Shown here: positions 1 to 34,315 of the stretch, piece after piece
Layout of the letters: each line of letters begins with the position of its first letter
How positions within the stretch are numbered: the stretch's first letter is position 1
IMG/VR virus record: IMGVR_UViG_3300021364_000084
Location: 1-34,315 of that record
DNA length: 34,315 bases
Origin: a virus
Reading direction: 5' to 3' (one strand)
The notes under the pieces: model-generated
The model's input: only the letters and a program-made list of their open reading frames with translations
Database searches by the model: none
What the model was told of the DNA's origin: nothing
Translations under genes and position numbers: made by a program

Positions 1-142
1 GTTCGTGTGCGGGATGCCAGATAGTTTGTTTCATGGTGGCTGTGCCTTTCTGTTGGGGGGTGGGCCTTCTCGTGGGTGGGCCTAATATGACAGCGGGGTT
101 GCAGCTGCCGACTTAATGGCGGGTTCTGTGATGGCTTGGGGG
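1..142. repeat. Terminal direct repeat, left copy
   Basis: Positions 17-142 are identical to 34190-34315 (126 bp). Extending to 1-142 versus 34174-34315 adds only four mismatches, at positions 3, 5, 7 and 16. The repeat holds the first codons of the leftward RecT-like gene (start codon complement at 32-34) and the end of the leftward gene 82-390. The simplest reading is overlap of the two ends of a circular assembly graph, giving a genome of about 34,173 bp. A true direct terminal repeat is possible but less likely, since it would begin and end inside genes. The four mismatches would change three residues near the RecT-like N-terminus (N7H, N10H, V11E), which looks like a strain variant at the contig edge. 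Confidence 0.9.
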
Positions 143-390
143 TGCGACCCACACCACTCATAGGCTGAGCGGTAGGAGAAGAACTGTTGATTTAGTAAGC
201 GCTCGACTTGAAGCGGCTTGAGTTTCCTGACCTCACGCTTGCATTCATATTCAGCGCGGCGCTGGTGGTGTGTTCCGTAGGTGTCGATTACCCACACCAT
301 CAGAATGATGAAGAGGCAGAAGGGGATAACAGCAAGCTTTACAGCTCGCTCAAGTGTTGCGTTCTCGGGGTGGACGTGGCGTCTAGTCAT
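82..390 (-). CDS. Small single-pass membrane protein, unknown function
   Basis: A 102-aa leftward gene. One strong hydrophobic segment at about residues 17-36 (VKLAVIPFCLFIILMVWVI) follows a basic N-terminus (MTRRHVH), which predicts an N-in inner membrane protein with a soluble C-terminal domain of about 65 residues holding two cysteines. The start is supported by AAGGAC a few bases upstream. It is the second gene of the leftward early unit and, once the circle is closed, lies just upstream of the RecT-like gene. I do not recognise a family. Its early position would fit a host-takeover or exclusion role, which is inference only. The 3' end lies in the terminal repeat. Confidence 0.7.
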   Translation of the reverse strand: MTRRHVHPENATLERAVKLAVIPFCLFIILMVWVIDTYGTHHQRRAEYECKREVRKLKPLQVERLLNQQFFSYRSAYEWCGSHPQAITEPAIKSAAATPLSY

Positions 391-402
391 GAGGGTGTGT
401 CC

Positions 403-525
403 TTAGTAGGCGATGAAAAGCGACGTGAGGATGATGAGTGTGAGGCAGTCAATGGGAAGGAGTCTTGAGAGCCCAATCAGGGCTGTGGCCAAGGCGATAG
501 TTGCGAGGATGAGTTGGGGGGTCAT
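403..525 (-). CDS. 40-aa hydrophobic membrane peptide
   Basis: A short leftward reading frame from an ATG (complement of 523-525) to a TAA (complement of 403-405). The product starts MTPQLILATIALATALIGL and ends LTLIILTSLFIAY. It is almost entirely apolar, with one Arg and one Asp in the middle, so it would form two short membrane segments or one hairpin. An AAAGGCACA element sits just upstream of the start; the same element precedes the RecT-like start, which supports real translation. It is the first gene after the leftward candidate promoter and ends 12 bp before the next gene. Function is unknown; small early membrane peptides in phages are often exclusion or host-inhibition factors (inference). 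Confidence 0.5.
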   Translation of the reverse strand: MTPQLILATIALATALIGLSRLLPIDCLTLIILTSLFIAY

Positions 526-676
526 GTTGTGCCTTTGTTGAAGTGGGTGGCAGGAGTGGGGTGGGTTGCGCTTCTGCGCTCCTCAATTCCACCTTGACTC
601 CAAGCGTAGCTCATGCTACAGATACAGTCAAGTTGATTGTTCAACTATTTTCACCGAGGCGATAAGGAGCCCAATC
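526..676. promoter_or_regulatory. Divergent early control region with overlapping promoters and operators
   Basis: This 151-bp gene-free stretch separates the leftward and rightward early units. Rightward candidate: TTGACT (594-599), 17-bp spacer, TACAGA (617-622) preceded by TGC, as in an extended -10. Leftward candidate: TTGACT (complement of 626-631), 17-bp spacer, TACGCT (complement of 603-608). The two face each other and overlap. Two inverted repeats lie over them: GTAGC-TCAT-GCTAC at 606-619 and AGTTGA-TTGT-TCAACT at 631-646. The arrangement resembles a lambda-type switch; the HTH protein at 677 is the obvious candidate ligand. The -10 elements match consensus only partly. Confidence 0.5.
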
Positions 677-1117
677 ATGCACCCATCCAAAGCGGATCTC
701 ATCTCTCAATATAGAGGGAAGACTAAGCTCGCAGAAGCAACGAACTGCTCAAGAGCGCATATACATGACATCATCAGAGGGCGGCGCGTGGCTGCCAAAG
801 AGCTCGCCATCACGCTCGCGATAAAGGCGAATGAAGTCTTTAACGTCAACTTCTTCGAGCCTAACGATTTCAACCCTGAGCTGAGCACAGCGCTGAGAAA
901 CCTCCAGCCTGATGTTAAATTCTTAATCACCTACCTTGACTCTAAGGTTGCTCAGTCAATGACCGCTGAGGAGCTGACGCTCGCCAGCCCTGATGACCTC
1001 GAGCTGCTCACCGCCCTCCATGAATGTGTCTGGGACGGACAGCGCCAATTGATCCATCAGGGCTCAACGCTCATTGAGCTCGATGACCATGATCCTGACC
1101 TTGTGGATGTCGACTAA
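677..1117 (+). CDS. Small helix-turn-helix (XRE/Cro-like) regulator
   Basis: A 146-aa protein whose first 45 residues form a helix-turn-helix of Cro/CI type (GKTKLAEATNCSRAHIHDII, then a basic turn RGRR). The C-terminal half is acidic and ends DDHDPDLVDVD. The start at 677 is chosen over an upstream in-frame start at 566 because AAGGAG lies 7 bases before it and the upstream stretch overlaps the promoter region. It is first in a three-gene unit with the initiator and helicase loader, and its stop overlaps the next ATG by one base. It probably binds the inverted repeats just upstream and regulates itself and the leftward unit (inference). No CI-type autoprotease motif is visible. Confidence 0.75.
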   Translation: MHPSKADLISQYRGKTKLAEATNCSRAHIHDIIRGRRVAAKELAITLAIKANEVFNVNFFEPNDFNPELSTALRNLQPDVKFLITYLDSKVAQSMTAEELTLASPDDLELLTALHECVWDGQRQLIHQGSTLIELDDHDPDLVDVD

Positions 1118-1869
1118 TGAAGGAGATCGACGTGAGGCGAGCGATTCACAAGCTTGACCTCAAGCCCAACACCAAGCTGACCCTCTTGGGGATCCTCTGC
1201 TATGTGAAGTGGGATAGCTTCACCGGGCAGGTGAGCGCTAAGGACATCAGCAAAGAGATGAACATCAATGAGCGCTCAGTGAAGCGAGCACTGAAAGAGC
1301 TCATTGACTTAGGGCTATTGACCAGATCAGCCCAACGACGTAACGAGACCCAACATCATCGAGCCATGACCAAAGTCAATGTTGAGCTCATCACTGGGAC
1401 CATTATCACGCGGTCACCCAGTGTCATAAAGACACCCCCTAGTGACATATTGTCACTACCCCCTAGTGACATAGTGACACCCCCTAGTGACATAGTGACA
1501 CCCCCTAGTGACATAGTGCCACTACCCCCTAGTGACATAGTGACACCCCCTAGTGACATATTGCCACTACCCCCTAGTGACATAGTGCCACTACCCCCTA
1601 GTGACATAGTGACACCCAATACAACTAAGGATAACAACAAAGGATATACAACAGAGGTTTCAACAGAGGAGAGCAATGAAGAAGACAACCTCATCAGCTC
1701 GCTCTGTGAGCTTGGGTTGATCCCTGAGAACATTGAGAAGTCAGTTGAGATCCAGATGGGGATTGGCAAGACACGCATTGAGGCTCTGAGGATCCTGCAC
1801 AACATGCAGAAGAAGTATATTGAGAACCAGAGGCGAAAAAAAGTATTAATCAGAGGAGGATTTAAATGA
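1117..1869 (+). CDS. Replication initiator, O-like, with winged-helix domain and internal origin
   Basis: A 250-aa protein. Residues 1-85 form a winged-helix domain (TLLGILCYVKWDSFTGQVSA, ISKEMNINERSVKRALKELI), the type found in phage O-like and plasmid replication initiators. Residues about 100-168 are a proline-rich linker of 7- and 8-residue repeats (PPSDIVT, PPSDIVPL). The last 80 residues are helical and basic and could contact the helicase loader. It starts within the stop of the HTH gene and overlaps the loader gene by ATGA. The linker repeats are encoded by the iterons described separately, so the gene probably contains the origin it acts on, as lambda O does. Family-level call is by architecture and position. 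Confidence 0.75.
   Translation: MKEIDVRRAIHKLDLKPNTKLTLLGILCYVKWDSFTGQVSAKDISKEMNINERSVKRALKELIDLGLLTRSAQRRNETQHHRAMTKVNVELITGTIITRSPSVIKTPPSDILSLPPSDIVTPPSDIVTPPSDIVPLPPSDIVTPPSDILPLPPSDIVPLPPSDIVTPNTTKDNNKGYTTEVSTEESNEEDNLISSLCELGLIPENIEKSVEIQMGIGKTRIEALRILHNMQKKYIENQRRKKVLIRGGFK
1419..1616 (+). repeat. Iteron array inside the initiator gene (candidate replication origin)
   Basis: Eight copies of TAGTGACATA begin at 1440, 1464, 1485, 1506, 1530, 1551, 1575 and 1599, with a degenerate ninth at 1419. Spacings are 24, 21, 21, 24, 21, 24 and 24 bp, close to two helical turns. Each is preceded by CCCCC. Copies at 1464, 1485, 1530 and 1599 continue as a second TAGTGACA in tandem. Copies at 1440, 1506, 1551 and 1575 continue into an inverted TG(T/C)CACTA; the one at 1440 is a perfect palindrome with arms TAGTGACA/TGTCACTA. 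A purine-rich, AT-rich stretch (about 1617-1670) follows. Iterons plus an adjacent AT-rich tract inside an initiator gene is the lambda ori layout. Confidence 0.75.
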
Positions 1870-2795
1870 GCGACTTCACGAGACTTGGCAGCGCCCAAGA
1901 ATGGGATCACATCACTCACAGGCTCATGGAGCTTAAGGCACAGTTTCAGATGAGACAACTCCACAGTCCAAGAGAGGTGAAACAACTAGGTGATTACTCT
2001 CACCTCAATTCAACCAATCTCGAGGATCTGGACTGGATTGACGAAGCAGCTCCAAGGCTCACCATCAAAGAGATTCCTCTCTGCGGTAGATGTGATGATG
2101 GCTGGTTGAGAGTGCAGGATACTCGCAACTGCGTGAAGCTCTGCCACTATTGCGAGCTCCCCAGAAGGCGCGCCAAGCGTCTCAATAAGCTGGAGCTCCC
2201 TGCTGACTCAGTTGGCATGCACCTTGGCCGCTACATCTGGGACAGCCCAGACCAAGAACGGCGCGTCACCTCGATGCTCAATCACCTCAATGGTTCACAG
2301 CGGCTCCCTCATTGCCCCAGCTCCTACCTTTGGGGTCCACCGGGGAACGGCAAAACATCCTTACTTTATTGCTTGGCTCGATGGGGGTCCTTCAACGATT
2401 TGAGGGTTACCTACATAAGCCACACCAACCTCATGAACCAAATCAAGGAAGGCTTCGGGGAAGGCAAGCGGCGTGATCCTCTGCGCGGCTGGCTGGATCG
2501 AACTGACTTGCTGTTGCTCGATGAGCTGGGAGGGCTTGGAGGTCACGCGAATAAAACCGCGTGGTATGTCAGCCAGACCACGGAGATTCTCGGCTCGATC
2601 TATGAGCGGTGGTCAGGAGGTAAGTTGGGTGTGGTGATGACAAGCAACCTCCAGCCTCAGCAGCTCGCCCAAGTATTTGGGCGTAACGTCGCGGCGCTTA
2701 GTCGTCTTCGAGCAATGTTCGGGTCTCCCATCCAGATGACTGGACCTGACCGGAGACAGAGCGCTGATGAGCGGCTAAAGGAATGGGGCCTTTGA
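1866..2795 (+). CDS. DnaC-like AAA+ helicase loader with zinc finger
   Basis: A 309-aa protein. A four-cysteine zinc site (C73, C76, C93, C96: CGRC ... CHYC) precedes an AAA+ ATPase domain with Walker A GPPGNGKTS (157-165), Walker B LLLLDE (215-220) and a sensor-1-like TSN (259-261). This matches the DnaC/DnaI/IstB class that loads replicative helicase onto single-stranded origin DNA. The start follows AGAGGAGG and overlaps the initiator stop by ATGA. Placement directly after the iteron-bearing initiator supports a lambda P-like role. The zinc finger may bind DNA or the initiator. No phage helicase is visible, so the host DnaB is the likely partner (inference). Confidence 0.85.
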   Translation: MSDFTRLGSAQEWDHITHRLMELKAQFQMRQLHSPREVKQLGDYSHLNSTNLEDLDWIDEAAPRLTIKEIPLCGRCDDGWLRVQDTRNCVKLCHYCELPRRRAKRLNKLELPADSVGMHLGRYIWDSPDQERRVTSMLNHLNGSQRLPHCPSSYLWGPPGNGKTSLLYCLARWGSFNDLRVTYISHTNLMNQIKEGFGEGKRRDPLRGWLDRTDLLLLDELGGLGGHANKTAWYVSQTTEILGSIYERWSGGKLGVVMTSNLQPQQLAQVFGRNVAALSRLRAMFGSPIQMTGPDRRQSADERLKEWGL

Positions 2796-2903
2796 CAGAG
2801 CCTCAAGCTTATGCTCTATTGGTTTTGCGCCTCCCTGCCCTAGACCCATAGTCTCTTGAATTGCGTTCACTCTATCATTTCAACCGAGTGGGGAGGCCAC
2901 CCT
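2796..2903. other. Convergent intergenic gap
   Basis: These 108 bp lie between the 3' ends of the helicase loader gene and the leftward gene 2904-3176. I see no gene. A bidirectional terminator would be expected, but only a 6-bp pairing (GCCTCC 2829-2834 with GGAGGC 2892-2897) across a long loop is visible, with no adjacent T-run, so no terminator is called. Confidence 0.4.
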
Positions 2904-3176
2904 TTATCTTGGAGCGTGATAAACCTTAGCGCTCGTAATTCGTCCAGTGATTGAAGCGCGATAATGAATAAGCATTGCTCCTGGATTGATTGTGAAGATC
3001 GAGCGCTCAAAGCTTGATGATCTATAGCAGGGCGCAACATCAACTGAGCCTGTGATGTTTATTTTGAGTTGACCAAAACCCTCAACAAATTCAGAGGTCA
3101 TTAACGTGACCTCATGGTGAGGGTCAACAAGCTCGAGCTCAATTGGAACTTCATGAGCAGTGAAAAGGACATTCAT
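2904..3176 (-). CDS. 90-aa leftward protein, unknown function
   Basis: A small protein starting MNVLFTAHEVPIELELVD, with predicted beta strands in the N-terminal half and a positively charged C-terminus (ITGRITSAKVYHAPR). The start at 3176 is favoured over an upstream frame because GGAGAGGAG lies just before it, and because upstream codons would run through the palindromic operator and the next gene. It is the only leftward gene between two rightward units, transcribed away from the RHH/SSB unit. It could be a small regulator or a host-directed protein. No family is recognised. Confidence 0.6.
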   Translation of the reverse strand: MNVLFTAHEVPIELELVDPHHEVTLMTSEFVEGFGQLKINITGSVDVAPCYRSSSFERSIFTINPGAMLIHYRASITGRITSAKVYHAPR

Positions 3177-3310
3177 ATTCTCTCCTCTCCTTGTGTTTAT
3201 TGTTATACATATGTATAACAAAAATTGAAGTGGGTTAATGAGGAGTTGACCTGAATGGGCGGGGGGGCTGGGTGCTGCCTCCTCGCCTTTTCTTTTTTCG
3301 GGAGAAAAGC
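3177..3310. promoter_or_regulatory. Divergent promoter region with 22-bp perfect palindrome
   Basis: A perfect palindrome at 3200-3221 has arms TTGTTATACAT and ATGTATAACAA with no spacer. It is AT-rich in a GC-moderate genome and carries a TATAAC -10-like hexamer on each strand (3214-3219 rightward; complement of 3202-3207 leftward). A TTGTGT at 3191-3196 is 17 bp from the rightward hexamer. A dimeric repressor here could control both the leftward 90-aa gene and the start of the long rightward unit. The ribbon-helix-helix protein encoded next and the HTH protein at 677 are candidate ligands. Confidence 0.55.
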
Positions 3311-3508
3311 ATGAGCGGCAAAAGTCAAACGATAGCCTTGAGGGTGACCCCCAATGAACACAGCTTCGTTGCCAATGAGGCCAAGAAATTCGGCTGCACA
3401 AGCTCAGCGCTTATCAGAGCACTCATCAAGATCCACTTCGACTCACGAAAGAATCAAGGCGATTTAGCACAGCGCGTTGAGCGCTATCTGGAGGCACCAC
3501 ATGACTAG
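3311..3508 (+). CDS. Ribbon-helix-helix (CopG/Arc-like) DNA-binding protein
   Basis: A 65-aa protein with a beta strand (QTIALRVTPNE) followed by two helices (HSFVANEAKKFGCTSSALIR, ALIKIHFDSR), the shape of the ribbon-helix-helix fold, which dimerises and binds palindromic operators. The start at 3311 follows GGGAGA; an upstream in-frame start at 3272 adds a non-conserved Pro/Arg/Phe-rich leader and is not preferred. It overlaps the SSB start by 8 bp. The palindrome at 3200-3221, 90 bp upstream, is a natural target, so autoregulation is likely (inference). Confidence 0.7.
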   Translation: MSGKSQTIALRVTPNEHSFVANEAKKFGCTSSALIRALIKIHFDSRKNQGDLAQRVERYLEAPHD

Positions 3509-3884
3509 TAGTATTAACAAGATCTGTCTCATTGGGAATCTGGGCAAAGATGCCGAGATGCGACAAACGACCGGCGGCGCTTCATATTGCCACTTCTCGA
3601 TGGCGACATCAGAGCGGCGCAAACAAGGAGAGCAGTGGATTGAGGAGACCGAGTGGCACACAATCAAGGTCTGGGGCAAGTCGGCCCCAAGGGCAGCAGA
3701 GCTGAAGAAGGGTGGCTCAGTTTACGTTGAGGGTCGATTGTCCTCCTATGAAGTCAATGGTCAACGGCGGTGGGAGGTCATCGCTTATTGCTGGAAAAAT
3801 CTGACAGCCAAGAGTGATCACCTCCTCCCTCCTGATCCCCCTCAGCGAAGCGCTTGGAGTGCCACACCAGGAGGATGGTCATGA
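3501..3884 (+). CDS. ssb: Single-stranded DNA-binding protein
   Basis: A 127-aa OB-fold SSB. Typical features are the N-terminal NKICLIGNLGKDAEMR strand, the TEWHTIKVWGKSAPRAAEL segment and GGSVYVEGRLSSYEVNG. The start at 3501 is preferred over 3477 because homologues begin a few residues before the first strand. The C-terminus is short and ends SAWSATPGGWS; the acidic DDDIPF-type tip that recruits host repair and replication proteins is absent. It overlaps the RHH gene by 8 bp and the next gene by ATGA. It should act with the RecT-like protein and the replication proteins. Confidence 0.9.
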   Translation: MTSSINKICLIGNLGKDAEMRQTTGGASYCHFSMATSERRKQGEQWIEETEWHTIKVWGKSAPRAAELKKGGSVYVEGRLSSYEVNGQRRWEVIAYCWKNLTAKSDHLLPPDPPQRSAWSATPGGWS

Positions 3885-4099
3885 GTGAACGTTATGAGCG
3901 CAAGGTACTGGAGCGCCTCGAGGAGCTCTTGGTGCTTAATGCCAGAGATCATGGTGACTACCTAAGTGAGCAAAGCCGGGATCTGCTCGATAGAATCAGA
4001 GAAGTCCTCAATGCTGAGGAGGCCATATATAAAAAAGAAAATGTTACCCACAACGCGCGCGCGCGCGCGCAAGGGGGCCAAGATGGCGATCAAGGCTGA
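3881..4099 (+). CDS. 72-aa helical protein, unknown function
   Basis: A small charged helical protein (MSERYERKVLERLEELLVLN) translated after AGGAGG and overlapping the SSB stop by ATGA. The C-terminal 18 residues are encoded across a run of 17 alternating C and G bases (4054-4070), giving the odd NARARAQGGQDGDQG tail. The gene overlaps the terminase small subunit start by 17 bp. No family is recognised; the position suggests a replication or packaging accessory. Confidence 0.6.
   Translation: MSERYERKVLERLEELLVLNARDHGDYLSEQSRDLLDRIREVLNAEEAIYKKENVTHNARARAQGGQDGDQG
4054..4070. repeat. (CG) dinucleotide run
   Basis: Seventeen alternating C/G bases near the 3' end of the 72-aa gene and 13 bp before the small terminase start. 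Alternating CG can adopt Z-DNA and is prone to slippage, so the C-terminal frame of the 72-aa protein could vary between genomes. Confidence 0.8.
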
Positions 4100-4493
4100 A
4101 GCAAAAGAGCAGCTCCTCGAGGCGCTCAAAGAAGGCGCCACCATTGAAGGAGCTTGCGCTTGGGCCGGCATCGCTAAGCAAACTTATTACCGCTGGTGTA
4201 AGACTGACCCTGAGTGGGCTGACCTCAGTGAGCGCGCCATGAACTTTGCTGAGGTCATCTTGCTTCGGCAACTCAAAAGAGCCGCTGAAGATAAGATGGG
4301 AGATTGGAGAGGAACCGCTTGGATTCTTGAACGGCGGTGGGCTGAGCGATGGGGGGCGCGTCAAGAGGTCCAGCTCAACCATAACCAAGCAAACGACGGC
4401 GGCGCGTCTATGGTCATGGCGATGATTTTACAAACTGACGAGAGAGTTAAACAATTAGAGAAGGAGAAGGAAAGTGATGATGAAGACGTATGA
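4083..4493 (+). CDS. Terminase small subunit candidate
   Basis: A 136-aa protein. Residues about 8-40 form a helix-turn-helix (EALKEGATIEGACAWAGIAK, QTYYRWCKTDPEW) of the kind seen in phage terminase small subunits. A middle helix (SERAMNFAEVILLRQLKRAA) and WILERRW follow; the C-terminal KQLEKEKESDDEDV is acidic and could contact the large subunit. The start at 4083 follows AAGGGGG. It lies two short genes upstream of the large terminase, the usual order. It would recognise the packaging site and start packaging. Confidence 0.75.
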   Translation: MAIKAEAKEQLLEALKEGATIEGACAWAGIAKQTYYRWCKTDPEWADLSERAMNFAEVILLRQLKRAAEDKMGDWRGTAWILERRWAERWGARQEVQLNHNQANDGGASMVMAMILQTDERVKQLEKEKESDDEDV

Positions 4494-4680
4494 CACCACC
4501 AAGATCAACGCGGCTCCTGTTCTCGCTCGATGGGCGTTTCAAGATAGGAACCTAGTGAAGCTCTTGAAGCTGAGAGCTGATAAAGGCGGCGCTGGCGCTG
4601 AGCTCGCTGAGGAGCTGCACAATGTTTATAGAAAACGCCTCGAGGAGCTTGAGGCGATGATCACCAAGAGGTCAAAGTGA
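4474..4680 (+). CDS. Small helical protein between terminase subunits
   Basis: About 66-68 aa, depending on start (GTG 4474, ATG 4477 or ATG 4480; AAGGAGAAGG lies just upstream). The protein is a predicted helical hairpin (NLVKLLKLRADKGGAGAELA, then YRKRLEELEAMITKRSK). It overlaps the small terminase gene by up to 20 bp and the following gene by 1-4 bp, so translation is probably coupled. No family is recognised; a packaging accessory role is inferred from location only. Confidence 0.55.
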   Translation: MMMKTYDTTKINAAPVLARWAFQDRNLVKLLKLRADKGGAGAELAEELHNVYRKRLEELEAMITKRSK

Positions 4681-4940
4681 TGGTTCAAATTTGCCTAATG
4701 CGTGAGTGGTCGATGCTTCATCACTTATTTAGTGCTACCTATGAGATTGAGGGTGATTGGGTCAAGGTCGCTGAGGAGAGTCAAGATCATGGTTGGCAGC
4801 GCTCCACAGTGGACATCATCAACGCTGAGGTTGGCGCGACTGTTCACAAGCACACCACTGATAAGGACGGGCGCAAAAACACCACAATCTGGCGCGTGAC
4901 TGAGGAAGGCCTTAAGCTATGGGAGAACCAAGAGAGCTAA
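4677..4940 (+). CDS. 87-aa protein with winged-helix-like pattern
   Basis: It starts at GTG 4677 or ATG 4680, overlapping the upstream stop. The sequence has helices and a beta-hairpin pattern ending TTIWRVTEEGLKLW, reminiscent of a small winged-helix DNA-binding domain. It overlaps the large terminase start by 22 bp. It may be another packaging-site binding factor. No firm family assignment. Confidence 0.55.
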   Translation: MMVQICLMREWSMLHHLFSATYEIEGDWVKVAEESQDHGWQRSTVDIINAEVGATVHKHTTDKDGRKNTTIWRVTEEGLKLWENQES

Positions 4941-6307
4941 GCCTCAACCCACTCCAGCAAGACCTCATCGCGAGGATCAGAAGACAAGATAGAATCATCG
5001 CGGCTCGATGTGGTTGGGGAGCTGGCAAGACTTCAGCGCTAGTATTCAGCATCCTCTTTATTTCCAAGTGGCGCGCCGGGAGCTCCAGCTTACTGGTGAC
5101 CGACACCAACCCCAGATACAACTCTGTGTTGATGCCTGAGATGGAAAAATGGTTGTCGCCATTGGGCTGGACCTATAACCACTCTCTGAGGCAGTGGCTA
5201 GACCCAACCACAGGCTCAACGGTGTGGTGTCGCTCTTACTTTCGACCCGGCACAAGGGACGCAACCCATAACCCGCTTGAGGGTTTGAATATCACCTCTG
5301 GCTGCTGTCTCATCGACGAGTGCCAGACGCTCACCGCTGAGGTGGCGCATAAAGCGCTTGGTCGTCTGCGCTCAGGTCCATCTCCCATCATGATCCTTGT
5401 GGGCCTTCCTGTGGCTGACGCTTGGTGGTGTGCTATGGCTGAGGGCGCTGGGCTATCACCTCTGCTCTTCACCTCATACGTCAACAAGGCCCATCTCTCT
5501 GACGAGTGGTTTGAGGCTACTGAGCTGCTCCCTAAAGAAGAGCGTGAAGCCATGGTGATGAATAAGCCGCGTCCACCAAGCGGCTTGGTCTATTCAGAGT
5601 TTGACGTTGATACGATGGTGATTGATGATTGGGAGTACTCGCCAGAGATGAGCGCGAGGATTGCTATTGACTGGGGATTCAGAAAGCCATCAGTGCTCAT
5701 CCTCGCTCATGATGAACGGTTAGGCGCTGATGTGATCTGTGCTGAGCTGAACCCCAATGAGGTCACCATTGAGCAGCTAGCCTTAATGATCCTCGCTATT
5801 GCTTGGCCGCGCTCGATTCAGGACCAAGCGCCAGCGCCTCGCATATGGCTTGATGAGGGTTGCGCTGACAAAGCCGGCAAAGCTCGCAACGACCAAACCG
5901 GCGCTTCAGCATTTCGAGCAATGCGAGCAGCTCCCCCCAAAGGTTTAGGGATCCCGTTGAGGTCAACCACTGATCCAATCAGAACCGATATTCTCAACGG
6001 GGTGCAGAAGCTCAAGCGAGCATTCACGCGGCGTCAATATCTCATCACTCGTGAAGTCTGGGACGCTGGCGAACGCTCACCGGGCAACTCAATCAGGAAG
6101 GCGCTGCTCTCTTATCAGTGGGAGCGAACCAAAGAACAGCCTAAGAAGGATGGGCGAGAAGACCCACTTGACGCGCTCAGATATGATTGCATCATGTGGC
6201 GATGGGCAGATGATTCCACAGTGGACCGGCGCAAGTATCAACCCAGAGCCTCACCGCGATCAAGAAAGGTCAGGGTTGGAGGCGCTAGAGCAAGAGGGAA
6301 CTTTTAA
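4919..6307 (+). CDS. terL: Terminase large subunit
   Basis: A 462-aa packaging motor. The ATPase domain has Walker A CGWGAGKTS (31-39), Walker B CCLIDE (129-134, catalytic E134) and a coupling-motif-like MILVGLPV (158-165). The RNase H-like nuclease domain has acidic residues D251 (IAIDWGF), D312 (WLDEG) and D416/D419 (EDPLDALRYD). Length and motif order are complete. The start is supported by GAGGAAGG upstream. The adjacent TTG-started cyclase gene follows with no gap. Headful or cos packaging cannot be decided from sequence alone. Confidence 0.93.
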   Translation: MGEPRELSLNPLQQDLIARIRRQDRIIAARCGWGAGKTSALVFSILFISKWRAGSSSLLVTDTNPRYNSVLMPEMEKWLSPLGWTYNHSLRQWLDPTTGSTVWCRSYFRPGTRDATHNPLEGLNITSGCCLIDECQTLTAEVAHKALGRLRSGPSPIMILVGLPVADAWWCAMAEGAGLSPLLFTSYVNKAHLSDEWFEATELLPKEEREAMVMNKPRPPSGLVYSEFDVDTMVIDDWEYSPEMSARIAIDWGFRKPSVLILAHDERLGADVICAELNPNEVTIEQLALMILAIAWPRSIQDQAPAPRIWLDEGCADKAGKARNDQTGASAFRAMRAAPPKGLGIPLRSTTDPIRTDILNGVQKLKRAFTRRQYLITREVWDAGERSPGNSIRKALLSYQWERTKEQPKKDGREDPLDALRYDCIMWRWADDSTVDRRKYQPRASPRSRKVRVGGARARGNF

Positions 6308-7084
6308 TTGCTGAGAGAGTCAGAGCAATATAAAGAGCGGTCGCTCACAATTGTGCTTTTAGACTTGGTCAACTCAACTGGCTTTGTTGAGACCGCTGGC
6401 GCTCAACGTGCAGCGCGATGGTTTCAGTATCACGACCGGCTGACGCGCTCCCTTCTCTATCGCTTCAGCGGCCGAGAGATCGACAGGTCAGACGGGTTCC
6501 TCTTTACGTTTGATCTAGCTCATGAGGCGCTCAGCTTCGCGCTTTATTACCAGCAGACGATTCCCCAGAAGATCCACATTAAAGCAAGAATTGGGATTCA
6601 TTATGGCTGTGTTGTTGAGGTGCATCAAATTGAGCTTTTGGTATTGGTGGGAGCGAAGCCCATTGAGGTGGAGGGCTTGTCAAAGAATATCGCGGCGAGG
6701 ATCATGAGCTTGGCTCAACCCGGTCAGGTCTTGCTGAGCGCGCCAGCTTTTGAGCGCGTCAAGAACAGGTCCAACGGGATGACCCCAAAAGGGACGCGCT
6801 ATGCTTGCGTGGGGCTTTATCGTCTACAGGGAGTGAAAGAGCCTCAGGTTATTTATGCCGCCGGCTTACATATCAAAACACTTCAGCCACCACCATCAAC
6901 CGCCAAGGTCAAGAGGTTGGGCGGCCCAAGAAAGGTCAGGTCTCGAATGAGGCACAAATCATTTTTAGAGTGGTCTGAATTTATACTCCTCTTTTTATTT
7001 TGGTTAGCATTGGGCTATCTGGCCGTGCATATGTGGCCATACATTAAATTTAAATTCTGGGAGTGGTGGAATGAACAACGATGA
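6308..7084 (+). CDS. Class III nucleotidyl cyclase with C-terminal membrane anchor
   Basis: A 258-aa protein. Residues 12-187 follow the class III adenylyl/guanylyl cyclase homology domain: LTIVLLDLVNSTGF (metal D19), GREIDRSDGFLFTF (metal D62), KARIGIHYG (92-100), GLSKNIAARI (transition-state N127 and R131) and YRLQGVKEPQVIY. The usual substrate-selecting Lys and Asp positions appear replaced (a DRSD segment before D62; E120 seven residues before N127), so the base used is uncertain. A basic linker (195-220) leads to one membrane helix at about 225-243, then an aromatic tail, giving a tail-anchored cytosolic enzyme. It starts with TTG right after the terminase stop; AGAGGG is upstream. It overlaps the two-TM gene by 14 bp. 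Cyclases in this location are not part of standard phage head modules. Confidence 0.82.
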   Translation: MLRESEQYKERSLTIVLLDLVNSTGFVETAGAQRAARWFQYHDRLTRSLLYRFSGREIDRSDGFLFTFDLAHEALSFALYYQQTIPQKIHIKARIGIHYGCVVEVHQIELLVLVGAKPIEVEGLSKNIAARIMSLAQPGQVLLSAPAFERVKNRSNGMTPKGTRYACVGLYRLQGVKEPQVIYAAGLHIKTLQPPPSTAKVKRLGGPRKVRSRMRHKSFLEWSEFILLFLFWLALGYLAVHMWPYIKFKFWEWWNEQR

Positions 7085-7514
7085 GGAGAAGAAGACAAAG
7101 CGCGGCTGGTGGTTCTCTGTAATCTTTATGGGTTTGGTGATGGGCCTGATTATCTTTTTGGCTCGCGTGGAAATAATTGAAAAAAATAGAGATGTGCTCA
7201 TTGGAATCTTGGGGATGATTACGGGTTCAATCTCCTCAATGCTCGCTATTGCCAGCGGTCGAGATCCAGCTGAGGTTGATGAGCTCAGGGGAGAGGTGGG
7301 CAAGCTTAACGCTGACAGGGCGGCGCTCATCGCTCGCCTCAGAGATGCTAATATTCAGCTTCAACTGAAGAATGATCACTTGCTGGAATTACAGCTGGCG
7401 ATGATCAAGGCGCTCACCAAGCTAGAGGTGAATTTTGTTTCAGAAGAGGTTGAGCTTCATGAGCAGGTCAAGGAGTGGTTACCTTCTGTTGAAAAAAAAG
7501 AAGAAAACGGTTAG
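7071..7514 (+). CDS. Two-TM coiled-coil membrane protein
   Basis: A 147-aa protein with a charged N-terminus, TM1 at about 13-31 (WWFSVIFMGLVMGLIIFLA), a short basic/acidic turn (EIIEKNRD), TM2 at about 42-62 (VLIGILGMITGSISSMLAIA), then a coiled coil (68-115) and an acidic, Lys-rich tail. N- and C-termini are predicted cytosolic. The start overlaps the cyclase gene by 14 bp, so the two are probably translated together. The hairpin resembles small holin-like or exclusion proteins. It is too short for a classical cyclic-nucleotide-binding domain. It could be an effector, partner or scaffold of the cyclase; a second holin is another reading. Confidence 0.7.
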   Translation: MNNDEEKKTKRGWWFSVIFMGLVMGLIIFLARVEIIEKNRDVLIGILGMITGSISSMLAIASGRDPAEVDELRGEVGKLNADRAALIARLRDANIQLQLKNDHLLELQLAMIKALTKLEVNFVSEEVELHEQVKEWLPSVEKKEENG

Positions 7515-7540
7515 GCTTAAGGGAATCATAAGGAGCGCCC

Positions 7541-8935
7541 ATGAATGAGCGTACAGCACCCAAACACTTAAGAGCGTCAACGCCTCGCTTTGGCGTTAAG
7601 GGAATCACAGGGACTCAGCTGAATGCCGGCACCTTGTCGGTAGAGTCTAACCCAGAGCTCACCGGCCTCAATTGGGTTCAAGCTGCTGAGGAGATGTTAA
7701 GGACTGATCCCATAGTGAGGCGCTCTTGGCACATGTTGAGGCAGACCTTACTGAGCGCTACTTGGAGATTCACTCCAGGGATTGAGGGTGACTTGGTGAG
7801 TGAAGAGCTGGCCCGGTACGCTAATGAAGCGTTTGGCCTCGACGGTCACTCGGGACAAATGGAGAGCTCATGGGAAGAACAACTGAGCTATCTTTTTGAA
7901 TTTGTCCCTCTTGGTTATCGCTACGCTGAAGAGGTCTACAAGGTTGGGCCTGACTCAACGGGAAAAGTTAAGGTGTGGCTGAGTCATTACGCTGACCGGG
8001 AACCTAGCGCTCACAGTCGTTGGCTGAGTCGCGACTCTCAACACCTCGATGGGGTTCTTCAGAATATGGTTGGATCAGGGAAACAGCCAGAGCCCATCCC
8101 AGCCAACAAGCTCCTCCTGCTCACGCTCAACCGTACCGGCTCAAACTTCGAGGGCGTTGGAATGTTGCGCCCTGTGTGGTGGTGGTGGCGAACTAAGCAG
8201 CGCGTCTCAAACCTCATGTGTGTAGGGCTCGACCGTTGGGCCGTTCCGACTCCCAAGGTAGTGGTTGACCGCTCGACCGCTGAACAAATCGGGCTCACTG
8301 ATGGTGATATTGACGCGATGATCAACGACGCTGAAGCTCAGGCTCAAGCGTTCATCTCATCAGAGCAGAGCTATCTTGTTGAGAACTCAGCGGTAAAGTT
8401 TGAGACTTACGCCGCTCAGCCTAATCTTTACGCTGATGGCCCAATCAATATAATTTCCAAATGTGACAGCCAGATTGCAGCCGCTTTCCTCGCTCAGTTC
8501 GCTGATTTGGGCCAGACTGAAACCGGCGCTCGATCTGTGGGAGAAATCCACCTCTCAGTATTTCGGCGCGCTGCAATTAACCTTTGTGACTTGGTGGCTG
8601 CTCAGGTGAGCGGCCCTGACCGTAGAGGAGCCGGCACGATTGGCCGGCTGATTCGCTGGAACTATGGAGCGGTTGACCCTTCTAAACTTCCTCGCCTCAC
8701 TCACACTGGCCTTGACACTGATGAGCTTGGAAGCTCGCTTAATGCTCTGCCTCAACTGGTGACAGCGGGGCTCATCACTCCAGACGATGAGCTAGAGCGA
8801 GTCATCAGGGCCAAGATTGGTGCAGGGGATTTGCCTGAAGATGCTCAGCGTAGCGCTGTTTCTCGAATCCCAACTTATAGCGGTGGCGTGTCTGCTCTAG
8901 CTGAGACCCTGATCAAGAGGCGGCGCAATGGTTAA
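7541..8935 (+). CDS. Portal protein (Mu gp29 / DUF935-like)
   Basis: A 464-aa portal candidate. The segment MLRTDPIVRRSWHMLRQTLL followed by SATWRFTPG is typical of the Mu gp29-like portal group, as is the aromatic-rich middle (RPVWWWWRTKQRVSNLM). It would form the dodecameric ring at the head vertex through which DNA passes. A strong AAGGAG lies before the ATG. It overlaps the protease gene by 8 bp. Length and position after terminase support the call. Confidence 0.85.
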   Translation: MNERTAPKHLRASTPRFGVKGITGTQLNAGTLSVESNPELTGLNWVQAAEEMLRTDPIVRRSWHMLRQTLLSATWRFTPGIEGDLVSEELARYANEAFGLDGHSGQMESSWEEQLSYLFEFVPLGYRYAEEVYKVGPDSTGKVKVWLSHYADREPSAHSRWLSRDSQHLDGVLQNMVGSGKQPEPIPANKLLLLTLNRTGSNFEGVGMLRPVWWWWRTKQRVSNLMCVGLDRWAVPTPKVVVDRSTAEQIGLTDGDIDAMINDAEAQAQAFISSEQSYLVENSAVKFETYAAQPNLYADGPINIISKCDSQIAAAFLAQFADLGQTETGARSVGEIHLSVFRRAAINLCDLVAAQVSGPDRRGAGTIGRLIRWNYGAVDPSKLPRLTHTGLDTDELGSSLNALPQLVTAGLITPDDELERVIRAKIGAGDLPEDAQRSAVSRIPTYSGGVSALAETLIKRRRNG

Positions 8936-10895
8936 GGCGATCAAGAAGAAGAAGAAGAGGACCGAAGCCCAAACACCGGCCAAGCCTCAAGAGCGCATCA
9001 GAGGAAGCAAGGCCAATCCAGAAGGGTCAGCCAGCGGCTCACGTGGTGGCATCGAGATCGGAGAGCGAGCGCAGAAGGCGCTTGAGAACATGAGGGACAG
9101 CCACAATGAACGATACACGAACGCTCATCGCCAAGTTAATATGGGTCAGCTTAAAGCTGTGTATCGTCGCGGCGCTGGCGCTTTCTCTGTTAGTCACCGG
9201 CCTGGTATGACTCGAAATGGTTGGGCGCTGGCTCGCGTTCGAGCGTTCCTTAAACTGGTGGGTAAGGGTGAGCGCAAGAAAGCTTATACCGGTGACCTTG
9301 ATCTCTTGCCTGATGGTCACCCATCCAAGCCAGCAGCTGAGAAGAAGGCTGAGCTGAATCTGAAGCGATACGATCACATTGATTTCACTCCACCCAAAGG
9401 AGCGCAAGAGGCTGGAAGGCGAGCGCTTGAGGTGAGAGAGAGCAAGCCCATCTCCCAGCGAGGTATGACCTCAGTGGGCATCTCTCGAGCTCGCGACCTC
9501 TCCAACGGTCGAAAGATGAGCCCCGATACAGTACGCCGAATGCTCGCCTATTTCACACGTCACCAATCTGACAAGCAGGGCTCAACTTGGAGCGATCAAG
9601 GGAAGGGCTGGCAAGCTTGGCACGGTTGGGGCGGTGACGCTGGCTTTGCTTGGGCCCGAAAGGTAGTTAACCAAATGGACGCCGCCGATAAAAAAGCGCA
9701 AGCGCTCAGGGCATACTCTGAAGCGCTATCAACCCAACACACTTATGATATCCCTGATGGCCTCACAATTGGCCGGCCTTTCAAGACGCTGTCTCTGGGC
9801 CAAGTCAGCTCTCGAATGAGCGGTCAGGATATCGGCAAAGAGATCACTATGGAGATGCTCAGTGAAATGGTCAGAGTTTTCAACGCTCGCCGCGCTGAAG
9901 ATCCTGTGGTGATTGATTGGCAGCACGCCACATCTCCTTATCAAGACGGTCCACCAGCTCCACCAGAGAGCGGCAACGCTCTGGGGCTCATCGCTGATCT
10001 TGAGCTGAGAGAAGATGGCCTTTACGCAATTCCCGCTTACAATGAGCGCGGCTTGAATGTCGTTGCTGAAGCCGGTGGAGTCTTGTGGAGCTCCCCTGAG
10101 TTTCTCGCCGGGGATGTATTTGACAGAGCTGGAGGAAGTCACATTGGAACCGCTCAGTTATTGGCGGTCACCCTTACACCAAGGCCAGCTCAATCACACT
10201 CTAAAATTGACAGAGTCACCCTCAATGAAAGGTTTGCAGACATGGATGACCTCGCCAACATGGACCTCGATGATCTTCGCGCCATGCTCATCTCAAAAGA
10301 TGAGATGGTCAAAAGACTCGAGGCCCAAATCAAAGAAATGAAGAAGGACGCTGAGTCTAAGATCTCTTCTGACGCGCTCGAGGAGCAAGACAAGGACAAA
10401 GAAGAGAAGATGAGCGAAGACGAAGACAAAGAGAAGAAAATGGCTGAAGACAAAAAAGATCACTACAAGATGAGTGAGGCTGTGAGCCCTGAGCTGCTCT
10501 CTGAGTTCAACGCTCTTCGTGAGAAAAATGAGCAAATGGCTAAACGCCTTGAGACCATCGAGCGAGAAAAGCGCTCGATCGAAAAGCGCGAAGCGGTTAG
10601 CGCTCTTCTTCGTGATGGTCGCATCGAGCCAAGTCAAGAAAGCGTTGCCGGCAAAGCTTGGGAGCTCAGAGAAATTCAGCCCGAGTTCTGGCAGATGTTC
10701 AGCGAGCGTCCAGCTGGCGCGGCTGTACCTCTTCAAGAGGTTGGTCATGGTGCAAGCGGCCGAGAGATCAACCGCCAATCACTCGACGCAGAAATCAAAA
10801 AGCTAGCCGCTGAGAAGAGCATTTCTTACAGCGAGGCGCTTAACCAATTCCGTACTTCAAACCCTGACTTCTATACCAAAGCATTTGGAGGCTGA
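8928..10895 (+). CDS. Fused head protein: N-terminal phage domain, I-like protease, scaffold
   Basis: A 655-aa protein with at least three parts. Residues 1-50 are a Lys/Arg-rich leader. Residues about 60-250 form a distinct domain (LKAVYRRGAGAFSVSH ... MSPDTVRRMLAYFTRHQSDK ... WGGDAGFAWARKVV) that I recognise as a recurring phage head-region domain of unknown function. Residues about 275-430 resemble the Mu gpI-type head maturation protease (PVVIDWQHAT with D330 and H333; EAGGVLWSSPEF; LLAVTLTPRP). Residues 439-655 are highly charged coiled coil typical of scaffold and end DFYTKAFGG. The protease should cleave scaffold and itself after prohead assembly. A nested start at 10242 may make scaffold alone. 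Confidence 0.8.
   Translation: MVKAIKKKKKRTEAQTPAKPQERIRGSKANPEGSASGSRGGIEIGERAQKALENMRDSHNERYTNAHRQVNMGQLKAVYRRGAGAFSVSHRPGMTRNGWALARVRAFLKLVGKGERKKAYTGDLDLLPDGHPSKPAAEKKAELNLKRYDHIDFTPPKGAQEAGRRALEVRESKPISQRGMTSVGISRARDLSNGRKMSPDTVRRMLAYFTRHQSDKQGSTWSDQGKGWQAWHGWGGDAGFAWARKVVNQMDAADKKAQALRAYSEALSTQHTYDIPDGLTIGRPFKTLSLGQVSSRMSGQDIGKEITMEMLSEMVRVFNARRAEDPVVIDWQHATSPYQDGPPAPPESGNALGLIADLELREDGLYAIPAYNERGLNVVAEAGGVLWSSPEFLAGDVFDRAGGSHIGTAQLLAVTLTPRPAQSHSKIDRVTLNERFADMDDLANMDLDDLRAMLISKDEMVKRLEAQIKEMKKDAESKISSDALEEQDKDKEEKMSEDEDKEKKMAEDKKDHYKMSEAVSPELLSEFNALREKNEQMAKRLETIEREKRSIEKREAVSALLRDGRIEPSQESVAGKAWELREIQPEFWQMFSERPAGAAVPLQEVGHGASGREINRQSLDAEIKKLAAEKSISYSEALNQFRTSNPDFYTKAFGG
10242..10895 (+). 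CDS. Possible nested scaffold start within protease gene
   Basis: An in-frame ATG (codon 439 of the fusion) is preceded by AAAGG at 10228-10232 with 9-bp spacing. It falls exactly between the protease and the coiled-coil region, and would give a 217-aa free scaffold, as lambda C/Nu3 and Mu I/Z do. The evidence is position plus a ribosome site; expression is not shown. Confidence 0.4.
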   Translation: MDDLANMDLDDLRAMLISKDEMVKRLEAQIKEMKKDAESKISSDALEEQDKDKEEKMSEDEDKEKKMAEDKKDHYKMSEAVSPELLSEFNALREKNEQMAKRLETIEREKRSIEKREAVSALLRDGRIEPSQESVAGKAWELREIQPEFWQMFSERPAGAAVPLQEVGHGASGREINRQSLDAEIKKLAAEKSISYSEALNQFRTSNPDFYTKAFGG

Positions 10896-10897
10896 TC

Positions 10898-11290
10898 ATG
10901 GCCAACACTGACAATATTTTAAGCTTTGTCGCTGCTGAGGCAATCACTGAGTATGCGATTGTTTCACTCAACGCTGCTGGAAAGGTCGTGATCACTGACG
11001 CGGCCACAGACCCTAACGCTATCGGAGTAGCTCAGCGCGCTTGTGAAAGTGGTGAACCTGTTGACGTGGTGATTCATGGTATTACTCGCGTGATTGCTGG
11101 CGAGTCACTCACCTTTAACTCTACTCCTCTCCTTGCAGCTGCTCTTGGTGGAAAGGTCCAAGCTTGCGAGCCAGGCGACACGACTTTTTATCAACTCGCT
11201 CGAGTAATTCCTAATGCTAATCAAACGAGTGCCAGCGCTGGAGACCAGATTAAGGTCTTGTTCGTTGGACCCACCACGCTCAACACTTAA
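10898..11290 (+). CDS. Head decoration / capsid cement protein candidate
   Basis: A 130-aa beta-rich protein (EYAIVSLNAAGKVVITDAAT, then DPNAIGVAQRACESGEPVDV). The pattern is that of small capsid-stabilising proteins (DUF2190/lambda D neighbourhood type) and it sits just before the major capsid gene. GGAGG precedes the start, two bases after the scaffold stop. It would bind the expanded capsid. Confidence 0.7.
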   Translation: MANTDNILSFVAAEAITEYAIVSLNAAGKVVITDAATDPNAIGVAQRACESGEPVDVVIHGITRVIAGESLTFNSTPLLAAALGGKVQACEPGDTTFYQLARVIPNANQTSASAGDQIKVLFVGPTTLNT

Positions 11291-11300
11291 GAGGTGAACA

Positions 11301-12293
11301 ATGGCCAGCTCATATTCTAATCTCCATCCCGTAGACCAGATCTTAACCAGCCTTGTCGTTGAGGCGGTCCCTAGTGATGATCAGCTCATTGCTGATAAGA
11401 TCTGTGAAAACATCACCATCCCTGAGCGCTCTGGGACTCTTCTTCTTGAAGAGACTCGCAACTTCATGGGCGCTGGAGCAGGGCTTGACCTCGAGCGCGC
11501 TCCAGGTTCATCACGAACTTCAATCGGTGGATTCGACCGCTCATCACAAACCTTCAAGGCCAAGATCTATGGCGCTCAGGACTCCATCGCGATGGAGGAC
11601 ATTCTTGACTCTCAATATCCGGGGAGTGAGGAGCAGCGCATCGCTCGCAAGGTTGCACGAGTGATGAAGCTCGCAAGAGAGAAGCGCTTCGCTGATGTCC
11701 TCTTTGACTCAACAGCGTTCGCCACCTCAACACCGGGTATTAAATTTGATGCCGCTGGTGCTGAGCCGCTCACCTTCCTTCATGAGCTTAAGGATACTGT
11801 CTTTGCTGCTGCTCATGGGATCAACCCAGACAGCCTCATCTTTGGGCGCGATGTTTTCCGACAGTTAGCGCGTAACCCAGAGATTAGAGGTTATGTGGGG
11901 TCAACCTCCAGCGGGCTCGCAAGTGGCAACCGCATTCTTAATGATGAGGCTGTTCTCTCTGTGCTTCGTGATGTGCTTGGAATTCCAAATGTTTACGTTG
12001 GCCAAGCTCGCCAAGATACCGCGGTCCCCGGCGCGACTAGCTCAGAGTCTTATATCTGGAATGGCGAGAGTATCTTCATGGGGATCCTCAAGGGCTCTGA
12101 TGCAATCGTCCAGAAGAGCGGCAACGTTAAGGGTATGCCTGTGGCAGCGCTCAACTTCCAGTTTGGAAGCATGGTGGCCGGTCAATATGACAGCCTCGAT
12201 AAGACACGCCGCTATGTATACGCTGAAGAAGTCCACGCGGTCCAAGCGATTGACTCAACGCTTGGTCACGTTGTTACCGACTGCTTGACCTGA
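11301..12293 (+). CDS. Major capsid protein
   Basis: A 330-aa protein expected to have the HK97 fold. It follows decoration protein and scaffold, has a good ribosome site (AAGAGGTGAA), and contains features typical of Mu-like major capsid proteins: an N-terminal arm region (ENITIPERSGTLLLEETRNF), a segment of E-loop type (FKAKIYGAQDSIAMEDIL), a central helical stretch (EQRIARKVARVMKLAREKRF) and PDSLIFGRDVFRQLARNPEI. No cleavage site can be assigned with confidence. Confidence 0.85.
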   Translation: MASSYSNLHPVDQILTSLVVEAVPSDDQLIADKICENITIPERSGTLLLEETRNFMGAGAGLDLERAPGSSRTSIGGFDRSSQTFKAKIYGAQDSIAMEDILDSQYPGSEEQRIARKVARVMKLAREKRFADVLFDSTAFATSTPGIKFDAAGAEPLTFLHELKDTVFAAAHGINPDSLIFGRDVFRQLARNPEIRGYVGSTSSGLASGNRILNDEAVLSVLRDVLGIPNVYVGQARQDTAVPGATSSESYIWNGESIFMGILKGSDAIVQKSGNVKGMPVAALNFQFGSMVAGQYDSLDKTRRYVYAEEVHAVQAIDSTLGHVVTDCLT

Positions 12294-12296
12294 TTC

Positions 12297-13217
12297 ATGT
12301 TGATGCTCAGTGAGTGTACATGTGGAGCTGCTCAGCCCACATTATTATCAGAGGATGCTGACCGTAAAGCCATAGATGATCTGTCCCGACAGGTCAAAGG
12401 GCGGCGGGGGCCTCTGGCTCAACTCACTCGAGCTAAACGAGATCAGCTTATTGCTGAGGTATCGGCTGAGCGGTCGTTTGAAAAAGCGATGGGCTCAGCG
12501 CGGCGCGATCTCCTTGATTTAATGGAGCTCGCTCTTTCCTCTCAAGACCCTCAACTCTTGCTTCAGCTCGATGATCAGCAACTCATGGATTTCATCATGA
12601 GAGGCGGCATGGGGTTAGCTGTTGATGAGTTCGTTGAGAGTCAGGAGAGGATCAGAGAGGCGGCGTTGAGAGGGCTTCAAACCATTGAGCCCAATCTTGA
12701 CCTCAACTCAATTCCAGAGCTTGACACCATCCAAGCTCAAATCACTTCTCAGGTCTTCGAGGATGTTATTCTCCCAGACACCAAGAAGGCGGTGAGGAGC
12801 GCTCTCACCTCAATCTCAGTGGGCGTCCCAGCTGAGATTATCATGAGTGATCTAAACTTAGTTCTCACTCGAAGCACAGGGCGCCAGCTCACAGAGGTCA
12901 AGACAGCGATCTCACAATATGGGCGTTCAATCTCAGCGGCTGCAGCTGTGGCCGCTGAGCTCGATCATTATTTATACACTGGACCACAGGACGGGATCAC
13001 CAGACCCTTTTGCAAACCTCTGGTTAACAAGGTGGTGACCAGTGCTCAAATGAGTCAGCTGAACAATGGGCAGGGTCTCCCAGTGATCACCAGCGGCGGC
13101 GGTTATAACTGCCGGCACAGCTGGAGCCCAGTGACCGCTTCATTCATTGACTCCGCTGGGCTCGATGTCGCGAAGTCGGCAGATATCAGGAAGGCCAACC
13201 AAGGAGGCAAGCGATGA
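12297..13217 (+). CDS. Mu F-like / SPP1 gp7-like minor head protein
   Basis: A 306-aa protein. The C-terminus carries the conserved phage head-morphogenesis signature: LDHYLYTGPQDGITRPFCKP followed by a glycine-rich turn and GGGYNCRHSWSPVT, with Cys and His residues that may bind metal. The N-terminal part is helical. In Mu and SPP1 this protein sits near the portal and may be ejected with DNA. Here it comes after the capsid gene rather than next to the portal. The start is ambiguous between ATG 12297 and ATG 12303; neither has a strong ribosome site. Confidence 0.78.
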   Translation: MLMLSECTCGAAQPTLLSEDADRKAIDDLSRQVKGRRGPLAQLTRAKRDQLIAEVSAERSFEKAMGSARRDLLDLMELALSSQDPQLLLQLDDQQLMDFIMRGGMGLAVDEFVESQERIREAALRGLQTIEPNLDLNSIPELDTIQAQITSQVFEDVILPDTKKAVRSALTSISVGVPAEIIMSDLNLVLTRSTGRQLTEVKTAISQYGRSISAAAAVAAELDHYLYTGPQDGITRPFCKPLVNKVVTSAQMSQLNNGQGLPVITSGGGYNCRHSWSPVTASFIDSAGLDVAKSADIRKANQGGKR

Positions 13218-14155
13218 GGAAGACACCCACCGGTCAAGTGATTCATTTTATTTGGAATCCACGGTCACCCTACACAGGCAACGCTACACTCACCGTTGAC
13301 TTCAGGACCCCCTTCTCAAGTGTGCTGACTCAACAGAGATCAGATGTGAGCGTGACCTCAATCGCCACAGACAGGAGAACGCTGACGCTCTCTGCTCCCG
13401 TCGCTGTTGCGCTCGAGCGTGATGAGGTCAGAGCGTTCCTGACTACCACCAGAGATACTTGGTACTCAGTCAAGGTCAGCAGGTTGGGAGGTTCAACCGC
13501 TGTTCTTGCTGAGCCGCTACCAAGAGAGCTCGATCTCACTTCAGCCGCTACGCTTAACTTTGCTTCAGCGGCTGTTGATATTCCAGCGGTCAACGCGGTC
13601 ACCGGGCTCTATCCTTACAAGATCGCCTATGAGTCAGATGCCGGCTCAAACGTCGTTGAGTGTGGAATTCTGAAGGTAACGCCGCGCCCCTTTGACACAG
13701 GGCTGAATCATGATCAGCTCGTTGATCGTTTCCCCCAGTTAGCTGACATGGTCCCAAGGCGTCAAAGCGATCTCTTACCACAAATCAGCGCGGCGCTTGA
13801 TGAGATGATCTTAGCGATTCGTGATCATGTCGTTGCTGATGGCGTGACTGAGGATGAGGTCTTCAACCAAGGCTCATTCATGAGCGCTCACGCCTATTGC
13901 ACGGCGGCGCTCGTGTATGAGTCAGCTCTTCAGCTTGATGTCGCTGAGCAGATGAGGGCGAGGTGTCAGGAGCTGCTTGAGGTCGCTCTCAGGTCAGTGA
14001 CTCTTGACCTTGATGGTGATGGGGTTATTGATGAGGGAGAGATTGACCTTAGACGCACCGGCGGCAGCTCAACCGACTTCAGAGCGAGCTGGCGCGGCTA
14101 CGTCAAGAGCGCCAATGATTCGCGGTTCACACCCACGCGAGGGATGAGGCACTGA
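13214..14155 (+). CDS. Head-tail connector candidate with EF-hand loop
   Basis: A 313-aa protein overlapping the F-like gene by ATGA after AAGGAGG. The N-terminal 150 residues are beta-rich (TGNATLTVDFRTPF, RLGGSTAVLAEPLPRELDLT). The C-terminal half is helical and resembles Mu gp36/DUF1320-type connector proteins (LNHDQLVDRFPQLADMV). Residues 265-276 (DLDGDGVIDEGE) match an EF-hand calcium loop at every liganding position. It probably forms the adaptor under the portal. The beta domain fused to the adaptor is unusual. Confidence 0.6.
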   Translation: MRKTPTGQVIHFIWNPRSPYTGNATLTVDFRTPFSSVLTQQRSDVSVTSIATDRRTLTLSAPVAVALERDEVRAFLTTTRDTWYSVKVSRLGGSTAVLAEPLPRELDLTSAATLNFASAAVDIPAVNAVTGLYPYKIAYESDAGSNVVECGILKVTPRPFDTGLNHDQLVDRFPQLADMVPRRQSDLLPQISAALDEMILAIRDHVVADGVTEDEVFNQGSFMSAHAYCTAALVYESALQLDVAEQMRARCQELLEVALRSVTLDLDGDGVIDEGEIDLRRTGGSSTDFRASWRGYVKSANDSRFTPTRGMRH

Positions 14156-14655
14156 TGGCGGCGAAGATTAAACTAAACTTGCCGCGCTCACTGTGGACCG
14201 CTCAAGACTCTCTGAAGTTGGCGCTGAATACTTTGGCATCAATTAAGCTCAGGACAAGCAAAGGGCTGGATGCAAGCGGCAAGCCTTTCAAGCCTTACAG
14301 CACCACTCCGATTTATGTAGCGAAGCGAGGAGCGAGGCTCAAGCCAAAGGGGGGCCGGCCCAGTCGAACAGGCAAAAGCATTTATTATGAGGGCGGCTAT
14401 AAACAGTACAAGCACCAGAGCCGGCGGCGAGATAAAAGCGCAGAGAGCGCAGAGGTTGACTTGGTTTTGAGCGGCAACATGATGAATAACTTGGTGGTCA
14501 AGAGAGTCACCAACACAGGCTTTACAATTGGCCTCACCAAGCATGCTCAATATGGATTCGCGGTCAATGAGACTCGTGAGTTTATCGGGCTAAGCCCTGA
14601 TGACGTTGAAGTTTTGGTTGAGGCTGTTGAGGCCGAGTTGAGGCGCAAGCTATGA
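14155..14655 (+). CDS. Mu gpG-like tail completion / virion morphogenesis protein
   Basis: A 166-aa basic protein with the region LSGNMMNNLVVKRVTNTGFT IGLTKHAQYGFAVN, matching the Mu gpG/phage virion morphogenesis pattern (strand-loop with a His before a Tyr/Phe). It overlaps the previous stop by one base and the next start by ATGA. It should help finish the head-tail interface. Confidence 0.65.
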   Translation: MAAKIKLNLPRSLWTAQDSLKLALNTLASIKLRTSKGLDASGKPFKPYSTTPIYVAKRGARLKPKGGRPSRTGKSIYYEGGYKQYKHQSRRRDKSAESAEVDLVLSGNMMNNLVVKRVTNTGFTIGLTKHAQYGFAVNETREFIGLSPDDVEVLVEAVEAELRRKL

Positions 14656-15113
14656 GCCAAGGAATCGCGGCAGCTCTCACTCACTTGGAGAGCATGATCA
14701 TGGACGTGACCCCAAAGCGAGACGTGCATCATGGGTTTGTTGCTCTGGCTCGAGGAGATGGCAGCACACCACCATTAACTCAGCGGTCGAACTCAACACG
14801 CTTCTTTACTCTGGATATCTCTGGCTTTGTTGAGGACGATGGCGCGGCCGGCCTCTCAGGCCGCAGACGCTCAACCATTAATCTCAATGTGCGCTATGAC
14901 ATCCCAAGAGACGCGCTGTATTTACAGCGTATGATTTCAGAGGACGCTGAGAGTTTACTCGTGAAGCTCAAGGGCCCAGAGTATGACCTGGTTAATACTG
15001 GTATTGTCTCAGTGATTCCAGCAGCGCCAATCTTAACGCCGGTTGACGCGGTCAATGATACCGGCGCCTTTATCCTGACCCTTCCTTTTGTCCTGTTATA
15101 TTTGGAGGCCTAA
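14652..15113 (+). CDS. Tail terminator-like protein
   Basis: A 153-aa alpha/beta protein between the gpG-like protein and the tail tube. The central strand pair (STINLNVRYDIPRDALYLQR) and the C-terminal FILTLPFVLLYLEA fit the tail terminator fold that caps the tube and joins it to the head. The identification rests mainly on size and gene order. Confidence 0.55.
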   Translation: MSQGIAAALTHLESMIMDVTPKRDVHHGFVALARGDGSTPPLTQRSNSTRFFTLDISGFVEDDGAAGLSGRRRSTINLNVRYDIPRDALYLQRMISEDAESLLVKLKGPEYDLVNTGIVSVIPAAPILTPVDAVNDTGAFILTLPFVLLYLEA

Positions 15114-15115
15114 TA

Positions 15116-16423
15116 ATGACAGTAACTCATCGATCAATAAGCGTGGCTAAAGAGAACAGCTTTGGGTCACTCAGCAGCTCCACCGGTCTTCCTGATAATT
15201 CAGGGCTCACCTATACATCAATCCCGTGTGAGCGTGACCCTATCATTATCCCTGGTGAGGTGGTCGCCTCAGAGCGGAATGACGCTCGAGACGGTTCTTA
15301 CTTTGTGCCACCAGAGCCGGACACAGTGTGGAGCGGCGGCAGTCGCGTGAGAAGGCGCACTGGTCAAGTAGTGGTCAGGGTCGACCTCACCACAATTGGC
15401 ACCAGTACTGACACTTACGCTTCCAACTATCTGGGACATCTCTTAGGCGCTGGCCTTAAGAATCAGCTTCCCTCTATTGTTGACGGTGACGCGGCGAGCG
15501 CTATCACTAGCGTTAACCAGTTCACCCCAACCACGCCTTATGCAGTCGCTGACACTGGCTGCTTGATTGGCGCTGAGCTCAATGGGCGCGCTGAATATTC
15601 AGCGATCACTGATAATGATGTTGGTGGTGATGTTACGGTTTCACCGGCCTTCAGCGCTGGCTTCACTGGAACGCCCACGCTCTATTCATTGGCGACTTGG
15701 TACGTTCCATCAAGGAACGACACAGGGACCAAAGACCACTCACTGAGCTTCAGAGTTGATGGCGTCAATTATCGCTCTTACGCTTATGGCTGTGTGCTCG
15801 AGAGTCTTTCGATCTCGCTCGACAATGGCCGGCTTATGGGAGAGTTCACTTATCAGGCGGCGCTCATCCAAGACGACCACGCCAGCGCAGTTGGACCAAT
15901 CGAGCCCGTCTATAACGCGGGTTCCCCTCCATTCTTCAGGGGCTCATATGTCGTGATCTCTGATGGCTCACCGGCAAGCCTTTCAAATGGCACAGTCGGA
16001 GAGACTCAAGGGCGAATCGCGCTGGACTGTGAAGACTTCACGTTGACGCTCACCAACACTCTCACACCACTGGGACACTCAAACAGCATCCTAGCAATGA
16101 GCGGTATGGATATTAGTGACGTATCGGTTGAGCTGAGTCTCACTCTCTCAACGGTGAATACGACAATCGCTAACGATTATTTTAACCGCACCGTTCGCCA
16201 AGTCATCGTTGGTACTGGCCCAATTGCTGATGGCAAGGGTTGTGCGCTCATGATCCCGGCGGCTCAGCTCACCAATGACCCAAGCGTTTATGACGTGAGC
16301 GGTAACGATATCGTCAGGCAACAGCTCACCTATCAACAGAGCCGCTATGCTGGAGACTTCACAACAGCTGCCTATGAGAGCAACGCTGGAAACTCACCGT
16401 TTAGATTAGGGCTTGGTGTCTGA
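15116..16423 (+). CDS. Major tail tube protein
   Basis: A 435-aa beta-rich protein directly before the frameshifted tail chaperones, the standard place for the tube protein. It has a strong GGAGG site. Segments such as RRTGQVVVRVDLTTIG, SLSFRVDGVNYRSYAYGCVL and ESLSISLDNGRLMGEFTYQA show the alternating strands of a tube barrel. It is longer than many tube proteins, so it may carry an extra surface domain. No sheath gene is present, so the tail is non-contractile. Confidence 0.75.
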   Translation: MTVTHRSISVAKENSFGSLSSSTGLPDNSGLTYTSIPCERDPIIIPGEVVASERNDARDGSYFVPPEPDTVWSGGSRVRRRTGQVVVRVDLTTIGTSTDTYASNYLGHLLGAGLKNQLPSIVDGDAASAITSVNQFTPTTPYAVADTGCLIGAELNGRAEYSAITDNDVGGDVTVSPAFSAGFTGTPTLYSLATWYVPSRNDTGTKDHSLSFRVDGVNYRSYAYGCVLESLSISLDNGRLMGEFTYQAALIQDDHASAVGPIEPVYNAGSPPFFRGSYVVISDGSPASLSNGTVGETQGRIALDCEDFTLTLTNTLTPLGHSNSILAMSGMDISDVSVELSLTLSTVNTTIANDYFNRTVRQVIVGTGPIADGKGCALMIPAAQLTNDPSVYDVSGNDIVRQQLTYQQSRYAGDFTTAAYESNAGNSPFRLGLGV

Positions 16424-16932
16424 TGTTGCGCTTTCTCACTGATTCATCTCAGACCATTGAAGTGGTGGCGACCTGTGACCCAGAGGTGTTATGTGATGAG
16501 ACATCGAGGCAACTCTATCTTGACTCGGGTGACATCGAGACGCTTGAGTCAGTCGGTGAGGATGCAACCTGCTTCACGCTCAAGGCGCTCTCACCAAGTG
16601 AGAGGGAACAAGCTGAGGTCAGGGCTGGAGCTCTTCGGCGGTCAGAGCTTGGCCGGCTCCTCTGGTCTGAAGCCCCAAGTGATTCAGCTGAGCGAGCGCG
16701 ATGGCACCATGAGCTCTCTGATGATGAGCGTGAGGCTATGGCTGGATACCAAGCTTACTTATCTAGAGTCTATCTTGAAATGATTCGAGGCGCTCTCGTT
16801 CACATTGATGGCGAGGCGGCGAGCGTTGAGCAGCTCGCCATGATTCGGCCAGAAAGTCACAGAGTTCAAGTCATCTCCGAGTTGGTCCTCCACATTCAGA
16901 GAATCAGTCTGCTAGGTATTGAGGGAAAATAG
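16423..16932 (+). CDS. Tail assembly chaperone, short form (lambda G-like)
   Basis: A 169-aa acidic protein placed between the tail tube and tape measure genes. It ends with GIEGK followed by TAG. The last two sense codons GGA AAA form the slippery site described separately, so some ribosomes continue in the -1 frame to make a 309-aa form. The short form would be in excess and hold tape measure and tube proteins ready for assembly. It overlaps the tail tube stop by one base. Confidence 0.8.
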   Translation: MLRFLTDSSQTIEVVATCDPEVLCDETSRQLYLDSGDIETLESVGEDATCFTLKALSPSEREQAEVRAGALRRSELGRLLWSEAPSDSAERARWHHELSDDEREAMAGYQAYLSRVYLEMIRGALVHIDGEAASVEQLAMIRPESHRVQVISELVLHIQRISLLGIEGK

Positions 16933-16974
16933 CGCTTGCGGCTTCGGTGTGGCTTGGTCACTCTCGAGGCCGCG
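16923..16974 (+). promoter_or_regulatory. Programmed -1 frameshift signal
   Basis: The heptamer G GGA AAA (16923-16929) is in the zero frame of the chaperone gene and is followed directly by TAG. Seven bases later, 16937-16947 can pair with 16964-16974 in an 11-bp stem (three G-U pairs) with a 16-nt loop. Slippery sequence, spacer and stem all match known -1 frameshift signals, and the downstream -1 frame is open for 140 codons. Confidence 0.8.
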
Positions 16975-17351
16975 CTTGGAGTTGCGACCAATGCAGAGCT
17001 AATCCAAAGCTAAGAGCTCAGCGCGGCTCCTGTGGTGGACCCTTTCAGCAAGGGCTACCGCTTGTTCAAGAGGATGATGATGGCCTCTACGTTGAGGGCT
17101 TCAGGGTCTGCCCCGACAGCGGCGAGGACTTCAGCGATTTGAAAATTAGGTCTTGCCCGGTGGCTGGAGCCAACAGGATGGCCAGCATCATCGTTTCATA
17201 CCGTCGCCACCAGTCTGGCCTTCTTTCTATTGAGCGAGCATATCCTAAACCAACTTGTGCTATTATCGAAGCGTTTGAGACTTTACACAGAAACTCAGAG
17301 GCAGCCCAGATCAGGGCTCAAGAAAGAGCGATGAGGCAGAGTGATGGCTAA
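16929..17351 (+). CDS. Tail assembly chaperone -1 frame extension (lambda T-like)
   Basis: The -1 frame after the slip at 16929 is open to TAA at 17349-17351 and adds 140 residues (IALAASVWLGHSRGRAWSCD...) to the 169-residue short form. The extension has four cysteines in its first half and a helical C-terminus (EAAQIRAQERAMRQ). It lacks a convincing start of its own; a GTG at 16947 has no good ribosome site. The long form would bind the tape measure. Its end overlaps the tape measure start. Confidence 0.75.
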   Translation: MALAASVWLGHSRGRAWSCDQCRANPKLRAQRGSCGGPFQQGLPLVQEDDDGLYVEGFRVCPDSGEDFSDLKIRSCPVAGANRMASIIVSYRRHQSGLLSIERAYPKPTCAIIEAFETLHRNSEAAQIRAQERAMRQSDG

Positions 17352-19434
17352 CAGTGAGGTTCAGATTGAGGTCACCCTTGACTCAAAGAGCGCATTAGCT
17401 GGGCTTGCAAAACTACAGAAGGGCGCTGAGGTAGTGGGTGAAGGGTTCAGCGCTCTGGGTGAGTCGGTGGAAGAGGTGGGCGGTGTGTCAGGTGAGGCGC
17501 TCATGGGGCTGGGTGAAAGCATTGGTGGAGTCGTTACATCAATGAAAGATGTGACCGCAGCGGCTGCTGTTGCCGGTGGCTCATTCTCCGCGTTGCTTGG
17601 TCCCATTGGAGCGGTTGCGATTGCTGCCGTGGGTGCTTATGAAGCATTTCAAGAGCTCTTTGGGGCCAGTGAAGAAGCGGCTGCACATGCTGAAGCGTTG
17701 GCTGAATCTTACAAAGGCGCGGCGGCTGACCTTACTGACTTTATGAGTGAGCTGGCTATGGCTGGCCACACCCTCTCAGTGGAGAGGGTTCGAGAGCTTG
17801 AGCAAATCTCTAGGCTTTCTCAGGCTCAATCTGACGAAGCCAAAAGCCTGAGAGAGGAGAGCGCTGAGCGAAGAGCTAGGATTGAGTTACTCAATGAAGA
17901 GATGCGAGCGCAAGATGAGCTGATAAATCAGCTGTCAGGGACTCAAGCAAGTTATGCAACGTTAGTGTCATTGACTCGTGATCAAAGCAAGCTTAGGACT
18001 GAAGCTGCCCAGCTTTCTCGTGAGGCAGCTCAAAGAGATCATGAGGCGGCACAACTGGCGATTGAGGGAGCGAAGGCCGCTGTTCAGCTTGAGGAGGCGA
18101 AGCGCGAGGAGTTCAAGAAGACCGCTGAGTTTAGGCAGCAGGTCCAAGAGAAAGAAACGCTTCTTTTGGAGCAAGCGGCTCTCGACCGCTTGGCCAAACT
18201 CAAGGGGAGTGCTGAGGCTGAGATTGTCACAGCGGTCACAGCATCAGGGCGCAAAGTGAGAGAGGTGGCCAAGGTTGAAGACGTGGCTGAGCGAGTTAAA
18301 AATGAAGCTATCGCGGCTGAGCGTGTGAGGCTTGAGGCTGAGATTGATCAGATCAATGAAAGGGCAGAAGCGAGGAGAAAAGCAGAGCGAGCGCGGCGGC
18401 TCGCTGCTCGCCGCGCTAATGCCGCCAAGGAGCTGGCGCTTGAGCGCATTAAGCAGGCAGAGCTTGCAAGGATCAGGATGGCAGAGATTGAGGCCATCAG
18501 GCTCAACGGGGCTAGTGCTCTTGAAGTGTTGCAGCTTCAGTATGAAGTTCAGGTCACGCTCGCCGGTGACAATCAGCGCAAGCTCACAGCGCTTGAACTT
18601 GAGTTTGAAAATAGGCGCACTGTGATTGTGCAGGAGGAAGAGCGCAAGAGACAAGAGGCGGCGAGGGTGGCCGCTGAAGAGGAACAGCGAAAAGCTCAAC
18701 AGCGTCAAGCGTTTATCCTAAGTAGTTTGGAGTTCGACGCTCGAATGATGGAGGATGGGCTTGATAAAGAGCTTCAGCTGCTTAACCTTAAATATCGGCG
18801 TGAGGTTGAGCTTGCAGAGCACACTCAGGAAGAGCTCACAGAGCTTCAGAGGAGACATGAGGCTGAGCGCCTCGCGATCACTGAGAGAGCGACCAAGGCC
18901 CAGATTGAAATCTTGAATCAGCCTGAGCGCTTAATCAAATACACCACAGCGCTGAGCGAGGGCTTAGCGGAGAGCACCTACAACGCGGCTCTGTTTGGTG
19001 AGTCCTTCACTGAAAGCATTGGTGATATCCTTGTATCACTGGGCCGCCAAGCTGGAGTTGAATCGCTCATGGAGCTCGCAAAGGGAACAGCCGCGCTCTT
19101 CCTAAATCCAGCGCTCGCCTCTAATCACTTTGTGGCGTCTGCAATCTTTGGTTCAGCGGCGGCTATAGCAGGCTCAGCGGGTAAGGCGATGGGCGGCGGC
19201 GGTGGTGGTGGAGCGTCAGCAGCTGCTCGAGGCGCTTCGCCTTCTGGAGCTCCACAGACAGCGCCAGCGCCAGAGAGGGAGAGGGCTGAGTCAACCTCGA
19301 TGGTCTTCAATATCAACTTTGGCAACTCAACGATCTACGACACCAAGAGAGCGGCTCAGGATGCTATGGCCAGCGAGATCATGAGAACGATGAACCGGCA
19401 GCGGCGGGGCTCGCCTCGCTTCATAGGAGTATGA
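17344..19434 (+). CDS. Tape measure protein
   Basis: About 696 aa from ATG 17344 (a GTG at 17341 is the alternative). The N-terminus has short amphipathic and hydrophobic stretches (SALLGPIGAVAIAAVGAYEA at about 83-102). Residues about 150-560 are a long Glu/Arg/Ala-rich coiled coil typical of tape measures. Apolar segments near 600-640 precede a seven-glycine run and an Ala/Pro-rich linker. It sits right after the frameshifted chaperones. Length predicts a tail of roughly 100 nm at the usual about 1.5 angstrom per residue (general rule, not measured). Confidence 0.87.
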   Translation: MANSEVQIEVTLDSKSALAGLAKLQKGAEVVGEGFSALGESVEEVGGVSGEALMGLGESIGGVVTSMKDVTAAAAVAGGSFSALLGPIGAVAIAAVGAYEAFQELFGASEEAAAHAEALAESYKGAAADLTDFMSELAMAGHTLSVERVRELEQISRLSQAQSDEAKSLREESAERRARIELLNEEMRAQDELINQLSGTQASYATLVSLTRDQSKLRTEAAQLSREAAQRDHEAAQLAIEGAKAAVQLEEAKREEFKKTAEFRQQVQEKETLLLEQAALDRLAKLKGSAEAEIVTAVTASGRKVREVAKVEDVAERVKNEAIAAERVRLEAEIDQINERAEARRKAERARRLAARRANAAKELALERIKQAELARIRMAEIEAIRLNGASALEVLQLQYEVQVTLAGDNQRKLTALELEFENRRTVIVQEEERKRQEAARVAAEEEQRKAQQRQAFILSSLEFDARMMEDGLDKELQLLNLKYRREVELAEHTQEELTELQRRHEAERLAITERATKAQIEILNQPERLIKYTTALSEGLAESTYNAALFGESFTESIGDILVSLGRQAGVESLMELAKGTAALFLNPALASNHFVASAIFGSAAAIAGSAGKAMGGGGGGGASAAARGASPSGAPQTAPAPERERAESTSMVFNINFGNSTIYDTKRAAQDAMASEIMRTMNRQRRGSPRFIGV

Positions 19435-19437
19435 CCA

Positions 19438-20643
19438 ATGCCTTTAAATAATCCGGCGCCTCAGTTTGGGTTGCTCACTGAGTACGACCTGAGAGACCTC
19501 AGTGGAGTCAAGCTCTTCACGCGAGGGTCGAGCCCCATCACCCTCCCCACCTTCTCAGCGGGTGAGGGCGTGTATGAAGACGCGGTCTTCCTTCTTAATG
19601 GGCGAGCCAGCGCAACCAACAACACAGCAACATCACAAGCCTATCTCTCAGCAACCTTTGGGTCAGTTTGGAGCGTGAGCTTGACTGAAGATGACAAGGT
19701 TAGGGTCCAATCAGATGTTGACTTTTCGCTTGTGCTCACCGGGTCAAATGACGCGCTAGGCTTTGGCTCAGCCTCCATCTCTGCCACCTTGGTGGGGTCT
19801 GACTATGTGGTCACAGCTCCACATGACTGGACCAGAGGATTACTTGACCTCACCAACGTCACTTATCGAATCACCAGCGCCGGCGGCGCTTCTCAATTTG
19901 AGTGGCCAAAGTTCTCAAAGGTCCAAGTTCAAGATGTCACCGTCTTCCTTAGAGATCGCTCAGCGGTAAGCGATGCTGACGCCTTCAGCCTATCCACTAT
20001 TGAAGAGCTCGATCAGACAGCGGTGAGTAATGTGGGCGTGACTTGGTCAGTGACTGATGATGGCTATTGCCGCTGCTACTACCTGAGCTCACTGGGTGAC
20101 ATCACTTGGAACAGCGACACCTTCAGAGATACGCTAGGCTTTGAGGGTGACGAGACGCCAGCGACATCTGGCGGCTATTCAACCCTGACCTCAACTCACA
20201 AGATTGCTGGTGTCCTCATCCCATCGAGGCCATATCAAGGCCATCATCTCAACGTCGAAAATATGAGCCAATCACGCCGGCTCATTGGCGGTGGCTATGT
20301 GTCCAATCACATTGGCTCTTATGTGGTGAGCTCGCTCCTCTTTGACCTTGACGCGCTCCTTGATCAGGTCAGTGACTACCGGCACTTCTCAAACCGTTGG
20401 CTCCCTCTCTGCTCTTCAGGTGAGCGGGTGAACTTTTATCAAGGTTGGGGCGATTCGCGGCGCTCGCTGAGGTCAGCACAGGTCACAGCCTCACAGCCAG
20501 CTTATGACACTCTATACTCATCAGAGGATGATGGTGAGTATGGGAGAATCAGAGGGTCACTCCTGACCTCTGAGTTTGGCTTGGTTTATCCCGGGAGGCT
20601 CAAGCGGCGCGTTCCTGTACAAATGGAGATCGAGCATTTATGA
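19438..20643 (+). CDS. Distal tail protein candidate A
   Basis: A 401-aa beta-rich protein just after the tape measure, where siphophages encode distal tail (Dit-like) proteins. It has AGGAG before its start and overlaps the next gene by ATGA. Visible strand pairs include DFSLVLTGSNDALGFGSASI and SATLVGSDYVVTAPHDWTRG. No catalytic or lectin motif is recognised. The specific role is inferred from gene order. Confidence 0.55.
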   Translation: MPLNNPAPQFGLLTEYDLRDLSGVKLFTRGSSPITLPTFSAGEGVYEDAVFLLNGRASATNNTATSQAYLSATFGSVWSVSLTEDDKVRVQSDVDFSLVLTGSNDALGFGSASISATLVGSDYVVTAPHDWTRGLLDLTNVTYRITSAGGASQFEWPKFSKVQVQDVTVFLRDRSAVSDADAFSLSTIEELDQTAVSNVGVTWSVTDDGYCRCYYLSSLGDITWNSDTFRDTLGFEGDETPATSGGYSTLTSTHKIAGVLIPSRPYQGHHLNVENMSQSRRLIGGGYVSNHIGSYVVSSLLFDLDALLDQVSDYRHFSNRWLPLCSSGERVNFYQGWGDSRRSLRSAQVTASQPAYDTLYSSEDDGEYGRIRGSLLTSEFGLVYPGRLKRRVPVQMEIEHL

Positions 20644-21716
20644 GCAACTCATTCACCTCACCACCGGTCTTAGTGGATCCAGCGAGGACAACGGCAGGCT
20701 TGACGATTCGATCAGAGGAGGCGAGCAGGCTGGGAGATATGAGCAATTACGCGTTCGCTCATCTTGGCTGTGGCAACGTCTTAACCCAAGCTTGGGATGA
20801 TGATGTCTGGCCTTTCTCACTCACCACCATGACAGACGTTTGTGAGTGGATTATCCCTCATCCCAGTGAAGAGCACGTTGAGCTTAAGTTTGTCATCATG
20901 GCTCACACCACAGCGGCAGGCTCAACCGCTAAGGTGACTGTTCAATTTCCACTCAGCGGTAACTCTTACTTTTCGACAGCCACCATCACAGACAGTGCTC
21001 GATTTGGTTCAAGCTTTAACGTGGTCACTGTAGCGATAAGCGCAGTTGAAGATGAAACCATCGCTTACGCTCGCCTCTCACTTCAAGCGGCCAGCGGCGC
21101 GGTGATTGATGTCGCTGGAGTGCAAGCGAGCTGGAGCCCATTGAGCTCACCTCTGGCAGCTCGAGCGCTTGACCAATACGGTGCTGAGGTCATCCCCTTT
21201 GGGGCTTCTCGCCTCGCCGCTGACCTTCCTCTGACCTCTCGTTTTGGTGTTGATCAGGTCAACAATATCACCCAGATGAGGAAGAGGATGAGGACGCTGC
21301 TGAGCTGGTCTGGTGTCAGTGAGAGCGACACCTACACTCTTCAAGGCGCTCTCCATAACGCGGCTGAAGGGCTAGGATCATTTGACCCTCAACTCCTCTA
21401 CTCTGAGGCGGCGCTCTTCGCTGGGATGTCTGAGAATGATCTGGATGTTGACGTATACATCAAGGCCGCCAATGTGGGTGGCTCGCCGCTTATCATCGAG
21501 GTGTTTGGCTATCGCCTCTCCATCACTGGAAACGGGTGGAGCTCCTTTGGGCTTGACCTGAGATTACCTGAGATTGAGAGAGGTGTTGAGTTTAGGCTCC
21601 CCATGTATCGAGTAGGATTGGAGCCAACTCAACACAATGCTGATATACTGCTGAGTGATTCCAACAGGATCGCCACAGCGCCACACGTCACCGGCCTTTG
21701 TATTTTAGGAGTTTGA
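20640..21716 (+). CDS. Tail protein B, unknown function
   Basis: A 358-aa beta-rich protein. The middle (HVELKFVIMAHTTAAGSTAK, ATITDSARFGSSFNVVTVAI) looks like a jelly-roll or carbohydrate-binding sandwich. It lies between the distal tail candidate and the tail hub. It could be a peripheral tail-tip protein. No family is recognised. Confidence 0.5.
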   Translation: MSNSFTSPPVLVDPARTTAGLTIRSEEASRLGDMSNYAFAHLGCGNVLTQAWDDDVWPFSLTTMTDVCEWIIPHPSEEHVELKFVIMAHTTAAGSTAKVTVQFPLSGNSYFSTATITDSARFGSSFNVVTVAISAVEDETIAYARLSLQAASGAVIDVAGVQASWSPLSSPLAARALDQYGAEVIPFGASRLAADLPLTSRFGVDQVNNITQMRKRMRTLLSWSGVSESDTYTLQGALHNAAEGLGSFDPQLLYSEAALFAGMSENDLDVDVYIKAANVGGSPLIIEVFGYRLSITGNGWSSFGLDLRLPEIERGVEFRLPMYRVGLEPTQHNADILLSDSNRIATAPHVTGLCILGV

Positions 21717-21717
21717 A

Positions 21718-22323
21718 ATGTTAGTGCCTTCAGCCTACCAAAGACTTCCGAGAGTTCAGGGTTGTCACAATGGCCGCTTGCTGTTTGGAGGTGCTGTGAG
21801 TCAGATGGCCTCAGCGCTCGCTCAGCTCACCAGAGCCAAAGCGCTCAGTGAAGCTCATTATTATGTTGGGCGCGGCGTGCTCACTGTGGCCGGTGGTCGC
21901 TCTTATATTGGCTTTGGCTTGAAGGGCGCGAGCACTTACAATTTCCTCCATCAATCCAATCCAGCGGCCTCTCACATCGCGGTGATATTTCAGTACATCA
22001 GCGCTAACCATCGCAACACAGCGGTAAGAGTAGACATCGAGCTGAGAGACACAGCGGCTAACTCTTACACAGGGAATATCTTGGATTATGGCGTGAGGTT
22101 TGGAGAGACTGAGCTTGAATCATCACCCAGAAATCCTGTGGTGAGTTCAACCGGTGCTGAGCTCATAGCAGCTCCAACCAACACTAGTCCAGAAGCGCCA
22201 AGGCCGCTCTTTGTCCCTGTGGCGAATCGCGGCGAGCTGCTCAACATCTCGATGGAGGCCACCCAAGTGATACCGCTCTCAGTTCACATCTATGACCTCT
22301 TCTTAGCTGAGGTGACACCATGA
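21718..22323 (+). CDS. Tail protein C, unknown function
   Basis: A 201-aa protein with an AGGAG site, overlapping the tail hub gene by ATGA. The pattern is beta-rich (GVLTVAGGRSYIGFGLKGAS, HIAVIFQYISANHRNTAVRV). It resembles the preceding gene in style (an N-terminal mention of a presented object, then a sandwich-type core), so the two may be related. Tail-tip location is inferred from neighbours. Confidence 0.45.
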   Translation: MLVPSAYQRLPRVQGCHNGRLLFGGAVSQMASALAQLTRAKALSEAHYYVGRGVLTVAGGRSYIGFGLKGASTYNFLHQSNPAASHIAVIFQYISANHRNTAVRVDIELRDTAANSYTGNILDYGVRFGETELESSPRNPVVSSTGAELIAAPTNTSPEAPRPLFVPVANRGELLNISMEATQVIPLSVHIYDLFLAEVTP

Positions 22324-25300
22324 TTGATTCTCAACATGGGCGGCGCGTCTTCGCGCTTCAGGTCGCTGGCCTTGAATATCGCTATCACAGCAACACTCCA
22401 CCAACATCGAGCAATCTGGATTCAACGATCACCACAGGAATCAATTACATTGATTTAGAAGGCTTGGTGAGTGTGAGCGACTTCAGCGCCTCAGTGGACC
22501 CCAGTGGCGGCGTTGCTGAGTATGACGCGATCACTCTCACACTGGCGATTGATAAAAGGCGCGGCGGCGTTGGTGACGCTGGCATTATCTTTGGCAGGTG
22601 TGGAGCTCGCTCTAGTGTGGTGAGGTCCCAGCTTTCAGCTTCAGCTTCTCGGGATGCTGTTGTCTTCAGCACAAGCTCTGATCTATCATCATTGAGCTTC
22701 CCTCGCCTCATGCATATAGGCGCTGAGACTGTGAGAGCGGCATCAGCGACAGCCACAACCCTTAATGTGGCGCGAAGCGTTGGAGGAACACCGCGACAAG
22801 CTCACGCTGTAGGCTTGGAGGGCTCATCAACACCAGAGCTCAGCGACACCATCACCACATTCAGAGGGCGATTGGCTAAGCTGTTCATGGCTCACCGTTA
22901 TCCATCAGGCTCCACGTCAGATTACGTTGAGGTATGCAATGGATTCATCAGTGAGTCGCCTTATATTGAAGAGGGTGACACGGTCTCAATCTCAATGCTC
23001 CCTCTCACCGCTCTCATTGATACCTCATTGGCCGACAAGGGGATTGGTCAGACTCGACTCCTCCAAGGCTATCATTATTATGACGGGTTCAACGGCTCTG
23101 GCTTAGAGTACATCCTGAGAATTGGGGCAGCTCCTCAGAGCTCTAATGAGTTCATCGAGTTAGCTCCTGACACAGCCTCATCAATTACCGCGTCAACGTT
23201 TCAGCTCATCGTTAATAATCAGAGCGGCGGCGCAAATCTCCTCGATGACTTTGACCCCAGCTTAGCCGCTGGCCCAGACGCTGACGACTTCATAGAGGAG
23301 CACCCACGATTTCCCAAATTCAGGAGGCAAGAGGATTTCCAAAACTCAGATGAGGGAGTGTTCACCACAGCGCTGAGCTATAGCGCGGCGATTCCCGGCT
23401 ATGTGGTCAACGCAGACTCAACGCCCAACAACGCACTCTCCGCCGGCCAGATCTCAGCGACTGATTCACTCAGGCTCAATCTTGGTAAGGCTGAGCTCAA
23501 ACAACACTCGCTTGGAGTGGGTGAGGTTAAAGAATGGCCAGCGGTCATCAATGACACCTTAGAGAGTGATGGCCCATCGAGCGCTTCAGGTTATAGCGGC
23601 GGCGTTGCTAAATGGAGGCTCACGCCAGATCATCAGGTAAAAGTTGAGAAGCTCACAAGCTCACCGTTTAGCGCTCAGCTCGCCTTATTCACGACCAGAT
23701 CAACACTGATATGGGCGCGTGATACTTTGGGCATTGCTCGACCAAGAGCTTGGAGCGCTGAAACCTCAACGCTTGAGCTCCCTGACGTCTCACGCTTGGT
23801 CTACCCATTCCAATATTTCATGAACACCAATGGGCGAGTCTTCCAACAGTTTGGCGAGGGCGCTCCAAGGATGTGGTTTGGTGTGGTCGCTGATGGCACA
23901 AACCTGAGCGGCTCGCGAGAACTGCCACAACCGCCGGCGGCGTATTATCAGCAGTATGAGAGCGTGATTCTGGTTGAGAATTCGCTGGGCCTTCCCAGCT
24001 CCCCAACCTCTGACCTTTATGATGTGGTCATCAGATACTACGACCTTGAAGAAGAAGCGGAGAGAGAGCAGGTCTTCACATGCACCCACGAGTCAACGGC
24101 GAGCTTTGGAGGTTCCACAGTGGGCGTTCTCCTGCACATCAGCGATTCAAACAACTTCCCTCTCAACTTCTCCTTTGGGGATTGGCCTGACCAAGATCGA
24201 GCGCTGATCTTTAGGGGTGGGCAGCTGACCAGAGAGAGACCCGGTGAGGCGTTGCTCAAACTCTTAGAGTCAGGTGGTGGCGGTCGCATCAACGGAACCT
24301 ATGACACCTTGGGAGTTGGGCTCAATCTCGACTCATCCCATATTGATGAAGACTCATTCTTAGCCGTTGACTCAGCGGCCTCGCTGCCGGTCACCGGCAA
24401 CCTCTTTGGGGATGGTCAAGACGTTAAGGGGATCGTTGAGGGTATCCTCAAAATGTTGGGCGCTGTGATTACTATGGCGCGTGATGAGAGCACCGGCTTA
24501 AGTCGGCTCACTTTAGTGCCAGTGGGCTTCGAGAAGAGCGCGGCCACTGTCGCAACTGTTGAGGCTGGTGATTGGATTGCTGACCCTCCACCATATTGGG
24601 GAATTTATGAAGACATCGTTACTCAGGTGGTCTTCCGGTATGACTATAATCAAGGTGAGCAGGATTATGAGAGTGAGCTGATCTTCAACAATCAAGAGGC
24701 CATCTCTCGCTATGGTGGCGAGCGCTCGAAGATCACCATTGAAGTGCCTGGCGTGAGTTCGCTGATCTTTGGGCGGGGAGCTGCTAACGCCTTCTCATAC
24801 TTCCTTCCAACCTCATCGAGGATCTTCAACTTATTGAGCAATCCACTGAGAACGTGGACCGGTGAGATTGGGACTGGCCAGAGCGCCTATATGGACGTGG
24901 GCGCTTATGTCAAAGTAAGCTCACCACACCTCAGAGGCTATTCAGACTCTTATGGCGTGACTGATGGAATCGGCATGATTCGGGCAATCAGACAAAGCCT
25001 AGAGGGGGAGGGTTGTCAACTGGAGATAATCAACACTGGGCTGGCTCCAGTGAATTGGAACAGCGCGGCGCGTGTGAGCTCAATCACAAGCCCCACAGCC
25101 ATCTTAGTTGAAACCAACGCCTTCACCTCATCAGGGTCTGATGTCAGCTTTTTCAGCGCTGGCGATGTCGTCCAGCATCTGCCCAAAGGTGACCAAGACA
25201 ACCCAAGCGTGAGCCTCACCATTGACTCAATTTTGGGCAGCGAGATTACATTTACCACAGCTCATGGAATCTCCAACATCAATGGTACCATTGAGCCGGT

Positions 25301-25400
25301 GACTTATGCAGCTGCCTCCACCACTCATAGGGAAGACGCATATTTAGCCGACATCAACAACATCATCAACGTCACCATCTCAGCACAGGAGTATAACTGA
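22320..25400 (+). CDS. Tail tip / central hub protein
   Basis: A 1026-aa protein, the largest in the genome, placed downstream of the tape measure as tail hub (lambda J or gp27-like) proteins are. The N-terminal 170 residues begin with a barrel-like region (RRVFALQVAGLEYRYHSNTP ... YIDLEGLVSVSDFSASVDPS) seen in hub proteins. A middle section (GEALLKLLESGGGG, GQDVKGIVEGILKMLGAVIT) resembles the hub domain that contacts the tube. The C-terminal 120 residues are beta-rich. It should close the tube and carry the fibre. Confidence 0.65.
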   Translation: MIDSQHGRRVFALQVAGLEYRYHSNTPPTSSNLDSTITTGINYIDLEGLVSVSDFSASVDPSGGVAEYDAITLTLAIDKRRGGVGDAGIIFGRCGARSSVVRSQLSASASRDAVVFSTSSDLSSLSFPRLMHIGAETVRAASATATTLNVARSVGGTPRQAHAVGLEGSSTPELSDTITTFRGRLAKLFMAHRYPSGSTSDYVEVCNGFISESPYIEEGDTVSISMLPLTALIDTSLADKGIGQTRLLQGYHYYDGFNGSGLEYILRIGAAPQSSNEFIELAPDTASSITASTFQLIVNNQSGGANLLDDFDPSLAAGPDADDFIEEHPRFPKFRRQEDFQNSDEGVFTTALSYSAAIPGYVVNADSTPNNALSAGQISATDSLRLNLGKAELKQHSLGVGEVKEWPAVINDTLESDGPSSASGYSGGVAKWRLTPDHQVKVEKLTSSPFSAQLALFTTRSTLIWARDTLGIARPRAWSAETSTLELPDVSRLVYPFQYFMNTNGRVFQQFGEGAPRMWFGVVADGTNLSGSRELPQPPAAYYQQYESVILVENSLGLPSSPTSDLYDVVIRYYDLEEEAEREQVFTCTHESTASFGGSTVGVLLHISDSNNFPLNFSFGDWPDQDRALIFRGGQLTRERPGEALLKLLESGGGGRINGTYDTLGVGLNLDSSHIDEDSFLAVDSAASLPVTGNLFGDGQDVKGIVEGILKMLGAVITMARDESTGLSRLTLVPVGFEKSAATVATVEAGDWIADPPPYWGIYEDIVTQVVFRYDYNQGEQDYESELIFNNQEAISRYGGERSKITIEVPGVSSLIFGRGAANAFSYFLPTSSRIFNLLSNPLRTWTGEIGTGQSAYMDVGAYVKVSSPHLRGYSDSYGVTDGIGMIRAIRQSLEGEGCQLEIINTGLAPVNWNSAARVSSITSPTAILVETNAFTSSGSDVSFFSAGDVVQHLPKGDQDNPSVSLTIDSILGSEITFTTAHGISNINGTIEPVTYAAASTTHREDAYLADINNIINVTISAQEYN

Positions 25401-25401
25401 T

Positions 25402-26061
25402 ATGCCAACAAAGACCCAACTTGAAGACCGCGTGACAGCGCTCGAAAACGAAGTCAGACGACTTCAAAGAGCTGAGCGCCAAGCAGCGATGAACCTGCCA
25501 CAGATCAAAGAGCGCGAGCTTGATAACCCTGAGGCGAGCTGGAGCCCTGCCGCTCAGCAAGCCTTAGGCCGCGCTCTCTGTGAGTGGGATCAAGTCATCA
25601 AAGATCCCGATGCCGAGATTGACCGATATATCAGGTCAAGAGAAGGCCTTGGTTGGAGCTGGTCTGATGAGTACACAAAGAACGGCCAATTTGCTTGGTG
25701 TGGAGCGTTCGCCGCGTTCTGCTGGACTCAGGTTAAATTCCCGATTCGTCAAAAGATCTTCCCTAGCTGCTACCGGCTCTATGAGCAATGGAGCAACACG
25801 GCGCGACGAATCAAAGACCCCAGCAACATGCTCCCGGGTGACATCGTGGTTATCAGCACAGTCAACGGCGCTAAGTGGGGTGATCACATCACTCTGTGTC
25901 ATGAAGCCCCAAACGGCGGCGGCTCTTATGAGGCGCTCGAGGGCAACGCGAAAGGCACACTGGGCGATGGTTCCACAGGGGAGGGAGTCATCAAGCAGAC
26001 TCGACCGCTCAGCCGAGTCATGTTCGTTTATCGTGTCCTCGAGGAGGATCTAGACGTATGA
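25402..26061 (+). CDS. Endolysin, CHAP/NlpC-P60-like cysteine amidase
   Basis: A 219-aa cell-wall hydrolase. An N-terminal coiled coil (LEDRVTALENEVRRLQRAER) precedes the catalytic domain. The nucleophile is likely C100 (FAWCGAFAAFCW), the base H162 (GDHITLCHE) and the third residue E180/N182 (ALEGNAKG), with LPGDIVVI between, matching the phage TIGR02594/CHAP-type pattern. No signal peptide is visible, so it depends on the holin for export. The coiled coil in front of the enzyme is unusual and might mark a virion-associated lysin instead. It overlaps the holin candidate by ATGA. Confidence 0.85.
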   Translation: MPTKTQLEDRVTALENEVRRLQRAERQAAMNLPQIKERELDNPEASWSPAAQQALGRALCEWDQVIKDPDAEIDRYIRSREGLGWSWSDEYTKNGQFAWCGAFAAFCWTQVKFPIRQKIFPSCYRLYEQWSNTARRIKDPSNMLPGDIVVISTVNGAKWGDHITLCHEAPNGGGSYEALEGNAKGTLGDGSTGEGVIKQTRPLSRVMFVYRVLEEDLDV

Positions 26062-26276
26062 GCGAGAAGAAGAAGAAACGGACGCTGGTCCAAATGTTTG
26101 GCGGTCGCAAGTCTATGGCCTTTTATGCTTGCCTCGCTTGTATGATGACCCTCGCATTAATGGACAGAGCACAGGTGCACATCCTGAGCTTGATTGATAC
26201 ACTGTTCTTAGTCTATGCCGGAGCGAATGTCGCAAGGGCGAGCGTTACGAAAACTGATGATAAAGAGGAGTCTTAA
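26058..26276 (+). CDS. Two-TM holin candidate
   Basis: A 72-aa protein with a Lys-rich N-terminus (MSEKKKKRTLVQMFGGRKS), TM1 at about 19-35, a short polar turn (MDRAQ), TM2 at about 40-58 (HILSLIDTLFLVYAGANVA) and a charged tail. Size, topology and overlap with the endolysin gene fit a class II holin, which permeabilises the inner membrane at lysis. Confidence 0.65.
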   Translation: MSEKKKKRTLVQMFGGRKSMAFYACLACMMTLALMDRAQVHILSLIDTLFLVYAGANVARASVTKTDDKEES

Positions 26277-26651
26277 ATGAGTAAGCTTGGAGTAAGCGAC
26301 CCAACTAGCGCGGGCGCTGTGGTATGTTGCTTTGATGCCTCAGCGGTCAACAACACTGATTTCAACAACCTGACCTCAGCAAGCTTTTATGATCCCTCCA
26401 CTGGGTCACAGCTCACTGACGGTCTTAAGTTCGCTTATCTGGGTGTGGCGAGCGCGAGTAAGTTTCATCTCGCGTTTAGGTCCATGAATCCAGCAGATAC
26501 AGCGACTAACACCGATGGTGTCATTACATCTTTTGGCGGCTTTGACCTCGATACTCAGGCAATTGCCGCCGGTCTCAACATCACCACAGTGAGCTACAAG
26601 AAAACTGTAGCGACAGATGATTTGCTGGTTTATGCCGGCTTCAACTACTGA
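26277..26651 (+). CDS. 124-aa virion-associated candidate, unknown function
   Basis: A small Ser/Thr/Ala-rich protein with a GAGGAG ribosome site, between the holin and the fibre. The sequence (FYDPSTGSQLTDGLKFAYLG, GLNITTVSYKKTVATDDLLV) looks like a beta structure. It may be a short fibre adaptor or chaperone. No family is recognised. Confidence 0.5.
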   Translation: MSKLGVSDPTSAGAVVCCFDASAVNNTDFNNLTSASFYDPSTGSQLTDGLKFAYLGVASASKFHLAFRSMNPADTATNTDGVITSFGGFDLDTQAIAAGLNITTVSYKKTVATDDLLVYAGFNY

Positions 26652-26667
26652 TCGAAAGGCTTAGCTA

Positions 26668-29403
26668 ATGGCAGTTTCTTTTTCCACACCCAGCGCGGCA
26701 GCGGCTTCAACTGACACGCTTGACAGCGTCACCACCAGAGGAAGCACAACAACAAACTCTATTCAAGTTGGTGGCGTAAACGTCGCCGGTAACTATGCCC
26801 TGCCTACCGCAGACGGGACCAACGGCCAATTCCTCCAGACTGATGGTTCAGGCTCTGTTAGCTTTGCCTCAGTGAGTGTCACCGGTGGCCTCACTTACAA
26901 GGGCAGCTATAACGCGGCCACCTCAACACCATCGCTTGTCACAGCGCTTAAGGGTGACTTCTATATCATCTCAGTGGCTGGCTCATTGGCCGGTGTTAAC
27001 CTCGCTGTAGGTGATCACATCGTTTTTAATCAGAACGCGGCCAACCCAGTAACGTCAGCCATGTTTGACGTGATTGATAACAGTGAAGCCGACACGCTTG
27101 ACAGCGTCACCACCAGAGGGAGCACCACTGCTAACTCTGTGCAGGTGGGTGGGCTCAACGTTGCTGGAAATTATAACCTCCCAGCGGTTGATGGCTCCAA
27201 CGGTCAAGCGATCACTACCAACGGTTCAGGGACGCTCTCATTTAGCACCGTCCTCACTGATGTGGTACAAGACCCATCTCCTCAGCTTGGTGCGCCGCTC
27301 GATGTCAATGGCCAAGCGATCACAAGCGCCTCCAATGGTGACATCACGCTTAACCCTGATGGGACAGGAGAGATTCAGCTTGGTGCTGACCTCATCCCTG
27401 ATGCTGACGCAACCCACACTATTGGGTCAGAGAGCGAGCGCTTCATCAGCGCTTACACAGATCTCAACGGAGCCATCAGATTCAAGGCTAAGAACGACAG
27501 CGGCGGCGTTATCAATAAGGGCCAGGTTGTCTATATCAAGGGGATCTCAGGGACGGTTCCCACTGTGGGCTTGGCTCGAGCAAACAGCGCGGCAACTATG
27601 CCAGCTTTTGGTTTGGCGTTGGCGAGCGCCAATGATCAAGCAGAGATGCAGATCATCACGTTTGGAAATCTGACAGACGTGAACACAACCACCTATAGCC
27701 TCAGCCTCAATGATACTGTGTTTGTCAGCGCGGCCACTGCTGGAGCGCTCACCAACTCAGCGCCAGCAGGTGAGGCTAACCTCATCCAGAATATTGGGCG
27801 TGTTATTCGCGCTGATGCCTCCGCCGGTATAATCAAGGTGGGCGGCGCTGGCCGAAGCAATGCCACCCCAAATCTTGATGATGGCAAGATCTTTAAGGGT
27901 AACGCCTCGAACCAAGCTGAGTCAGTCGCGCTCTCTTCTGTCGCGTTGAGCTCGCTCAATGATGACCTCAGCTATTTAGAGCCAGCAAATAACCTGAGCG
28001 ATGTTAGCAGCGCCTCAGCCGCTCGAACTAACTTGGGCTTAGGGACGGCCGCAACCCAAGACATTGGCACGACTGCCAACGATGTGGTCCAGCTTGATGG
28101 TTCAGCGCGTCTTCCTGCTGTTGATGGGTCACAACTCACGAACCTCCCAGCAGCTGCTGGCTCATTATTAGCGTCCAATAACCTGAGCGATGTGGCGAAC
28201 ATCTCAACATCTAGAGCTAATCTAGGCTTAGGGAATGCTGGCCTTTACAACGTAGGCACAGCGGCCTCAAACGTCGTTCAACTTGATGGTTCAGCGCGTC
28301 TTCCTGCTGTTGATGGGTCACAACTCACGAACCTTCCAGCACCGGTTGAGAGCGATACACTTGACAGCGTCACCACAAGAGGCTCAAGCACCACTAACTC
28401 AGTATCTACGGGGCATCATACGCCATCGAGCGCGGGTTCATATGATTTGGGGTCAACTGTCGCTGAGTGGAGGAACCTCTACTTAGCAGACAACTCAAAG
28501 ATTGTGATGGGACTGGATCAGGATGTAGAGCTGATCCATGACCCTGATGATGGGCTGATCTTGGATCTAGGTGTGGCCGACGAGTCCAATGACCCACAGC
28601 TTCAACTGAGGTCACAAACAACCGGCGCATTCGGACCACGAATGACATTCCGAACAGACAGCGCCTCACCGGCGGCTGGGGATCGAGTTGGGACATTTTT
28701 ATTCCAAGGTGAAGACAGCGGCAGCGGCGCTCAAGACTATGCAGAGATCCGTGGACTTATCCAAGACCCCACAGCGGCCAATGAGGTGGGCAAGTTATCG
28801 CTATTAGCTTGGCCTTCAAGCGCTAACGCCAGAGGGCTCCATGTTCAGGGGATCCCCAGCGTAACAAGTGGCGCAAAAGTCAATATTGATCATGACGGCA
28901 ACACATACGGCCTACACCTTAACAATGTGCTGGTTGAGGCTACAGCGGCAGAGTTAAGCCTATTGGACGGCGGCTCAACTGTTGGCAGCAGTATCACGAT
29001 CGCTGATACTGATGGATTCATAGTCAATAACGGGGGCGTAACAAAGCTGATCCCTGCACTCGACCTCAAGACTTATGCAGGCGGCGGTGGTGGCGGTGGA
29101 TCTCGAACTAGTCCCACCAGCATCACCACAACAACCACGCTCAGCGCCCCGGCGGCCTCCACGCTCGAAGAGATCTATTACATTGACAGCGGCAGCGCTG
29201 TGACGGTGACACTAGTGGCAGCGTCAACAGTGGACGGTTTTAAGTACAACTTGAAGAGGTTGGGCGCTGGAGCGGTGACCATCGCTCTAAACGGTTCAGA
29301 TGTCATTGACCACTCAGGGCAGACAAGTTTCAGCCTAGCGAATCAATACGACTCTATCACGCTCGTCAGTGACGGTACAAACAACCGCTGGTTGATCATC
29401 TAA
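26668..29403 (+). CDS. Tail fibre protein
   Basis: A 911-aa repetitive fibre. A motif TLDSVTTRGS occurs three times (about residues 17, 143 and 564). A 63-residue unit (NNLSDV ... LDGSARLPAVDGSQLTNLPA) occurs twice back to back. DLGSTVAEWRNLYLADN and VEATAAELSLLDGG are typical of phage fibre shafts. A run of seven glycines precedes a C-terminal domain of about 100 residues (IYYIDSGSAVTVTLVAAST ... NNRWLII) that likely forms the tip. It probably trimerises and binds the host surface. Confidence 0.83.
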   Translation: MAVSFSTPSAAAASTDTLDSVTTRGSTTTNSIQVGGVNVAGNYALPTADGTNGQFLQTDGSGSVSFASVSVTGGLTYKGSYNAATSTPSLVTALKGDFYIISVAGSLAGVNLAVGDHIVFNQNAANPVTSAMFDVIDNSEADTLDSVTTRGSTTANSVQVGGLNVAGNYNLPAVDGSNGQAITTNGSGTLSFSTVLTDVVQDPSPQLGAPLDVNGQAITSASNGDITLNPDGTGEIQLGADLIPDADATHTIGSESERFISAYTDLNGAIRFKAKNDSGGVINKGQVVYIKGISGTVPTVGLARANSAATMPAFGLALASANDQAEMQIITFGNLTDVNTTTYSLSLNDTVFVSAATAGALTNSAPAGEANLIQNIGRVIRADASAGIIKVGGAGRSNATPNLDDGKIFKGNASNQAESVALSSVALSSLNDDLSYLEPANNLSDVSSASAARTNLGLGTAATQDIGTTANDVVQLDGSARLPAVDGSQLTNLPAAAGSLLASNNLSDVANISTSRANLGLGNAGLYNVGTAASNVVQLDGSARLPAVDGSQLTNLPAPVESDTLDSVTTRGSSTTNSVSTGHHTPSSAGSYDLGSTVAEWRNLYLADNSKIVMGLDQDVELIHDPDDGLILDLGVADESNDPQLQLRSQTTGAFGPRMTFRTDSASPAAGDRVGTFLFQGEDSGSGAQDYAEIRGLIQDPTAANEVGKLSLLAWPSSANARGLHVQGIPSVTSGAKVNIDHDGNTYGLHLNNVLVEATAAELSLLDGGSTVGSSITIADTDGFIVNNGGVTKLIPALDLKTYAGGGGGGGSRTSPTSITTTTTLSAPAASTLEEIYYIDSGSAVTVTLVAASTVDGFKYNLKRLGAGAVTIALNGSDVIDHSGQTSFSLANQYDSITLVSDGTNNRWLII
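28093..28334 (+). repeat. Tandem 189-bp unit in fibre gene with 53-bp exact identity
   Basis: Positions 28093-28145 are identical to 28282-28334. The surrounding 189-bp units are diverged but alignable at protein level (63 residues each). The identical block encodes LDGSARLPAVDGSQLTNLPA. High local identity inside diverged units suggests recent duplication or gene conversion. Confidence 0.85.
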
Positions 29404-29825
29404 TGACTTATCAGACAGATAGACGAGATCAAAAACTAGAGATGCTTGAAGTGATTCCGAGCGGCGCGCCTGTCGTCAACCAGTACTACACGTTAACCGC
29501 TCAGGATGATAACTACAGCGCCTCCTACTCGGGATCAGGGACAACTACGCTCACGCTCCCGGCTGGCCACTATTTTGCAAGGTGCACAATCTCAATCACC
29601 AGAGCAGCCGCATCACAAAATATACAATTCGAGCTTGAGCTCGATGGGGTCTCTGGTGATCGAATCGGGGTGACAGGTTGGCACAATGATTTAAAGTCTG
29701 ATTACGCCGCTCATGCATTCACCTTGACGACATCTGGACAGCTCAGGGTCAAAGTATTGAATATTGAAAACAGCGCGCCAACTGTAACTTCAAACTCTAG
29801 ACTATGGATATGGAGGACGACATGA
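29403..29825 (+). CDS. Small beta-sandwich protein 1, fibre tip or receptor-binding candidate
   Basis: A 140-aa protein starting in the stop of the fibre gene (TAATG). It contains TTTLTLPAGHYFARCTISIT, a strand pair like those in C1q/TNF-type jelly rolls, and ends SRLWIWRTT. The next two genes are of similar size and end in a comparable aromatic/hydrophobic strand, so the three may be paralogs. A trimeric cap on the fibre is plausible. Confidence 0.55.
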   Translation: MTYQTDRRDQKLEMLEVIPSGAPVVNQYYTLTAQDDNYSASYSGSGTTTLTLPAGHYFARCTISITRAAASQNIQFELELDGVSGDRIGVTGWHNDLKSDYAAHAFTLTTSGQLRVKVLNIENSAPTVTSNSRLWIWRTT

Positions 29826-30235
29826 GTTTTTTAACTGGTGATCGAGCAAGCCCATTTAGCCTAGTTTATAACGTCGGCGCGGCCTATGTGACAACGGGGG
29901 TCAGGTGGAACACCACAACCGAAAGCTGGGTGAATACCAACGTAGGAACTAACGGTCTAGGCTTCAGCGGTCGCGGCTTTGTCTGGTGCAGTTTACCGGG
30001 TCACTCAGGTTCAGCAGAGTTATTAAGTTATAGTGTCGGTGGAGCTGCTGAGCCTCAATACTCATGGGGCAGCTGCTTTAAGGGGAATGTAACAGCCAGA
30101 TCAGTGAGCGACGATTGTTCTTTCAGTATAGGCAACAGCACCGAGTTTAGAATCAAGTTCTCTAATCTTCCACAAACGGCCTTATTCTCTACGCTATATT
30201 CTCGATGTGGCATCATTAGATTTGCGAGGACGTAA
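29822..30235 (+). CDS. Small beta-rich protein 2, fibre-associated candidate
   Basis: A 137-aa protein. The start at 29822 is chosen over 29804 because GGAGG lies just before it and the overlap with the previous stop becomes ATGA. It ends CGIIRFART, an echo of the endings of genes 1 and 3. Four cysteines are present. The role is inferred from neighbours. Confidence 0.5.
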   Translation: MSFLTGDRASPFSLVYNVGAAYVTTGVRWNTTTESWVNTNVGTNGLGFSGRGFVWCSLPGHSGSAELLSYSVGGAAEPQYSWGSCFKGNVTARSVSDDCSFSIGNSTEFRIKFSNLPQTALFSTLYSRCGIIRFART

Positions 30236-30753
30236 TGACATATATTCCGGCAAATACAACGGGGGAGACAATCGCGGTTCCTGCTGGTTTAGCGGTGGTT
30301 CCTTCGGCAACTAGCGCCAGTGGTCAGACCTTAGTCACAGGCAATAAGGTTAATCTTGGCTCAGCCTCAGCATTGGAGGGAAGCTGGACACCCTCAGTAT
30401 CTGGTGACATCATCACCCTTCCGGCGGGTTATTATTACTACCTCGAGGCGGCTCAACAGGGCTATCATGTGGGCTCTGTGCTTACCACTGGCTATCTAGA
30501 AACTCAGTGGTATAATGAGACCTCAAGCGTCAGTATTGGGACTATCGGCCTGCTACATATGACAGTTTATGAAGATTCGGCGCTTACATCGTATGATGAG
30601 GTGGCTTGCGCTTTTATTGACGCGGTGAGCGCCGACGTCGATGTCAGCGTAAAGATTGGCAATTTCGCTATTGTTGACACTATCAATAACACGAGCGCCC
30701 AGAATATATATGCAGGGTATGGGCGGCAGTTAATTTGGAGGTTAGACCCATGA
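30235..30753 (+). CDS. Small beta-rich protein 3, fibre-associated candidate
   Basis: A 172-aa protein overlapping the previous stop by one base. DIITLPAGYYYYLEAAQQGY parallels the TLPAGHYFARC strand of gene 1, and GRQLIWRLDP parallels its SRLWIWRTT ending. This supports a shared fold and a receptor-binding or fibre-cap role. Confidence 0.5.
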   Translation: MTYIPANTTGETIAVPAGLAVVPSATSASGQTLVTGNKVNLGSASALEGSWTPSVSGDIITLPAGYYYYLEAAQQGYHVGSVLTTGYLETQWYNETSSVSIGTIGLLHMTVYEDSALTSYDEVACAFIDAVSADVDVSVKIGNFAIVDTINNTSAQNIYAGYGRQLIWRLDP

Positions 30754-31103
30754 TGCAATTGATTCAAGATGAACGCCTAAGACTCGGCGCTATTGTGATT
30801 GGTATTCTCTTCTCAATCGCGTTTGTCTCTTATTCTATCGGCGTATATGTGGGCAGCTCCTCAGCGCTCGCCACAGCGGCTATCGAAGAGAGCAAGCTTG
30901 TGATTGAGATCAGCGGTCTTAAGGAGCAGTTGAAGAAGGCCAGAGCTGAGAAGGTCCAAGCGGCTGTGAAAGGCTCAGGTCAACAGGTGATCGACTGTCA
31001 AGCCACCTGTGCTAAGGAGGTCAACGCGGCGCTTGATGTGACTGCTGAGCTTCTCTGTCAGCGCTTCGAGGACATGCAGAAGAAGAAGAAGGAGCCCGAA
31101 TGA
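30750..31103 (+). CDS. Inner-membrane spanin-like protein candidate
   Basis: A 117-aa protein from ATG 30750 (overlapping the previous stop). One N-terminal membrane helix at about 12-33 (LGAIVIGILFSIAFVSYSIG) is followed by a periplasmic coiled coil (EESKLVIEISGLKEQLKKAR), a CQATC pair and a Lys-rich end. This is the layout of an inner-membrane spanin (Rz-like). The partner would be the next gene, with which it overlaps by ATGA. It is separated from the endolysin by the fibre genes. Confidence 0.5.
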   Translation: MMQLIQDERLRLGAIVIGILFSIAFVSYSIGVYVGSSSALATAAIEESKLVIEISGLKEQLKKARAEKVQAAVKGSGQQVIDCQATCAKEVNAALDVTAELLCQRFEDMQKKKKEPE

Positions 31104-31543
31104 ATCTATTGATCTGGCTCATCCCTTGGACGCTTTCAGTAGGGGCTAATGAAATCTGGATGGGACGCAATGAAGAGAAGGTGGTGGCTGAGCTCATCGA
31201 GCTCGAGGGCCGCGCTTTCATGGCGATGCCTGTTCGTGAGTTCGTGAGGGTCAAGCGCAAGGCAGAGAGCGCGACGGGCTATTGCTCAAGCGCTGTTGAA
31301 GCCGCTGCCAAAACTGCTCATGAGGAGTGTCTCACCCAGATTAGCGAAGCGGTAAACTTAGAGAAAGCGTCACGAGTGGAGGACCGGCGAACCATTGAAG
31401 CGCTTCAGCTTGCGCTCGAGCGTGAGCAGATCCAGAGGGCAGATCATGAGGCGTTTGGCAACACTATGACCTGGGTGACTGTGGGGGTTGGCGCTGTCGC
31501 TGTGGGAACGTCCTTAGCGCTTATTGTTAGTCGCGTGAAGTAA
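31100..31543 (+). CDS. Envelope coiled-coil protein with signal peptide and C-terminal TM
   Basis: A 147-aa protein. Residues 1-16 form a signal peptide with a likely signal peptidase I site (LSVGA before NEIW). A mostly helical periplasmic region with three cysteines follows. The last 24 residues hold a membrane helix (MTWVTVGVGAVAVGTSLALI). Outer spanins are usually lipoproteins, but no lipobox cysteine is present, so this is not a standard o-spanin. It could still bridge the envelope, or be a distinct fusion factor. The 3' end overlaps the converging leftward gene by 30 bp. Confidence 0.5.
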   Translation: MNLLIWLIPWTLSVGANEIWMGRNEEKVVAELIELEGRAFMAMPVREFVRVKRKAESATGYCSSAVEAAAKTAHEECLTQISEAVNLEKASRVEDRRTIEALQLALEREQIQRADHEAFGNTMTWVTVGVGAVAVGTSLALIVSRVK

Positions 31544-32218
31544 GCAAGCTGTACAATAAGGCTTAGGTTCACCCAGTGTACAAGTTGTACACATCTGAGC
31601 GCGCCAGAGTAAATGCAGGGAATAGCGGCGCTCAATTTGCTCTGGTGTGTGGTCTGGCCAGAGCTTGGCGTAAGCGCTGAGCGCCTTGGCCTTCTCGCGC
31701 CCAAACCACTTCCTAAGGTGATAGTCACGCTCATAAGCGCGCTTCGCCTCTTTCTGGGCCGGTGTCTTTGTTTGGCTTCGCTTGCGCGCTCTCCGGCGGT
31801 CTGCCGCTCGATGTCTCTCGCGCTGTTCTGGAGTTTGCTGAGCTCTCCATTGCCGTTCATATATTCTCTGGCGAGCTCTAAAGGCGGCGTGTTTTTCAGG
31901 GTCTGCCTTCATTGCCCTATACCAGTCTTTGTGGCCGCGATTAACTTGCTCTCGATATTTCTCATCTGAGCGGTAGCGTCGCTTTGCTCGAGCGCGAGCC
32001 TTTGCCTTGTCGACCTCAACTTGCTCTGGGCTCCTATTGGCGCGTCTGACCCGCTCTTGCTCTCTCCTCTTCGCCCTAAGCGCGTCAAGCTCTTCTTTGC
32101 TCATGCTGGCGCGCTTCAGCTTTTTGTGCTCTCGATCCCTTTTGCGCTTCTCTTCGATTTGCTCAGGGGTCATCTTGGCGCGGCGCTTGCGCTGTTGGGT
32201 TGCATTAGCCTTGGTCAT
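31514..32218 (-). CDS. Arg/Lys-rich helical-repeat protein with CxxC-CxxC zinc site
   Basis: A 234-aa, very basic protein, last of three tandem paralogs. It has two 23-residue units beginning MTPEQ and MSKEE, less regular basic helices, and a cysteine cluster near the end: C210, C213, C222, C225 with H228, suggesting a zinc-binding knuckle. The start at 32218 follows AGGAAGG and gives a 14-bp overlap with the upstream gene, with the same CCAATGACC junction as the previous pair. Nucleic-acid binding is likely from charge and zinc site; no family is firmly recognised. Confidence 0.6.
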   Translation of the reverse strand: MTKANATQQRKRRAKMTPEQIEEKRKRDREHKKLKRASMSKEELDALRAKRREQERVRRANRSPEQVEVDKAKARARAKRRYRSDEKYREQVNRGHKDWYRAMKADPEKHAAFRARQRIYERQWRAQQTPEQRERHRAADRRRARKRSQTKTPAQKEAKRAYERDYHLRKWFGREKAKALSAYAKLWPDHTPEQIERRYSLHLLWRAQMCTTCTLGEPKPYCTACLLHATNNKR

Positions 32219-32585
32219 TGGCCTTCCTGTTTCGGGACTTAAGCATATACTCCCTGTGACGCTTGCGAAACACCTCGAGCTCTTCTTCACTCATTCTGGC
32301 GCGGCGCTTGCGTTGATACTCGCGCTGATACTCTCGACGTCGAGCGCGATGATCCTCGAGCTGCTCAGGGGTCATCTTGGCTAGGCGCCTTTGTCTGTAC
32401 TCGCGTTGCTTTTCGCTAAAAGCAAGTCGCTCCTCTGGAGACATGGCGGCATATCTGGCGCGATTAAACGCCCTGACCTCAGCCTTCTCCTCTTCGGTCA
32501 TATTGGCTCTGACTCGCCTTGAGTACTCGCGATACCTGGCGAGCGTTGCCGCTCTCTTCTCTTCGGGTGTCTTAGGTTCGGTCAT
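32205..32585 (-). CDS. Arg/Glu-rich helical-repeat protein, short paralog
   Basis: A 126-aa protein, the middle paralog. Units start MTEEE, MSPEE, MTPEQ and MSEEE and are 19, 23 and 27 residues long. The 4-residue steps look like added helical turns. A 49-bp segment (32274-32322) matches 32695-32743 in the upstream paralog with one mismatch. The start at 32585 is chosen because upstream codons would lie in the previous gene; the overlap is then 14 bp. There is no cysteine cluster. Confidence 0.6.
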   Translation of the reverse strand: MTEPKTPEEKRAATLARYREYSRRVRANMTEEEKAEVRAFNRARYAAMSPEERLAFSEKQREYRQRRLAKMTPEQLEDHRARRREYQREYQRKRRARMSEEELEVFRKRHREYMLKSRNRKANDQG

Positions 32586-33069
32586 TGGTCTTGGCTTTAC
32601 GTTCGCGATAGTATTGGCGCAGATACTCTCGCCGTGCTTCTCGTTGCTCTTCTGTCTTTTCACGGTGGTACCGGCGCTGCTTTTCGCGCCGCGCCTCGAG
32701 CTCTTCTTCACTCATCCTGGCGCGGCGCTTGCGTTGATACTCGCGCCATGCTTCCCGTTGCTCTCCTGTCTTTTCACGGTGGTACCGGCGCTGCTTTTCG
32801 CGCCGCGCCTCGAGCTGTTCTTCAGTCATGCTTGCACGGTACTTCCGTTGGTACTCGCGCCGCGCCTCTCGCTGTTCTTCAGTCATGTTTGCATAGCGCA
32901 AACGTGCTCTTTCATTATAGCGCGCTCGCTCCTCTGGAGACATAAGGGACCATCGAAGACGATTAAACGCCCTCACCTCTGCCCTTTCCTCTTCGGTCAT
33001 ATTGGCTCTGACTTGCCTTGAGTACTCGCGTTTTTTGGCGAGCGCTGCCGCTCTCTTCTCTTCGGTCAT
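32572..33069 (-). CDS. Arg/Glu-rich helical-repeat protein with seven 19-residue units
   Basis: A 165-aa protein, first of the three paralogs and 7 bp after the RecT-like stop. After a 23-residue lead, seven consecutive units are exactly 19 residues long, each starting (M/K)(T/S)xE and having the form MTEEQREARREYQRKYRAS. The period predicts a long, strongly charged helical rod or stacked helical hairpins. At DNA level a 51-bp exact repeat (32652-32702 and 32766-32816) is spaced by 114 bp, two units. It could coat or bridge DNA or RNA, perhaps with RecT or SSB (inference). Confidence 0.65.
   Translation of the reverse strand: MTEEKRAAALAKKREYSRQVRANMTEEERAEVRAFNRLRWSLMSPEERARYNERARLRYANMTEEQREARREYQRKYRASMTEEQLEARREKQRRYHREKTGEQREAWREYQRKRRARMSEEELEARREKQRRYHREKTEEQREARREYLRQYYRERKAKTNDRT
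32652..32816 (-). repeat. 51-bp exact direct repeats, 114-bp period
   Basis: Positions 32652-32702 and 32766-32816 are identical. The spacing equals two 57-bp (19-codon) units of the repeat protein, showing recent unit-pair duplication. Confidence 0.85.
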
Positions 33070-33076
33070 TTGTCTT

Positions 33077-34207
33077 TCAGCCGTGGAGCTTGTCTCCATC
33101 GAGTAACGACTGGACATAATCGTAGGCGCTCCAGTCGACCGGGCTCATCTGCTTGAGCACTTCAATTGCCTTCTCCCGTCGCTCCTTCAGCTTGATGCTT
33201 TGGGCCAAGCGCAGAGTCTCCATCCACGCTCCATGAGACATTCTTGGGCCAAACCACTTGGGGAGCATATACTTGAGGATGCTGAACTGGTCATAGAGGT
33301 TCTGATGATAGGTTTTGACTTGATCCATAGTGCCAGTGAACCAGTCGTTTGGAATGCTGGCGTCTCTCATTGATCGAGCGGCCAAGCGTGAGTAGAAGAG
33401 CGCCTCTTTTTGCTCTGGCGTTAATGATGTGGGAGAGTCCACCATATGAGCGATCAACTCAACGGCGTCACTCAGCTCAAGGCCCCATCCCTTGAGCGCC
33501 TTTTGCCACCCATCTTCCGTGCTGAAATCATAGAGCCGATTGGGCTCCTGCTGAGGCTGCTGTTGCTGCTGAGGCTGCTGTTGCTGTGGCCGTGGAGCTG
33601 CTGAGCGCTGTGGCCGTGGAGCTGCTGAGCGCTGTGGCTGTGGAGCGGCTGAAGGGGGAGCCTCACCGATAGCTTGAGCCACCACGCGCTCTCTCTCTTG
33701 GTCACTGAGGTTTGAGTTTTCTGCAATCTCATCAGCGCCATAAATGCCGCTGACCGCGTCAGGGAACACAGCTCGAAGCGCCATCGTTACGACGCGACTC
33801 CTCAGCATCTGCATAGGCATTTTCTTCCAGGTGTGGCCGCGCTGAGTCAGCCCCATTTGGTTTGCCATATCAATGGTGAAGGTGAACTCATGCACAACCT
33901 CTTCAGGCTCATCAGTTCGAGCGGTCTTGAGTGTGCAGTGGGTCGCGTCCCAAGAGGTCACCTGAATATAGCGACAGAGCCCAGAGCGCCTCACGATGCC
34001 GGCCATAGGATCAGCGCCAAGGGTGGGCTTCCCTTGGATTACTGATCCCTGTTCAGAGAGCATCCCAAGCTCACCGTCAAAGTGATGGCCAAAAGCTGCA
34101 TGGAGGATAATGAGTTCATGGGTCTTTCGCTGATCATTGTTGGCGAGGAGTGAGGCCATATTAATCGCCTCTTGTACATTTGCGGGATTCCAGATAGTTT
34201 GTTTCAT
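33077..34207 (-). CDS. RecT-like annealing protein with extra C-terminal domain
   Basis: A 376-aa protein. Residues 1-165 show the RecT-type single-strand annealing core: FTIDMANQMGLTQRG, then WKKMPMQMLRSRVVTMALRA and VFPDAVSGIYGADEIAEN. Residues 184-222 are a linker of SAAPRPQR repeats and a Gln-rich stretch. Residues 225-376 are a separate helical domain (DGWQKALKGWGLELSDAVEL ... DWSAYDYVQSLLDGDK) not usual for RecT. AAAGGCACA precedes the start. It should anneal complementary strands during replication and recombination, with SSB. No exonuclease partner is visible. Confidence 0.75.
   Translation of the reverse strand: MKQTIWNPANVQEAINMASLLANNDQRKTHELIILHAAFGHHFDGELGMLSEQGSVIQGKPTLGADPMAGIVRRSGLCRYIQVTSWDATHCTLKTARTDEPEEVVHEFTFTIDMANQMGLTQRGHTWKKMPMQMLRSRVVTMALRAVFPDAVSGIYGADEIAENSNLSDQERERVVAQAIGEAPPSAAPQPQRSAAPRPQRSAAPRPQQQQPQQQQQPQQEPNRLYDFSTEDGWQKALKGWGLELSDAVELIAHMVDSPTSLTPEQKEALFYSRLAARSMRDASIPNDWFTGTMDQVKTYHQNLYDQFSILKYMLPKWFGPRMSHGAWMETLRLAQSIKLKERREKAIEVLKQMSPVDWSAYDYVQSLLDGDKLHG
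33584..33655 (-). repeat. 24-bp tandem repeats encoding SAAPRPQR linker
   Basis: Two identical 24-bp units (33584-33607 and 33608-33631) and a diverged third, next to a CTG-rich stretch encoding the poly-Gln part. The length of this linker is probably variable between related phages. Confidence 0.7.
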
Positions 34208-34315
34208 GGTGGCTGTGCCTTTCTGTTGGGGGGTGGGCCTTCTCGTGGGTGGGCCTAATATGACAGCGGGGTTGCAGCTGCCGACTTAATGGCGGGTTCT
34301 GTGATGGCTTGGGGG
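34174..34315. repeat. Terminal direct repeat, right copy
   Basis: Partner of 1-142; see that entry for the alignment. After circularisation the leftward unit reads continuously from 525 through position 1/34173 into the RecT-like gene ending at 33077. Confidence 0.9.

Follow-up and report, generated by a model that had tools for sequence, protein, structure and literature searches.

A Putative Lambda-Like Replication Origin Within the Initiator Gene of an Uncultivated Phage

A tandem array of repeats is found inside the replication initiator gene of a phage genome from IMG/VR (record IMGVR_UViG_3300021364_000084), whose 34,315 bases are referred to here as the window. Judged from the sequence, this array is proposed to be the phage's theta-type replication origin, located within the gene of its own initiator. 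The initiator would bind the repeats, the adjacent AT-rich tract would melt, and DnaC-like loading would follow; a probability of roughly 0.85 is given to this reading. The comparison of arrays rests on three distinct types, namely that of the window and contig L002, that of contigs L003 and L015, and that of contig L017. The features of the locus are listed in Table 1.

Table 1. Coordinates of the initiator locus and of its repeat array in the window.
Feature	Position	Strand	Evidence or description
ORF, 183 aa, possible HTH protein; left edge of the exchanged block	566..1117	+	Weak phrog_925 HTH match, E 0.0043
Replication initiator gene, 250 aa	1117..1869	+	HTH_36 2.2e-7; phrog_270/428/391 replication initiation, 2e-10 to 7e-8
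Iteron array, 1 degenerate + 8 copies of TAGTGACATA(G/T)TG(A/C/T)CAC, 21 or 24 bp period	1420..1617	+	GTGACA half-sites in two frames
Perfect inverted repeat (first copy), 19 bp, 8-3-8, TAGTGACA-TAT-TGTCACTA	1440..1458	+	Arm comparison
AT-rich, purine-rich tract, candidate unwinding element	1618..1670	+	GC 0.37-0.38, AT skew 0.47-0.62
DnaC-like AAA+ helicase loader, 309 aa	1866..2795	+	phrog_50 1.4e-22; IstB_IS21 2.2e-9, Bac_DnaA
Single-strand DNA-binding protein gene, same replication region	3477..3884	+	PF00436 2e-25

Structure of the Repeat Array

A preliminary description of this DNA had reported eight iterons and a degenerate ninth, spaced 21 or 24 bp apart, and the exact counts and coordinates agree with it. 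When the whole window was counted, eight exact copies of the 10-mer TAGTGACATA were found, all on the + strand within 1440-1608, with none on the - strand and none outside the array. They start at 1440, 1464, 1485, 1506, 1530, 1551, 1575, and 1599, which gives successive spacings of 24, 21, 21, 24, 21, 24, and 24 bp, and the degenerate copy, AGTGTCATAAAGACAC, starts at 1420. As had also been described, the repeats double as codons for PPSDIV(T/PL). They are in frame with the initiator gene, and the fuller form of the encoded peptide is PPSDI(V/L)(T, PL or SL).

Although the copies of the 10-mer are real, it is only part of the natural unit. A better unit is the half-site GTGACA within GTGACA-N3-TGNCAC, and this hexamer is read in two frames, as Ser-Asp in (A)GT-GAC-A and as Val-Thr in GTG-ACA. 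The array contains 12 copies of GTGACA plus one TGTCAC, and all copies of the unit fit GTGACA-TA(G/T)-TG(T/A/C)CAC, in which two half-sites face each other with 3 bases between them. Within GTGACA-N3-TGNCAC at least five of the six possible pairs are formed in all eight units. When the arms were compared over 8 positions, one unit matched at 8/8, three at 7/8, and four at only 5/8; in 4 of the 8 units the second half-site is near-direct instead of a clean inverted copy. On the opposite strand, an open frame of 209 codons runs antisense across the array (1356-1985), and it is probably a by-product of the stop-free repeats.

The Initiator Gene and Its Surroundings

AlphaFold segments divide the initiator into a winged helix (residues ~1-95), a disordered repeat linker (~97-183), and a C-terminal helical domain (184-247). 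Overall the quality of the model is low (mean pLDDT 60): the N-terminal winged helix is ordered, confidence is low from residue 89 to 183 (array and AT tract), and the C-terminal helices are confident. The array encodes part of the predicted disordered linker between the DNA-binding and C-terminal domains. Among the family matches, the name of phrog_270 is weak on its own because 10 of 14 control genomes match it too, and the 'O-like' phrog_391 match is restricted to the winged helix. The HTH_36 initiator gene adjoins the helicase loader gene, as in HTH_36-type phage replication initiators. A PDB sequence search returned only a designed protein and noise, and the MarR-like winged helices returned by Foldseek (E above 0.009) are too weak as matches for more than the term 'winged helix'. 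The start of the loader gene overlaps the initiator stop codon, and the gene order is initiator, loader, SSB.

An AT-rich, purine-rich tract followed by the loader gene had been described, and both are borne out by instability, AT skew, and the phrog_50 match. Nearest-neighbor energy places positions 1606-1665 among the 0.3% of the window with the lowest stability; three stretches, at 3171, 6953, and 1808, are still less stable. The loader gene begins ~60 codons beyond the tract. An unstable tract was also found beside the array in L002, L003, L015, and L017. GC skew had been suggested as a check for an origin near 1.5 kb, and no turning point was seen there along the window.

An array of initiator binding sites could also serve autoregulation or copy control, as an operator or by titration, with the strands not being opened there. 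What the sequence data indicate is a binding-site array rather than initiation, and elsewhere iteron arrays are known to titrate and handcuff initiators, as in lambda plasmids (PMC3349717). However, the array lies mid-gene, with the start codon ~300 bp before it, which is a long way from where a promoter would be expected, and no sigma-70-like promoter was found near it. Moreover, an unstable AT tract abuts the array in all three array types. A purely regulatory array is therefore considered improbable, and an origin is the preferred reading.

Other genes of the window were noted in passing. Positions 6308-7084 (+) encode a protein that resembles class III nucleotidyl cyclases (PF00211 8.3e-5; PADLOC PycC 5.4e-5) and has a hydrophobic segment in its C-terminal part. 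Its gene is overlapped by a second one (7071-7514, +), for a small protein that has two hydrophobic segments and matches SLATT weakly. Flanked by the terminase and portal genes, this pair (6308-7514) may be a phage-borne Pycsar-like cassette. A RecT-like protein, assigned by eye, is encoded at 33077-34207 (-), at the right end of the window. In the contigs of L015 (86%) and L017 (38%), its homologues are located immediately upstream of the initiator gene; the map of the window is therefore probably circularly permuted, with its two ends joining. An Arg/Glu-rich protein (32572-33117, -) is made from 57/114-bp tandem repeats (MTEEQ.EARRE units), and a similar repeat protein was found at L017 6285-6596.

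Codon Choice and Half-Site Excess

Codons that are rare in 14 other genes of the window predominate in the array. Ile is encoded by ATA in 9 of 9 cases (6% in the other genes), Ser by AGT in 9 of 10 (9%), and Leu by CTA in 4 of 6 (5%). Relative codon adaptiveness is 0.44 in the array, compared with 0.74-0.78 in the two parts of the gene on either side of it and in the loader. When the same peptide was re-coded synonymously 5,000 times, GTGAC/GTCAC occurred 2.9 times on average and at most 7 times, compared with 13 occurrences observed in the window. The half-site count was above all 5,000 synonymous re-codings in each of four arrays, which represent two types.

The near-invariance of synonymous sites in the repeats had been taken to point to selection on DNA rather than on protein. 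Taken alone, this observation is not decisive: invariant synonymous sites in one array are no proof of selection on DNA, as identical copies are also produced by tandem duplication. A half-site that is kept under different peptides and in different frames, however, could not come from recent duplication alone, and it is the relatives that decide between DNA and peptide.

Relatives and the Exchanged Block

L002 (IMG/VR 3300006919) carries the same initiator type as the window and has ten units, one of them mutated; the number of full units is 8 in the window and 10 in L002. A different situation is seen in L003 (3300023116). This contig is 98-100% identical to the window at 561-1100 (60-nt bins) and 97% identical over the 3.8 kb from 1677 to 5472, whereas the sequence from 1117 to ~1680 has been replaced, with 26-73% identity (60-base bins). 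The replacement took in the winged helix together with the repeats and the AT tract, and left the C-terminal domain and the loader in place. The L003 repeats encode VTHSHSDTMSPL and relatives of VTHSHSDTMSPL, not PPSDIV. Their DNA contains GTGAC/GTCAC 16 times, in more than one frame, compared with 4.5 expected and a maximum of 10 in 5,000 re-codings. The recognition regions of the two winged helices are alike (INERSVKRALKEL and INDRAIKRALKEL), which fits a common half-site.

The second array type is also found in L015 (3300025771), and in both contigs GTGACA is read in two frames. Between L003 and L015, 1 of 80 half-site positions has changed, compared with 11 of 154 other positions, and 15 of 16 half-sites are common to both. 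In the array, 1 synonymous and 8 nonsynonymous codon changes were counted; elsewhere in the gene the numbers are 18 and 12 (Fisher p 0.02). Selection on DNA, as claimed in the preliminary description, is supported by this pair. The opposite pattern, in which the peptide repeats are kept and the codons vary freely, is contradicted, as the peptide of L003 and L015 has been replaced and the DNA half-site kept.

L017 belongs to a more distant phage, whose loader is 48% identical to that of the window. At the same place it contains a third in-gene array (TTECGQEV, 24-bp period, TGACAACA-GAA-TGTGGTCA), and the AT-rich tract that follows this array is less stable than any other part of the L017 locus. 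Further searches added little to these contigs. The exact 15-mer pattern was found among viral contigs in L008, which is the same contig as L002, and otherwise as single occurrences in seven contigs. A search of genome contigs gave one weak match (34%), tblastn of annotated phages with the initiator and loader gave no relatives, and the loader and winged-helix alignments as queries gave no further contigs.

These comparisons bear on the idea that the array is a proline-rich linker newly expanded by tandem duplication, its DNA identity being a by-product with no function at the DNA level. The copies are near-identical, and the difference between 8 and 10 full units in the window and L002 is what slippage or unequal exchange predicts. 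However, rare codons run all through the array, and L003 and L015 keep the half-site in two frames under another peptide, with nonsynonymous changes predominating in their array. Together with the different array at the same place in L017, this makes an expanded linker very unlikely. Even less credible is an RNA or single-strand hairpin element for translation control or primer structure: folding of the arrays is indeed stronger than that of shuffled sequences (z -6.5 and -8.0), but this is non-discriminating because any inverted-repeat array must fold, while two unalignable arrays have common half-site letters and differ in pairing partners and spacings, and 4 of the 8 units pair at only 5/8 positions.

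Within the origin reading, it is fairly probable that a stretch of ~560 bp, made up of winged helix, iterons, and AT tract, holds both the specificity of the initiator and the origin as one self-contained cassette. Phages in nature would exchange this cassette precisely, its borders being the start codon and the point where the AT tract ends. In that case the linker would in effect be a translated DNA element, with the same half-site in two frames.

Proposed Mechanism and Significance

The analysis establishes the anatomy of the locus, the codon-level half-site excess, the cassette exchange, and the family assignments; initiator binding, tract melting, loader recruitment, and origin activity are proposed on top of these. 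Initiator dimers would bind the GTGACA-N3-TGNCAC units via the N-terminal winged helix, and the bound initiators would assemble on the tandem array. This assembly may strain the adjacent AT-rich, purine-asymmetric tract and lead to its melting. Through its C-terminal helical domain the initiator would draw in the DnaC-like loader, the product of the adjacent gene, and this loader would in turn bring the host DnaB helicase. The domain, iterons, and AT tract pass between phages as one cassette. Under this scheme the role of the array as DNA must take precedence over its role as linker peptide; it would therefore encode a disordered linker whose amino acids are of little importance.

With such an origin, the lambda-type self-contained plan would also cover uncultivated phages in which the initiator domain is a different one and the loader is DnaC-type. 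The window and L003 amount to a natural experiment, in which binding domain and iterons have been replaced jointly in nearly identical surroundings, and they offer clean comparative evidence for in-gene repeats conserved as DNA. The half-site excess over synonymous re-coding in initiator linkers is suggested as a quick origin finder for phage contigs. The natural cassette swap and the two-frame reading make a good teaching case, although they are no surprise.

Comparison With Known Systems

In phage lambda, inverted-repeat iterons in gene O are bound by O dimers, which go on to melt the neighboring AT tract and to bring in P and DnaB. By analogy, these steps are most likely taken here too, with the DnaC-like loader in place of P. 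The preliminary description had seen the same plan as in lambda ori, which holds for the architecture but not for the protein families. In lambda gene O/ori-lambda (J02459 39034-39160), the origin likewise lies mid-gene between the DNA-binding and C-terminal parts. It consists of tandem ~19-bp imperfect inverted repeats, of which iteron 3 is ATCCCTCA-AAT-TGGGGGAT (8-3-8), with an AT/purine-rich tract 3' of the repeats and a loader gene that overlaps the end of the initiator gene. Conversely, the lambda O domain is Phage_rep_O (PF04492), whereas the window protein is HTH_36 without PF04492. The lambda loader is P-type (PF06992), whereas that of the window is IstB/AAA, phrog_50, and DnaC-like, without PF06992. 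Lambda has four iterons, unrelated in sequence to those of the window, and because these are read in different frames lambda O is without a peptide repeat. Specificity exchange in lambda hybrids is an old theme, reportedly treated by Furth and Yates in 1978.

The binding unit of lambda O is a 19-bp imperfect inverted repeat (PMC7466680). Lambda, P22, and L each carry their own iterons inside their initiator genes (PMC8022706). In the phage L genome paper, the repeats of P22 gene 18 and L gene 18 were found to differ, and each protein was proposed to bind the iterons of its own gene (PMC8022706). These proposed origins resemble the present case in having differing repeats in distantly related initiator genes; however, the repeats are others, and the next gene encodes a DnaB-type helicase, not a loader (PMC8022706). 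In Stx phages the count of in-gene iterons changes in frame, and the protein is longer where there are more of them (4 vs 6, with 13 extra residues), which is comparable to 8 in the window and 10 in L002, although their O protein and iterons are of the lambda type (PMC7466680). The principle of an origin with iterons inside the initiator gene is already known from lambda and has been proposed for P22 and L, and the sequence described here is new. The best reading is that the array would work like ori-lambda, within an HTH_36/DnaC-type replication module and with new iterons.

Follow-up and report, generated by a model that had tools for sequence, protein, structure and literature searches.

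The window, that is the whole stretch of DNA analysed here, comprises the 34,315 nucleotides of the IMG/VR virus record IMGVR_UViG_3300021364_000084. Between a terminase large subunit gene (terL) and a Mu-type portal gene there lie two genes, of which one is predicted to encode a class III nucleotidyl cyclase (CYC) and the other a small protein with two putative membrane helices (TM2), just in the order terL, cyclase, two-helix protein and portal that the first-pass annotation had given. The features are as follows.

4919–6307, plus strand: terminase large subunit, terL (phrog_5653, E 2.2e-8)
6292–6299, plus strand: purine-rich ribosome-binding-like sequence AAGAGGGA before the TTG of CYC, read from the sequence
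6308–7084, plus strand: class III nucleotidyl cyclase, CYC, 258 aa, TTG start
6308–6874, plus strand: predicted catalytic domain of CYC, residues 1–189 (VIA-align to 1ybt_B: model residues 8–194, Z 24.1, rmsd 1.6, 171 aligned)
6362–6364, plus strand: D19, metal-binding Asp 1 (132/132 ungapped phage relatives, 4 gapped)
6491–6493, plus strand: D62, metal-binding Asp 2, within the REIDRSDGF hairpin (133/133 ungapped, 3 gapped)
6686–6688, plus strand: N127, transition-state Asn (135/136 phage relatives; 0/14 cellular TIGR04510-like sequences)
6698–6700, plus strand: R131, transition-state Arg (136/136 phage relatives)
6962–7030, plus strand: predicted C-terminal membrane helix of CYC, residues 219–241 (model helix and hydropathy)
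7071–7514, plus strand: TM2, the constant partner of CYC, 147 aa, two predicted membrane helices and a long helix (14-base overlap with CYC)
7113–7169, plus strand: first predicted membrane helix of TM2, residues 15–33 (hydropathy; model helix 3–32)
7194–7250, plus strand: second predicted membrane helix of TM2, Gly/Ser-rich, residues 42–60 (hydropathy; model helix 40–61)
7266–7421, plus strand: long helix of TM2, probable coiled coil, residues 66–117 (model and relatives)
7541–8935, plus strand: Mu-type portal protein (PF06074, 87 bits)
25402–26061, plus strand: endolysin (phrog_21825 endolysin, E 4.8e-10)
26058–26276, plus strand: small membrane protein of 72 aa, by position and size alone a holin candidate (one hydrophobic segment, 40–58)

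The TTG start of CYC stands immediately 3' of the TAA of terL and in the frame of terL. A low expression had been read from this start codon, which is a weak inference; the close relatives L005–L007, L010 and L011 begin this gene with ATG, and TTG is therefore little informative on expression. At 8928–10895 the window also encodes a head protein of 655 aa with matches to a Mu-like protease, DUF5824 and phrog_2859, which is apparently a fusion or polyprotein.

As for the cyclase itself, the Pfam model Guanylate_cyc gives CYC 22.7 bits, slightly above its cut-off of 21.9, and among PDB sequences Rv1900c matches best (E 5e-10). The structure prediction proposed earlier as a check gave an AF2 model with a pLDDT of 93.2 (input alignment of 52 sequences), which has a class III catalytic fold and matches Rv1900c (1ybt_B) with a Foldseek E of 5.3e-14. 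In this model D19 ends the first strand, D62 lies in the hairpin of strands 2 and 3, and N127 together with R131 is found in the helix 124–135. The membrane-anchored class III cyclase with a single C-terminal membrane helix, as claimed for the window, agrees with the model as well as with the hydropathy, which peaks at 1.58 in residues 220–238 (threshold chosen 1.5). Among 136 CYC relatives, C-terminal hydrophobic segments above this threshold number one in 91 sequences, two in 19 and none in 26; a putative C-terminal anchor is thus common, being seen in part of the set. Because a stretch rich in Lys and Arg precedes the helix 219–241, the catalytic domain should be cytosolic, as judged from charge.

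The four core residues D19, D62, N127 and R131 are all present as the first-pass annotation had stated, and in the alignment they fall on those positions that serve metal binding and the transition state in class III active sites (roles in part after the available text of PMC4215837). Their conservation was counted in a single alignment with 136 further phage CYC sequences, where the lone exception at N127 is L200 with an Ala instead. The canonical base selectors are, in the same available text, a K/D pair in adenylyl cyclases and a Glu at the K place in guanylyl cyclases (PMC4215837), and CYC has neither the one nor the other: in place of the segment with the K there is DRSD, in a hairpin that lacks one residue relative to Rv1900c and Ma1120, with D59 at the K place, while E120 stands where D is usual. 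In fact these altered positions, already pointed out in the earlier reading, prove to be conserved, with D59 kept in 133/133 ungapped relatives and E120 in 133 of 136. Even so cAMP may be the product, since Rv1900c, an adenylyl cyclase by its PDB titles, also has a residue other than Lys at the K place. Where dS is unsaturated, dN/dS of CYC is 0.08–0.12, which places the ORF above chance, to be compared with 0.03–0.13 for TM2, 0.05–0.07 for terL and 0.04–0.07 for the portal; for CYC of L012 dS is saturated and no ratio is used. The conserved residues together with the low dN/dS argue for an active enzyme. Altogether, predicted fold and residues confirm the ORF at 6308–7084 as a class III nucleotidyl cyclase, and its description as a catalytically competent-looking phage cyclase is well supported by sequence and model.

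The partner protein TM2 has near its N-terminus a basic stretch, followed by the two predicted membrane helices, so placed that by charge both termini would be inside, and its long helix bears the invariant residues D82, R83, R89, L90, R91 and D92. The TM2 model is of low confidence (pLDDT 73, pTM 0.29) and a search of viral structures with it returned no match better than E 4.4, for which reasons no fold is claimed. A recognisable nucleotide-binding domain was not found in TM2. Membership in the SLATT two-helix effectors was considered and rejected, with 17.4 bits against a cut-off of 26.5 in Pfam and 14.0 against 35 in NCBIfam. A SLATT model does match 44 of 46 TM2 members at E 0.1 (best 3.4e-5), but an AbrB model also matches 45 of 46, and hhalign gives a probability of 0.35% against three SLATT-matching proteins, one of which is itself below the cut-off. 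In PADLOC, which may hold no PycTM model, the TM2 of the window has no match up to E 10.

What the first-pass annotation listed simply as a gene of two membrane segments is a constant partner of the cyclase, and this partnership it had missed. Searches of viral contigs with CYC, TM2 and the portal yielded 270 loci, 153 of them distinct; 80 loci were kept per relative search out of 196, 418, 277 and 218 relatives, among the rest of which unpaired copies are possible. By profile searches, CYC and TM2 are both present in 142 of the 153 distinct loci, and TM2 goes with CYC in all 142 that are uncut next to it, with a gap below 400 bases in 141. Eight loci have a single gene (four TM2 only, four CYC only), each time with this gene at the contig end, and the three with neither (L136, L142 and L150) were all fetched by the portal and have at most 601 bases before it. 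As the portal fetch ignores the cyclase, it provides an independent test of the pairing: the pair lies inside the terL–portal interval in 65/65 portal-fetched loci with both ends, a count that is not deduplicated, that includes contigs known from other searches, and that leaves uncounted 15 of the 80 portal-fetched loci, which have no terL in the available DNA. A mixed set of distinct loci gives the same picture (82/82). For the portal relatives seen, CYC and TM2 therefore count as core genes and not as an optional extra. The distance matrices of CYC and TM2 correlate with r 0.70 (0/999 permutations as high), which relatedness alone can produce. The carriers are uncultivated, mostly aquatic phages.

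Besides the pair, other genes occur in this interval. For example, between terL and CYC in L007 (6904–8026) and L017 (5550–6566), genes resembling thyX, dCMP deaminase and cytosine methylase can be seen by eye, while in L288 a gene resembling an adenine methyltransferase (3244–3957, by eye) stands instead between CYC and TM2. The terL–cyclase interval hence resembles an insertion site.

The placing of the cyclase inside a packaging and head operon, as first annotated, is true at this site, which is however merely one site of a mobile pair. In 12 of 118 distinct loci the terL and portal of the window are missing from the available flanks, and a search of the whole records for eight of these and for L235 and L241 gave 0/10 matches to either, while the positive control G008 was matched at 74 and 79%; four of the ten records are shorter than 16 kb, and records in this 11-record search may be fragments. 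Others are the contigs L169 (65 kb), L191 (97 kb), L204 (34 kb), L235 (66 kb) and L241 (162 kb), and in L191 the order is swapped, TM2 coming before CYC. Since the pair occurs in these ten records without the terL or portal of the window, it is, by gene content, a portable two-gene cassette and not a packaging component. The GC content of the loci ranges over 29–59%, from which the carrier phages are probably of different hosts. Moreover, in L204, L235 and L241 compared with the nearest backbone phage, TM2 is 75–77% identical and CYC 41–42%, a difference that an independent function of TM2 would lead one to expect.

Genes of nucleotide metabolism also lie near the pair: thyX is found within 2.5 kb in 56 of the 86 loci with room, and dCMP deaminase in 20 of 86. 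Near the swapped pair of L191 there are genes that by eye resemble adenylosuccinate synthetase and adenylosuccinate lyase (597–1664 and 1657–2757), possibly a modified-purine (Z-genome) pathway. A 2OG-Fe(II) oxygenase (AlkB-like) also lies near the pair in two low-GC phages, at 6320–6940 of L191 (by Pfam) and at 5934–6548 of L204 (by eye).

Regarding lifestyle, neither a tyrosine (PF00589) nor a serine (PF00239) integrase was matched in 18 phage records, some of which may be fragments, which suggests lytic phages; the carriers are thus apparently lytic, as far as gene content tells. The cNMP-binding domain PF00027 is likewise matched in none of these 18 records, of which some may be fragments, and a receptor of the product would then be TM2 or a host protein.

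The nearest named family to CYC is the cellular NCBIfam family TIGR04510 (mod_pep_cyc), a putative peptide modification system cyclase whose 814-position model includes a large C-terminal part. CYC matches it in the cyclase domain only (157 bits, E 6e-46, positions 7–204 of 814), which falls short of the whole-protein score above 400 bits that marks family members. TIGR04510-like cellular proteins and phage CYC have REIDRSDG-like and GAKPxE motifs in common at 33–42% identity, whereas the phage proteins are of 258 aa and paired with TM2, and they keep the catalytic Asn at a place where 14/14 cellular sequences have Pro (12) or Ala (2). The cellular set consists of the full TIGR04510 members L214–L217 and of lower-scoring Rubrivivax and Rhizobacter proteins, with L210 (His at the Asn place) as outgroup. 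In L214 a hydrophobic stretch and then a long C-terminal part come after the cyclase domain (by eye), a layout by which phage CYC resembles the front end of a TIGR04510 protein. In the tree, which is rooted on a single and very long outgroup branch, the cellular set lies on one side of a branch with 96/86 and the phage set on another with 93/90 (not starred). Within the phage part, the labels of other backbones and of Mu-type portals need three changes, of which starred branches force only one. In the genome_contigs collection, CYC matches come only from Rubrivivax and Rhizobacter MAGs (8 loci from 98 pattern stretches). In the MAG Rubrivivax MAG-214 (L084, L085, L088, L089 twice and L090) there are six or more large cyclase genes of this kind, each with Pro for the catalytic Asn. 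TM2 was matched neither in 299 genomes from the phylum to which the Rubrivivax MAG belongs nor in four Rubrivivax/Rhizobacter genomes, by a query that is without positive control in either set. The closest solved fold, Rv1900c (LipJ) of Mycobacterium tuberculosis, agrees with CYC in its non-Lys residue at the K place, yet differs by an identity of about 29%, by fusion to a hydrolase domain (by its NCBIfam name) and by a His at the Asn place.

From these results we tentatively favour, with slightly more doubt than conviction, that CYC and TM2 form a phage-borne membrane signalling cassette in which TM2 is the effector of the CYC product or of CYC itself, and which serves the lytic programme of the phage rather than host defence. 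The basis is shown, as far as models and sequence comparison reach, by the predicted fold of CYC, the constraint on its residues, its C-terminal hydrophobic helix and its joint inheritance with TM2 across phage records without a detectable terL or portal in common. In such a mechanism CYC would form a dimer at the inner membrane of the host, on the cytosolic side, and this dimer would make a 3',5'-cyclic nucleotide which is perhaps not cAMP. TM2, as a hairpin with both termini inside and a cytosolic coiled coil, would act as the effector, and the CYC product, or CYC itself, would bring about a rearrangement of TM2 in the membrane. The switch might then serve membrane takeover or the timing of lysis. 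A pair that belongs to the core of its phage group, and is not scattered there, fits the infection programme of the phage itself better than a defence against rivals. The nearness of lysis genes to the pair in several of the other backbones, given below with the holin reading, is also in favour of the cassette, as is the lack of integrase matches in the 18 records. Against the signalling cassette count the 26 of 136 CYC relatives that have no anchor over the threshold, and L200, which lacks N127, as well as TM2 itself, in which neither a nucleotide-binding domain nor a confident fold is recognised; against a lysis role count the distance of the endolysin in the phage group of the window and the greater frequency of thyX than of lysis genes among the neighbours. 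More specifically, it is possible but rather unlikely that we are dealing with a virus-owned second-messenger circuit, in which a phage-made and possibly non-canonical cyclic nucleotide acts on TM2 as receptor-effector and sets the timing or exclusivity of infection in a large group of uncultivated lytic phages.

An alternative that we regard as unlikely, albeit worth weighing, is that TM2 regulates CYC or serves as its scaffold, and that the receptor of the cyclic nucleotide is a host protein, for example one of the CRP family, so that the infected cell is reprogrammed. With no cNMP-binding domain in the 18 phage records, a receptor in the host would fit, both proteins look membrane-bound so that the long helix of TM2 could approach the cyclase, and as CYC is much like the front of TIGR04510 without the large C-terminal part, TM2 could stand in for the lost regulator. 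However, the unequal divergence (TM2 at 75–77%, CYC at 41–42%) is unlike a tight co-adaptation of TM2 to CYC, and the probably different hosts implied by the GC range would all need a matching receptor.

Less probable again is a Pycsar-like weapon against rival phages, in which CYC would make the signal and TM2 would be the membrane effector, and which would work by superinfection exclusion or abortive shut-off. Exclusion genes are usually patchy, but the pair is found in every one of the 65 portal-fetched loci described above. Moreover CYC does not match the PycC family as such, PADLOC gives no match for TM2, and without an integrase match in the 18 records a prophage defence role is unlikely. 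What speaks for such a weapon is the presence of the pair in several backbones, usual for such cassettes, and a two-gene logic as in Pycsar (Hou 2024, PMC11224242, in its available part).

It is quite improbable that TM2 is a phage holin or antiholin through which CYC times lysis, although its two helices with both termini inside by charge, its place among the late genes of the window and the lysis genes near the pair in several other-backbone loci would all suit it. In one lineage (L065, L070, L072, L078, L082, L083 and L173) the pair lies 64–347 bases from an endolysin gene on the opposite strand, 7/7, and this endolysin is 38–44% identical to that of the window. In L191, L204, L235 and L241 a transglycosylase-like gene is 1.3–2.2 kb from the pair, with a Pfam SLT match in L235 and L241 only. 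In the 86 loci with room, lysis genes near the pair (endolysin in 3, SLT-type in 4) are rarer than thyX with its 56, and in the available flank of L192 no lysis gene was seen by eye. In the phage group of the window the endolysin is about 18 kb from the pair and adjoined by the small membrane protein of 72 aa, for which no informative family match was obtained; with both elsewhere in the window, TM2 is probably not an ordinary holin, and a lysis role in this phage group is not favoured. A further conserved protein of 86–93 aa with hydrophobic stretches (LPLKSKKFLAYLIAD...-like), itself a holin candidate, is encoded less than 4 kb from the pair (L204 5416–5682, L241 5939–6199, L235 6206–6466 and L200 3464–3745) and has no PHROG match in the three tested. 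The small membrane proteins by the endolysin of the window and in L204, L235, L241 and L200 are at least as good holin candidates as TM2, and no holin family is among the listed Pfam and PHROG matches for TM2.

Lastly, it is very improbable that CYC is a catalytically dead or structural head-assembly protein: its base-selecting positions are non-canonical, its gene stands between terL and portal in this group and L200 has N127A, but its four catalytic residues are nearly invariant while cellular relatives are without the Asn, and the pair is also present in records without this terL or portal.

Turning back to the signalling cassette, we compared it with what is known from other viruses and replicons. 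Among GenBank phages (50,697 records), CYC has no credible relative, and terL (E 1e-5) and TM2 (E 1) have no match. The only match for CYC (27.6%) is MT838110, set aside since it is a bacterial-looking cyclase-STAND protein on a contig that looks cellular by eye. This record, MT838110.1 (L210), is an UNVERIFIED 'Bacteriophage sp.' entry from human faeces, with a thioredoxin-reductase-like gene and by eye the look of a bacterial chromosome. On plasmids, 112 records, mostly rhizobial, match CYC, all below 60% identity, and at 25–31% among the matches listed these were put down to general class III cyclases. In BFVD, eight proteins match the CYC fold at E ≤ 0.001, mostly from giant viruses and one from an uncultured Caudovirales phage; examples from phages are A0A6J5RWB7 (Foldseek E 3e-8) and A0A6J5KRX6 (E 3e-3), both from uncultured Caudovirales. 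These viral proteins share a class III cyclase-like fold with CYC, but are only 10–20% identical in the best ten matches, and mostly longer. In uncultivated marine pelagiphages a predicted adenylate cyclase has been reported within a curli/T8SS cluster (PMC9599517), which differs from the present pair in having a histidine kinase and FecR and, in the available text, no mention of a partner with two membrane helices. In open-access papers, with most subscription papers outside the scope, we recognised no description of the CYC–TM2 pair. Viral proteins with this fold are therefore already known, and what we regard as new here is a module of cyclase and membrane protein that is owned by the virus.

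Bacteria are known to fight phages by way of a nucleotide cyclase that signals to an effector, as in Pycsar and CBASS. The first-pass annotation had linked the cyclase to Pycsar, and as membership this link is not supported. The PADLOC PycC model gives 20.7 bits (E 5.4e-5) for the CYC of the window and about 21 bits at most, each of three PycC models matches just 4 or 5 of 52 CYC relatives at E 0.1, and in two of four cellular cyclases PycC models score 12–16 bits. The hallmark of PycC is an N-terminal helix (Hou 2024, PMC11224242, available part), missing in the CYC model, whose strand 1 begins at residue 6. The pyrimidine-selecting residues given there (PMC11224242) are F100/R142/Q144 in EaPycC and F60/K104/F109 in AnPycC, and CYC, compared with these published residues rather than with aligned sequences, has instead L17 and, before D62, D59/R60. 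Thus where EaPycC and AnPycC have a Phe two residues before the first metal Asp, phage CYC has the non-aromatic L17, the residues in 132 ungapped relatives being Leu in 129, Phe in 2 and Ile in 1. PycC chains are not among the best 50 PDB structure matches listed, which is uninformative either way. Owing to the weak scores, the missing helix and the differing selectors, we do not file CYC as PycC.

To sum up, the cyclase and its membrane-protein neighbour suggest that these phages may have their own chemical switch for signalling within the host. A two-gene arrangement comparable to the bacterial one is here core in one phage group, is also found in other backbones, and is without a credible counterpart among the annotated phages searched. 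CYC–TM2 is a small and directly testable pair for the question whether viruses run their own second messenger, and phage cyclases with the catalytic Asn beside cellular relatives without it offer a natural contrast. In both Pycsar, where PycC as a maker of cCMP or cUMP is paired with PycTM or PycTIR, and the phage pair a cyclase gene of class III fold is joined by a gene for a membrane protein; unlike Pycsar, the phage pair is virus-borne, core in its phage group, and carried by phages that are apparently lytic.
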